DNA of 50,607 bases from Myxococcota bacterium. Lineage in GTDB: Bacteria; Myxococcota_A; Polyangia; Polyangiales; Houyiibacteriaceae. This document shows positions 1 to 50,607 of the stretch, piece by piece. The first letter of the stretch is position 1; each line of letters opens with the position of its first letter. A program made the position numbers and the translations under genes. The notes under the pieces are model-generated. The model saw nothing but the letters and a program-made list of their open reading frames with translations, ran no database searches and had not been told where the DNA came from. Location: NCBI GenBank assembly GCA_028284955.1, contig JANQQS010000006.1:1-50607 (forward strand), written 5' to 3'.

Positions 1-40
1 CCAAACGCCTCAGCTCGGCCAACTCTTCGTCTTTGTCCAT
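1..40 (-). CDS. 5' end of an unidentified gene running out of the window
   Basis: On the minus strand an ATG at 40-38 opens a frame that stays open to base 1 and encodes 13 residues, rich in Asp, Glu, Leu and Arg (starting Met-Asp-Lys-Asp-Glu-Glu-Leu). This could be the start of a coiled-coil or small cytoplasmic protein. There is no strong ribosome binding site (only AAGG touching the ATG), and too little is visible to name a family. Confidence 0.35.
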   Translation of the reverse strand, partial: MDKDEELAELRRL

Positions 41-149
41 CCTTGCATTTCAATCGAAAAATCGATGAACGTCATGACGTGGCAGCGCGAGGCCTTACGG
101 CAGTTTTGGGGTCGGGGGGTGAACTGGGCTCGGGTCGGTTGGCGATAGC

Positions 150-425
150 TCGAGCGAAGGAGGCAGAGGCTGGTAATGCCGACACGGAACCCGACGCTGA
201 CGCTGACGCTGGCCGCGATCCTAAACCTGATCCCGACGCTGTACCCGATCCCGAACGCGACGCCGCACCCGATCCTGATCCCGCACCATTCGAAGTCGGC
301 AACCGGATCAAGATCGAGGTTCAGGTTCGGATACGGGATCCGGACTCGGCGTCGGTGTCTGAATCAGCGTCGGCGTCGGTGTCTGAATCAGCGTCGGTGT
401 CGGTGTCGGTGTCTAAGTCTGACTT
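150..425. repeat. Degenerate hexanucleotide repeat tract
   Basis: This stretch is built of 6-bp words: GACGCT three times near 190-207, GATCCC/GATCCT words through 220-290, and a 24-bp unit (TCGGTGTCTGAATCAGCG plus TCGGCG) near 352-405 ending in TCGGTG repeats. Because the period is a multiple of three, several frames read as Asp/Ser/Pro-rich pseudo-peptides, but none has a convincing start or spacing. It lies just past the stop of the minus-strand LysR gene and before the clipped gene at 1-40. I read it as a simple-sequence tract, not a gene. Confidence 0.6.
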
Positions 426-436
426 GCACGATCGGC

Positions 437-1345
437 TCACTCACGATCGGCAGGCATTCCAAGAATCTCGTCTCCCTCTCGCGCGAGCAATACCTCGAGC
501 AAAGGATGCTGGTAGCGACGTTCTACGGTAATGGCGTAGAAGTTCTCATAGAGGCTTGGCACCACGCAGCACTCCTGCAGCACACCTGCCTCAAGCTCGT
601 CGCGCACCACGACGGACGGCAAAAGCGCAATGGCTCCCGTATCCCGGGCAAGCAAGCGCATTGTTGCCATATCGTCGACCTCGGCCTGAACGCGTACGCG
701 GACATCGAGCTGCTCGCAGAGCGTATCGAATGATGTGCGAATCGCGCTGTCCGTGCTGGGCAGCAGAAGCGGCCGTGGAACAACGTCGCTGGGAAAACTG
801 AGCCGCCCAACGCCCGCTCGACCGATGAGGCTTACTTCTTGTCGCGCGATACGGCGGCATCGAAACGGCCGGTCGGTGTCTCGTTCCACCGGCCGGTTGG
901 ACAACACGAGATCGAGATCGTGCGCCGCGAGTTTCGAAAGCAGCTCCGCGAGGCTCCCGGACTGCACGCGCAGCCGAACGTCGGGCTGGTCGAGCAGCGG
1001 GGCGACAAACGAGTGCTGAAAATTTCTCGACAGCGTCGCCACCGCGCCCACATGCAGGGTGTGTTTTCGGCGACGACCATGCTTGAGCGTCGCCACGAGC
1101 TCTTCGCCAAACGCAACGATGTCATCGGCATAGGTCAGCGCGAGATGGCCCGCTTCCGTGAGCACCAACCGACGACCCTCGCGAACGAACAGGGGTTCGT
1201 CGAGCTGTTCCTCAAGTTGACGAATCTGAGTCGACAGCGCGGATTGCGAAATACGCAGTCGCCGCGCGGCTCGGGTGAGATTGCCCTCGTGGGCAACTGC
1301 CCAGAAATATTGAAGATGATGATAGTTGAGAGCCGGCAGCGTCAC
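437..1345 (-). CDS. LysR-family transcriptional regulator (NhaR-like)
   Basis: 302 residues, normal LysR length. The N-terminal winged helix-turn-helix (about residues 5-65) reads LNYHHLQYFWAVAHEGNLT followed by an S-Q-S-A-L-S-T-Q-I-R-Q-L recognition helix, the pattern of the NhaR branch. The rest (about 90-295) fits a periplasmic-binding-protein-like effector domain. The start is GTG at 1345. The gene is divergent from dabB with about 90 bp between, the classic arrangement in which a LysR protein controls the neighbouring operon and itself. The effector is unknown; bicarbonate/CO2 status or pH is an inference from the target genes. Confidence 0.88.
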   Translation of the reverse strand: MTLPALNYHHLQYFWAVAHEGNLTRAARRLRISQSALSTQIRQLEEQLDEPLFVREGRRLVLTEAGHLALTYADDIVAFGEELVATLKHGRRRKHTLHVGAVATLSRNFQHSFVAPLLDQPDVRLRVQSGSLAELLSKLAAHDLDLVLSNRPVERDTDRPFRCRRIARQEVSLIGRAGVGRLSFPSDVVPRPLLLPSTDSAIRTSFDTLCEQLDVRVRVQAEVDDMATMRLLARDTGAIALLPSVVVRDELEAGVLQECCVVPSLYENFYAITVERRYQHPLLEVLLAREGDEILGMPADRE

Positions 1346-1436
1346 GAAGGTTCTTAGAAAACGTTCTGAATAAAAGAACGAATAGCTCCATATTTTGAAA
1401 TTTTCAAGAACTTTTGCCGGCGCTACATCCTACATC
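1346..1436. promoter_or_regulatory. Divergent promoter/operator region between lysR and dabB
   Basis: An AT-rich 91-bp spacer with repeated half-sites: GTTCT at 1350 and 1363, AGAAC at 1375 and 1407. The 1363-1379 pair forms GTTCT-N7-AGAAC, and TTGAAA-T-TTTCAA at 1395-1407 is a second dyad. Such dyads fit LysR-type (T-N11-A class) binding sites. No clear -35/-10 pair can be assigned. Confidence 0.5.
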
Positions 1437-3035
1437 ATGGAAATCGATAGCAACGTATATTTCTGGTTTCTTGGAATTATGGTCGCACTTGCCCCGCTGG
1501 CCTATCTAGCCGCCGCGGTTGTCGCGAACGGCCGACCATTTTGGTGGGCGCGGCTCGCCACTCGGGCCGGCGTCGTCGCCGCACTCGGCACAACTGCAGG
1601 CTGGGTCGCGGCGGGCGGCGCGCCAATCATGCTGCGCCCAACTTGGCTCGGCCCCCGGTTCGGCTCCATCGCGCCCTCGATTCGGCTCGATGTGGTGACC
1701 GTGGTGATGATGGTTCTGGTCTCCCTCGTCGGCTGGGTCATTGTTCGATTTTCGAAAGCCTACCTCGCTGGCGAAACTCGGCTGAATCACTTCGTCCGAT
1801 GGCTGATGGCCACCATCACCGCAGTGTGGGTACTCGTACTGTCGAACAATCTGCTGTGGCTTAGCGCCGGCTGGGTCGCGACCAGCCTCGCGCTGCACCA
1901 ACTGCTCACGTTCTATCGCGAACGCCCCCAAGCGATCATCGCCGCACATAAGAAATTCGTGGTCAGCCGCGTCGCGGACCTGTGCGTGCTGGCCGGCATC
2001 GCGGTGGTGGGCGCCGCCGCCGGCAGCCTGGAGCTCGACCGCGTACACGCGTGGGCAACCGAAGCCGCCGCGCTTCCGTGGACGGTGCAGTTCGCAGCCG
2101 TCCTGTTCGTCGTCGGCGCATCGCTAAAATGTGCGCAGCTTCCGTTTCACGGATGGCTGATTCAGGTCATGGAAGCGCCGACCCCAGTATCCGCACTGCT
2201 TCACGCCGGCGTGGTGAACATTGGCGGCTTTTTGATGATTCGCTTGATGCCTTTGATGGCCAAAGCGGAGTTCGCGCAAGTGCTCCTGGTCGCGATTGGT
2301 TGCTCGACCGTCGTGCTCGCCGCGCTCGTCATGACCACGCGGCCCAGCATCAAAGAAGGTTTGGCCTGGTCAACGAGCGCGCAAATGGGATTCATGCTCG
2401 TCCAGTGCAGCCTGGGCGCGTACTCGCTTGCCTTGCTGCATCTCGTCGCCCACTCGCTCTACAAAGCACACGCGTTTCTTAGCTCTGGAAGCACGGTCGA
2501 GATCTGGCGCACGAAAGCTCTTTCGCGACCCAAACGAACGAGCCTCGGAAGCTGGCTCGCAGCGGCCGTGGTCTCTTTGTGCACGGTCGTTTGCGTGGGC
2601 AGCGCGTTCGGCGTCGACCCGGACCGCGAACCCGCGCTATGGACATTTGCCGCCGTGCTGAGCTTCGCGCTGGTTCCTCTGTTGGTGCACAGCAGAAAAA
2701 CGTTCGGCCGGGTCGCCGCGCTCGTCGTCGGCGCTGGCGTTGTCTCTCTCTACATCGGCTGGCACAACCTCTTCGGGCACGCGATGGCTGCGAACGCGGC
2801 GCTCGGAGACACGATCTGGCTCCGCGCCGGGTTCGCAACCGCGTGTTTCGTAGCTCTGTTCGCCACCCAAGCGCTCATCGCCGCGCATCCCCAAGGACGA
2901 TTTGCGCAATCGATATACCCGGCGCTTCTCGCGCGGCTCTACCTCGACGAATGGTTTACCCGAATCACGTTCCGGCTGTGGCCCGCGAAGATTCCCGCTC
3001 AACCCGCAATCTCCACTCAAACTAGGGAAGCTTAA
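1437..3035 (+). CDS. dabB: DabB: NuoL/MrpA-like membrane subunit of the DAB inorganic-carbon uptake complex
   Basis: About 532 residues, almost entirely hydrophobic helices, of the proton-translocating NADH:quinone oxidoreductase chain 5 / Mrp antiporter family. The segment around LHAGVVNIGGFLMIRL is typical of these proteins. Directly followed by a DUF2309 (DabA) gene, it is DabB rather than a respiratory subunit. In characterised DAB systems DabB passes cations down their gradient to drive DabA-catalysed conversion of CO2 to bicarbonate in the cytoplasm. I chose ATG at 1437; the frame opens at TTG 1395, but the extra 14 residues overlap the likely operator and do not look like protein. The stop is immediately followed by the dabA ATG. 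Confidence 0.9.
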   Translation: MEIDSNVYFWFLGIMVALAPLAYLAAAVVANGRPFWWARLATRAGVVAALGTTAGWVAAGGAPIMLRPTWLGPRFGSIAPSIRLDVVTVVMMVLVSLVGWVIVRFSKAYLAGETRLNHFVRWLMATITAVWVLVLSNNLLWLSAGWVATSLALHQLLTFYRERPQAIIAAHKKFVVSRVADLCVLAGIAVVGAAAGSLELDRVHAWATEAAALPWTVQFAAVLFVVGASLKCAQLPFHGWLIQVMEAPTPVSALLHAGVVNIGGFLMIRLMPLMAKAEFAQVLLVAIGCSTVVLAALVMTTRPSIKEGLAWSTSAQMGFMLVQCSLGAYSLALLHLVAHSLYKAHAFLSSGSTVEIWRTKALSRPKRTSLGSWLAAAVVSLCTVVCVGSAFGVDPDREPALWTFAAVLSFALVPLLVHSRKTFGRVAALVVGAGVVSLYIGWHNLFGHAMAANAALGDTIWLRAGFATACFVALFATQALIAAHPQGRFAQSIYPALLARLYLDEWFTRITFRLWPAKIPAQPAISTQTREA

Positions 3036-5639
3036 ATGACTGTTGCAGCCCACGTGTCGCGCACACCATCCGCCGCGAAGGAACTCCCGCTCGGCGAGGT
3101 CGATACACAGCCAGATATCGGCGCCCAGCTGAGCGAGCTTCTCGACAAAGCCTGCCGCCGCATTGCCCCGGCATGGCCTCTCGACCGCCTGGCCGCCGTC
3201 AATCCGCTGTGGGGATTTATCGATGCCTCGGTCGAAGATGTATCGGCCCAGCTAAGCGGGCTGGCGGGCACGAAACTCACCATGCCGCACGCTTGGTACC
3301 GATCTCAATACGAAGCCGGCCAGTTCGACAAAGCGCATCTGCAGCGCGCCATCGAGAACGCAAGCCTCCGCGCAACCCCCGAAGACATTCTGAACGCACT
3401 CAAACGAGGCGCGGCGCCTCCGAACCGGAGAGCGCTCGTCGCCGACGTGGCCGACCAGCAGAACCAGGGAGACTCCGAGATCAGGAACTTCATCGTGGAT
3501 TCCCTGAGCCGATTCTGCGCGGCACATTTTCAAGACGCATCGTTTCACACCAAGCCGCACGCAAAACACGAAGGCCATGCGTGCAACCACAAGAGCCACG
3601 CGTCAACGAACCTCTATTCATCGTGGCGAGCGCATGCGCTCCGCGACCGCCGCCCGCAACTCGCGGGCATTCCTTCGTTCTACGGACAAGCTGACGAGCT
3701 CCCCGAAGACGCGCGACATCTCATCACCCTCGCGATGATCGAACTCGATATCGCCCCTGCGCAGCAACAGTCGTACCTCACCGCGCTGCTCTTCGACATC
3801 CACGGTTGGGCATCGTGGTGTGCGTACCTCCGGTGGACCGCAGAGCTTGATGGGCGCAGCGACGATCACATCGTCGACCTGCTCGCGATGCGCCTGGCGT
3901 GGGAGCGGCTTCTCTTTCGCCAAGGAGATCGCGCGCTCGCCTCCCGCTGGCAGATGGCGATGGCAGGATGGCCGTCGCACGAACGAACCGCAGCCGCAGA
4001 ACAGAAAACCGCGTGGGTCGCGCAACGCGCACTCGAAATCGCGTTTCAAGAGCGAATCGCACGCGCACTGCCGACACAACACACGAGCCCCATCGACCCG
4101 GCTGCGGGCGGCCTCGACATGGACCAAGCGCGCCACACACCCGACGTACAGGCCGCCTTCTGCATTGACGTACGTTCCGAAGTCTATCGGCGCGCGCTAG
4201 AAACCGCGAGCCGCGAAAAGACCCACGAGCGAGTGCAAACGCTCGGTTTTGCCGGCTTCTTTGGCCTGCCCATCGAATACCTCCCCGCCGCAGGACACGC
4301 CGCCCGACCGCAACTGCCGGGCCTGCTCGCGCCACGCCTTCGCGCAACCGACACCGCCATCGATGACGTCGTCGACGCGCGCGCGTCCCGACTGTCATTT
4401 CAGCGCGCGTGGAAGGCCTTCAAGGGCAACGCCACGTCGATGTTCTCGTTTGTTGAATCGATAGGGCTTCTCTACGCCGGCAAGCTCATCGGAGACAGCC
4501 TCGGATCGACGCGCCCTGTGGCCTCTCCGGAGCGCGCCGGGCTGCTGGGAAGCGAACACGCACGCCGAAAGCCTCGCCTCACCGCCACCGCAGGCGGCGG
4601 CGAACTCGACCTCGAGCAGCGATGCAGCGCGGCCGAAGGAATCCTGCGCGCGATGAGCCTTACCAAGAACTTCGCTCGGCTCGTTGCCCTGGTGGGACAC
4701 GGAAGCGAAACCGTCAACAACCCCCAAGCCGCGGGCCTCGATTGCGGCGCATGCTGCGGGCATAGCGGGGAGGTCAACGCCCGCGCGGTGGCCGCGCTGC
4801 TCAACGAAACGCAAGTTCGCAAAGGCCTTGCCGAACGCGGCATCGTCATTCCCCAGGCCACCGTGTTCATCGCCGGGCTGCACAACACGACCACCGACGA
4901 CGTCGCCCTATTCGACCTCGACGAAGTACCCGCCACCCATCAGAGCGAAGTTTCGGCGTTTCGCCAATGGCTCGCGCAAGCCAGCAGCCGGGCTCGTGAG
5001 GAACGCGCCGAAAGCCTCGGGCTCGAATCGCTCTCCGGAGAAAAGCTGCACAATACAATTCGCCGTCGCGCCAAAGATTGGTCCCAAGTTCGCCCCGAAT
5101 GGGGCCTCGCCGGCAACGCCGCGTTCATCGTTGGCCCCCGCGAACGCATCAAGCACCTGAACCTCGAAGGTCGCTCGTTTCTGCACGACTACCGCGCCGA
5201 AGACGACCCCGGATTCTCTATCCTCGAACTGATCATGACCGCCCCCATGGTCGTCACCCATTGGATCAACTTCCAGTACTACACGTCGACGGTCGACAAC
5301 CGCCGCTTCGGAAGCGGCAACAAAGTGCTCCACGACGTCGTCGGCGGCCACATCGGAGTCTTCGAAGGCAACGGCGGCGACCTGCGCATCGGCTTGCCCA
5401 TCCAATCGCTGCACAATGGCACCGAATGGATGCACCCCCCGATTCGCCTCAACGTCTACATCGACGCCCCGCGCGACGCGATCGAGCAAATCGTGACTCG
5501 CCACCCCACCGTACAAAACCTCGTCGAGAACGAATGGCTCTACCTCTTCCACCTAGGCGACCCAAGCCGAGGTGAACCTGCGGTATCGCAAATCCAGACT
5601 CGCGCGAAGCAGTCGGCGACCCAGACAGTGATCGCCTAA
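3036..5639 (+). CDS. dabA: DabA: DUF2309 vectorial carbonic anhydrase-like subunit
   Basis: 867 residues, matching DUF2309/DabA proteins. The four zinc/active-site residues known from Halothiobacillus DabA (Cys351, Asp353, His524, Cys539) have counterparts here: Cys376 and Asp378 in AFCIDVRSE, His555 in LVGHGSE, and Cys570 in GLDCGACCGHSG, with the same 15-residue His-Cys spacing. The family is a peripheral membrane protein acting with DabB to hydrate CO2 to bicarbonate. The start ATG directly abuts the dabB stop, so translation is probably coupled. No autotrophy genes are in view, so the likely use is bicarbonate supply for anaplerosis. Confidence 0.93.
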   Translation: MTVAAHVSRTPSAAKELPLGEVDTQPDIGAQLSELLDKACRRIAPAWPLDRLAAVNPLWGFIDASVEDVSAQLSGLAGTKLTMPHAWYRSQYEAGQFDKAHLQRAIENASLRATPEDILNALKRGAAPPNRRALVADVADQQNQGDSEIRNFIVDSLSRFCAAHFQDASFHTKPHAKHEGHACNHKSHASTNLYSSWRAHALRDRRPQLAGIPSFYGQADELPEDARHLITLAMIELDIAPAQQQSYLTALLFDIHGWASWCAYLRWTAELDGRSDDHIVDLLAMRLAWERLLFRQGDRALASRWQMAMAGWPSHERTAAAEQKTAWVAQRALEIAFQERIARALPTQHTSPIDPAAGGLDMDQARHTPDVQAAFCIDVRSEVYRRALETASREKTHERVQTLGFAGFFGLPIEYLPAAGHAARPQLPGLLAPRLRATDTAIDDVVDARASRLSFQRAWKAFKGNATSMFSFVESIGLLYAGKLIGDSLGSTRPVASPERAGLLGSEHARRKPRLTATAGGGELDLEQRCSAAEGILRAMSLTKNFARLVALVGHGSETVNNPQAAGLDCGACCGHSGEVNARAVAALLNETQVRKGLAERGIVIPQATVFIAGLHNTTTDDVALFDLDEVPATHQSEVSAFRQWLAQASSRAREERAESLGLESLSGEKLHNTIRRRAKDWSQVRPEWGLAGNAAFIVGPRERIKHLNLEGRSFLHDYRAEDDPGFSILELIMTAPMVVTHWINFQYYTSTVDNRRFGSGNKVLHDVVGGHIGVFEGNGGDLRIGLPIQSLHNGTEWMHPPIRLNVYIDAPRDAIEQIVTRHPTVQNLVENEWLYLFHLGDPSRGEPAVSQIQTRAKQSATQTVIA

Positions 5640-5703
5640 GACTTGGGCCCTACTATTTGACACTTAGCCACGGCCGTTCTATCGCGAGCGTTATGGAGGA
5701 AGC

Positions 5704-5898
5704 GTGAAACGAAGTAAGACGAGCCTGAAAGCGACGAGGGATTCGTGGTCAGCGGCAAACAAACTGTCGCTGGTCCGAGAAATGATTGCCAACAGAAGTT
5801 TGGACCAAGCGAATGCGGACGAGCAGGAGCTCATCCGCGGCGGGGCGCGAGCCGGAGAGTGCTATAAGTGCCAATCTGAGACGTGGGCAGCACTATAG
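5704..5898 (+). CDS. Probable class I lanthipeptide precursor peptide
   Basis: 64 residues starting at GTG, with a good ribosome binding site (GGAGGA, 5695-5700). The N-terminal part is a charged leader ending in E-Q-E-L-I-R-G-G (Gly46-Gly47). The remaining 17 residues, ARAGECYKCQSETWAAL, hold exactly two Cys (53, 56), one Ser (58) and one Thr (60), enough for two (methyl)lanthionine rings. The gene is 33 bp from the convergent lanC-like gene and upstream of a full-length lanB. There is no FNLD box as in nisin-type leaders. Precursor identity is inferred from position, size, leader and residue balance. Both Cys lie before the Ser/Thr, the reverse of the usual order. Confidence 0.65.
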   Translation: MKRSKTSLKATRDSWSAANKLSLVREMIANRSLDQANADEQELIRGGARAGECYKCQSETWAAL

Positions 5899-5931
5899 AC
5901 CTTCAGAGTACCCAGCGTCGCTGCTCAGCAA

Positions 5932-7056
5932 CTAAGGAATCGTCACCGAAGGAAACTCGGGGACGCGGCCGGTGGCCACATCGGCGGCTACGCAGGCGAG
6001 CCCTGCGTAGCCTTGCAGCAGCCCGTAGAACCAGGGCGGAGAGATTGACGACGCGAACGCCTCTTCGAGGCATGTTTCTCCCTTCGCGACCCATTCCTCT
6101 CGCCCGGTCGCCGCGCCGAAACGGTAGAGCGCGACCGAAAGCCCTCCCAGCCCGCAGCAGAGGGTTGGGTTCTGGGTGCGGCGTTCAAAGCTGAACTCGG
6201 CCAGCTTCGTCGCAAGGTCCCGCAATCTAGGGTCGTCTGCGTGCCGATACGTTTCGGTGGACAGCAGCAGAAGCCCGGGGGCGCCGTTGCAGTAACTTGC
6301 CTCGAAACCGTCGGCTCGAATGGGCCCCTGAAAATACGCCGCTGCGGCGTCGACGACTTGATCGACGAGCGAGCTCGGGAGCGCGCGTTCTGCGCAGCGA
6401 TGCCACTGCACCAGCGCGAGCAGAATCCCTCCGATCCCGTGCGCCACCGCCGGTTTTCGTTCGTGCTCGGCGTTTCGCGACGTCAGCGCGTCAAAACCCT
6501 CTGCGAGTCGCGCGGCACATTCGTCTCGAGCTTTCGCGACGCGCACGTACGCAGCCTCGTGATGTATCTGGACATGCCGAGATAGGATGCAAAGCGCGAG
6601 CAAGTGCCCCGCGTAGCCCAAATGCAGCTCCAGTCGCTCGAGCGTGGTCTCCTCCGGAGGAGAACTGTATTTCGCTAGAAACGCTTCGATCGCTGGAGCG
6701 TCAGCGAGGATTGCCTCGCACAGCGCGACTCCGAGAACCCCGGCGTACAGAGACTCGCGCGGCAACTTGGGCCGAAAATCTTCGCCAGTAAACGCGAGCG
6801 GGTCCTCAACATGTTGACGCGCTAGGAGCGTGATGCGACGCGCGGAGTCCAGAGAATCGGCGCGACCAAGAGAGCTCGCGAGGCGCCACAGCCCATACGC
6901 GCATCCCGCCAGCCCGGTCGACGGGGACACGTAGGGCGGCGCTTGGTCTTCGCGAAACGACTCCCAGCTCAGAGACTGCGTGACGTCCACAAACTCGTCC
7001 GCGAACGAGTGCAGACCTGCGCGCAATTCCTCATTTGGGGCTATCGATTCGTCCAT
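5932..7056 (-). CDS. lanC: LanC-like lanthionine cyclase with Cys-Cys-Gly zinc motif
   Basis: 374 residues, of LanC size. The (alpha/alpha) toroid signatures are in order: AHGIGG (His206, the NisC His212 equivalent), YCNGAPG (Cys256, first zinc ligand) and LCCGLGG (Cys300-Cys301). Ordinary LanC proteins have Cys-His-Gly at the last site; here the His is Cys, as in the 'CCG' LanM enzymes such as ProcM that use three cysteine ligands. The reaction is Michael addition of Cys thiols to dehydroalanine/dehydrobutyrine. The start is ATG at 7056. The gene is convergent with the precursor and divergent from lanB. Confidence 0.85.
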   Translation of the reverse strand: MDESIAPNEELRAGLHSFADEFVDVTQSLSWESFREDQAPPYVSPSTGLAGCAYGLWRLASSLGRADSLDSARRITLLARQHVEDPLAFTGEDFRPKLPRESLYAGVLGVALCEAILADAPAIEAFLAKYSSPPEETTLERLELHLGYAGHLLALCILSRHVQIHHEAAYVRVAKARDECAARLAEGFDALTSRNAEHERKPAVAHGIGGILLALVQWHRCAERALPSSLVDQVVDAAAAYFQGPIRADGFEASYCNGAPGLLLLSTETYRHADDPRLRDLATKLAEFSFERRTQNPTLCCGLGGLSVALYRFGAATGREEWVAKGETCLEEAFASSISPPWFYGLLQGYAGLACVAADVATGRVPEFPSVTIP

Positions 7057-7180
7057 CTAACCGATGAACGCTATGTAGGAGCGACGAGCGGGCGAGTCAA
7101 CGCGCCACCGCCACCGTCTCAACATTGCGGCAGGTCTGAGTTGCGCAAGGGCCAAGGCGTGTCACGTTTTCGCGATTCGC

Positions 7181-10100
7181 ATGCCCCCAGCAGTTTACGA
7201 TTACCGGGCAGATGCACGCTTTGTCCTGCGGGCGCCGGCGCTCCCTCGTGACATGTGGATCGACTGGGGTACTGAGTGCAAAGACGTTCCCGCGCTGCGT
7301 AGGCAGCTGAACGCCTGGGTTCAGCGCGCCGACGTGCGCCGCGCGCTCCGCATCGCCTCCCCCGGGCTCGCAGACGCCGTCGCGATTTGGCTCGACGCAC
7401 CCGAACGACCCCGCGGACGACGCATCGAACGCGCGCTCACGCGCTACTTCGGCCGAATGTGTGTCCGTGCGACGCCGTTTGGTGGGTTTGCCGCGGTATC
7501 CGTCGGCCATACCCAGCCGGGCGCCTCCAAGCCGAACGCGCCAGAAGCCTCGAGCACCCGGCTCGAACTGAAGCCCACGGACGAGATCGCGCTGTGTCCT
7601 CGACTGGATCACGACCTTCTCTTCGATTTGGCGCAAAGCCTAAGTCGCGACCCCGAACTCCTTCACTGCGCGCGGCTTTCGCCCACCACGAGCCTGTACG
7701 ATTTCTCAGGAAAACTCCACTACACCGAAGTCCAGGCGACCGAGAAAACACGCCAATACAGCGTCAGCGCAGTCGACAAGAGCGAGCTCTTGGAAGTAGC
7801 GCTCGCGCGCGCGAGTGAAGCGGGAGGCGCGAGCGTGTCCGAAATCGCGGCTGCGATATGCAACGCCGACCCCGAAATTCCGGTCGCCGACGCCACATCG
7901 TTCGTAGAGCAGCTCGTCGATGTTCAGCTTCTCGATCATGATTTTATCCCGCCTGTGACCGGCGCAGATGGCCTTGCCTACTTGATCGAGCTTCTCGATG
8001 CGCGTGCCCCTTCTCATCAAAGCGTGGTGAAGCTACGAAGCCTGCAAGACTCGATTTCCCAGCTCGCGCAATGCCCGACGGATTCCTTCGCCCCGCAGCA
8101 TGCGCGCGTCTTGAGCGCGGCAGCAGAGCTTCGGGACGACGTCGACCCCGCCAAAGTCTTGCAGGTCGATTCCTTTCGCCCGGCCGCAGACCTCACACTC
8201 GGAGCCGAAGTCGTCAAGGAATTCGAGCGCGCCGTCGACGTGCTTCATCGAATCGGGCGCAACACGACCGAACGCGACGAGCTGACTCGATTTCGACGCG
8301 CGTTTGTCGCACGCTACAACGACGCATGTGTCCCTTTGCTCGAAGCTCTCGACGAAGACCGAGGCGCCGGGTTTCCTCGCTTCTTGAACCCGGGAGCGAG
8401 CACCGAGCCGATTCTATCGAAACTACCCTTTCCGCAGCCTGGCGCTCCTGCCGATGCATCGCGCGACGTCGCCCCGCTGCTCAGAGCTCTTCGCGATGCT
8501 GACCGCGCAGGCTCGACAGAAATAGAGCTCAGCAAACGCGACATCGAAGAGTTAGAAATCAAAGAGCGTGCACCTTTGCCGGACGCATTCGCGATTTCCG
8601 GGATCTTGGCCGCGCGGTCGCTTGCAGAACTCGACCGCGGCCGGTTTCGACTGTTCGCACGCAACCTCTTCGGACCGTCGGGCGCGAGATTGCTGGGCCG
8701 CTTCTGTCACCTTTCACCCGAGCTCGACAGACTCGTTCGCGACCACCTCGCCCGAGAAGAAGAGCTCCGCCCGGAAGCGGTATTTGCCGAAATCGTTCAT
8801 CTACCGGAGGAGCGGCTGGGCAATATCGTACAGCGCCCCGTGCTCCGAACGCATGAAATACCCTATCTTGGCCGCTCAGGCGCAGGCCACGACCAGTGTA
8901 TCCCGCCCGGCGATTTGTGGCTGCAAGCCTCGGGACAACGATTCAGGCTGTATTCGAAGCGCCTAGGACGCGAAGTTATTCCGCGGATCAGCTGCGCGCA
9001 CAACTACGGGCTTTATCGAAATGACTCGGCCTACCGATTCTTGTGCATGCTTCAAAGCCAGGGGGTCAGTTCCGAATGCGGGTTCCGCTGGAGAGGTCTA
9101 GACACCCACCGTGAGTTCGTGCCCCGAGTTCGTTTTGGTCGGCTCATCCTCTCCCTCGCCCGCTGGACACTACGCGAAGACGAGCTCGACGAACTCAAGC
9201 GCGCGACGAGCGCGGAGCAGCCGGAATCGACGCGATTCTATGACCTCGCGCAGCAGGCGATCGCGCACCTTCGCGAACGCCGCAGGTTGCCTCGCTATCT
9301 CACGCTCAGAGACGGAGACCAACGCCTTCCCGTGGACCTCGACAACGCGCTTTCGGTCGACAGCCTCGTGGCGTCGATTCGCAACCGAGGGGAAGTCGTC
9401 TTCGAGGAGATGTTCCCCGCACCGGAAGAGCTCGTTGCGACAAGCCCGGACGGCGCGCTCGCTCACGAGCTCGTTCTCCCGTTCACCCGGCGCGAGGCAC
9501 AGAGCTCAAAAACCCAAGGTTCGACTGATTCGGTAGATTCGGCGAAGACTCCGAACCGAGCGCCTCTCCCGCGAGTATCTCTACGAGAGGTCGAGCGATT
9601 CGGCCCGGGATCAAATTGGACCTACGCCCGTCTGTACTGCGGCACACTCACTGCGGAGCGATTGCTCTCCACCGAGCTCCCCTCGTTCATCGCAACGCTC
9701 GAAGCGGAACAGCGAATCGATCGGTGGTTTTTCATTCGATACACCGACCCCGACTTCCACATCCGGCTGCGACTACACTCGGCCGAGCCAGACGATCGGC
9801 GCGCCGTTCAAAGCCAGCTAGAAGAACTTTGCGCAGATTGGCTTCGTTCGGGAGACATGTGGAATATCGACATGGGGACCTACTGCCCAGAGACCAATCG
9901 ATACGGCGGCCCTGAGGCACTCGAAACCGCCGAGCGCATGTTTCATTGCGACAGCGAGTGCGCGCTCGACCTCATTCGATCGACTCGGCGAGACCCATCT
10001 GGAGACTCCCGGTTTCGCATGGCCTTGCTGGGGGCAAACGCGCTGCTTGCAGACTTCGGGCTCGACCTTGAATCGCGACTGGATCTCGCAACCCGCACGA

Positions 10101-10492
10101 GAAACAGCCTCGCGCAGGAACACAACGTCGGCCGGGAACACAACGTCGGACCGCAGTTCTGGAAAGAGGTTGGAAGCCGCTTCCGGAGCGCGCGACACGA
10201 ACTTACCGCGTTGCTCGAACACCTATCGAACAATGACTCGGAGACCTCCGAGCCCTACACGAGCACGCGAAAGGCGATTCAAGCGCGCTCAGCTCGCCTT
10301 CGCCCGTTCGTCACAATCTACCGTGAACTCGAAGCCGCCGGACAGCTCACTCAACGCTGGCCAGATATCGTTCGCAGCTTCGGCCACATGTTTCTCAATC
10401 GAATGTTCCGAAACCATCCGCGCGCGCAAGAGATGCTCGTCTACGACTATCTGTCGCGCCTCTATACGATCCGACTTCGCGCAGGCAAATAA
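7181..10492 (+). CDS. lanB: LanB-like lantibiotic dehydratase (full length)
   Basis: 1103 residues, full-length LanB. The N-terminal glutamylation domain covers roughly residues 40-690 (FGRMCVRATPFGGFAAVS near 85-105 is typical). The C-terminal elimination domain (SpaB_C type), roughly 780-1095, contains WFFIRYTDPDFHIRLRL. Class I LanBs use glutamyl-tRNA to activate Ser/Thr in the precursor and then eliminate glutamate. The start is ATG at 7181, 124 bp from the divergent lanC. A short in-frame duplication (E-H-N-V-G-x twice) lies at about 10118-10153. No transporter, protease or immunity gene follows; an IS remnant begins within 20 bp of the stop. Confidence 0.9.
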   Translation: MPPAVYDYRADARFVLRAPALPRDMWIDWGTECKDVPALRRQLNAWVQRADVRRALRIASPGLADAVAIWLDAPERPRGRRIERALTRYFGRMCVRATPFGGFAAVSVGHTQPGASKPNAPEASSTRLELKPTDEIALCPRLDHDLLFDLAQSLSRDPELLHCARLSPTTSLYDFSGKLHYTEVQATEKTRQYSVSAVDKSELLEVALARASEAGGASVSEIAAAICNADPEIPVADATSFVEQLVDVQLLDHDFIPPVTGADGLAYLIELLDARAPSHQSVVKLRSLQDSISQLAQCPTDSFAPQHARVLSAAAELRDDVDPAKVLQVDSFRPAADLTLGAEVVKEFERAVDVLHRIGRNTTERDELTRFRRAFVARYNDACVPLLEALDEDRGAGFPRFLNPGASTEPILSKLPFPQPGAPADASRDVAPLLRALRDADRAGSTEIELSKRDIEELEIKERAPLPDAFAISGILAARSLAELDRGRFRLFARNLFGPSGARLLGRFCHLSPELDRLVRDHLAREEELRPEAVFAEIVHLPEERLGNIVQRPVLRTHEIPYLGRSGAGHDQCIPPGDLWLQASGQRFRLYSKRLGREVIPRISCAHNYGLYRNDSAYRFLCMLQSQGVSSECGFRWRGLDTHREFVPRVRFGRLILSLARWTLREDELDELKRATSAEQPESTRFYDLAQQAIAHLRERRRLPRYLTLRDGDQRLPVDLDNALSVDSLVASIRNRGEVVFEEMFPAPEELVATSPDGALAHELVLPFTRREAQSSKTQGSTDSVDSAKTPNRAPLPRVSLREVERFGPGSNWTYARLYCGTLTAERLLSTELPSFIATLEAEQRIDRWFFIRYTDPDFHIRLRLHSAEPDDRRAVQSQLEELCADWLRSGDMWNIDMGTYCPETNRYGGPEALETAERMFHCDSECALDLIRSTRRDPSGDSRFRMALLGANALLADFGLDLESRLDLATRTRNSLAQEHNVGREHNVGPQFWKEVGSRFRSARHELTALLEHLSNNDSETSEPYTSTRKAIQARSARLRPFVTIYRELEAAGQLTQRWPDIVRSFGHMFLNRMFRNHPRAQEMLVYDYLSRLYTIRLRAGK

Positions 10493-10508
10493 GTCAATGG
10501 TCGAGCTC

Positions 10509-10561
10509 CCCAGAGCCATCTTGGCCCCTCTGGCTCTCTCCATCAAATCCGGGCAGGTTCA
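10509..10561 (-). mobile_element. Solo end (53 bp) of an IS3-type element
   Basis: Read on the minus strand from 10561, the sequence is identical for 53 bp to 50513-50565 on the plus strand, starting 5'-TGAACCTGCCCGG. In the other copy this leads into an IS3-like transposase start. The match becomes ragged after a one-base difference at GAGCTCG and is lost by about 10500, so only the left tip of the element remains. It begins 16 bp after the lanB stop. Confidence 0.75.
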
Positions 10562-10888
10562 TACATCCGCACCCCGACGCCGACGAGAGTGGCGCGCCCT
10601 GTTTCGGTCGGATATCACTTTCGAACCCGCTGTCTGAAACATGCGGATCGCACCCGGAGACGAAACCTAGGAGAGCGACGCATTCAGAAGCCAAACGAAA
10701 CAACTTCTTCTTCACGACCTGAGCCTGGCTGGCGAAGCGTTCAACAGCAACCCAAGAGCAGAAGCGAACGAGCAAGCCAGCGCCTACGAAAACGTTCAGT
10801 TTATCGACCAATGAGGCCGGTTGCGTATATGCGAGAAAAACAATAACACCGAACGGGTTCCCAACCGCGCTATCCTTGCTCGCGCACG
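10562..10888. other. Non-coding spacer, possibly decayed sequence
   Basis: About 330 bp between the IS remnant and the acetyltransferase gene. Open frames exist on both strands, but none has a ribosome binding site or a family I recognise. The longest is on the minus strand and mostly lies antisense to the acetyltransferase. With the IS tip on its left edge, this may be scar sequence from a lost insertion. Confidence 0.4.
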
Positions 10889-11494
10889 ATGTCCGAAGAC
10901 CCACCGATAGTTCGACCTGCGCTTTCTCGCACGATGCGTACCTCCCGGACTTTGTTGCGACCTCATTGCGAAGCCGACGCGGCGGACGTTGCCCGTTTCG
11001 CGGATGACCCGGAGTGGGCTCGCTATCTTCCCGTGCCGAGCCCTTACGGGCTTGCCGATGCGAAGGCGTTTGTTGCTGCGCAGCTCGGCCTCGACGCGAT
11101 TCAGCACCCATCCTGGGCCGTGGAAGTCGATGAAGCAGTGGTGGGCGGCATCAATTGTCGGTTTTTCTTTGAGCATCAGCTGGGCGAGATAGGCTACTCG
11201 ATCGCCCGGTCGCGATGGGGACAAGGGCTGGCTACGGAAGTGGCGACTGCGATTATCCAGCAAGCGTTCACCGTTCATCGTGATCTGCAGCGCATCCGCG
11301 CCATGGCCGACTCGCGAAATGTGGCTTCCCTCCGGGTGCTTCAGAAGCTGGGTATGACGCGGGAAGGGGTGTTGCGTCGAAACCGCGTAGTGCGCGGCGC
11401 AGGGATCGACGAAGTTTGGTTCGGGGTTCTGCGTGATGAATGGGCGGGTCGTCCACTCGTGAGCGTGGAGGAGGTGAACAAGCATGACTACTGA
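10889..11494 (+). CDS. GNAT-family N-acetyltransferase (RimJ/RimL-like)
   Basis: 201 residues. The beginning (TSRTLLRPHCEAD), the central I-G-Y-S-I-A strand, the acetyl-CoA loop region RSRWGQGLATE and the late RVLQKLGM(T)REG helix-strand are the standard RimJ/RimL-type GNAT layout. These enzymes transfer acetyl from acetyl-CoA to protein N-termini or small amines; the substrate is not predictable. The start at 10889 gives a 16-residue extension before the usual family start at Met17, which is an alternative. Its last 11 bases overlap the start of the truncated XRE gene. Confidence 0.85.
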   Translation: MSEDPPIVRPALSRTMRTSRTLLRPHCEADAADVARFADDPEWARYLPVPSPYGLADAKAFVAAQLGLDAIQHPSWAVEVDEAVVGGINCRFFFEHQLGEIGYSIARSRWGQGLATEVATAIIQQAFTVHRDLQRIRAMADSRNVASLRVLQKLGMTREGVLRRNRVVRGAGIDEVWFGVLRDEWAGRPLVSVEEVNKHDY

Positions 11495-11612
11495 AGCAAA
11501 GGGGAAAGGCTATTCCGATGCGCGATCTTTTTTGGAAGAGCTTGCCGGTGGTCCGCTTACGCTGGGACGTGCCCTCTGCGCAATTCGTGAGGGAGAGGAG
11601 ATGAGCCAAGTG
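11484..11612 (+). pseudogene. Truncated XRE-type helix-turn-helix regulator
   Basis: ATG at 11484, with GAGGAGGTG upstream, overlaps the acetyltransferase stop. The first about 43 residues (S-F-L-E-E-L-A-G-G-P-L-T-L-G-R and A-I-R-E-G-E-E-M-S-Q) match the N-terminus and first helix of small XRE antitoxin-like repressors, which normally continue with the recognition helix and about 60 more residues. Here similarity stops after Met-Ser-Gln; the frame drifts on and runs antisense into the end of the next gene. I read it as a remnant. Confidence 0.6.
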
Positions 11613-11682
11613 GCTATGGCCGCATCGTTCATGTGGAGCCAGAAAAACCGGAAGACACCAGAGCAGCTTAGTCCCGGTCGCG

Positions 11683-13590
11683 TCAGTAGTGGTCGATGCC
11701 GTTGTGCTCAGACATGTCTTGCCATCGGTTTCCGAAGCCTGCTTGGTCTGCCGCATCCCAAAGTCGAAAGTACGCAGACCCATGGCTGAACGCGTGGTGG
11801 TTATGCGCGCTTTCGATTTGCGACATGATGCTCGCATGATTGGGTTTGGATCCCGAATTGGTGTGGTAATCCCACAGCGCGCGCATCCAATCGAGTTCTA
11901 CGCCGTAGCCGGTATCGCTTCCCGAGCAGTTGGCTTCCATGAATGCGGTGTCTCCTCCGGTGGGTCCGTTTTCAACGTTCACTGAAGCGGGATATCCGTC
12001 CTTGTAGTAGTGAAAATGAGCACCGGTTTGCGCGTGGTTGTTGAAGACGTCGGCCGCCACGAAATGAGCGAACCCTTCGCTCAAAGCGCAGCTCTGCCAC
12101 TCTTTGGAATGAAGGGAGTGTTCATTGTCGGAAGCCCCTGTGCTGTAGGTGCAGGCCGATCCGCCAATGTTTTCGCCGCAGTTGAACGAACCAAAGCTGC
12201 CGTCGTTGCGGTGCATGAAGTACATCTGGTGGCCGACTTCGTGGGCAATAAGAAACTTACGTTGGTTCGAATTGGGATGGATGTAGAGCTGTCCGCCAAA
12301 GCCGTTGCAGGAGTTGTTGGGAATGCTCGGGCACGCCTGATTGTAGAGCGTCACGGTATGGTTGGTGGCAATGCGATTCCCCGCGTGCCGATCGAACCAG
12401 TAGAGAGCAAAGTTTCCTATCGCAATGAGGTTCGAGACGCTGCTCGCTGGCCCGTAGAAGTAGCGCGTGCCGCCCGTGAGGTTCGGGCTGCTCAGAATGG
12501 TCCAGTGGGGAACTTCGGTTTCGCCCGTGCTCGGAAGGGCGCGCACGGTGATATTTCCGTTTTGTCCGATACGGGTTTCGGCATAGAGATCGACAAAGAA
12601 CTGCTTGATGTCTGACTGGAAGCTAAAGCATCCCGTATGTTCGTTGGCGTACCCTTCGTAGATGGTTGGGAAGGGCCAGTAGAATGCGCGAACCCGAACT
12701 CGCGCACCGCGCGCTCTCCACCAGTTCGTAGAGTTGTAGTAGTCTTCGCCGACTCCACTATCGACGGTCGACGCGTGATATAGCATGCAAAACGTGTGGT
12801 TGTTGTTTGACCCGATCGGCAAATCGACAGCCACCGGATCGTTTTGTTGGACCTCCGAAACCAAGGACGGGGAGAGCCCCTCGCCACCCATCACAAACCC
12901 TTGGCGCGTTCCGTCGAGCACGGGAAGCCTGCTGAGGGAGCCCTGAATGTCGCCCGAACGGAAGGCATCGCGGAAGGTCGCTGCTTCGTACGCGCGCACC
13001 CCTTGCTGCTCTCCATGCACGTAGAGCGGGGCAGACGTTGCGCGAGCGACTACCCGGGATGCGTCGTCCAATATCTCCGCATGGGCGATGAGTTGACTCG
13101 CGATGTTGGGTTCGACAGCGCCGTTGGCCAAGAGCTCTGAAACTCGAATCGTCGAACCTCGCGAACCCGACGCGCCAATGACGCCGACGTTGTTGACGAG
13201 GGTTCGTTTTTGGTATGACCCGCGACCAAGTACCTCGATCGAAGTCCGAACTCGAAGCGGCGATCTACTTCGCGATCGAAGGTTGAGTGTTACCTCCTCG
13301 TTCGATGCAAGCGCGCGGCGTTCATCGGGCACCGACCATGTAAGGTCAACCATGCTCGCGGGGGCCGAGCCACACACAGGCGCGCCGGATCCCTTCGAAC
13401 TCGCGGTCAACGTGCCGCTCCGAGATGGCACTGGACCCACGGATCGGTCCGTCCGCTGAATATTCCGCGCACTAAGGGCGAGCTCATCGCTCTGAACATC
13501 TACAAAACTGTCGGTCGAGTCCAATGTGCAGGCGGAGAGCACGACGAGCATGAGTAGGGGACACGCGTCGTATCTTGGCAGTGGAAGCAT
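11683..13590 (-). CDS. Secreted/lipid-anchored zinc metalloprotease (HEVGH)
   Basis: 635 residues. The N-terminus has a short hydrophobic stretch ending in V-V-L-S-A-C, a lipobox, so it is probably a lipoprotein. The catalytic motif is His450-Glu451-Val-Gly-His454 in LIAHEVGHQMYF, with an E-G-F-A-H-F helix further on that could supply a third ligand. The N-terminal about 230 residues look like a beta-rich accessory domain. AAGGA seven bases before ATG 13590 supports the start. The family below 'HExxH peptidase' was not recognised; a role in extracellular protein breakdown is inferred. Confidence 0.75.
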   Translation of the reverse strand: MLPLPRYDACPLLMLVVLSACTLDSTDSFVDVQSDELALSARNIQRTDRSVGPVPSRSGTLTASSKGSGAPVCGSAPASMVDLTWSVPDERRALASNEEVTLNLRSRSRSPLRVRTSIEVLGRGSYQKRTLVNNVGVIGASGSRGSTIRVSELLANGAVEPNIASQLIAHAEILDDASRVVARATSAPLYVHGEQQGVRAYEAATFRDAFRSGDIQGSLSRLPVLDGTRQGFVMGGEGLSPSLVSEVQQNDPVAVDLPIGSNNNHTFCMLYHASTVDSGVGEDYYNSTNWWRARGARVRVRAFYWPFPTIYEGYANEHTGCFSFQSDIKQFFVDLYAETRIGQNGNITVRALPSTGETEVPHWTILSSPNLTGGTRYFYGPASSVSNLIAIGNFALYWFDRHAGNRIATNHTVTLYNQACPSIPNNSCNGFGGQLYIHPNSNQRKFLIAHEVGHQMYFMHRNDGSFGSFNCGENIGGSACTYSTGASDNEHSLHSKEWQSCALSEGFAHFVAADVFNNHAQTGAHFHYYKDGYPASVNVENGPTGGDTAFMEANCSGSDTGYGVELDWMRALWDYHTNSGSKPNHASIMSQIESAHNHHAFSHGSAYFRLWDAADQAGFGNRWQDMSEHNGIDHY

Positions 13591-14135
13591 GATGAATCCT
13601 TTGGTTCTGGCAAACTCCAGCCACCAAAGGAATTACGCATCGACGCCCGCGAATCTGACACGCTCCCGACTCGGCACCTTTCGTTCTCCGACGCCGAAGC
13701 CTATCCCAGCTGGTCCCAGTGCAGATATCGACCGTCCGAAAGCACCGCACTCAGCTCCAACAGCCAGCGGTTGTCTTCGATCGGGTATGTGTCCAGCAGC
13801 CTCTGGAAGTTCGGTGGAATCTGAGGGATTCGCATGACCGATAGGGATCATACGCGCGAGCTCACACTTCGTTTTACAAAAAATAAAAAACTGTAAAACA
13901 AAGTGTGAGACGAAACGAGAAAATCGGGCACAAACAACTGATATTACTCCATTTTTTTACAAACCAAAACCCAGCGAGTGTCAGGAGCGACGCGCCGTAA
14001 CCCGCAGCGTAGTTCGCCCGTGACCACGTGCTGGGGCCAAGTGGTTGAAGGCGTTCGATGTTGGGCTCGATCGATTCCGCTTTCGGAGCAAACGGAAATA
14101 TGACGTTTGAATGCAGTGATCGATCGGAGCGAGCT
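13591..14135. other. 545-bp intergenic region
   Basis: Lies between the kinase gene (ending 14136) and the metalloprotease gene, both on the minus strand. I see no gene. The only clear structure is the AT-rich inverted repeat at 13861-13909 (separate entry), followed by an A/T-rich run with TTTTTTT near 13953. Confidence 0.55.
13861..13909. repeat. AT-rich inverted repeat (18-bp arms)
   Basis: Arms 13861-13878 (CTCACACTTCGTTTTACA) and 13892-13909 (TGTAAAACAAAGTGTGAG) pair except for one C/T position, around a 13-nt A-rich loop. It is 227 bp downstream of the kinase stop. It could act as a transcription terminator, but no U-tract follows the stem on either strand; an operator or a miniature mobile-element relic are alternatives. 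Confidence 0.6.
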
Positions 14136-16655
14136 TTACGATTTCTTCGCGCGTGGATCGTCACCGTGCAGTGCTGCGGCAAGCTGGTGGGCAGTGGGTC
14201 TGTTTTCGGGTTCGATGGAAAGGCATGCATCGAGAATCACGCCGACGGCCGCGGGCACGCTTGAAACGTCTTGAAATGAGACCTCTCGCTCTATCGGGCG
14301 TTCTTGCAACACCGAGACAAACGGGGGTTCGTCGAATGGCAGTCGGTCGAACAGGACCTGACTGGCCACCACACCAAAGCTGAACACGTCGGCGGCGCTC
14401 GATAGGGCGAGCTCTCCTGTTGCAAGCTCGGGGGCAAGATACAGTGGCGTTCCGGTCAGCAAACCTGTTCGCGTGAGGCTTGAGTTCGGAGAACTCGAGC
14501 CGCTATTCGAGGAGAGAGAGTCGTATTGCTGAGCAAACGATTCGTTTTTCTCTGCGCGGGCACGGTGCGCGTTGGTTGTCGACGAGCCCATGAGCGCCGT
14601 TGCCTCAGTCAGGGCAGGATCGCTGGCGCCACTGTTTTCGACCGAATCGTCTTCTGCAACGAAACCAGCATCTGGGTAGTCGGCGAAAGATGCGGTCATT
14701 GTGTCTCCGCTGTCAGTGTCCTCGCGAGTGACCGCGTCGTGAACCAGGTCAGGCAACGATGCGGTCTTCGGAGCCAGCGGAATCCCCGATGCCGTCGCAT
14801 CATTTAGTCGGCTGATGCCAAAGTCTGTGATTTTGACGTGGCTGCCGACAACGAGAACGTTGGCGGGCTTGAGGTCGCGATGAACGATTCCGTGGGCGTG
14901 CAGCGCGACGAGTCCATCTGCGATCTGAGCAAGAACCTTCAGACCCCAATCCATGTCACCATAGCGCATTCGCATTTGTTTCAGGCTCGGTCCCTCTGCG
15001 AGCTCCATCACGATATAGAGAAACCCACTGCCCGATATGTTGACGTCCAAAATGGACACTATGTTTGGGTGCGTCACTTGAGCCGCGATCTGAGCTTCTC
15101 GCGCGAGTCGCGCGACAGACATTCCATCGGCGCACGTGGCCACTTTCATGGCAACGCGTTTTTTGTCGGCGAACCGCACGACTTCGTGCACAGCGCCCAT
15201 GCCGCCTGCACCGAGTTTTCGAACGACCTTGTATCGTTCATCGACGATGTCACCCGGAGACAAAACGGAATGCGATGTGCGGCCACCCAGCAATCGCAAA
15301 ACGGCAAAGAGTCTTCCTGAACGGTCCGCAATTTGTCTTCGCAACTCCAAGTTGAGGTGCTGGATTTCTGATTGCCGGGTTTCTAGCAATTGAACTCGAT
15401 GTTCTAGTTCGGTGTTGAGGTCATCGCTTCGGTTCAAAGCATGAATATGCTCGCGAGACAGAAAAAACGACTGAAGGCTTGCGAACACGGCGAGACCGAA
15501 CCCCGACAGGCGAACGCCATCAAAAGGATCGACAAGGCCCATCCAAAAAAGCATGTCTGTCCAAGACGTCGATGCCAGAAACACCCACGCGGCGAGGAGA
15601 AGAGGTTGCCCTCGTGTTTCGCGTTTTTCCTGAATGTCTGACCAAATGCGGCGCCCGAAGAACTGAATCTGATAGACGCACGCGAGAAAAACGATCCCGA
15701 CCGTGATCGGGGACACGATGTTGACCGCCAAAAACGGGTCTCGAAACGCAATCGAGAGCAAAACGTGCAGCCCGAGTCCGACCGCCCACCAGCGAGACGG
15801 CGGCTTCAGATTGAACTGGGCGTGGGAAAAGTAGACCGATGCGATGGGCGCGGTTCCAAGGGCGATGCCCAAGGCGGACACGTCATTGGTGCCAAACAAG
15901 AACTGGAGAATCCCGAGATAGTAACATGGAAGAATCGCCGCCGTGACACCCTGAACTGCGAACCACAAGTAAGTCTTGCGGCGGGTGTCGATCAAAAACA
16001 TGAACAGGTACATGATCCCGACGTAGCCGACGGTTAGCGCGCCAAGAGCCGAGCCGACAAAGTTGATCACTTCCAACCGAACATCGTGTACGTCTCGTTC
16101 ATTCAAACCCACAAGTCGAGGGGCTACATCGATCCATGCGGTGAGGACGGATCGGTGGCGGATCGTCAACTCCAGATCGAGCGCCCCCGACTGCATGACT
16201 TCTGCAGGGATGCGCCACGCTTGACTGCCCACGGCTCGGTACTGCGGATGTGGAGATAGCTCGACCCAATCATGGTTGAGCGCGATCAGCTCGCGGCCGT
16301 TGCTGCGCAACGTCGCCAGCCCGTGCAGTTTTGGCGCCACCACTTTTCCCGCGCCTTTTCGAAGCCGTTCGGGGACGACGAGCCTCGCGTCGAGGCGATA
16401 GGTTTGGCGCCCCGCTACTTCAGCGTTGAGGTGGGCCGGTAGGTCGACGGCTATTGGGTTTTGGCCCTCAAGATGAAGGTCCCAGTGTTGAATCGGATAA
16501 CCAACACGGACATCGCAGCCGGCCATCATCGCGATGGCAAACAAAGCGGAGGTTGTTGTCGTCGCTTGCCACCTTCGTGCTCGCGGAGCCGTCCAGATCC
16601 AGCTATCGCGCCGAGCAGCGGTTGCAACAGCCTTACTTTCGCACGCATTTGCCAA
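14136..16655 (-). CDS. 7TM receptor-type sensor fused to a Ser/Thr protein kinase
   Basis: 839 residues. An N-terminal segment with a hydrophobic stretch and Cys (AIAMMAGC) leads an extracellular beta-rich domain to about residue 190. Then come about seven membrane helices (about 200-405) of the 7TMR-DISM type, a short coiled coil (about 410-450), and a Hanks-type kinase from about 475: G-A-G-G-M-G loop, HRDLKPAN (Asp594) and DFG (611-613). About 130 residues, rich in Ser/Thr/Asp, separate DFG from the APE motif (741-743), where 20-35 is usual. It probably senses an external ligand and phosphorylates Ser/Thr targets. The start is TTG 16655; a later Met is possible. Confidence 0.85.
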   Translation of the reverse strand: MANACESKAVATAARRDSWIWTAPRARRWQATTTTSALFAIAMMAGCDVRVGYPIQHWDLHLEGQNPIAVDLPAHLNAEVAGRQTYRLDARLVVPERLRKGAGKVVAPKLHGLATLRSNGRELIALNHDWVELSPHPQYRAVGSQAWRIPAEVMQSGALDLELTIRHRSVLTAWIDVAPRLVGLNERDVHDVRLEVINFVGSALGALTVGYVGIMYLFMFLIDTRRKTYLWFAVQGVTAAILPCYYLGILQFLFGTNDVSALGIALGTAPIASVYFSHAQFNLKPPSRWWAVGLGLHVLLSIAFRDPFLAVNIVSPITVGIVFLACVYQIQFFGRRIWSDIQEKRETRGQPLLLAAWVFLASTSWTDMLFWMGLVDPFDGVRLSGFGLAVFASLQSFFLSREHIHALNRSDDLNTELEHRVQLLETRQSEIQHLNLELRRQIADRSGRLFAVLRLLGGRTSHSVLSPGDIVDERYKVVRKLGAGGMGAVHEVVRFADKKRVAMKVATCADGMSVARLAREAQIAAQVTHPNIVSILDVNISGSGFLYIVMELAEGPSLKQMRMRYGDMDWGLKVLAQIADGLVALHAHGIVHRDLKPANVLVVGSHVKITDFGISRLNDATASGIPLAPKTASLPDLVHDAVTREDTDSGDTMTASFADYPDAGFVAEDDSVENSGASDPALTEATALMGSSTTNAHRARAEKNESFAQQYDSLSSNSGSSSPNSSLTRTGLLTGTPLYLAPELATGELALSSAADVFSFGVVASQVLFDRLPFDEPPFVSVLQERPIEREVSFQDVSSVPAAVGVILDACLSIEPENRPTAHQLAAALHGDDPRAKKS

Positions 16656-16838
16656 TCAAGGGTCTTCCGGGCGGATCAAGTCGTTTTCATGATGCCAAAT
16701 TTTTCGCGCAAATCGTAGCCGGCTCCGATATCGTGTGCGCATCGCCCCATCGTTGCCGAAGACACGCTCGTAGGCGTCGCAACCGAAGCCGACTTCCTGC
16801 ATTGCGCTCCTAAGAGCTAGCGTTCGCGAGTTCGGTCG

Positions 16839-17711
16839 TTACAGAAGATCGAATTGGCAGGTCGAAGGCGGGTCGAGCCAGCGGAAAATGTTGACCCAGA
16901 GCTGGCCGATGGCGGGCATGCTGGACCACTCGGAGTCGAACTGGATCCACTCGTCGCCCCAAATCAGCACGCGACCTTTGCCGCGCGTGTGGGCCAACGC
17001 GACGATCTCTCCACCAATGAGGCCGACAGTTTCGTTGTTCACGTCTCCGGTCGCTTCCGCGGCCTGGATGGCAAACCCGCCCTTGAACGTAATCGAGTTC
17101 ACTCCTTCGATGACGGGATGCGACGAAAAATCCACGATCGGGCCGCTAACCAGATCTCGAACGTACGCGACGCCCAGCCCCGCCATGAGCGAGTTGGGGC
17201 GCTGTTTATCGGTCTCGGCATTGCTATAACCAGTCATCGAGATCGCGGTTCCTCCCTCCGCAATCCATGTTTTGAAGATCTCGGCTTCGGCCTCGGTATA
17301 CCCACGCTGCAGAAAGTCGAGAATCAGTACGTCGTATTGGTCCAAAAACTCTCGCGTAAACTCGCCTTCGCTCGGCAAAACCCGCTCGACGCTTGCCCCT
17401 CGGTCGTTGAGCCAATCGAGAAACGAGCTCGCGTCAAGAACTCCCGGCCTGCCGATCAATGCAATCTTTAGGCAGTCACAGATTCCGTCGTTTTCCACGT
17501 CTACATCGTCGACTGCGCCATTGCCGTTGTTGTCGATCCCGTCGCACAAAAACTCGGTCTCGCTCACCGGCACCGCAGCATCCCGAACCACCCGAGCTGC
17601 CGCGGCATCGGGAGCAGCCGACTGCCCGCCACCTGAGGCGCAACCCAAGGCAAACTTCATCACGATTCCGACAAGTAAGAAGCCACGCACGACAACCGGT
17701 CCATCAACCAT
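16839..17711 (-). CDS. Lipoprotein with MopE-like Cys-Asp motif and glutamine-amidotransferase-like fold
   Basis: About 290 residues. ATG 17711 has AGGAG eight bases upstream; the frame also opens at TTG 17729. A signal sequence ends at FALGCASGG, a likely lipobox. Next is L-C-D-G-I-D-N-N-G-N-G-A-V-D-D, the calcium-type motif of MopE-like secreted proteins. From about residue 80 the sequence (IALIGRPGVLDASSFLDWLN, YDVLILDFLQRG, GRVLIWGDEWI) resembles class I glutamine-amidotransferase-like/DUF4350 domains lacking an obvious catalytic Cys. Function unknown. It lies downstream of the FG-GAP lipoprotein gene and may be co-transcribed. Confidence 0.7.
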   Translation of the reverse strand: MVDGPVVVRGFLLVGIVMKFALGCASGGGQSAAPDAAAARVVRDAAVPVSETEFLCDGIDNNGNGAVDDVDVENDGICDCLKIALIGRPGVLDASSFLDWLNDRGASVERVLPSEGEFTREFLDQYDVLILDFLQRGYTEAEAEIFKTWIAEGGTAISMTGYSNAETDKQRPNSLMAGLGVAYVRDLVSGPIVDFSSHPVIEGVNSITFKGGFAIQAAEATGDVNNETVGLIGGEIVALAHTRGKGRVLIWGDEWIQFDSEWSSMPAIGQLWVNIFRWLDPPSTCQFDLL

Positions 17712-17733
17712 AAAACTTGCTCCTGCCAATCAT

Positions 17734-17800
17734 CTCAACGTTGGTCATCTTCTCAACGTTGGTCATCTCTCAACGTTGGCCATCTCTCAACGTTGGTCAC
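17734..17800. repeat. Four tandem copies of a 15-bp CAACGTTG-centred motif
   Basis: CTCAACGTTGGTCAT or a one-base variant occurs at 17734, 17752, 17769 and 17786, with a period of 17-18 bp. Each copy contains the palindrome CAACGTTG. The array fills the 67-85-bp gap between two minus-strand genes and touches the stop of the upstream one. It could be a stack of protein-binding sites or a slippage-grown tract. Confidence 0.75.
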
Positions 17801-19815
17801 TCGAGTCGCGGGCATCCCAAACTCTCGATTTCTTCTGAATCGTTGTTGTCGGTATGGCACTCACGCATCTCGGTAACCGGATCGTGGTCCGGGTGGTTCA
17901 CGCTTGCGGAAAGGCGAAATTGATTGACATCAAAAGCATCGGTCACAAACGGAGGATCGATCGATACAACTTCATTTTCTCCCGGTTTTAGACGCCGGCT
18001 CGTCCGACCTTGCCCGATAAACTCGCGCTCGCCGTTGTGTTCGCGAAAGAAACTCACCGGGATTCCAGGAGGAGATAGGGTCGCGCCGCGGTTGATCACG
18101 CGCACGCGGATGGTGAGCCCTTCCGGACATGTCTCCTTGGACGCTTCGATATCTTCCAAGAACAAGTCGGGCACATCAAAGATAGCGATGTTGTTGCCGT
18201 AGTTGTTGAAGATCGGCAATGACCAGTTCGGCGTCTCTCGTTTCGGAATGGTTCCATCTTCCTCGACATTGGTGATGTGGTACGAATACTGGTTGTAGAT
18301 CCTTCGCGTTCCAACCCATTCTCCGTCAGGGTGACCAAACACACGAATCCCGGTAGTCGATGGGGCGTCGTCGACGCACTGAAAATCAAAGTTGTTGGCC
18401 ATCACCACAACCTCCGCCCGACCGTCGTTGTCCACATCGGCAACCACAGGAAACTCGGTCCCTGTTCGGCTGCTGTTGCATTGCTGGTGCAGCTCGTCGC
18501 CGTCGGTACCGCGGTACACCTGGAAGTGACGCTCGTCGCTGTACAGCACTTCAAAAAGGCCATCGCCCTCAAAATCAAACACGCTCGAACCAGTAACCCG
18601 CGACGTGCGGTCGATAGTGCTTTGCCACCATTGCATGACTCCATCGTGTCCGAACACGGCGTACGCAAAACCGCCGGCAACGCCAATCTCGGGGAACGGA
18701 TCATCGTCGAAATTCGCGATCACCGGACGCCCTCCCCCGCGGGGGCCACGTGCAGTTGAGGCTATTTGTCGTTGTATCTCCGCATCTGGAGGATTGATAT
18801 CGACCGGCCCCCAAATCACATCGCCCGTTTTCGCAGCCAATAGCCACACGAAATGCTCTTCGTCGATCACCACAATCTCTGGCGCCGGGTTGTTCGAATC
18901 GGCATCCATATCGGCGACCGCAACCTTTCCTTGCGGCAACGGGGGCCGATCTGCGTCTTCTTCAACGCGTTCCCAGAGCGGTGTTCCGTCGTAGTCATAG
19001 ACCCCGTTGCTGCTCACCAATTCGAGATCAGGGTCGTCGTCCACGTCGCTAAGCACGGATTCAATGAGATTGCGCACCTTTGTGACCCGCGTACCATCGG
19101 CATGCGCGATGTTGCCTCCGACAACGATTTCGACCACCCCGTCGCCGTTCATATCGCCAAGCGCGGGGCTCTCCGCCTTTCCACAACCGACGCGGTTCGG
19201 TTCTTCATCGAATCGTCGGTAGATCGTGCCATCCGCCCGCACGATGATCATCGTTAGTGTGCTTTGCTCGCATGCGATGATCTCTGGCCCAGGTGAATCA
19301 GAAGCCACCTCCCCGATGGCGACATGCTCGACTGGCGCGACTAGATAATCCGGTTCGCTCGTCGGCCAGATCCGCTCGCCGCTGTCGCCTGATACAGCGC
19401 GGAGCACTCCGTCGACAAAAGGTTTCGCACCCGAAAACGAAGAAAACACAACGTCGGGCACGTCGTCTTCGTTAATCACCCCGTCTTCGTTGTCATCCGT
19501 GAGGTTGGCGACCATGGGCGACATGATGACTTGATCGGAACCCGGTACGACGTCTGGGTCGCCGTTCCACGCCCACTCTTCCTCGACGCGAAAACCGTCC
19601 GTTAAGGGACGATACTCGCAACGTTCCAGTATCGAAGACAAGCATTCGCCGACCGAAGTTTCACAAAAGAATCCTGGCTCGCAATCCTTATTCGAAGTGC
19701 ATTTTGGTTCAGGCGTGACGCTTCGGGATGTTGCTTCCGGTTGTGAGGAACAGGCAAACAAGCACAGATACGCAAACGCGCAGATGCCAAGACGGGGACA
19801 TTCGTCACTAGTCAT
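17797..19815 (-). CDS. FG-GAP/VCBS-repeat lipoprotein with C-terminal CARDB-like domain
   Basis: About 672 residues. The N-terminus (AYLCLFACSS) is a lipobox signal; a small Cys-rich knob follows (C-T-S-N-K-D-C-E-P-G-F-F-C). The body holds repeated Asp-rich FG-GAP-type calcium blades (D-D-N-E-D-G-V-I, D-M-N-G-D-G-V-V-E, D-V-D-N-D-G-R-A-E), predicting a beta-propeller. Near residue 570 a CARDB-like beta sandwich begins (IRVRVINRG). Such proteins are common surface lipoproteins of unknown role in Myxococcota. The frame opens at GTG 19830; ATG 19815 gives the better signal peptide. The stop lies in the fourth copy of the downstream repeat. Confidence 0.75.
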   Translation of the reverse strand: MTSDECPRLGICAFAYLCLFACSSQPEATSRSVTPEPKCTSNKDCEPGFFCETSVGECLSSILERCEYRPLTDGFRVEEEWAWNGDPDVVPGSDQVIMSPMVANLTDDNEDGVINEDDVPDVVFSSFSGAKPFVDGVLRAVSGDSGERIWPTSEPDYLVAPVEHVAIGEVASDSPGPEIIACEQSTLTMIIVRADGTIYRRFDEEPNRVGCGKAESPALGDMNGDGVVEIVVGGNIAHADGTRVTKVRNLIESVLSDVDDDPDLELVSSNGVYDYDGTPLWERVEEDADRPPLPQGKVAVADMDADSNNPAPEIVVIDEEHFVWLLAAKTGDVIWGPVDINPPDAEIQRQIASTARGPRGGGRPVIANFDDDPFPEIGVAGGFAYAVFGHDGVMQWWQSTIDRTSRVTGSSVFDFEGDGLFEVLYSDERHFQVYRGTDGDELHQQCNSSRTGTEFPVVADVDNDGRAEVVVMANNFDFQCVDDAPSTTGIRVFGHPDGEWVGTRRIYNQYSYHITNVEEDGTIPKRETPNWSLPIFNNYGNNIAIFDVPDLFLEDIEASKETCPEGLTIRVRVINRGATLSPPGIPVSFFREHNGEREFIGQGRTSRRLKPGENEVVSIDPPFVTDAFDVNQFRLSASVNHPDHDPVTEMRECHTDNNDSEEIESLGCPRLE

Positions 19816-20083
19816 GGGGTCGAGAAACACCTTTCAGACGCCGTTTTCTTCGCGGTTTTCGCATCTCCACGACAAAGATCGCGGCGTATAGCCCAAAGTT
19901 CTGCAACGTTCGCGCCAGCCGGCTTGGTCGATGCGTGAGACGTTCGCGGACCTCCGATACCAAGCCATTGAGCCTCATGCCGCGGCCTGCAGCCGGCATT
20001 GGTCTTGCTCTGTCGTTTCAGCCAACGGGGGTGCTGTGGACGTTGCCTCTCCCAACACGCTTGAAATTCAAGAGGAGGCAGAG

Positions 20084-22297
20084 ATGCATCATTCAAAGTG
20101 TCAACGTAGGTTCTCACTCATTGGTGTGACCGTCACTTTCACGATCACCATGTTCGGATGCATGGTCGATGAACGAGGCGCGAGCGATCACGCGCAATCG
20201 GCGGAGCCACTGAACGCAGTGGTGGATGCAAGCCCGGTGTTTGGGGTCGTCCGACCCATCGACATCGGAAACTCGGGAGCGGCATCGAAACGGCTCGACC
20301 AAACCTACGTCAAAACACTGGTGCGCCGCGACGACGCAGGACGGGTGGTGCACCTCGCGATCATCGGTGGCGACGCGCCGACGCCGAACACCGATGAAGA
20401 AAGTCGGCTCGCCACGCTTCGACAACTGGTAAACGCGCACTATCGCGACTTCGGTCTCAGAAACCGCGACGACCTGGCGGAACTGGAGGTGTTCGCGTCG
20501 GAAGCTGGACCTTCAGACCCTGGACCCAGCGCACAAACGGTCGCAGGGTCGATGCGTTTTCCTCGCCAGGAAGGCCTTGGCGTCGAGCAGAGCTATCGCG
20601 ACGTACGAATGGGTCAAGGAACCCTCTGGGTGGAGTATCTGGACGGTGCGATGGTTGTTGTCTCGGGAAGATTCTATGCAGAATCCGAGGTACGCGATCG
20701 CATCGATGCAGTGTTGGACGGCCACCCGGTGACGTACGAAGCTGCGAAACAAAGCGCGGCCGAAGCCTGTACTCTCGCCGACGAAGCGACGCATTCAAAG
20801 AATCGCCTGACCCATCAACTCTTCTATCTCCGCGGACTCGTGCATTACGCCTTCGTCTGCAAAGACAGCGGCGAAACAGTGGGCGTGGACGCATCGTCAG
20901 GCGAGGTACTGTGGAAGCTATCGCATCTCGCGCATGATCTGCGCTGGAGCCCACAGAGGCTCGGGGTACGCACCATCAAACGAGGCATTCCATTTTGGGG
21001 GGTGAACTCTGGATGGTCGCCGAAAACGCAAAATATTGGTCAAGCATGGCTTCCTCCCGCCCCGGGATGGAGACCGCCCGCAAACCAGTTGGATCAACGG
21101 CTGGAACTCGACACTGTGCCACTTCCGGTCGACCGCATTCAGGCTGTAGGAGGCTGCTTCTTTGGCCTGAGCACGAACCGGCAGGATAGTTGCGATAGCC
21201 TCTTGCGCCGATGCAAGCCAGACACGTGGAGCCTCCATGCGCCGCTGGTGGTCGATGGAGCATCAGGCGTTGCGGTGATGGAATTTTCACCGCAGTGTTC
21301 GGCGACAACGCTTTCGATGATCTCGCGATCGAGCAGGCCATCATTCGACTACAGCAGCACATTCGCCGAGGTATCCCGGGTCGCGCAGTTTCTCCAGCAG
21401 TCCGAGTTTCATGTGATGGCGTCGCGACGACCGGCCGCCCCGAAGCTACGAGTGAAGTACGACGTGCACACTCGTGGCAATGCTTGCGGTAGCAAAGACT
21501 ACTACGACCACGTGAACGAAACGGTCTGCATGGATACCGCTGAACCATACAATCCCTGGTATCTGCCCATTCACGAATTTGGCCATTTCGTACGGGATAT
21601 GTATGGGCAAAATCCAGGCTTTCCTCCAATACACGGTTGTCACTATTGGGCGGCGCACGAAGGCCATGCAGACGGGTTTTTGTTGATGACGGAGCACTTT
21701 CGTCAAAACCCAAACCGCCTCGAAGGCACGCCGAACTACGAAGTAAACATGGCACAGCTGTTGCGGAGTGGCCCAGGCGAGGCATTGTTGACCGGCCTGG
21801 AACACGTGGGAATCGCCCGGCCGAACACCGAGCTCAGCTCGGAACTTCTTCAAGCAGATGTCAATATCGAGTGCAGGCAAGTCACGATCCCCATTCCGAC
21901 GCCAATTCTGTTCGGCACTCCTCCACTCCAGGCTCCAGTTTTTATCCCAATCAAAATTCCTGTCCCTGGTTCTCGTGAGCACTACTACTACGGGAAAGTC
22001 ATCTCCCAGATCTTATGGAAGCTTCTGCTGAACCGAAAGTGCGTCTTCGATCAAGAAGACACATGCAGTCGGGCGGAAAGAATCTTGACAAGCATGAGCG
22101 ATCGCGAGGCCGCTGAGTGGGCCCGCGAGGCGTTTACTTTTTCTCAAAAATCGACCCACCTCCGCGACTATCTGGCCTCGATGCTTACCCACTATCTCGT
22201 CACTGGATTCTTGTCGGGTTCATACCTTGCTGAGAATTCTCAAGACCTAGAGCGGCTTGTCGAGGCATTCGCGGAGCACGGAATCACGATTCAATAG
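20084..22297 (+). CDS. Secreted zinc metalloprotease with FTP/PepSY-like propeptide
   Basis: 737 residues from ATG 20084, which has AGAGGAGG upstream; an in-frame extension to 19931 lacks signal character. The signal peptide ends FGCMVDE (lipobox-like). Residues about 50-280 resemble the FTP/PepSY propeptide of thermolysin-like and fungalysin proteases. The catalytic motif is His497-Glu498-Phe-Gly-His501 in LPIHEFGHFVRDMYG, and H-E-G-H-A-D-G at about 525 could supply the third ligand, as in gluzincins. It probably breaks down extracellular protein. It is divergent from the FG-GAP lipoprotein and convergent, 14 bp away, with the beta-helix gene. Confidence 0.78.
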   Translation: MHHSKCQRRFSLIGVTVTFTITMFGCMVDERGASDHAQSAEPLNAVVDASPVFGVVRPIDIGNSGAASKRLDQTYVKTLVRRDDAGRVVHLAIIGGDAPTPNTDEESRLATLRQLVNAHYRDFGLRNRDDLAELEVFASEAGPSDPGPSAQTVAGSMRFPRQEGLGVEQSYRDVRMGQGTLWVEYLDGAMVVVSGRFYAESEVRDRIDAVLDGHPVTYEAAKQSAAEACTLADEATHSKNRLTHQLFYLRGLVHYAFVCKDSGETVGVDASSGEVLWKLSHLAHDLRWSPQRLGVRTIKRGIPFWGVNSGWSPKTQNIGQAWLPPAPGWRPPANQLDQRLELDTVPLPVDRIQAVGGCFFGLSTNRQDSCDSLLRRCKPDTWSLHAPLVVDGASGVAVMEFSPQCSATTLSMISRSSRPSFDYSSTFAEVSRVAQFLQQSEFHVMASRRPAAPKLRVKYDVHTRGNACGSKDYYDHVNETVCMDTAEPYNPWYLPIHEFGHFVRDMYGQNPGFPPIHGCHYWAAHEGHADGFLLMTEHFRQNPNRLEGTPNYEVNMAQLLRSGPGEALLTGLEHVGIARPNTELSSELLQADVNIECRQVTIPIPTPILFGTPPLQAPVFIPIKIPVPGSREHYYYGKVISQILWKLLLNRKCVFDQEDTCSRAERILTSMSDREAAEWAREAFTFSQKSTHLRDYLASMLTHYLVTGFLSGSYLAENSQDLERLVEAFAEHGITIQ

Positions 22298-22311
22298 CTC
22301 CGCGGGCTTCC

Positions 22312-25300
22312 TCAGTGGTGACGGTTCGGACACAGTCCGGGAGTGCCATCGGTGACCACGAACATGCCGAAGCGAGGAAAGCTCGATTGGTTCACCCAGT
22401 CGGGATGGCATTCGTCGCAGCCGACGGTGCCATCCTCGCTGACGTAGCTCTCCGGTCGGTACCCTTGCGGGTTCGCCACGGAATAGTCTTCTGCGCGCAT
22501 GGAGAGTTCGAGAGCGGAGCCCTGGTAGTATCCTTCGATGAGATTCGGAAACGTTTCGCTACATAGGTCGAGCGCATTTCGAATCTGGTAGCGACGACCT
22601 CGCTCAAACCCGAGCTCCGCGAGGTCGATGGACGCGGTGGGCGACCGGCTGGGGTTCCACACCAAGACGTGGCCTCGTCGAGGCGCATCAACGCTGGGCA
22701 CGTATTCGACGATATCTGCCGACGCATCCATTTCGCCGAACGTCATCGTCGACTCTCGGTCGAACCCTTGCGACTGCCAAAACGAAAACGGCCGGTTTCC
22801 CGACATCCCGGCGGGCGAGAAGATATTGAACAGCTTGCCTAGGAACGAACCCGTGTAGAAATAGTGGTTGTGGTTCCAATGCTCCGCTCCGGAGAACCCC
22901 TGCGGAGGCGTCCACTTGAGGAAAGCAGGCCATCGGTCGTCGGAGCTGGCCTGAAAAAAGTTTCGTTTGATGTCGGGGGTGCGCCACTGGGCGAAGGATA
23001 GGTAGCCGCCTCCCTCGTCGCTGATGAAGCGGTTGTCATGCATCACGAGGTCTTGATAGGGAACCGCGCCCTGCCCTACCGCAACGCGACCCAGGCCGTA
23101 GTTTCGTCGCAATTCATACGCACCAAGTTCGCAACGGCTGGTGGGTCTAAGCTTCAAAGAAAACGCAAAATCTCCGGCCGATGGCGAATCAAGAAGGCCA
23201 TTTTTTTCGAATCGGATCTTTCCGTTTTTCGGAAGGCTCCCGTCCGGCAACGTGCCGCATTCTTGGCCGATGAGAACTTCATTCGCGAAGTTGTTGAAGA
23301 GCAGATTCCCATAAACAACCGTTTGCTCGCTCTCGAACGCGGGAAACTCGCGAACCACGTTGGGCACTCGCATGCCGCACCCGTGCCCTCGGTCCCCCGG
23401 AGTATCAAACCCATTGTTGTAGATGATATTGCCGCGAATCGTCTCGCGATCGCCGTGACCATTGGTCAGCAACCCGCAGACCGTATCCCGCACCACGTTG
23501 TGAATCACTTGAATCCCATCGCCCGCGGTTTCTGCCGAGTCTGTTTTGGGCTGGCCCACGATCGCAATGCCGTTTCGAAGCTGGGTGTCGCGCCCACGAG
23601 GGTCTCGCGAGATGCGCGTGCCCGCGCTGTTGGTAATCGTGAATCCAACCAGCCGCAGCCAACTCCCCTTGAGGTTGAGCCCGTCATCTAAGACGACATG
23701 GTCTCCGGGATAGGGTTTGAGGGTGATGCTGCGGTCGATGCCATTCAGCGGCGGCGCTCCGCGAAGCGTAACGTCTGCCGAGCGAAAACCCCCACCGTCG
23801 CCATAGCGCCCTTCCACGAAGCAAATCTGAGCCCCTGGAGCGACCGACGTGGCGCGAAATGCTTCCTCCGCCGTCCAAGGCTCAGCAGAGCTTCCCGTTC
23901 CGCCACCCGGCGCATCCGCCGCTACGTAGTGGTCGCAAGCGCCGCAAAGCGTACCGAGCTTTCGCGACGTCACGAGAAACACCCCGAAGCGCGGCAGAGT
24001 GAGCGGCTTGATGATGCCCGGGTGGTGGGTCGACGCGTCGTCGTACCCGATGGGCTCCGCCTGAGACCAGCCATGCATCGGAACCGACGCCTTGGCTCCT
24101 CTGCGATAGGTTCCGACGATGGGGTCATCCCCACACAGGTTTTGCACGTTCCAGATTTCGTATTGCTCGCCATCTTGCGAAAAGCCAAGCCTCGCGAGGT
24201 CGACTTCGATTCGATCACGACCCTCCCAGTTGAACACGGTGATGAGCCCTCTCCGAGTCTCCTCGCGATTTTCTCGAATCAGCACCGTATTTTCGGTCGG
24301 CCTCGCGCCTCCACCAAAGAAGACAGTCTCGCGATTCCCTCCTTGCGTTTCATTTCCCGGAAACCCGTCCGCCTTGAACTCTCGCCAGCCAGGATTGCCT
24401 GAAAAGCTGAAGCGACGAACATGGCCGGACGCGTCGAGCACACGAAACGGCATGGCATCCGCGCCACCCCAAACATAGGTATTCGCCTCCCACTCGCTGC
24501 GTACTGCGGGCTTGGAGAGGTCCTTTTCGCTGTACTCCAGAAACGTTGTGCTTCGAGACGGAACTCCTGGCGTCGCTGAAGTGGCCGGCTCGGTATACAC
24601 GCGGTTGAATCGAAACACTTGGGCTTCGCCCCAGTTCCACAAACCCATGAAGTTCCCGCGCCGGCCCACGATGACATTCCGGCTCGCGGTAAGGGTTTTG
24701 TTGACCCGCCGTGGGTAGCCAAGCTGCAAGCGGCCATAAACCGCGTTCTCACGAAACATGAGATGTTCTGCTGGGCCCCGGATCCGGAGGCTCTGATGAA
24801 TCGCGACATTGCCTTCGAAGGCGGTTTCTCCGCCCAGCGTTCCGAGATCGACACTGAAGGCAAAGTTGTTCCACGCAACGTTGTCCTGAACGACCGCTCC
24901 CAAGCCGCTCCCGTGAATGCCGCGGCCTTGACCGTGATCCGGCGCGTCCCAGCCGTTGTTGTAGACCACGTTTCCGTAGACCACGTTGTCTGATGCACGG
25001 TCGTTGGCGAGGTCGATCCCGAAGGTGCCAGTGTCGTGAACAACGTTGTTGATCACCTGAATGCCCGAGCCATCCATGATGATGCCTTCAAGTCGCTCAA
25101 TATCGTCCGGTGGATGCACCGCGCTTGCGTCGCTCCGCCGCTGGGGATGGGTGTTGGTCACCTCGAAATCTCGAATCACGACCCAGTTCGCCGCAACATT
25201 CATCGATCCGTTGATGGTGACGTGCTCGCCATGCACGGGACGAAAGACGACCGGGGCGCCTCGCCGGCCATGAATCGCTAGCCGAAACGATTGCCGACCG

Positions 25301-25686
25301 CCCATCCCATAGATGCCGCCTCGAAGGCACACCGTGTCGCCCGGCGAAACCGGCAGATGCCCGTCAAGATCCTCAACAGCCCAAGGACGTTCGAAGGTCC
25401 CATTCCTGTCTGACGACGTTGATGCATCGGGCGCAACATAATGGTCGCATACGAATTCATGCCTATCTCCAATCGAGGCGTCTGAGCTCGTTGATTGAGA
25501 CCACTCGGTGTGCCGGGCGCGAATCGATAGCTCAACGCCAAGCTCGGAAGGCGTGTCTCTACGATCTACGTCTGAAGCGCAGGACCATGCTCCCGAGAGC
25601 CCCCCGAGCATGGAAAGAAAAAAGAAATGGCGTCCGCATCTGGAGAATACTTGGGGTACGCGCGAGAAAAGAGATGAGCGTTGCAT
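22312..25686 (-). CDS. Large secreted right-handed beta-helix protein with internal duplication
   Basis: About 1124 residues from ATG 25686 (the frame opens at 25809). A hydrophobic stretch F-F-F-L-S-M-L-G-G-L-S-G-A-W-S-C suggests an export or lipoprotein signal. The protein contains two similar halves. Each begins C-D-H-Y-V-A-[PA]-D-A, goes through a parallel beta-helix with I-Q-V-I-[NH]-N-V-V-[HR]-D-T and N-V-V-Y-N-N-G / N-I-I-Y-N-N-G-type rungs, and ends with a beta-sandwich tail (R-Y-x-I-x-N / F-P-R-F-G-x-F-V-V-T). Parallel beta-helix proteins often bind or cleave polysaccharides, so a carbohydrate-directed role is an inference. Confidence 0.75.
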   Translation of the reverse strand: MQRSSLFSRVPQVFSRCGRHFFFLSMLGGLSGAWSCASDVDRRDTPSELGVELSIRARHTEWSQSTSSDASIGDRHEFVCDHYVAPDASTSSDRNGTFERPWAVEDLDGHLPVSPGDTVCLRGGIYGMGGRQSFRLAIHGRRGAPVVFRPVHGEHVTINGSMNVAANWVVIRDFEVTNTHPQRRSDASAVHPPDDIERLEGIIMDGSGIQVINNVVHDTGTFGIDLANDRASDNVVYGNVVYNNGWDAPDHGQGRGIHGSGLGAVVQDNVAWNNFAFSVDLGTLGGETAFEGNVAIHQSLRIRGPAEHLMFRENAVYGRLQLGYPRRVNKTLTASRNVIVGRRGNFMGLWNWGEAQVFRFNRVYTEPATSATPGVPSRSTTFLEYSEKDLSKPAVRSEWEANTYVWGGADAMPFRVLDASGHVRRFSFSGNPGWREFKADGFPGNETQGGNRETVFFGGGARPTENTVLIRENREETRRGLITVFNWEGRDRIEVDLARLGFSQDGEQYEIWNVQNLCGDDPIVGTYRRGAKASVPMHGWSQAEPIGYDDASTHHPGIIKPLTLPRFGVFLVTSRKLGTLCGACDHYVAADAPGGGTGSSAEPWTAEEAFRATSVAPGAQICFVEGRYGDGGGFRSADVTLRGAPPLNGIDRSITLKPYPGDHVVLDDGLNLKGSWLRLVGFTITNSAGTRISRDPRGRDTQLRNGIAIVGQPKTDSAETAGDGIQVIHNVVRDTVCGLLTNGHGDRETIRGNIIYNNGFDTPGDRGHGCGMRVPNVVREFPAFESEQTVVYGNLLFNNFANEVLIGQECGTLPDGSLPKNGKIRFEKNGLLDSPSAGDFAFSLKLRPTSRCELGAYELRRNYGLGRVAVGQGAVPYQDLVMHDNRFISDEGGGYLSFAQWRTPDIKRNFFQASSDDRWPAFLKWTPPQGFSGAEHWNHNHYFYTGSFLGKLFNIFSPAGMSGNRPFSFWQSQGFDRESTMTFGEMDASADIVEYVPSVDAPRRGHVLVWNPSRSPTASIDLAELGFERGRRYQIRNALDLCSETFPNLIEGYYQGSALELSMRAEDYSVANPQGYRPESYVSEDGTVGCDECHPDWVNQSSFPRFGMFVVTDGTPGLCPNRHH

Positions 25687-25693
25687 GCAACGC
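25678..25693. promoter_or_regulatory. 16-bp perfect palindrome at the beta-helix gene start
   Basis: GCGTTGCATGCAACGC reads the same on both strands and covers the proposed ATG (25684-25686) of the beta-helix gene. It may be an operator; a chance occurrence cannot be excluded. Confidence 0.4.
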
Positions 25694-25993
25694 GAGTGCG
25701 CAAGCTCTGTGCCACCCGTCCGCATGCATGCACAAACTCGCATATTCTTGCGGAAGCGTCGCGATGAACGCTTATCCGACACATCCATCCCTGATTCAGC
25801 CGAGGCCAAAACGGCGCGATGGGCGTCGGAATTTCTGACGCGCTGTCTGAAATTCGAACTCCCTTTCGCGGTTCGCGCTCTACCCTCTCCACCGAAACAC
25901 CACCAATCACGTACCGAAAACGCCTCGCGGAGGTTGGCATGTCGGATGCACCGGCTGTCGCGCGACCGCTAGCAAAGAAACGCGAGGCCTTCG
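25694..25993. other. 300-bp divergent intergenic region
   Basis: It separates the beta-helix gene (minus) from the metzincin/FG-GAP gene (plus) and should hold both promoters. No clear -35/-10 pair, small gene or terminator could be recognised. The upstream part of the minus-strand frame (to 25809) runs through it. Confidence 0.4.
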
Positions 25994-28372
25994 ATGACCA
26001 CGACCCGTGACGCATCACTCCATCTAATGTTCTTTTGTCTGAGCGCCTGTGCGCTCGACTCCAATCACCCCAGCGATAAATCGCAAGAGCACCCAAACCA
26101 CAGTGTCGCTCCGCAATCCGCGACTCTCCTCGAACACGAATTTTTCGATCGATGCACCTCTGGTCAGATGGCCTACAGCATCAAGATCAACGCTCTTCTG
26201 AGTTCCGTCGTGCGGTCGAATGCATTTGCGCAGTGCGTGGCTGCGGTCATGAATCGCAGTGTCAATATGACCATCGAAAACACGCCGCGATGGTTTGGCC
26301 CTTACGAACCGTGCGTCAACGGTGCCGGGGATCCTCCCGTGTCGGACGCCGCGCATAGCGAGCCTCGACCTTTCCAGATCGCTCGTGCGCTCACCGCGGC
26401 ACGCACACGCATGACCTTCATGCACCGCTGCGTTCCCGCAAACTCATGCCCCACGCCGACGCCGAACGGTTCCTGCGCTCTCGGCATCGGCGGGATTAAT
26501 GGTGCCTCGCACATGTGGCACAGCGCATCCCTCGAAGACGGCCCTGGCGTTCAATACGCGCCCGGGGTCTATGTCATCCTGCACGAGCATCTTCATAACC
26601 TCGGTTATTGGCATGAATGCAATGGAACGAACGCAGACCAAGCCATCACCAATATTGTTGGCGCATGTGCGGCAAACGTCGTTGTGCAGTCACAGTCCGC
26701 CTGTCGCGCTCCAACCGAAGAGCTGAACGACTGCGACCTCGCGCGCGGAAAGGAAATCGTTCGCACGTGGAGCGCAAACGCTGCCGACGGAACCCCTCAG
26801 GCGAGCGGACCGTGCGAATGCGTGAGTGGACGAGCGCATCCCGTGCGAGCGCGCGACGAGTTCGGACATTCGGTCGCGGTAGGAGATTTCAACGGCGACG
26901 GGCGAGACGATGCCGCGGTCGGGGTTCCAGGAAAAGAGACCGGCGCTGGCGTGATCGATGTCTTTCGGGGTTCAGACCTTGGGCTCATCCATTGGCACCG
27001 CATCAGCCAACGCAGTCTCGGAATGACGCCTCGAGATTGGGACGCGATGGGATTCTCGCTCGCGGCGGGTGACTTCAATCGCGACGGAGCAGACGACCTG
27101 GCGATTGGAAGCCCCACCGAAGATATCGGCGTATCCCAAGACGCCGGGCGCGTTGTCGTAGTTCCCGGATGCCGAGCCAACACATTCGATTGCCCTGGAG
27201 CGCGCGACGGGCTTCAGGCAACGTTCGCCCAGCACCTAACCCAATCGGTTTTGGACCGAGACGAAGCAAACGATCGCTTTGGCTGGTCGCTGGCAACCGG
27301 AGACTACGACGGCGACGGCGCCGCCGATCTAGCCGTGGGCGCACCGTTTGAAGACCTCGCGCAATACGACACGGTGGGCGCGGTTTACGTCTATCGAGGT
27401 CGTGCTTTTGCAAGCCTCCGGACCCGAAACTTCGTCCGCCCCGCGACCCAGATCACCATCGGAAATCAACAAGACCATGGCCAATGGTTCGGCGCGTCGG
27501 TGGCATTCTTTAACGGCAATGGCGACAACCGCGACGAGCTCGCCATCGGCATCCCCGGGCGGTGGCAGGGTCGCGGAAGCATCGTGCTCGCCGACGTCGC
27601 GTTCGACCCTTCGACGAGACGCACGTCGGCCGCACTGGTCGACCTACACTACGGAGCCAACGCGCCTTCAAACGCGAATTTCGGGTGGTCGCTGGCCAAG
27701 GGTAACTTCCGCGGAGGCCCCGAAGAAGATCTCGCAATCGGCGCGCCCAACGCGTGGTCACACGGCGCAGTCTTTACGCTAGAGGGTCGCCCAGATTGGT
27801 TTCCTTCATCCATGAGACAGGTCCGCGCAAGCAGCCATCGACCGGGGCGCGGCGACCTTTTTGGCGGATCGCTTGCGTTTGTTCCGCGAGGAAGCGCTCG
27901 AGGATACGGCAGCTTGGTCATCGGAGCGCCGCGATGGAGCGCCCCGCGGAACCCATCGGCGAATCCCGGGCGAATCCTGATGACCGTCACCACGGGAACA
28001 GACACGGTGACCGTGCTGGACAGCGAAACACAAGCAAGCCTGAGGAGCTACTCCGGACACCCCGCGTGTCCCCAATTTCCAATCGAAGATGGCAACTGGA
28101 TGACGTGTCCCATCGATTCACCCAGAATGCTCGACGTTGAAGGCGAAGGCGAGCTCGGGAGAAGCGTCGCGGTGGGCGACTTCAACGGTGACGGGTTGTT
28201 CGAAATCGCAGCCGGCACACCGCTCGACGGCGTGCCCGACTTTCCCAGCGGGCAATACTACCGAACCGGATCGCTGCACATTTTTCCAAGCCTCCGAGCT
28301 CGGCGCTCCGGTCGCTATCCTGCTGGCAGCCGGATGCGTCTCGATCAGACATCCGCATTTCACAGCGACTAG
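25994..28372 (+). CDS. Metzincin-like metalloprotease with FG-GAP propeller
   Basis: 792 residues. The signal ends C-L-S-A-C (lipobox). The N-terminal about 270 residues carry HEHLHNLGYWH (His197, Glu198, His201, His207), a full HExxHxxGxxH metzincin signature; no clear Met-turn was identified. The rest consists of repeated FG-GAP blades (VAVGDFNGDGRDDAAVG and similar, about seven), the integrin-alpha-type propeller, probably for substrate or surface binding. The stop codon is duplicated within a tandem 16-bp repeat (28357-28388). Likely exported; target unknown. Confidence 0.8.
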   Translation: MTTTRDASLHLMFFCLSACALDSNHPSDKSQEHPNHSVAPQSATLLEHEFFDRCTSGQMAYSIKINALLSSVVRSNAFAQCVAAVMNRSVNMTIENTPRWFGPYEPCVNGAGDPPVSDAAHSEPRPFQIARALTAARTRMTFMHRCVPANSCPTPTPNGSCALGIGGINGASHMWHSASLEDGPGVQYAPGVYVILHEHLHNLGYWHECNGTNADQAITNIVGACAANVVVQSQSACRAPTEELNDCDLARGKEIVRTWSANAADGTPQASGPCECVSGRAHPVRARDEFGHSVAVGDFNGDGRDDAAVGVPGKETGAGVIDVFRGSDLGLIHWHRISQRSLGMTPRDWDAMGFSLAAGDFNRDGADDLAIGSPTEDIGVSQDAGRVVVVPGCRANTFDCPGARDGLQATFAQHLTQSVLDRDEANDRFGWSLATGDYDGDGAADLAVGAPFEDLAQYDTVGAVYVYRGRAFASLRTRNFVRPATQITIGNQQDHGQWFGASVAFFNGNGDNRDELAIGIPGRWQGRGSIVLADVAFDPSTRRTSAALVDLHYGANAPSNANFGWSLAKGNFRGGPEEDLAIGAPNAWSHGAVFTLEGRPDWFPSSMRQVRASSHRPGRGDLFGGSLAFVPRGSARGYGSLVIGAPRWSAPRNPSANPGRILMTVTTGTDTVTVLDSETQASLRSYSGHPACPQFPIEDGNWMTCPIDSPRMLDVEGEGELGRSVAVGDFNGDGLFEIAAGTPLDGVPDFPSGQYYRTGSLHIFPSLRARRSGRYPAGSRMRLDQTSAFHSD

Positions 28373-28388
28373 ATTTCACAGCAACTAG
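28357..28388 (+). repeat. Tandem 16-bp duplication over a stop codon
   Basis: ATTTCACAGCGACTAG (28357-28372) is followed at once by ATTTCACAGCAACTAG (28373-28388). The first copy contains the stop of the metzincin gene. It looks like a recent slippage duplication with one base change. Confidence 0.75.
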
Positions 28389-28511
28389 CGCACAGTCCCT
28401 GATCGCGGACTACTGGAACTCGTTCGGCGCACACTGAGCAGTTGCAGACGGCGACGCGCACATGTACCTACTGCTTTTAATGATCGGTGCTACGAAACAG
28501 GTCCTCTGACT

Positions 28512-30836
28512 GTGGACCACGAAGACCTCGTATACGAAGCGCGGCAGCCCGAACAACAGGAACGGAGCGTCCTGCACGAGCAGGCTGAGCGATGCAATCA
28601 GGTCGCGTACGAACGGGTAGATCGAATTCAGCCGCACGGGTTCTTCTTCGGGCTGCATCCCGACACGCTCAGAGTTTCGCACGTGAGCGCCAATGTAGTT
28701 CAGCTGCTGGCCCGCGATCCTCGGAGCTGTATCGACACGCGACTAACGGACTGGATCGAAGAAAGCGAAGTACCGCGGCTCAAGAATCTGCTCGGCCATG
28801 GCCACGACTGGAATCGCGTCCCCCAGGTGTTCGGCCAACTGGTATGGAACGCGTCGCTGGGAATGAACCCGACGAGCTTTCTTGCATTTCGTTCCGCCGA
28901 TCTTTTGTGTCTCGAATGCGATGATTCAAACAACGGCTTTCGCGCCGCCGATTTGGTTGCACGAGAACACCGAATCTCCGCGGACCTTACCCGAACGCCG
29001 CTCAACATCGACGACCTATCGATGACGATCGCGGAGGGGATTCGTGACCTCAGTCAGTTCGACCGCGCCTACGTGCTCCGCTTCGACGATGGCGACCATG
29101 GTTTCGTGTGCGGAGAATCCAACAACGGAATCCTGCCCAGTCTCTTGCACCACCATTTTCCATCCAGCGATATCCCTAAAATAGTAAGGTCTCTCTATTT
29201 GGAATCGCGATTTCGGATGATTCCCCGAGTGGACTACGAGCCGATCCCAATTCTTGGCTCCCACGCTGCGGACTCACCGCTCGATCTCACGTACTCAGTG
29301 TTGAGAGAAACCGCCAAGTCGCATAGCGTGTATCTTCGCAACATGGGGGTGAACGCGACCGCTTCGTTTTCCGTTGTCATCTCAGGAAAGCTCTGGGGTT
29401 TGGTCGGCGTTCATTCGAAGGATGCGCAAAGCATGGCATTCGAACAGTTAGCGATGTGTCAAAACGTCGTGGAGTTGTTTTCTCGTCACATCGCGTGGGC
29501 CCGAGAAGAGAAGCAACGACGTCATCAAGAGCGGACGCTCGCCAGCGTGTCCAACGCATTGAGCATATCGTCGTCATACTTGATCGGCGGCGACCCAGGC
29601 CATTTGTCAGCCGATGAGCTCCAAGGCACCATGCTGAATTTGGTCGATGCGGACGGGTTCGCCGTCTACTCCCTTCAAGCGCCCATCATGTTCCAGGAGC
29701 AGCTCGGAGAGTTCGCGGGGACGGTGCTCGCACATGTGATCCGCACGCAGCTGGAGAGCCAGCACTCGTTCGTGACGACATCGCTTGGACGATACGATCC
29801 GTCGCTCTCGGAAGTCGCGTCCAAGATCAGCGGAGTTCTCGTCTTGCCTTTCGACGACTGTCTCATGGTTTGGGTACGTCGAGAACAAATTCGGAATCAA
29901 GTATGGGCGGGTAATCCGGACGGTCACCGCGCCGAAAACGACGAAGGTATGCTTGGCCCGAGAACGTCGTTCGAAAGCTGGCAGCAACTAGTTCGGGGCA
30001 CATCGCAACCGTGGCGGCGTGGAGAACTGAGAGCGGCAACGATGTTTCGGGATGCTTTGCTGGTCCAACAGAAACGGTTGCTCGCAGACCAAGCACGGCG
30101 GCAGAGCGAAGAAGCAAATCGCGCGAAAACGATTTTTCTCGCCAACATGAGCCATGAGCTAAGGACGCCGATTCACGCCATCATTAACTTCGCCCGGCAA
30201 GGGCTCGAAGACTTGCGACGCAGCGCGCATGGCGATCTCGAAGAACACTACACCGACATTCGACGAAGCGGTGATCGCCTGCTGTTGTTGGTGAACGATT
30301 TGTTGGAGCTCGGCCGACTCCAATCGGGCAAGGTTGAACTCGATCTCGAGCCGCATTCGATCACCACCGTGATCGAAGAGTCTTGGAAAGAGCTTCGCAG
30401 CAAAGCTCAGGAAAAGCAGATTCAGCTCACGCGTACGTTCGACGTCGACGAGCCGCTCATGGTGGACCGAAAACGGATGGTGCAGGTCGTGGTGAACCTG
30501 CTGTCCAACGCGATCAAATTCGCAGACGAGCGAACCTCGATTGAGGTCGCCGTGAGACGCACGATTCGAGACGAACGTCGGGGGGTACTGGTTTCCATCG
30601 AAGATGAGGGACCGGGCATCAACCCCCAAGATCTTGAGAAAATTTTTGGCAAGTTTTACCAAAGCAGTCGTACTCAGCGTTCCGAGGGCACGGGCCTTGG
30701 GCTCGCAATCTCTCGGGAAATCGTGAGTGCTCACGGTGGCACGATCTGGGCAGAAAACCGCTCCAAGCGAGGCGCAAAACTGTGCTTCGAGATTCCTTGT
30801 CGCGAACACGGTACCCCCGAAGCCAAGGAGAACTAA
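28512..30836 (+). CDS. bphP: Bacteriophytochrome sensor histidine kinase
   Basis: 774 residues from GTG 28512. The order is PAS-2 (about 20-130), GAF (about 145-320), PHY (about 330-515), HisKA and HATPase. Cys28, in E-R-C-N-Q before I-Q-P-H-G, sits where bacteriophytochromes bind biliverdin. The GAF keeps S-S-D-I-P, YLRNMGV and the following H-S, and the PHY tongue keeps P-R-T-S-F-E. The kinase has FLANMSHELRTPIHAI, with the phosphorylated His, and the N/G boxes. It should sense red/far-red light and phosphorylate a partner, most likely the next gene product. No heme oxygenase is nearby. Confidence 0.93.
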   Translation: MDHEDLVYEARQPEQQERSVLHEQAERCNQVAYERVDRIQPHGFFFGLHPDTLRVSHVSANVVQLLARDPRSCIDTRLTDWIEESEVPRLKNLLGHGHDWNRVPQVFGQLVWNASLGMNPTSFLAFRSADLLCLECDDSNNGFRAADLVAREHRISADLTRTPLNIDDLSMTIAEGIRDLSQFDRAYVLRFDDGDHGFVCGESNNGILPSLLHHHFPSSDIPKIVRSLYLESRFRMIPRVDYEPIPILGSHAADSPLDLTYSVLRETAKSHSVYLRNMGVNATASFSVVISGKLWGLVGVHSKDAQSMAFEQLAMCQNVVELFSRHIAWAREEKQRRHQERTLASVSNALSISSSYLIGGDPGHLSADELQGTMLNLVDADGFAVYSLQAPIMFQEQLGEFAGTVLAHVIRTQLESQHSFVTTSLGRYDPSLSEVASKISGVLVLPFDDCLMVWVRREQIRNQVWAGNPDGHRAENDEGMLGPRTSFESWQQLVRGTSQPWRRGELRAATMFRDALLVQQKRLLADQARRQSEEANRAKTIFLANMSHELRTPIHAIINFARQGLEDLRRSAHGDLEEHYTDIRRSGDRLLLLVNDLLELGRLQSGKVELDLEPHSITTVIEESWKELRSKAQEKQIQLTRTFDVDEPLMVDRKRMVQVVVNLLSNAIKFADERTSIEVAVRRTIRDERRGVLVSIEDEGPGINPQDLEKIFGKFYQSSRTQRSEGTGLGLAISREIVSAHGGTIWAENRSKRGAKLCFEIPCREHGTPEAKEN

Positions 30837-30838
30837 AC

Positions 30839-31744
30839 ATGCGTGCGTTGCTGGTAGATGATGATGAGTTGAACCTGAAGATTCTTCGTCGAGATCTACA
30901 GCGTGAAGGCCACAACGTAGCCTGCGCAGAAAACGGCGTTCAGGCGCTCGAGCTTCTGGAGAAGGATAAACGCTTCGACGTCATTCTTCTCGATCGGATG
31001 ATGCCTGAGATGGATGGCATGCAGGTTCTCGAACAACTGCGTGCAGACAGTGTGCTCAGCCATATTCCAGTGGTCATGCAAACCGCGGCGGCTGCGAGCG
31101 ACCAGGTTCGTGAGGGGATTGAAGCCGGCGTATTCTACTACCTTACAAAACCCTTCGAGAAAGGGTTGATGCTCGCGGTGGTTTCTCGCGCCGTGCAACA
31201 TGCCGAGCAGCTGCGAAAAGTCGATCGAAAAGCTGACGAGTATCGAGACCACGCGAAACAGCTCAGGGACGGTATCTCCCTCTTCGAACACTGTGCGCTC
31301 TCGTTCCGAACGCTTTCCGAAGCTCGAAAAGCGGCGTTCGCGGTCGCGCAATGTTTTCCCGATCCGTCGCGGGTGGCGTACGGCATTCACGAGCTCATGC
31401 TCAACGCGGTCGAGCACGGAAATCTTGAGATTAAGTATCAGGAAAAAACGAAGCTGATTCTATCAGGAAAGTGGCAAGAAGAAATCGAGCGCCGCCTCGG
31501 GCACGCTGACTACGAAACAAGAATCGCGGCCGCAGAGTACTATCGGCGAGGCTCAACGCACGAACTCGTCATCCGAGACGAAGGCAACGGGTTCGACTTC
31601 GAAAGCTTTCTCGAACTCTCCCCCAATCGAGCCGCCGATCCCAACGGGCGAGGCATCTTCTCCGCGCGGACCATCAGCTTTGACGAGCTTGAATACCAAG
31701 GATGCGGCAACCAGGTGGTATGCCGGGTGAACTTGACCTCCTGA
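30839..31744 (+). CDS. Response regulator: receiver domain plus RsbW-like ATPase domain
   Basis: 301 residues from ATG 30839, two bases after the phytochrome stop; a longer frame from 30782 overlaps the kinase. Residues 1-120 are a receiver (D-D-D at 7-9, phospho-acceptor Asp52 in ILLDRMMPEMDG, Lys in Y-L-T-K-P-F). Residues about 160-300 resemble a GHKL ATPase of the anti-sigma-factor type, with an N box (HELMLNAVEHGN) and a G box (IRDEGNGFDF). There is no DNA-binding domain, so output is probably by protein phosphorylation or partner switching. Its pairing with the phytochrome as a light-sensing two-component system is well supported by position. Confidence 0.88.
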   Translation: MRALLVDDDELNLKILRRDLQREGHNVACAENGVQALELLEKDKRFDVILLDRMMPEMDGMQVLEQLRADSVLSHIPVVMQTAAAASDQVREGIEAGVFYYLTKPFEKGLMLAVVSRAVQHAEQLRKVDRKADEYRDHAKQLRDGISLFEHCALSFRTLSEARKAAFAVAQCFPDPSRVAYGIHELMLNAVEHGNLEIKYQEKTKLILSGKWQEEIERRLGHADYETRIAAAEYYRRGSTHELVIRDEGNGFDFESFLELSPNRAADPNGRGIFSARTISFDELEYQGCGNQVVCRVNLTS

Positions 31745-31759
31745 GCGAAACAGCCGGGT

Positions 31760-33202
31760 CTAAGCGATCCTGGATGCGAATCTCAGCTGCTTGCTGCCAA
31801 TCCCAGGCTGCATGCCGCTATACGACACTGGGCGCACGTCGCATTCGGTAGCTCCGAGCTCGGAGCCCAATAGGGCTTCGATGGCATTGGATACGCTCAG
31901 CGCGTCTTGGCAATTCGCATCAGGGACCCAGTCAATGAAGAGTTTTTCCGCCCGCTGATGTACGCGGTAACGAAGCAGCGGGAAAGGTTCGAGAAGTCGC
32001 GCCAATTCTCGAGATTCGGTAGTGCGGCCACCAAGCTGGAAGGCGCGGCATTCTTTGCCGAAGAGCTCGGTGATGGTTTGACCCTCAAAACCGCAATCGC
32101 AGCGAGTCCGAACCACGGTGGCCCAATCACCGGTTCGATAGTTCACCAGCGGAACGCAACGGTTCGCAGGGTTCGTCACCAGTAGTTCGCCGGTTCCTTC
32201 ATCCCTTGCAACCCCATCTCGACCGAGCACCTGAAGATGCACGGTGTGCGGCATGACGTGGTGCCCTCGCTTGAACGAGCATTCGGTCGCGATCAGCCCG
32301 CATTCAGTCGAACGATATTCGCTGTACACAGGACAACGAAACCATTCTTCTAGATACTCACGTTCGTCATCGTGCAGATTTTCCCCGCCCACCAAAATAA
32401 TAGTCGGCCGAATCGTTGTCGGGTCGGGGGGAATCAACGCGTCTATCTCTGACAGATACCGAAGCACGCTCGGCTTTCCTGACAGAATCGGCACAGGCTC
32501 TGTTCGAAGAAATTGCACGAGCGTTCGGTCGCATAGCGGGCTGCGACCCAATCGACGACCTCGAAGCAAGGAGAGATTCATGCCCGGAAGAAATAGACTT
32601 TCTTCTTTCCAGTGGAGGTAGTTCTGCACGTGCACTACGCCCGTCTTCCCAGGACGCAGCTGAGATGCGATGCGTCGTTCGCTCGACGACCATCGCTCGT
32701 ATCCGTAAAGATCGAATCCATACCAAGAGACCGCGTCTCGAGGAATTCTTATCGATTTGCGATTCGTCGTTCCCCCCGTGAATCGATGCTGCACCTGCGC
32801 ATTTCGCAGGTTTTCCGAATGCATCCGAGTGCCTTCGCGCACCAAGTCGTCGCGAGACAGGAGAGGAAAATCAGAAAGATCGGGAGTGTTTGAAAGGGTC
32901 TTCAGCGAATCTCGATAGTACGGAACCGTGCTCGCGGCATAGCCAAGAAACTCTTCCAAGGCGTCTCGCTGAGCCAGCCGAGCCATCTGCTCATGCCAAC
33001 CGCGATATCCTTCGAGCGCGATGGCAAGCAGGTGAACGAGTTTCACCCTCGATGTATCGGATGGGAGAGGCAATGGGCCCAGCATGTCGTGATCCGAATC
33101 GCCTGTCGCAATCCTATTCATTGAGGTGCTCTGCTCCATCGAGAGACACAGCTTTACCAAAAGACACAGTGGCACGACATGGCCAGCGCACGCCGGCCAC
33201 AT
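31760..33202 (-). CDS. PaaK/CapK-like adenylate-forming enzyme, paralog 1
   Basis: Up to 480 residues. Features of the phenylacetate-CoA ligase/CapK branch of ANL enzymes: phosphate loop F-T-G-G-T-T-N-R-K-S, Y-R-S-T-E-C-G, E-G-T-G-E-L-L-V-T-N, N-Y-R-T-G-D, and C-D-C-G-F-E-G before the C-terminal lobe. These enzymes activate a carboxylate with ATP; the substrate here is unknown. The start is uncertain: ATG 33202 lies 12 bp after the peptide gene stop, but alignment with paralog 2 suggests Met28 (33121) or Met40 (33085). It is the second gene of a peptide-ligase pair and ends 16 bp from the convergent response regulator. Confidence 0.8.
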   Translation of the reverse strand: MWPACAGHVVPLCLLVKLCLSMEQSTSMNRIATGDSDHDMLGPLPLPSDTSRVKLVHLLAIALEGYRGWHEQMARLAQRDALEEFLGYAASTVPYYRDSLKTLSNTPDLSDFPLLSRDDLVREGTRMHSENLRNAQVQHRFTGGTTNRKSIRIPRDAVSWYGFDLYGYERWSSSERRIASQLRPGKTGVVHVQNYLHWKEESLFLPGMNLSLLRGRRLGRSPLCDRTLVQFLRTEPVPILSGKPSVLRYLSEIDALIPPDPTTIRPTIILVGGENLHDDEREYLEEWFRCPVYSEYRSTECGLIATECSFKRGHHVMPHTVHLQVLGRDGVARDEGTGELLVTNPANRCVPLVNYRTGDWATVVRTRCDCGFEGQTITELFGKECRAFQLGGRTTESRELARLLEPFPLLRYRVHQRAEKLFIDWVPDANCQDALSVSNAIEALLGSELGATECDVRPVSYSGMQPGIGSKQLRFASRIA

Positions 33203-33214
33203 CGCACCATCCAG

Positions 33215-33394
33215 TTATGCGGTTGTGCCTGAAATTGGGCTCAGTCCGGCGTTTGACAACCCGCCGTTCAACGCGCGCATCTCGCTCTCACTCAGCTCCG
33301 ACCGTAGATGCTCGAGAAGGAGCTCCGCCCGACGAATGCCATCGTGATGCGTACCCTCGGTTTTGCTGGAAACGTCTCTCTTTTTTGAAAACAC
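33215..33394 (-). CDS. Candidate Gly-Gly-leader peptide upstream of PaaK-like paralog 1
   Basis: A 59-residue frame starting at GTG 33394, with AGGAAGGA about seven bases upstream. It starts M-F-S-K-K-R, continues as a charged helix (A-E-L-L-L-E-H-L-R) and ends its leader with LSESEMRALNGG (Gly44-Gly45). The tail is LSNAGLSPISGTTA, with no Cys. The leader end matches L-[SR]-x-[ST]-E-[ML]-[RK]-[AS]-[LV]-x-G-G in the 54-residue peptide at 45752-45916, which also precedes a PaaK-like gene. The ligase frame opens 12 bp later, suggesting coupling. Precursor status is inference; the leader pattern is that of double-glycine peptides cut by C39 peptidases. Confidence 0.65.
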   Translation of the reverse strand: MFSKKRDVSSKTEGTHHDGIRRAELLLEHLRSELSESEMRALNGGLSNAGLSPISGTTA

Positions 33395-33538
33395 GTATTC
33401 TTCCTTCCTGACGCCAGATGCCTATAGCTCGGCGTCTCGCCATGGGAACCATCGTCGATGCTGCCTTGCAAGGGAGGCATCATCTTCCAACAAAAAGAAC
33501 CGATATAAACCACCGACGCTGTTCAAACTACAGGCGCT

Positions 33539-34642
33539 ATGAAACGCGACGCGGATATTGCCGAAACGCGAGAAACGAGGCAGTCTCTTTCCGTGCCTGA
33601 GCGAGCAAGTACACCAAGCGATGTTCCCTCGTTACTGACTGAGCTTCAAACCCGTCTTGTCCGGCTAAGCCCAAAGCTTCAGCGAGCTGCCCGGTTTGTT
33701 TTGTCGCAGCCAGAAACCGTCGCCGTAAAATCAATGCGAAAGATTGCCGAAGACTCCGATGTCCACCCCACTACGATGCTCCGCTTCGCACGAACCCTCG
33801 GTTTTTCGCGATACGAAGAGTTTCGCGAACTATTCCGCGCTCACTTTGCGCACACTCCACCTGAGCGTCTTCGAATCTCGGACGAACCAACGGTCGTGCA
33901 CCACGGCGTGCTCGACGCAAATCATGTGCATCGAATTGCGGATCGCGTTCGCGGGCTAGCCAGCCCCGACATGTGGACGCGGATTCAGACAACGGTGTCG
34001 CGAATCCAAGCGAGCCGCCGAACGTTCGTGGTGGGGAGTCGTGGCGGTTTTCCGGCCGCGTTTACGCTTTGGCAGATGACGCGAGTCTTCGGAGAGAAGA
34101 TTCGTCTCATTCGTGACCTCGCCAGCGCCACCGACGACGAACTTTCGGAACTTTCTGCCGACGATCTTCTCGTTGTCGTCGATGTGTTTCCTCGAGGGAA
34201 GTTCGTTGAATCGGTCGTGGACCACGCAGTCGGAGCAGGCTGCGCAGCGATTGCGATCACCGATAGCGCGCACTCTCCACTCAGCACGATGGCACGGTCA
34301 CGACCGCTCATCACCGCATTCGAAATTGAGGGCTCGATCGCTCCTCATGCCGTCGATTTTGCCACCGCCACCGCGTTCGTTCAGCTCGTAGCGCAATGCT
34401 GGCTGGCACAACATGGCGAACGGGTGCTGGCGCGCGTCGGAACGCAAACGCCTCGCCGTTCGGAACATCGGACAGATGCCGCCAAAGCCCAAACCACCGA
34501 CGCCATCAGCCGACAGTCTACCGAACAGCCATCTCGCGTAGCGCTTGAGGCAGAAAAAACCCTCGCCCATATTGAAGCTCAGCTTCGTACAGCAGGTGGC
34601 CCGCGGGAGCAGGCGCAGCCTCAGAGTTTTGCGATGTCATGA
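33539..34642 (+). CDS. RpiR/MurR-family transcriptional regulator
   Basis: 367 residues. The N-terminal RpiR helix-turn-helix (about 30-110) has L-S-P-K-L-Q-R-A-A-R-F-V-L and D-V-H-P-T-T-M-L-R-F-A-R-T-L-G-F-S-R-Y-E-E-F. The SIS sugar-phosphate-binding domain (about 140-290) has T-F-V-V-G-S-R-G-G-F and A-I-T-D-S-A-H-S-P-L. About 75 further residues, Arg/Gln/Thr-rich and apparently disordered, follow the SIS domain. The gene is divergent from the peptide-ligase pair (about 145 bp) and 33 bp before PaaK-like paralog 2, so it may regulate both. Its ligand is unknown. Confidence 0.85.
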   Translation: MKRDADIAETRETRQSLSVPERASTPSDVPSLLTELQTRLVRLSPKLQRAARFVLSQPETVAVKSMRKIAEDSDVHPTTMLRFARTLGFSRYEEFRELFRAHFAHTPPERLRISDEPTVVHHGVLDANHVHRIADRVRGLASPDMWTRIQTTVSRIQASRRTFVVGSRGGFPAAFTLWQMTRVFGEKIRLIRDLASATDDELSELSADDLLVVVDVFPRGKFVESVVDHAVGAGCAAIAITDSAHSPLSTMARSRPLITAFEIEGSIAPHAVDFATATAFVQLVAQCWLAQHGERVLARVGTQTPRRSEHRTDAAKAQTTDAISRQSTEQPSRVALEAEKTLAHIEAQLRTAGGPREQAQPQSFAMS

Positions 34643-34675
34643 CGTCAACGCCAAAGGCATCGCACCCGTAAACCC

Positions 34676-36007
34676 ATGATCTCTGATTCGCTTCCGCTCG
34701 ATACCCCGCCCGCGAAACTCGCCCACGACCTGAGAATCGCAATCGACGGCGCTCGATGCTGGCACGAGCGATGTGCTCAGCTCGCCCAGCCGGGCGCACT
34801 CGACCGGTTTCTCGCCCGCGCAGCCCGAACTGTTCCCTTCTACCGCGCTGAGATCGCGCCGAACAACAGCACAAAGGGATTTACTCTCAAAGATTTTCCG
34901 CCGATCGATCGCAGCCACCTCGAACATCACAGCAGCGCGTTTATTTCTGAAGATCCGTCGACACCTTGTGTGCAGCGTCGGCGGACCGGAGGGACCACCC
35001 GACCCGCTCTCGAAGTGCATCGCGACGCTGGGGGATGGCATGCGTCCGATCCGCTTATGTACGAATGGATCGCGTCTCGCTACGAAACAGTCCGTCGCGA
35101 GCTGAGCGACGGTGATTTGCTCGCGGTGCACGCTCACAACTATCTCTACTGGCGCAACGAATCGGTCATACATGCCAACTTACATCAAGCGCATGTGCGC
35201 ATCCGAAGAATCGGTCGCAGCCCACGAGCCGACCGAGCGCTCATCGCGGAGCTGATGCAACTTAGGATCCCCGTGCTCTCTGCCAAACCGAGTTGCCTAC
35301 GAAACATCATCCAGCTCAGCGAGCTCATCGGCGATGGCCAAGTTCGGGTATCCCCAACGCTCGTGGCATGCGGCGGGGAGACTCTCTACGAAGACGAACG
35401 CACCGCGCTCGAACAGTCATTCGGCTGTCCCGTGGGGAACTTCTATTTGTCCGCCGAAGCAGGCTTTCTCGCTGGCGAATGCCCGTACCGGGAGGGCTTG
35501 CATCTGGTTCCACACGTCGCACGCGTCTTGGTGCGCCGCCCAGATGGTGAACTTTGCGAAGAAGGCACAGGTGAGCTCGTCATCACGAATCTCGCCAACT
35601 GGCATACGGTGCTGATCAACTACCGAACTGGCGATCATGTTCGCCTCGAACACGTTTCGTGCCCCTGCGGCTATTCCGGCCCCACGATTCGCGAATTGCC
35701 AGGCCGAGAACCGATAGCATTTCCAACTTCGAGCGGTTGCGTCTCGACTCAGGATTTGTCCGCAATCGTATCCGAGTTCCCGGTAGCACATCATCAAATT
35801 ACAAAACGCAGCGATGGTTCGTACGCTTTTCGATGGGCCGCTGATGCTGAATGCGCAAACTTGGTCGATGTCGCGCGACTACTCGAAAAAGCCCTGAGGG
35901 CCAAGCTCGGTGCGTACGAGACTCTGCACATGGAATACGTCAGCTACGGAGACTTTGTCGCCGCGCCCGGTGCGAAAATGTGGCGATACCGCATCGAGCC
36001 CCAGTAG
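34676..36007 (+). CDS. PaaK/CapK-like adenylate-forming enzyme, paralog 2
   Basis: 443 residues. Paralogous along its full length to the gene at 31760-33202: A-R-A-A-R-T-V-P-F-Y-R near residue 45, phosphate loop T-G-G-T-T at 104-108, A-C-G-G-E-T-L-Y-E-D-E-R, N-F-Y-L-S-A-E-A-G-F, N-Y-R-T-G-D and C-P-C-G-Y-S-G-P-T. Y-L-S-A-E-A-G replaces Y-R-S-T-E-C-G of paralog 1, so substrates may differ. It follows the RpiR gene by 33 bp and probably shares its transcript. No peptide gene of its own was found. Its 3' end overlaps the convergent APC permease by 64 bp. Confidence 0.82.
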   Translation: MISDSLPLDTPPAKLAHDLRIAIDGARCWHERCAQLAQPGALDRFLARAARTVPFYRAEIAPNNSTKGFTLKDFPPIDRSHLEHHSSAFISEDPSTPCVQRRRTGGTTRPALEVHRDAGGWHASDPLMYEWIASRYETVRRELSDGDLLAVHAHNYLYWRNESVIHANLHQAHVRIRRIGRSPRADRALIAELMQLRIPVLSAKPSCLRNIIQLSELIGDGQVRVSPTLVACGGETLYEDERTALEQSFGCPVGNFYLSAEAGFLAGECPYREGLHLVPHVARVLVRRPDGELCEEGTGELVITNLANWHTVLINYRTGDHVRLEHVSCPCGYSGPTIRELPGREPIAFPTSSGCVSTQDLSAIVSEFPVAHHQITKRSDGSYAFRWAADAECANLVDVARLLEKALRAKLGAYETLHMEYVSYGDFVAAPGAKMWRYRIEPQ

Positions 36008-37242
36008 ATAGCCGCTCCAAGCGCCAGAGCGATCCCTCCCGATGCGAGCTGCTGTCGGCTCGCCTGCGTGAGCAACAATAAACAAACGCACATTGCAATC
36101 ACCGATGCGGTACGAGCAAAGGGAATCGCCGCTGTCTCGTGACGCAGGAACGGAGGATGGCGACGAAATACCCATACCGAAAGGCACACCGGAACATACT
36201 GGGCGACGCGAGCGACGACGCTGATGATCGCAAGCTGTTTGAATGATGAGCTAAGCGCCAGCCCGATGGTCAACAGGGCCGTCACCGCGATCGACGCCGC
36301 CGGCGTTTTGTATACAGAATGAACTGCGCCGAGCTTCGCGGGAAGTTCACCGCGCTGAGCCATAGCGAAAAAGGCGCGTGGCACGACAACCGCCTGCCCC
36401 GCGGCATACCCGAACGTCGAAAGCATCACACATCCGGCAACGAATATGCCTCCCGTATCGCCGATCGCCACCGTCGCCGCATCGGATAGAGGGTTTTGGG
36501 AACCTGCAAGGCCCTCCCACATGCCCAGCGCTACGGCGTGCGTCGTAAGGTACAAGGCCGACACGATGGCCATGACCGAAAGCAGCGCGCGCGGTACTGC
36601 ACGCTGAGGCGATAGCACCTCGCCAGCTGGAATGACCAGAGACTCGAAGCCGACGAACATATAAAACGCAATCAGAACCGTCTCTCCAAAACCGCCCCAT
36701 CCGGACGGTGCCCACGGAACAAACCGCGACGAGCGCACAAACAGCAACCCTGCGCCAACGAATATTGCCAGCGTGACAATTTTTGCGGCACCAAACCATG
36801 TAGACACGCGAGCTCCCAGTTTGCTCCCGAGAATATTCACCCACGAAAGCCCACCCACCAGCACGGTGAGCACCCACGCATGCATCATCCCGTGGCCCAC
36901 CTGGGGCACGAAATAGGAAAGCGCCAACACAAACCCATTGGCGTTTGCGGCGAAGACCAACACGCGGGTCACGCACGTCATCCACCCCACCTCGAAACCC
37001 ACGAAACGACCAAACGCAGAACGCGCATACAAATAGGCACCACCGGTGTCTTCGAAATGGCGACTCACATCAGCGAACGAAATGGTCACGAAAAAAGCCA
37101 GCAGCCCCGCCGCGACGACCGCGACCAAAGAGGCCGGCCCCATGCGCTGAGCCAGTACCCCCGGCAAAAGAAAAATGCCCGAACCGATCACTCCATTGAC
37201 GCCGAGCGCGACGACGTCGGAGGACGATAGCCGTCTATCCAT
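35944..37242 (-). CDS. APC-superfamily amino acid permease
   Basis: About 432 residues from ATG 37242; the frame opens at 37431, but the extra 63 residues do not resemble the family. The N-terminus V-V-A-L-G-V-N-G-V-I-G-S-G-I-F-L-L-P-G is the APC first-helix glycine motif that unwinds to bind the amino group, and about 12 membrane helices follow. It probably imports an amino acid or related amine. It faces PaaK-like paralog 2 tail to tail with a 64-bp overlap. It may serve the peptide/ligase cluster or be unrelated. Confidence 0.88.
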   Translation of the reverse strand: MDRRLSSSDVVALGVNGVIGSGIFLLPGVLAQRMGPASLVAVVAAGLLAFFVTISFADVSRHFEDTGGAYLYARSAFGRFVGFEVGWMTCVTRVLVFAANANGFVLALSYFVPQVGHGMMHAWVLTVLVGGLSWVNILGSKLGARVSTWFGAAKIVTLAIFVGAGLLFVRSSRFVPWAPSGWGGFGETVLIAFYMFVGFESLVIPAGEVLSPQRAVPRALLSVMAIVSALYLTTHAVALGMWEGLAGSQNPLSDAATVAIGDTGGIFVAGCVMLSTFGYAAGQAVVVPRAFFAMAQRGELPAKLGAVHSVYKTPAASIAVTALLTIGLALSSSFKQLAIISVVARVAQYVPVCLSVWVFRRHPPFLRHETAAIPFARTASVIAMCVCLLLLTQASRQQLASGGIALALGAAIYWGSMRYRHIFAPGAATKSP

Positions 37243-37557
37243 TGTGGAGGAGCGCACGAAGGCGGGCACTATACGCACAACGCCAGCGCAGGCAAGGCCG
37301 GTCGCGTAAACCAGGCCTCCCATCGCCGCACTGACTTCGCACCTCATTCTAAGAATCGCAGAATCCATGCTGCAGAGCAGACTGAGCACAACTCGGGACA
37401 ACTTCCCGCGCTGTTGCACTGCTCTGCCCACAAAACGCCGCGTTTTCAGGCTCTACCTCCAAGGCACGAACCTTGCCCAAGAGAGCCGACAGAACCGAGA
37501 GAAGCGGGCTCATGCCTTGAACTCAGTGTGAACCCCGCGACCACTATGGAGGCAACT
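37243..37557. other. 315-bp divergent intergenic region
   Basis: Between the permease gene (minus) and the PDZ lipoprotein gene (plus). It should hold both promoters. Open frames extend through it on both strands as upstream extensions of the two genes, but neither extension looks like family sequence. No other structure was seen. Confidence 0.4.
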
Positions 37558-38598
37558 ATGAACCGACAACATCAGCCCACGCACCACCGGCTCGTGAACA
37601 CTCTATCCATTGCAATCGCCGCGGTCTTGCTCGCGACGGCTTGCTCAAACTCCAAACTCGGCATGCAGAAGTACGACGATGAAGACCCGGCTCTGACCGA
37701 GGATGACGGAGGCAGCGATGTTCCGATCATCGGGGATGAAGAATGTGCCACGGTATGTGTCGAGGCGACCGCGCGATTCGCGGTGCTCGCGGAAGGCGAC
37801 AACGCCTGCACTTTGGATTGCGGCGTAGATATCGGCATGGGTTTCGACGGAGAAGCCAGCCTTTCTATCCTATGGTCGATTCTCGATTTGGATGGCGACG
37901 GCGACTTTCAAAACGGCGGGAGCTGCGACCTCACACTCGAATGCTCGACCCCCTGCCAAAGCCTCTTCACCGAATGCGTAGAGCTCGACATCGACGACGC
38001 CGAACATACGGAGGCCTGCTTGGAGCAATTCACCGAGTGCCAGGTCGACGAGCAGTGCGCCCTCGCCCAAGACGAATGCCTCATCCAAGCCGGACTCACC
38101 AAGGATTCATGCTTGGATTCAGGCTACGCGCCTGATTACTGCCAAGATATCTATGACGACGCAGCCACGGTTTGCGGATGCCTCTATGTCGCATGCACCG
38201 CGGGAGACGATGGCCTCGAATGCAACGAAGAAAACCTTCCCGCCCTGCCACCTCTCCCTGCGCAAACCGGACCGACGACCTGGAAAATAGAGCGCGCATT
38301 CCTCGACGCCCAGCTCGCGCGCATTCACGGCATCGAGAACCAAGTCTTTTTGATGCCGAGCTTGGATTCCCAAAAACAGATCAAAGGTCTCGAGATGCAG
38401 TCCATTCGCCGCGGTGATGTCCTGTCGTCGCTCGGCTTCCGCAACGGCGACGTGCTGCGTTCGATCAACGGACACTCGTTCGTCGGTCTTCAACAAAAGC
38501 CGTGGGTCATCATGGACCTGATGAACGCCCGAGAAATCGAAGTCGTCATCGAACGACGCGGGCAACTCCGCCGACACCGCTACCTCGTAGTCAAATAG
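37558..38598 (+). CDS. Cys-rich lipoprotein with C-terminal GspC-type PDZ domain
   Basis: 346 residues from ATG 37558 with GGAGG just upstream (the frame opens at 37414). The signal SIAIAAVLLATAC is a clear lipobox. Residues about 60-245 are acidic and hold many Cys in repeated C-x(3-8)-C patterns, suggesting disulfides and calcium-like D-L-D-G-D-G-D. The last about 75 residues (I-R-R-G-D-V-L-S-S-L-G-F-R-N-G-D-V-L-R-S-I-N-G) match the PDZ-like domain of type II secretion GspC proteins. No other secretion genes are nearby. Role unknown; export quality control or scaffold is a guess. A strong terminator follows. Confidence 0.78.
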   Translation: MNRQHQPTHHRLVNTLSIAIAAVLLATACSNSKLGMQKYDDEDPALTEDDGGSDVPIIGDEECATVCVEATARFAVLAEGDNACTLDCGVDIGMGFDGEASLSILWSILDLDGDGDFQNGGSCDLTLECSTPCQSLFTECVELDIDDAEHTEACLEQFTECQVDEQCALAQDECLIQAGLTKDSCLDSGYAPDYCQDIYDDAATVCGCLYVACTAGDDGLECNEENLPALPPLPAQTGPTTWKIERAFLDAQLARIHGIENQVFLMPSLDSQKQIKGLEMQSIRRGDVLSSLGFRNGDVLRSINGHSFVGLQQKPWVIMDLMNAREIEVVIERRGQLRRHRYLVVK

Positions 38599-38643
38599 AC
38601 ACACAGGTCCGCGGTACGGAATCGTGGAAAAGAATGTGTAACG

Positions 38644-38676
38644 AGGGGGCGTTTCGAAATTACCGAAACGCCCCCT
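38644..38676 (+). terminator. Rho-independent terminator after the PDZ lipoprotein gene
   Basis: A perfect 13-bp stem (AGGGGGCGTTTCG at 38644-38656 with CGAAACGCCCCCT at 38664-38676) and a 7-nt loop, followed by a short T-rich end (TGTT). It may serve both this gene and the convergent yjbQ. Confidence 0.85.
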
Positions 38677-38714
38677 TGTTCCGCGTGCATCGCGCGAGCT
38701 CTCTTGCGGATGCG

Positions 38715-39137
38715 CTACCCTTGCCCGACAACTGTAAGCGTGATCTTTCTTTCGTGCGGGGCGAGGCGATGCTCCCAGAGGAAGATTCCCTGCCAAGTCC
38801 CGAGGTCGCAGCGGCGGTCCACGACCGGAATGCCAATCGAAGTTTGGCCGAGCGCTGTTCGAATGTGCGCCGGCATATCATCGGGTCCTTCGTCTACATG
38901 TACAAATAGCGGGTCGCCATCAGGCACCAGGCGAGCCAGAAACGCATCCAGGTCGCGTCGTACGTCTGGGTCCGCGTTTTCGTTGATCAGCAACGACGCA
39001 CTGGTGTGGTGAACGAACAGGGTACATAGGCCGCGCTCTATGTTCATGTCAGCCACCGCAGACTGAACGCGGCGGGTAATCTCGGTCGTTCCTCGACCGC
39101 GCGTCGACACGAAAAACGATGTGGATACGCAAGACAT
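38715..39137 (-). CDS. yjbQ: YjbQ/UPF0047-family protein
   Basis: 140 residues from Met at 39137, matching the family length of about 138; the frame opens at 39242 with a non-homologous extension. Conserved blocks are present: HHTSASLLINENADPDVRRD, D-E-G-P-D-D-M-P-A-H-I, and G-T-W-Q-G-I-F-L-W-E-H-R with the conserved histidines. The E. coli homolog has weak thiamine-phosphate-synthase-like activity; the true role of the family is unsettled. Convergent with the PDZ lipoprotein gene and divergent from the helicase gene. Confidence 0.9.
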   Translation of the reverse strand: MSCVSTSFFVSTRGRGTTEITRRVQSAVADMNIERGLCTLFVHHTSASLLINENADPDVRRDLDAFLARLVPDGDPLFVHVDEGPDDMPAHIRTALGQTSIGIPVVDRRCDLGTWQGIFLWEHRLAPHERKITLTVVGQG

Positions 39138-39261
39138 CGGAGAATGAGCGCTATGCATCCGTCGACTTTTTGATTCACTGAGGCGGTTGTCAACTCGTGT
39201 TGCGAAGGTTTCAGGCAAATCAGGGATCGACACCGCGATCAATTTGTGATCTAAGGCGGTT

Positions 39262-41700
39262 GTGAGCCCGATTTACGACGCTTCGGCCGTCGACATGCAG
39301 CCCGCGCGACCCAGACAACCCACGCGACCCAGACAACCCGCGGAGCAACCACGCCAAACACAGAAGCCTTCCGCCGGCCAGGTGGTGCCCGTGGTTCGTC
39401 TCTTTGCCGAACGCGTAGTCGTCGATTGCAACCCCGACGGGTCCAAGATGGAAGAAGCTCTCGCCCCGTTGATCGAACTTCGGTTTCGCTACCCTGCGGT
39501 CAACCGCTGCATTCGCGCGACCGACCCCACAGAGTATTTTCTCTCAGCATCTGGACAGGGCATCGACGCTCTGTATCGGGATCGACCGACTGAGCAAGAC
39601 GCGCGACGCGTTCTCGAAAGCCTCGGCGCGGTGGACGTTCAATGCGTGGAAACCATAGGCATTTCGGCTGACATCGACGCCGACTACGTGGTTCGAATAG
39701 GCGGAAACGCCCAACAGCACTGCGATTTCTCGGCACACGCGATCCCGAGGCTTCGACAACTGGGCTGGGAAATCAACATCGCGAAAGATTTTCCCTATCA
39801 AGTCGTAGATTCACCCATCGCGTTTTGGGCCGATGTTCGACCGTCCGAAGATAGCGAGCGACCCGATTGGTTCGCTCTCGAACTCGGCGTGTGGGTAGAC
39901 GGAGAACGCATCAATCTGCTCCCTGCACTGATCGAGCTTCTTGAAGAGAGCCACGAAGGACAGACTCTACAGCAGTTAAACCATCGCCCTCGCGCTGCCG
40001 TACCGATTGGTGCGACGCGCTACGTAATGATGCAGACCTCTACCTTGCGAGATTTGTTGCAAGTCGTAGTCGAGCTTTATGAAGGGAGCGATGGCCAAGC
40101 ACTTCATCTTTCGCTCTCGGAAGCTCGGGTGCTGAGCGTCCTCGATCAGGCATTCGCAAACGCCCGTATGCCACTCAAATGGAATGACCCGAGCCGAGCT
40201 CGGCAGACCGGGGAGGCGCTGCTGGCTCCGGCCGACGAAAAAGACGGCCCAACAGACCTTCAAGCGATCCTTCGCCCTTATCAACGCGAAGGGCTTGGAT
40301 GGCTTCAACGCCTCGTGGAGCACGATGTCGGCGGCGTGCTTGCGGATGATATGGGGCTCGGAAAAACGCTCCAAACCATCGCCCACATCGCGACAGAAAA
40401 AGCCGCGGGGCGCCTCGGTTCATCTTCGACTTCTGGTCGGCCGAATGAAGCAGGCCATCCTGCCCTCGTGGTCGCCCCTACGAGCCTAATGAGCAACTGG
40501 GCGCGCGAGCTGAAGCGTTTCGCGCCCCATCTAGACGCCGTCGAATACCACGGCAGCCACCGTTCCGCGCGCCGGAGTCGAATCGCGAAAGCTGATGTCG
40601 TGCTCACCAGCTACCCTATCCTGCTGCGCGACGAAGAGGAACTCGCATCGCACAACTGGCACCTCGTCGTGTTGGACGAAGCCCACGCGATCAAGAATCG
40701 ACGAAGCCGAATTCATCTCGCCGCGAAATCACTACCCGCGCGCCATCGCCTTTGCTTGACGGGCACTCCCGTGGAAAATCACCTCGGAGAGTTATGGTCG
40801 CTCTTCGACTTTCTCAACCCAGGCCTCCTTGGCAGCGCCGAATACTTCAAACACTGGTATCGATGGCCCATCGAACGATTCCGCGACGAACATCGACTGC
40901 ATGCACTCCGCGAAAAGGTTGCCCCGTTCATTCTGCGCCGTCTCAAAGGCCATGTAGCCACAGAATTACCTAAAAAAACGACGCTATCTCAGCCCGTCGA
41001 GCTCAAAGGAAAGCAGCGCGAGCTCTACGAAAGCATCCGCATCGCGGCGCACGCACAAGTGCGTCAACTGATTCGAAAAAAAGGTTTTGCAGCATCCACC
41101 ATTCCCGTCCTCGATGCGTTGATGAAGCTCCGCCAACTTTGCTGCGATCCACGTCTTGTCAAAATGCACGCGGCGCGTTTCGTTCGCGAGAATGCCAAAG
41201 CCGAAGCTTTTTTCGATCTTGTTGAGACACAACTGCACCACCGACATCGCATGCTGGTGTTTAGTCAGTTTACCAGTGCGCTTCGCCTGCTCGGCGAAGG
41301 ACTCACCCAACGCAAGATTCAGTTTTTGACATTGACCGGAGCCACAAAACATCGGCAGGCACTGTGCGATCGGTTTGAACAAGGCGAGGCCGACGTGTTC
41401 CTCATCAGCCTCAAAGCCGGGGGTACCGGCCTTAATCTAGTAAGCGCCGACACGGTCGTTCACTACGACCCTTGGTGGAATCCGCAGGCGCATGCTCAAG
41501 CCACCGATCGCGCGTACCGAATCGGGCAAACGAAGCCCGTTTTCGTGTACAACCTTTTCGTTGCAGGGAGCGTGGAAGAACGGATCCTTCACCTTCAGCA
41601 CAAGAAAAAGCGGCTTGCTGACGCCATTCTGGCCGGAGAACTTCCGGACCACGCGCTGACCGAGGAAGATATCGATCTACTGCTGGCTCCGCTCACGTAA
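39262..41700 (+). CDS. SNF2-family DEAD/DEAH helicase-like ATPase
   Basis: 812 residues from GTG 39262; ATG 39295 is an alternative. After a Pro/Arg/Gln-rich start (repeats of T-R-P-R-Q-P) and a variable region, the ATPase core starts near 330: D-D-M-G-L-G-K-T (Walker A), V-L-D-E-A-H-A-I-K-N (motif II), C-L-T-G-T-P-V-E-N-H (III), then the C-lobe with S-L-K-A-G-G-T-G-L-N-L (V) and D-R-A-Y-R-I-G-Q (VI). It is a double-stranded DNA translocase of the SNF2/RapA-like group, probably remodelling DNA-protein complexes. No nuclease or methylase lies beside it to suggest a defence system. Confidence 0.9.
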   Translation: MSPIYDASAVDMQPARPRQPTRPRQPAEQPRQTQKPSAGQVVPVVRLFAERVVVDCNPDGSKMEEALAPLIELRFRYPAVNRCIRATDPTEYFLSASGQGIDALYRDRPTEQDARRVLESLGAVDVQCVETIGISADIDADYVVRIGGNAQQHCDFSAHAIPRLRQLGWEINIAKDFPYQVVDSPIAFWADVRPSEDSERPDWFALELGVWVDGERINLLPALIELLEESHEGQTLQQLNHRPRAAVPIGATRYVMMQTSTLRDLLQVVVELYEGSDGQALHLSLSEARVLSVLDQAFANARMPLKWNDPSRARQTGEALLAPADEKDGPTDLQAILRPYQREGLGWLQRLVEHDVGGVLADDMGLGKTLQTIAHIATEKAAGRLGSSSTSGRPNEAGHPALVVAPTSLMSNWARELKRFAPHLDAVEYHGSHRSARRSRIAKADVVLTSYPILLRDEEELASHNWHLVVLDEAHAIKNRRSRIHLAAKSLPARHRLCLTGTPVENHLGELWSLFDFLNPGLLGSAEYFKHWYRWPIERFRDEHRLHALREKVAPFILRRLKGHVATELPKKTTLSQPVELKGKQRELYESIRIAAHAQVRQLIRKKGFAASTIPVLDALMKLRQLCCDPRLVKMHAARFVRENAKAEAFFDLVETQLHHRHRMLVFSQFTSALRLLGEGLTQRKIQFLTLTGATKHRQALCDRFEQGEADVFLISLKAGGTGLNLVSADTVVHYDPWWNPQAHAQATDRAYRIGQTKPVFVYNLFVAGSVEERILHLQHKKKRLADAILAGELPDHALTEEDIDLLLAPLT

Positions 41701-41749
41701 CGCGATCTTCCCCGGCTGCAGCCCGTGGCGTTCGTGCTAAGCCGTTTAA

Positions 41750-42613
41750 GTGACGAGTTCGACGTTTGATCTCCCTTCAGCCATCGCCGCGCTGGCCCGC
41801 GTGCCCTGTTTTGCGCCGCTTTCCGAGGCCACGTTGACCACCCTGGCCAACGAGTCGCGCTACTTGTCATGGCCCGCCAAAACCCGCCTTGGTTCGCTCG
41901 GAGATGCGCCGAAATCTATTTGGGTACTGCTCACGGGCAAGGCTCGGGTGTTTCACGAAACCGGAGATCACCAGGTCACCGTAAAACACCTGATGGCGCC
42001 GTGTACGGTGTTCGAGAAAGAGGTCATCGCGGAATGCCCGATCGAAGACTGCGTAGAAACCTTGGTGCCTAGTTCCGCGTTTGAAATCCCGGCCAAACGA
42101 TTTCGCGCAGTCATTCGGGAAACCCCAGACGCAGCGTGGAACCTGCTCCTTGACGTGAGCCAAAGGTTCTGCCTGGCCGCCCGCAATGAACGAGTGCTTC
42201 TCGCAGAACCTGAAGCTCGGCTCGCCAGCGTGCTCATGGCGATGATCGAATGGTTTGGACGGGAAGGCGCTAGCGGCACACGCATTCAGCTTCCGCTGAC
42301 CCAGAAGGATCTCGCAGACCATACCGGAGTAAGCCTTCGTACCATGTCGCGATTGCTCCGTGGTTGGTCGGAATCGAACATCGTCTCACGGCACAAAGGC
42401 TGGATTGTCATCAACGATGTCACCAGGCTCACAGAGCTGAGCCGCGGTCTCCGCCACAACCTGAACTATCCGGGCTTCGGCAACACAGATCGTTCGCTCG
42501 CGCACGCCTCAACGTCTCGTGCCCCCAACACGTCTCCGTCACGCCATTTGGCACACACCGAAGAAAGAGGCGCCGATGACGCATTGAACGAGAGCGCCGT
42601 CGACTCTACCTAG
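41750..42613 (+). CDS. Crp/Fnr-family transcriptional regulator
   Basis: 287 residues from GTG 41750. The cyclic-nucleotide-binding-like beta barrel (about 20-140) lacks the Arg/Ser pocket of true CRP and the Cys cluster of FNR, so the ligand is unknown. The C-terminal winged helix has LPLTQKDLADHTGVSLRTMSRLLRGW, the Crp recognition helix. About 50 low-complexity residues rich in Arg/Ser/Asn trail after it. It follows the SNF2 gene by 49 bp and precedes the queuosine-precursor transporter by 26 bp, so the three may be co-transcribed. Confidence 0.87.
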   Translation: MTSSTFDLPSAIAALARVPCFAPLSEATLTTLANESRYLSWPAKTRLGSLGDAPKSIWVLLTGKARVFHETGDHQVTVKHLMAPCTVFEKEVIAECPIEDCVETLVPSSAFEIPAKRFRAVIRETPDAAWNLLLDVSQRFCLAARNERVLLAEPEARLASVLMAMIEWFGREGASGTRIQLPLTQKDLADHTGVSLRTMSRLLRGWSESNIVSRHKGWIVINDVTRLTELSRGLRHNLNYPGFGNTDRSLAHASTSRAPNTSPSRHLAHTEERGADDALNESAVDST

Positions 42614-42639
42614 AGCTCACGGAAGAACTGGGGCAATAG

Positions 42640-43311
42640 ATGAGCAACGAGATCCTCTACGGCGTCTGCGTGTTGACCAATCTTGGAATTGGGCTTGCCT
42701 CTTTTCGTGCAGGCCGTTCTTGGCTTCAAACGTACATCGTCATCAACCTTCTGCTCACCAGCTGCGTCGCAGGACGGATCATTCGGGTCGCAGGGCTCGA
42801 AACCACGGCCGCCGGCCCGTTCTACGCCGCGGTCTTTCTCGCCACCGACCTCATGTCCGAACACCACGGGACCAAAGCCGCGTTTCGATCCGTCGCACAG
42901 GGATTTTTCGCGATCATCGCGTTCGGAGCGTTTTCCCAGGGTGTGCTCTTGCTCGAGCCGATTCCTCAAGCCAAAGAGCTTGGCGACGCGATGCAGATAG
43001 TGTTTTCCACATCGCTCAGGATAGCCGTGGCTTCCGCGGCGGCATACCTCGTCGCGCAGAACTTTGACGTTTGGATGTACGACCAGCTCCACCGACGAAC
43101 CGGCGACAAGCTTTTGTGGATCCGCAACAACGGCAGCACCATCGCGTCGCAGACGATCGACACGGTGGTCTTCTTCTTCGTGGCGTTCTACGGAGTGCTC
43201 GACAACTGGATGGAAGTCGCGATCAGCGGTGGGCTGCTCAAGTTGGCCATCGCACTGATCGACACGCCCTTTTTGTATATGAGCTACTTCGTTCAAACCA
43301 CGAAAGCGTAG
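42640..43311 (+). CDS. Queuosine precursor transporter (YhhQ/DUF165 family)
   Basis: 223 residues with about six membrane helices. The family signatures are present: A-T-D-L-M-S-E-H-H-G, and W-I-R-N-N-G-S-T-I-A-S-Q-T-I-D-T-V-V-F-F. Members take up preQ0/preQ1 for queuosine in tRNA. The ATG 42640 start is normal. Its last 74 bp overlap the 3' end of the convergent HESAH gene. Confidence 0.9.
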   Translation: MSNEILYGVCVLTNLGIGLASFRAGRSWLQTYIVINLLLTSCVAGRIIRVAGLETTAAGPFYAAVFLATDLMSEHHGTKAAFRSVAQGFFAIIAFGAFSQGVLLLEPIPQAKELGDAMQIVFSTSLRIAVASAAAYLVAQNFDVWMYDQLHRRTGDKLLWIRNNGSTIASQTIDTVVFFFVAFYGVLDNWMEVAISGGLLKLAIALIDTPFLYMSYFVQTTKA

Positions 43312-44290
43312 GAATCGACTCCGTTTCAAGAAGTTCTTCGATCAGTGGTGTCACCCGCATGACGACCGCGGCCATATCAAATAGATCGTTGCCCCAAAAA
43401 CCTCTACCTTGAGCCCGAATGACCGCGGCCAACGCGCGATCAAAACCTGATTCAGGCATCAGCTGGTGGCTCAGCCGGAACAGTTGAATCAGTTCCGCCC
43501 AGCTGTCGGTTGGCATTCCCGAATCGTTGTCGCGTCGCTCGCCTCGCAACACAAGCACTGGGATTTCAACGAATAGATAAAGAATCCGCGCGATATGGCA
43601 CGGTGAGAGTTCGTCGGGCGATCGAATAGGCTCGAGGCTGAAACGTTCGCCCAGTGTATGGTCTCCTTGCACAAACAGCGGAATTGGCGAAAACGCGGCG
43701 TGCGCCGATTCATGACCGATGTCTGAATCCCAATCCCATTCGCGACCAGGTTTCCTGGCCGTGATCAGCCGCGTGGTCCGTGTCCCTTCCGAATCTCGAA
43801 ACCATGCGACGCCATGATTTCGCATGCTGGCACAGGGAACAATGCCTCCGGCGGGGAGGACGGTGGTAGTCGAACCGCGATCTTCTGAGTCACCATCGCC
43901 CAGCCCACCGTGCTCCGAAAAATAGATCACCCACGGCTGGGCTCGCCTGCGCTCAGTAAGGAACCTTTCAAGCTCCCATGCGTCGAACAGACCGAGCTCA
44001 ACAAAACGCTGACGATAGCCAGCGCGCCGAGCGAGCTCCGCAGCAAGTTGAATACGCAGATCAAACAGCAGCTCAGCCACCGCTTCGGACGCACATTGCC
44101 GATCCCAAATTAGCGAAATAGAGCTCGGCAAATACACGCTATCGCCAAGCAATCGACTCACTTCGTCGAGCACCAACACTTCTCGCCCGTTCCACGGCAG
44201 TGTTGCGTACCGAGCCTGTGCGATTGTCTGCTCAAATCGCGTGGGCCAAGAGATTCCGTTTTCTTGTGATCCATGGTCTCCTGTGAACAT
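43238..44290 (-). CDS. Unidentified protein with HExxH motif, in the peptide/PaaK-like operon
   Basis: 350 residues; AGGAG seven bases before ATG 44290 supports the start. I do not recognise the family. The middle has D-I-G-H-E-S-A-H-A-A-F (His193, Glu194, His197), a possible zinc-protease helix; the third ligand is not obvious. Earlier stretches (REVLVLDEVSRLLGDSVYLP, PWVIYFSEHGGLGDG) look globular, and there is no signal peptide. It is 36 bp downstream of PaaK-like paralog 3, so peptide, ligase and this protein form one likely operon. A role as leader peptidase or modifier is a guess. Confidence 0.65.
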   Translation of the reverse strand: MFTGDHGSQENGISWPTRFEQTIAQARYATLPWNGREVLVLDEVSRLLGDSVYLPSSISLIWDRQCASEAVAELLFDLRIQLAAELARRAGYRQRFVELGLFDAWELERFLTERRRAQPWVIYFSEHGGLGDGDSEDRGSTTTVLPAGGIVPCASMRNHGVAWFRDSEGTRTTRLITARKPGREWDWDSDIGHESAHAAFSPIPLFVQGDHTLGERFSLEPIRSPDELSPCHIARILYLFVEIPVLVLRGERRDNDSGMPTDSWAELIQLFRLSHQLMPESGFDRALAAVIRAQGRGFWGNDLFDMAAVVMRVTPLIEELLETESIPTLSWFERSSSYTKRACRSVRWPT

Positions 44291-44307
44291 CTGAGTTCTC
44301 CTGAGCG

Positions 44308-44357
44308 TTTCAAAAAACCTAAGCTTTCAAAAACCCTGAATTTTCAAAAACCCTGGA
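44308..44357. repeat. Three 17-bp repeats at the end of PaaK-like paralog 3
   Basis: TTTCAAAAAACCTAAG, TTTCAAAAACCCTGAA and TTTCAAAAACCCTGGA start at 44308, 44325 and 44342, an exact 17-bp period. The last two cover the codons of the ligase C-terminus (P-G-F-L-K-I-Q-G-F-stop) and the first lies in the 36-bp gap before the next gene. Probably slippage growth that moved the stop; a regulatory role is possible. Confidence 0.65.
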
Positions 44358-45721
44358 TCCTGAGCCGACATGAAGCGCCGTAGCTTTCCGGCTACAGAAG
44401 GAATCTCATCGAGCTCAATACACCGGACGCGAGCCGCGCCGAGCTGGCTTCGCAATACCGAGCCAAGCTGCTCGCCAATGCCCGAAACAAGCCCGTCTGA
44501 AACAGGCCCGTCTGGAACGAAACGTGCGTCAAACGATTCATCTTCGTATTGAACAACTTGATAATCGAGAAGCGGCAACGTACGCATCGCCCGCGCCAGG
44601 CTCTCGGTAGATACGAGACGGTCACCAACCCGAAAGTACCGCAGAGCACGACCCGTCAATCGAACCACGCTCTGACCAGAAAACCCGCACGGGCAGTCGA
44701 TGTTGCGAATCTCTCCCCAATCTCCAGTTCGGTAGCGAAGAATCGGCATCGCCCAGTTGGCAAGATTCGAGATCACTAGCTCGCCCTCGCCTTCTTCCTC
44801 TAGATCTTGGCTCGTCGGCGCTTCGCTTCCTGGCGCGACCCACGCGCGCACCGTCGGTGACACGTGAAATCCGTTTTTCTCGGGGCATTCGATCGCAATC
44901 AACCCGCCTTCGACAGACATGTACGCGCTCGTCACCGTGCATCGAAACCACGCTTCGAGGCGCTCGCGGTAGTCTAGAAAAAGCTCAGACCCAACGCACA
45001 GGATGGCCGCAGGCCGGATGCCGCGACAGGCGCCTTCGCGATAGGAGCCAGGCAGTGGACCCAGCGTTTGGTCGATCGCCATCAGACGCATCAAGTACCA
45101 AGGCTTTCCCACGAGCAGCGGAATCTTTTGCCCGCGCATCCATCGCACCACGTCTCGGTCCTGCTCACGACTCCGCTCGTGGCGAAACGGAATGCTCCGC
45201 AATATCGAGCCGCGACAACCCGGGAGCATATAGGATCGGTGCGCCCCTCCTGGTCGATCGTTGAGAAACACTGCGCCGGTTTTTCCCGCAGCCAGGAGCG
45301 CACGAATGTCGGGCCGTAGCTCCATAAACGCGTCGTACACCGCGTATCCACCGGAGTAGAAACCCCCGAGGTCGCTGTAGACCGTTACCGGGCGGCCGGT
45401 GGAGGAACTACTGCGTATCCCCAGCACCCATGCATCGTCCATGCCCGGCCCGGACGCCCGGAGCTTTTCGGCATCGGCGAGCGCAGAGCGATCGAGAAGC
45501 GGAAGGCGCTCCAGATGGCGAGGTGTCCACACGCGGGACACGGAAGGAAAGTACGCCGAATAGAACGCAGAGCGCATGGCGGCGAAACGAAGCAACTCGA
45601 GCTCGGCATGGCTTGCATCGCCACGCAACCGCTGCTGCATTTGCGTCGCGCCATGCACCGCAATGCGCAGATCTTCCTCTGCAAACTCTGGATCTTCGAG
45701 CTGAACTGTGTTCATCGCCAT
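44327..45721 (-). CDS. PaaK/CapK-like adenylate-forming enzyme, paralog 3
   Basis: 464 residues. Same fold and motif order as the two paralogs at 31760 and 34676: L-R-F-A-A-M-R-S-A-F-Y-S-A-Y-F, a changed phosphate loop S-S-S-S-T-G-R-P, L-L-V-G-K-P-W-Y-L-M, S-A-Y-M-S-V-E-G-G-L, E-G-E-G-E-L-V-I-S-N-L-A-N-W, R-Y-R-T-G-D-W and C-P-C-G-F-S-G-Q. ATP-dependent carboxylate activation is expected; the substrate is unknown. It starts 30 bp after the Gly-Gly peptide gene and is followed 36 bp later by the HESAH gene. The C-terminal codons lie in a 17-bp repeat. Confidence 0.82.
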   Translation of the reverse strand: MAMNTVQLEDPEFAEEDLRIAVHGATQMQQRLRGDASHAELELLRFAAMRSAFYSAYFPSVSRVWTPRHLERLPLLDRSALADAEKLRASGPGMDDAWVLGIRSSSSTGRPVTVYSDLGGFYSGGYAVYDAFMELRPDIRALLAAGKTGAVFLNDRPGGAHRSYMLPGCRGSILRSIPFRHERSREQDRDVVRWMRGQKIPLLVGKPWYLMRLMAIDQTLGPLPGSYREGACRGIRPAAILCVGSELFLDYRERLEAWFRCTVTSAYMSVEGGLIAIECPEKNGFHVSPTVRAWVAPGSEAPTSQDLEEEGEGELVISNLANWAMPILRYRTGDWGEIRNIDCPCGFSGQSVVRLTGRALRYFRVGDRLVSTESLARAMRTLPLLDYQVVQYEDESFDARFVPDGPVSDGLVSGIGEQLGSVLRSQLGAARVRCIELDEIPSVAGKLRRFMSAQDPGFLKIQGF

Positions 45722-45751
45722 GCGCTCTGGTTTGTACTGCTTGTTTTGGGA

Positions 45752-45916
45752 CTATCCGGAGATTTCGTCGATCCGGGCAGGCATCGCCTCGCCACCAAGC
45801 ACCGATTTCAACTCAGTGGGCCGCAACGGCTGCCCCACGGTTTTTCGCAACTCATCGATGTCAGTTCGTTCGTGTTCGATGTTCTTGTTCTTTTTCTTCC
45901 GATCAAAAAACGTCAT
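45752..45916 (-). CDS. Candidate Gly-Gly-leader peptide upstream of PaaK-like paralog 3
   Basis: 54 residues from ATG 45916, with AGGAGA five bases upstream; the frame runs upstream to 46006, but that extension has no such signal. It starts M-T-F-F-D-R-K-K-K-N, has an acidic-basic middle and a leader end LRPTELKSVLGG (Gly41-Gly42) like that of the 33215-33394 peptide. The tail is EAMPARIDEISG: no Cys, one Ser. It is the first gene of a minus-strand operon with PaaK-like paralog 3 and the HESAH protein. Precursor status is inferred from size, leader and position; a small ligase partner protein is the main alternative. Confidence 0.68.
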   Translation of the reverse strand: MTFFDRKKKNKNIEHERTDIDELRKTVGQPLRPTELKSVLGGEAMPARIDEISG

Positions 45917-46059
45917 GGCTTTCTCCTTGCGCACATGCGCGACCTGTTGCTTACGCGTCGGTGTACGCAGCACCCTGACCGAACACAAGGGTTGCGCAGA
46001 CCGCACTACGCCACCTGGCGCGTGGCGAACAATGTCGTCCCGTGTCAGCGTTGCCCGGC

Positions 46060-47529
46060 ATGAACGCCCGGCGAGTCGGTCCAGCGCTGCGTACGATCCT
46101 GCTGTCGCTTACCCTCAGTGCATGCGCGGCGACAGGCGCGAATCAAAAGAAAGGCGCGCAGCGAGAAGATGAAACAGACGCAGAAGACCTCGAACAAGCT
46201 TGGCGAGCGCGATTTCAACCGACCGGCGGTCGCAGCTGGCCGACCCCGGAATGCCACGCCGCGGGGCAGAACCGCGCCGGAAGCTTTGTCTTTGCGGGGC
46301 TCCGCTACCCGTCTGCGATGCAGCCAAGCCTCGAAATCGCCGCCTTGAAAGACGACGCGTCGATCGCCCTTCGGCTTTACCGAACATCGCAGCGACGCTG
46401 GCGCCACCGCTATCGCCATTGCGCCTACCTAACCTGCGACCTCGAAGAGCTACGCGCGTGCGTCCTGCGCAACGTGTCCCCAAACGACCGCTACGTAGTC
46501 AACAACGCCATCTCCGAATTTGACGCCCAGTTTCAGCATCAATGGCCTCAAGCGCGCAGCGAGATGGATTCGATGCGTTCTTATTTGATGCGCACTGCCT
46601 CGTCGAAAGCGAGCCTGAGTCTGATGGCCCAGCTGATTCGAATTTCGGCGGTCACGTCCGCGGAGCTCGAAGTTCTGATGGGCGTTCGCGACCGACCCGG
46701 TCGGCTAGGATATGCCGCGCACGATGGACGACGAGTGACCATCGAAATCGGAGCCGATGTTCCTCGCGAGCGCCTTCTCGGAACGCTTTATCACGAGCTC
46801 GCGCATGCGCATCTAAACCGATCACCAGCGCGAAACGCCATGCGCCAAGCACTCGTCGCAGCCGGCGAGACGGGATGGATTGCGCACCACCACTACGACG
46901 AAGCGGTTGCGTCGGCATTTGCAAAAATGGCCGTCACCACGTTCGCCTCCGAGCAAACCGCGCGCACCCATCACTACGCCGACCCCACCGTCGACGCGCT
47001 TTCCTTCGCGCTCTTTGACGAATGGAAACAAGGACGTGTCGAACCGCTCGGGCCCGGCATGGCCCAGCAAATGATTCAACTCGTCAACAACGTTTGGCCG
47101 AAACCGCGACGCCGACTGCAAGACCTCATCGCGTCGTGCGATATTTTCTCGAACGACGCTGACTCGCGCGCGCTCATTCTCCGCACGTCAAAACTGCTCA
47201 CCCCGCGCATCTCGTTCTCGGGCATGCCTCGAAACCTAAGCACCCGCCGCGGCCGGACCCCGGCCGGGTCGACCGTCGTGCTCGCGCAACCCAAAGAACT
47301 CAAGCGGCGCAGCGTACGAAAGACACTCGGCATGACCTCGCCGCCGCCTGCCGAAGTCTCGTCTCGACCCATGCTGTACCGCGGCCGCGACTCTGAAGGA
47401 CTCCCTCTATTCGTGTTCACCGCGCCTACCGTCGAACGCCTACGTCGCGTAGCAACGTACGTCGCCAACCGTTCCCAACACATGCGCATTCCGTCACCCG
47501 GTTGGCATCGGCTCACGTTGACCGAGTAA
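46060..47529 (+). CDS. Lipoprotein with HExxH metallopeptidase motif
   Basis: 489 residues from ATG 46060 (GTG 46042 is six codons upstream). The signal ILLSLTLSAC is a textbook lipobox. The motif His245-Glu246-Leu-Ala-His249 in L-Y-H-E-L-A-H-A-H-L, followed by Y-D-E-A-V-A-S-A-F (a plausible third ligand Glu), suggests a membrane-anchored zinc peptidase. The N-terminal part is unassigned and Arg/Cys-containing. Divergent from the peptide-ligase operon with about 140 bp between; a functional tie is possible but unproven. Confidence 0.7.
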   Translation: MNARRVGPALRTILLSLTLSACAATGANQKKGAQREDETDAEDLEQAWRARFQPTGGRSWPTPECHAAGQNRAGSFVFAGLRYPSAMQPSLEIAALKDDASIALRLYRTSQRRWRHRYRHCAYLTCDLEELRACVLRNVSPNDRYVVNNAISEFDAQFQHQWPQARSEMDSMRSYLMRTASSKASLSLMAQLIRISAVTSAELEVLMGVRDRPGRLGYAAHDGRRVTIEIGADVPRERLLGTLYHELAHAHLNRSPARNAMRQALVAAGETGWIAHHHYDEAVASAFAKMAVTTFASEQTARTHHYADPTVDALSFALFDEWKQGRVEPLGPGMAQQMIQLVNNVWPKPRRRLQDLIASCDIFSNDADSRALILRTSKLLTPRISFSGMPRNLSTRRGRTPAGSTVVLAQPKELKRRSVRKTLGMTSPPPAEVSSRPMLYRGRDSEGLPLFVFTAPTVERLRRVATYVANRSQHMRIPSPGWHRLTLTE

Positions 47530-47538
47530 ACCACGAGC

Positions 47539-47904
47539 TCACGGGCGCATCGGCGGCGGCCGAATATCCACAACAATCTGCTGGATGCGCGACCCCAGAC
47601 ATGCGGTGTGGCTACCGATCCGGACCTTCTCTGCGGTGTGGTTCTGACAGAGGGCCAGTCCCTTGATCATACGCTTCGACGGATCCAACACACGGTACTC
47701 GTTATCACCTTTGCATTTCCACTCGGCAAACACACCGTGTTTTTGTATCGCTTCCCCGCAGTACAAAACCACGAACCCCAACGCCGTTGACGACTGCTTC
47801 GGCGCCTGGGTCGCATCCTCTGCATCAAACCCGGTCTGCGCGCTGCACGCGATGAACACACTCGCCAACCAAACAAAGCACGACAAAAACGACCCGCGAG
47901 ACAT
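47539..47904 (-). CDS. Small Cys-containing lipoprotein of unknown function
   Basis: 121 residues. The signal VWLASVFIACSAQ is a lipobox. The mature part has four more Cys (Y-C-G, K-C-K, L-C-Q, A-C-L) that could form two disulfides and a basic strand ending in P-P-P-M-R-P. No family recognised. Convergent with the HELAH lipoprotein gene (9 bp between stops), and downstream of another lipoprotein gene on the same strand. Confidence 0.65.
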   Translation of the reverse strand: MSRGSFLSCFVWLASVFIACSAQTGFDAEDATQAPKQSSTALGFVVLYCGEAIQKHGVFAEWKCKGDNEYRVLDPSKRMIKGLALCQNHTAEKVRIGSHTACLGSRIQQIVVDIRPPPMRP

Positions 47905-47963
47905 GATGCCAAGTGCTACCTCGGGTCCCTTCCCTATTCAAGGCGCGACATCGGGCTTGGCAG

Positions 47964-48641
47964 CTACTCGCGCGCCTGAAGCCCCGTGAGAATCCATTCC
48001 GTGCCGCGCGGCCGTCGTTCTACGCGGTAGAGATGCCGGTCGGTGGATATTTGCTCGAGCCGAATCCTCACCCGGCTCCGCCCCCACTTCGTGACCACCG
48101 TTCGATTCGGAGTTTGCGCGCGCGGATTGGGAAGCTCGGGATTGGCGCTCGCGCGAGACCAGGCGAGCTCTTGCAGCAACGCGATGCGACCCGAACTTTT
48201 GCGAAACTCCCACGTCGCGGGATCGCGCCCCACAAAGAACACCGAAACACCTCGCGGCACGTGTTCGATTTCCATATTCCGCGTGACCAAGCGACCGCCT
48301 TGAAGTGCAACCCGCCGCCGAAACCGCACCGAAGACTCAGGAATCAACCTCTTTAGAGAAGATGACGACGGCAGAGAAGATGACGACGGCGTGGCGACGG
48401 GTTCAAGCTGCGGTTCGGCCGACGCGGCTCCACCCGCCTCCGACGCGCTCGGTGGATTCGCGCGAAGCTCCAAACTTCGAGGCTCCGCTCCATCCGCATC
48501 CGGATCGATCGGCTCTAGCCGGCTGTCGCCCTCCGAAGGATACGCCACTCGCTCCGCGTCCGTATCCGAACCACATCCGGGCCACCCCAGCAGCCCCCAC
48601 GGAACAACCATCGCGTACACCCAAGGTCGAAGCCGGCTCAT
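47964..48641 (-). CDS. Lipoprotein of unknown function with Ser/Pro-rich linker
   Basis: 225 residues. The signal ends G-L-L-G-W-P-G-C-G-S (lipobox-like). Residues about 30-95 are Ser/Pro/Ala/Glu-rich, including a duplicated S-S-S-S-L from a tandem GAAGATGACGACGGC repeat in the DNA (about 48358-48390). The C-terminal about 120 residues are Arg-rich and beta-like (VRFRRRVALQGGRLVTRNM). No family recognised. It lies upstream of the smaller lipoprotein gene and may share its transcript. Confidence 0.6.
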   Translation of the reverse strand: MSRLRPWVYAMVVPWGLLGWPGCGSDTDAERVAYPSEGDSRLEPIDPDADGAEPRSLELRANPPSASEAGGAASAEPQLEPVATPSSSSLPSSSSLKRLIPESSVRFRRRVALQGGRLVTRNMEIEHVPRGVSVFFVGRDPATWEFRKSSGRIALLQELAWSRASANPELPNPRAQTPNRTVVTKWGRSRVRIRLEQISTDRHLYRVERRPRGTEWILTGLQARE

Positions 48642-48794
48642 GGGCCGAAGTATAGTCGGCGAGATTTCCGCGCGCTCGCGAACGCCGCGAAGACTGGGCC
48701 CCTCTGTCAGATTTTCGACGCCCGCATCGAAGTACCTGTGCCCTCGTCCGGCGGCGGCGTTCTGCCGTGTCTCGCTGCCGTGCTACCTCCGCGA

Positions 48795-49751
48795 CTAGCG
48801 AAAACCACGCACGCGGGTGTGACTGGCCATAGAAGGCGCCGCGCTGGATGCTGCGCTCGGTTGCGGCAAAGCTTCCGTCACGCATCGATCTTCGTTGTAG
48901 GTGCACCGAATGATCCAAGGTCGCACCGCGGTCGCTCGCGTGTATCCATCAGGACGCATCGGCAGCGCACACCCCTCGGCCGCGCCGAAGCTACTAATCC
49001 CCGCCAATCTCGGCCTCACGCCAGCGAAGACAACCAGCGGACCACCACTGTCACCAAAGCAGGTGCCCGCTCCCCCGTTTTCGAAATCGCCTGCGCACAA
49101 CATAGCGTCCGTAACCGTGATGAAGGGATCGTCGGCGTACGCGTCGTCGCAAACCTCGCGGTCCACAATCGTCACATCGACCTTGTGAAGGAGGTCTGGA
49201 AACGGATCGGTCTCGGTTTCACCCCAGCCCATAACAACAGCGGGGTCCCCGGGTTCAACCAACCGCCTCTCAGCAAACGGGCCGATAATCCTCAGAGGCC
49301 TGGGCCTTCTCAGTGGCTCCGGTAGCTTGAGGAGCGCCGCGTCAAAGTTGCCTGTGAACGGATCAAAGTCAGGGTGAAGATAGATCGCCGTGGGCTCAAT
49401 CAGATCATCCGGGTCGTAGTTCGATAGCTGATTGTCTCCGACACCCACAGGCAACTCGCTCCCGGGACGAATCGCGCCCGTAAAAGGATCGATGACACAA
49501 AACGCCGACGTCACGACCCACTGTCTCCGGATCAACGCGCCGCCGCACAACTGCGACGGAGGGAGCCCCGGGGGCCGATCAAAAATAACCGCCGCCCACC
49601 GAAACTCCACTGCATCGGCAGGCTCACCGCCAATGATCTCCTGGCGACTAGCGCCAACATCCGGCGGCACATCGGTGGCACAACTCAGTTGAAGAGATAC
49701 GCTCGCTAGAACACCTGCGAGCGCGCTTCGCACAAGCACGCTGCGTTTCAT
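48795..49751 (-). CDS. Trypsin-fold (S1) lipoprotein lacking the catalytic histidine
   Basis: 318 residues from ATG 49751 with GGAGG upstream; a nine-residue longer frame exists. The signal ends S-V-S-L-Q-L-S-C (lipobox). The S1 domain starts Q-E-I-I-G-G and has C-G-G-A-L-I, F-D-A-A-L-L-K-L (Asp137) and G-D-S-G-G-P-L (catalytic Ser). The usual T-A-A-H-C, however, is T-S-A-F-C: Phe84 replaces His57. The triad is therefore broken and the protein is probably an inactive serine-protease homolog used for binding. The last about 30 residues are Ser/Ala-rich. Confidence 0.85.
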   Translation of the reverse strand: MKRSVLVRSALAGVLASVSLQLSCATDVPPDVGASRQEIIGGEPADAVEFRWAAVIFDRPPGLPPSQLCGGALIRRQWVVTSAFCVIDPFTGAIRPGSELPVGVGDNQLSNYDPDDLIEPTAIYLHPDFDPFTGNFDAALLKLPEPLRRPRPLRIIGPFAERRLVEPGDPAVVMGWGETETDPFPDLLHKVDVTIVDREVCDDAYADDPFITVTDAMLCAGDFENGGAGTCFGDSGGPLVVFAGVRPRLAGISSFGAAEGCALPMRPDGYTRATAVRPWIIRCTYNEDRCVTEALPQPSAASSAAPSMASHTRVRGFR

Positions 49752-49923
49752 CGGGCCCTCCTTTTTGTCGATCCGCAATCGCCGTCACCGACGTTGCTCA
49801 CGCTCTGTCCAAAGGATGCTTCAACGGACTAGCGCAACGACCTTATCAGCTCACTCGCGTTCCGCGTAACGCCTTTAGTTGAGGACGCACCTATTCAAAC
49901 TGACCTATTCCGTTTGAGGGTCC

Positions 49924-50121
49924 TCAACATGGGGTCCAGCGTTTGCCTCCAAGGTTTGCGTCCAACTCGGGATCGACAACATTCAATGTGTAGGCGCGAA
50001 CTTGGGCGTCATCTCGAAGATCCTCATACTCGGCGTAGCCGCGAAGGACCGGTCTGTCTTTCGGAGTGCAAACGAGCTGTTCACGAATCGTGATATCGAC
50101 CTTGACCTCTTTGGTCGACAT
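49924..50121 (-). CDS. Hypothetical 65-residue protein or gene remnant
   Basis: ATG 50121 to a TGA at 49924. The product (V-D-I-T-I-R-E-Q-L-V-C-T-P-K-D-R-P-V, Y-A-E-Y-E-D-L-R-D-D) looks like real protein but matches no family I know. The same frame stays open about 45 codons upstream (to near 50258) without an ATG, GTG or TTG, and that part (F-K-P-C-L-F-L-L-V-P-Q-E) also looks coding. This suggests a gene that lost its beginning. No ribosome binding site is seen before ATG 50121. Confidence 0.35.
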   Translation of the reverse strand: MSTKEVKVDITIREQLVCTPKDRPVLRGYAEYEDLRDDAQVRAYTLNVVDPELDANLGGKRWTPC

Positions 50122-50279
50122 CGCGGGTAACGGGCCTTCGTGGCCAAGCTCCTGAGGAACCAGCAGAAACAGGCATGGCTTGAATCGCGACGCCCCGCCG
50201 ATCTCGGCCTTGCGGCTGGAAGTGGATTTGCTCGGTATCTCGTTTACGTTGCCCAGATCACTCTAACTTCATAACAATC

Positions 50280-50325
50280 GCCGCTACTTCCGGCAATTAT
50301 CATGACAAATGCCAGAAGTGGCGGC
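50280..50325 (+). promoter_or_regulatory. Inverted repeat over the start of the AAA ATPase gene
   Basis: Arms 50280-50295 (GCCGCTACTTCCGGCA) and 50310-50325 (TGCCAGAAGTGGCGGC) pair with two mismatches around a 14-nt loop that contains the first ATG. From memory, similar dyads occur in front of other AAA/DUF4143 ATPase genes, where they may be autoregulatory sites. Confidence 0.55.
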
Positions 50326-50512
50326 ATAATGCCGGGTGTGGGCACCGACTATATTCACCGCCGGTTGAAACTTGAGGAGGCGCTCAAACACAAGTCGGTC
50401 TTTCTCTTTGGACCGCGCCAAACAGGGAAGACTTCCCTATTGCGCGCACAGCTCCCATCTAGCCGTCTTTATAACCTGCTCGACAGCCAGGTTTTTCTTG
50501 ATCTGAGCCAAC
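50302..50512 (+). pseudogene. AAA ATPase (DUF4143-type) gene cut by an insertion element
   Basis: The N-terminus of an AAA_14/DUF4143 ATPase: Y-I-x-R and then the Walker A loop FLFGPRQTGKTSLLRAQLP, L-Y-N-L-L-D-S and F-L-D-L-S. At Ser-Gln the coding sequence meets the 5'-TGAACC end of an IS3-type element, leaving about 70 of the usual about 380-400 residues. Start at ATG 50302 (inside the inverted repeat) or ATG 50329. The rest of the gene, if kept, lies beyond the window. Confidence 0.7.
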
Positions 50513-50607
50513 TGAACCTGCCCGGATTTGATGGAGAGAGCCAGAGGGGCCAAGATGGCTCTGGGAGCTCGTTCGATGGGAAAAAAAGAAAGAAGAAAGT
50601 TTACTGA
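50513..50607 (+). mobile_element. Left end of an IS3-type insertion sequence, cut by the window end
   Basis: Begins 5'-TGAACCTGCCCGG; IS3-family ends start with TG. The first 53 bp recur at 10509-10561. A reading frame from ATG 50531 (or ATG 50576) reads into M-G-K-K-E-R-R-K-F-T, the typical start of IS3 OrfA transposases (usually followed by x-E-F-K), and is cut by the last base. The window probably ends where assembly failed in this repeated element. Confidence 0.7.

Follow-up and report, generated by a model that had tools for sequence, protein, structure and literature searches.

A Gly-Gly leader peptide gene lies upstream of a PaaK-like ligase

We analyzed a stretch of 50,607 nucleotides (the window) from the genome of a Myxococcota bacterium. 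The genes and features that concern the present analysis are listed below.

31760-33202, minus strand: PaaK-like adenylating ligase 1 (coordinates of the longest frame; the start is more likely near 33139 or 33121)
33168-33212, minus strand: predicted strong hairpin (45 nt) between peptide 1 and ligase 1, a possible attenuator
33215-33394, minus strand: Gly-Gly leader precursor peptide gene 1 (GTG start, 59 amino acids)
33218-33259, minus strand: 14-residue tail of peptide 1
33260-33394, minus strand: leader of peptide 1
33402-33409, minus strand: Shine-Dalgarno-like site AGGAAGGA, 7 nt 5′ of the peptide 1 GTG
33539-34642, plus strand: MurR/RpiR-family regulator (HTH_6 and SIS), divergent from peptide 1
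34676-36007, plus strand: PaaK-like ligase 2, 39% identical to ligase 1
35944-37431, minus strand: amino-acid permease (APC family), convergent with ligase 2
44327-45721, minus strand: PaaK-like ligase 3, partner of peptide 2
45752-45916, minus strand: Gly-Gly leader peptide gene 2, MTFFDRKKKNKN...LRPTELKSVLGG EAMPARIDEISG

A sequence-only reading of this DNA had proposed the 59-codon GTG frame as an overlooked peptide gene with a Shine-Dalgarno-like site, and both the frame and the site are present as described. The leader of peptide 1 indeed ends in a double glycine (...LSESEMRALNGG), and the tail of 14 residues that follows (LSNAGLSPISGTTA) is free of Cys. The same reading had placed the peptide gene 12 bp before the ligase. 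This spacing holds for the longest ligase 1 frame, which begins 12 nt after the peptide 1 stop, but it rests on a doubtful start. The ATG at 33202 falls within the strong predicted hairpin, and homology to the paralogs starts further in. Thus, ligase 1 probably starts near 33139 or 33121, and the actual gap between the two genes would be about 75-95 nt. On its other side, ligase 1 is convergent with a phytochrome-type histidine kinase and, after it, a response regulator that carries a fused HATPase_c_2 domain (28512-31744).

The peptide-ligase pair recurs at eleven loci of the genome

The genome of the window (6.07 Mb in 223 contigs, 96.6% complete, 0.65% contamination) encodes 12 ligases of the PaaK-like family to which the partner of peptide 1 belongs, three of them within the window. 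The sequence-only reading had advised a search for conserved short leader frames upstream of close ligase homologs. Inspecting the loci, with our own longest-frame gene calls where no annotation existed, we found a co-directional Gly-Gly leader frame just 5′ of 11 of the 12 same-genome paralogs. Searching with the single sequence of peptide 1 already gave matches next to two further ligases, at E 0.0017 and, weakly, at E 1.1. When the 11 leaders were combined into a profile and searched against the whole 6.07 Mb, all 11 were recovered at E ≤ 2e-14; the best other frame stood at E 0.09, and none reached E < 0.05. To avoid circularity, each peptide was also omitted in turn from the profile. Under this leave-one-out scheme, 10 of the 11 took the top rank in the 20,779 frames searched (E 3e-10 to 0.02), peptide 1 among them at E 5e-6, and peptide 2 was the weakest member at third rank. 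Since each of 11 homologous leader frames precedes a ligase paralog and peptide 1 is found at rank 1 without its own help, we take the peptide 1 frame as confirmed to be real, far beyond chance.

All 11 paralogous peptides have purine-rich ribosome sites 5′ of them, comparable to AGGAAGGA. Identity among the leaders at the first, second and third codon positions is 0.51, 0.58 and 0.35, values that point to constraint at the protein level. This inference is drawn from paralogs; the family is known from one genome only, so no ortholog test of constraint was possible. Co-divergence of ligases and leaders among the paralogs was weak and fell short of significance (Mantel r 0.24, p 0.10). The suggested pairing of peptide and PaaK-like ligase is nevertheless well supported by the sequences, and the observation is larger than first noted, the original pair being one of 11 peptide-ligase modules. 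At all 11 loci a precursor gene stands next to a putative tailoring enzyme in a conserved arrangement, which satisfies this criterion for a RiPP.

The stretch downstream of the peptide frames is also unusual. The 120 nt 3′ of the peptide 1 stop have a folding energy of -53 kcal/mol, in the top 4% of gene ends, and taken together, the 11 peptides show an unusually high hairpin-forming capacity 3′ of their stops (P 4e-4). Such hairpins fit what an attenuator between precursor and enzyme would show; the attenuator itself is only possible.

Ligase 2 is the sole paralog without an upstream peptide of its own. It sits behind the RpiR regulator, divergently from peptide 1, and peptide 1 may serve ligase 2 as well as ligase 1. 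We also noticed an orphan twelfth Gly-Gly leader frame elsewhere in the genome (L175 5722-5907, plus strand; G000:C164, near 14721), reading MSKNRSKEKELF...LSASSMGQMHGG RAAQAEVCIGTYSTTETG with AGAGGAGG upstream. This frame scores E 0.09 genome-wide and has no ligase nearby. A partner in trans might be ligase 2, which has no peptide of its own.

The leaders are of the double-glycine type and the tails are short

The 11 leaders share the consensus AExLLxxLExxLSxEELRxxxGG and end in GG in 10 cases and in AG in one. They thus meet the double-glycine criterion, an amphipathic leader with conserved hydrophobic spacing that ends in Gly-Gly. The nearest known models are themselves double-glycine leaders (TIGR04149, lichenicidin A2 and cerein), all matched below cut-off. 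The TIGR04149 score is 18.1 bits, short of the 25-bit cut-off, and three of the 11 members match this model at E < 1. A PHROGs search gave no match. Automatic annotation models missed the precursor family because its members are short and no curated family was matched above cut-off. Like the known double-glycine RiPPs and bacteriocins of these families, the peptides have a helical leader ending LSxxEL....GG, and the genome encodes a C39 peptidase-ABC exporter. They differ from them in the sub-threshold TIGR04149 score, in their very short, Cys-poor tails and in their surroundings, as no rSAM, LanM or other known RiPP enzyme was recognized among the neighbors scanned.

The tails are 8-20 residues long, rich in Ala, Gly and Asp, and mostly without Cys and Lys. 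No conserved acceptor residue, including a common Lys or Cys, was found in the 11 tails. Every tail contains Ser or Thr, yet this is expected by chance (P 0.09). The C-terminal residue is Ala or Gly in 8 of 11 tails, compared with 13% of gene C-termini in the genome (P 1e-5; P 1e-4 against amino-acid composition). This bias was noticed post hoc.

The ligases have a predicted PaaK-type fold and invariant adenylation residues

PaaK-family enzymes are usually annotated as CoA ligases, and such ATP-using ligases are not known to have peptides as substrates. Ligase 1 matches the PaaK/F390-synthetase-type adenylating families below all curated cut-offs, and its 13.1 bits against the PaaK equivalog TIGR02155 (cut-off 646) fail the criterion for PaaK proper. 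Its AlphaFold model (pLDDT 87.9) adopts a PaaK-type ANL fold and so meets the ANL criterion; the E1/ThiF fold of an MccB-like enzyme is not met. The best structural matches of the model are NatL2, BT_0428, PaaK, AjiA1 and ClxA, with a top Z of 28.5. Judged from this model only, which is an ANL enzyme of PaaK length, there is no obvious extra domain that could be an RRE-like leader-binding domain.

The A5 residues Tyr269 and Glu273, the YRTGD motif and the C-terminal Lys444 are invariant in all 12 ligases. Adenylation chemistry is expected for this reason, and the adenylation-residue criterion is met; the competence of the ligases for adenylation is well supported, albeit from sequence and without biochemistry. 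Column 268 behaves differently. The residues found there across the 12 ligases are E, F, A, T, I, G, V, R, C and Q, a variability above that of 99% of columns. Through alignment of the A5 motif, we equate it with the acid-contacting Glu235 of NatL2 and Tyr218 of ClxA.

The ligases share with PaaK the fold, the length, YRTGD and the C-terminal GKxxR with the catalytic Lys. They differ from it in that ligase 1 lies far under every curated PaaK cut-off and that a Gly-Gly peptide stands upstream; no phenylacetate pathway genes were found near ligase 1. By fold, the ester- or amide-forming NatL2, AjiA1 and ClxA are relatives (Z up to 28.5 for NatL2 and AjiA1, 26.5 for ClxA), and the invariant Tyr and Asp of our ligases are the equivalents of their nucleotide-binding Tyr and Asp (PMC7204872, PMC12519233). 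However, identity to them is about 18%, and they use two small aryl acids and no peptide. Their catalytic Lys comes from the C-terminal extension of a partner subunit, whereas the C-terminus of the ligases here aligns through the catalytic Lys with PaaK and not with the CoA-blocking NatL2 arrangement. For this reason, plain CoA-ester formation is not excluded. NatL2 and ClxA, PaaK-family AMP ligases of benzoxazole pathways, use no CoA when they couple adenylated acids to hydroxyls or amines (PMC7204872, PMC12519233), and the condensation proposed for FevW/BagE likewise needs no CoA (PMC9221444). By analogy, these CoA-free condensations are a mechanistic precedent for what the ligases may do.

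Regulators, symporters and a single exporter

LysR regulators adjoin 6 of the 11 modules, five of the six coming from one LysR subfamily, and four of the six SSF (Na+) symporters of the genome lie beside modules. The probability of this by chance is about 3e-10 for LysR and 6e-8 for the symporters, assuming roughly 5,300 genes and simple neighbor slots. The peptide 1/ligase 1 pair has an RpiR regulator. Comparing the neighbors, we found no other enzyme class common to the 11 modules.

Three more LysR genes of the module subfamily (L168 3112-4053, L169 7321-8319 and L170 943-1869) have no ligase or leader nearby; the one at L170 is 69% identical to the LysR of module L023. The two remaining SSF symporters also lack a nearby ligase, one being at a contig end. 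At L173 7896-9470 (G000:C16), a symporter that shares 48-51% identity with two module symporters stops 121 nt short of the contig end, so the sequence past it could contain another module.

The only C39 peptidase-ABC exporter of the genome is encoded away from the window.

L171 3642-9186 (G000:C97): C39 peptidase-ABC exporter, arranged like an operon with genes for HlyD and outer-membrane efflux (TolC-type) proteins

The C39-ABC protein has 768 amino acids and is flanked by the HlyD- and TolC-type genes. The presence of an exporter, as required for double-glycine peptides, is thus met; the operon is unlinked to any of the 11 modules.

A RiPP-like pathway and its alternatives

On balance, and with no biochemistry at hand, we lean toward a RiPP-like role for the modules, in which the ligase of each module would adenylate an acid and couple it to the cognate Gly-Gly peptide, or would activate the peptide C-terminus, before leader removal and export. 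The small gene would encode the precursor, with its classical double-glycine leader, and the neighboring PaaK-family ligase would adenylate a carboxylic acid and bond it to the cognate peptide; alternatively, the activated acid would be the peptide's own C-terminus. Each module would probably use a different small molecule taken up from outside, because column 268 varies and LysR/RpiR regulators and Na+/amino-acid symporters stand beside most modules. The single C39 peptidase-ABC/HlyD/TolC exporter would then cut after Gly-Gly and secrete the tail. The sequence itself establishes the gene family, the pairing, the intact adenylation residues, the neighbors and the existence of the exporter. The peptide as ligase substrate, the bond formed, the use of the C39 exporter, the Gly-Gly cleavage and the secretion are all inferred.

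A more specific version of this pathway is a new RiPP class whose defining enzyme, a PaaK-family ligase, would act on the Gly-Gly leader peptide directly, multiplied within one genome to eleven parallel pathways, each combining a different imported molecule with a different short peptide, and one common exporter. We offer it tentatively, as an idea that we doubt slightly more than we believe. The sequence-only reading knew of no described RiPP class of this type, and we found none in the open-access literature searched. If true, the products would be a set of encoded peptide-small-molecule conjugates. With a PaaK branch devoted to ribosomal peptides, RiPP biosynthesis would gain an enzyme class, one for the ATP-driven joining of acids to nucleophiles, and the eleven natural peptide-ligase pairs with differing acid-contact residues would be a ready specificity series.

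The microcin C7 system also has a very short peptide gene, mccA, directly before the gene of an adenylating enzyme, MccB. MccB belongs to the ThiF/E1-like enzymes, and no Gly-Gly leader is present in MccA. In contrast, the ligase here has a predicted ANL (PaaK) fold, and the peptides carry a Gly-Gly leader. Microcin C7 is modified at the C-terminus of its peptide (PMC6495379). A ligase working in this manner would adenylate the C-terminal carboxylate of its own peptide and couple it to an amine, alcohol or nucleotide, giving a C-terminally capped peptide. The Ala/Gly tail ends, for all their post hoc origin, would suit such chemistry, as would the scarcity of Lys and Cys acceptors in the tails; imported amines could be the second substrate, an amino-acid permease lying in the window. 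However, paralogs with Ala-ending peptides differ at the acid-contact position, which fits different small acids better, and where ligands in PaaK-family pockets have been solved, they are small aryl acids (PMC7204872). We regard MccB-like capping as unlikely, though still a serious candidate. Between the two kinds of acid the matter is open: the variable acid-contact position, the regulators and the symporters favor imported small molecules, while the Ala/Gly ends favor C-terminal activation.

The ligases could also be ordinary CoA ligases that make acyl-CoA for metabolism or signaling, beside an independently exported peptide that serves unmodified as a bacteriocin or pheromone. A LysR regulator, a symporter and an acyl-CoA ligase are a common catabolic gene set, which counts for this explanation, as does the PaaK-like ligase C-terminus without a NatL2-type extension. 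It does not readily explain why one peptide per ligase is kept at eleven independent loci with no other common enzyme class, and 8-20-residue tails of small or acidic residues are unlike membrane-active bacteriocins. The one-peptide-per-ligase rule weakens the plain CoA ligase without excluding it, and we hold it to be rather improbable.

The short frame as a regulatory leader ORF, whose translation controls the ligase gene and whose product has no role of its own, draws on the strong hairpins 3′ of many frames. However, the paralogs have kept the leader amino acids and the Gly-Gly site, with a codon-position bias, and the leaders match known double-glycine peptide families; we give this reading very little credence. 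A chance frame next to a ligase, conceivable because short GTG frames are common in GC-rich DNA, is refuted by the profile searches, being ruled out by the recurrence at 11 loci and the leave-one-out rank 1 at E 5e-6.

The peptide-ligase system appears restricted to one lineage

The peptide-ligase pair was not found in any other genome examined (the leader was sought in 379 phylum genomes, and the ligase in 184 order genomes and 379 phylum genomes; the search outside the phylum was not exhaustive). The leader profile gave three weak outside matches in the 379 phylum genomes (E 6e-5 to 4e-4). All three lie within longer frames of 182-360 codons and were rejected as chance. With a single peptide pattern, no leader frame appeared among the matches listed for 80 loci of the genome collection. 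Full-length C39 exporters were likewise absent from 24 other genomes of the same family, where the two weak C39 matches were not in a full-length exporter frame. From this comparison, exporter, peptides and ligases co-occur solely in the present genome within its family. A lineage-restricted system is the best reading of these results.

Homologous ligases without an upstream peptide would have refuted the sequence-only reading. Among close homologs this did not occur; the peptide is missing next to distant PaaK-like enzymes in other genomes. The ligase profile scored its best outsiders at 169 bits (184 order genomes) and 195 bits (379 phylum genomes), as against 547-613 bits for most of its own paralogs. 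The 195-bit ligase (L176) has no leader frame at its locus. This closest PaaK-like homolog outside the genome (L180, G353:C31:168000-184000) lies beside a frame that, judged by eye, is glycosyltransferase-like, hinting that the ligase family may derive from CapK-like polysaccharide enzymes.
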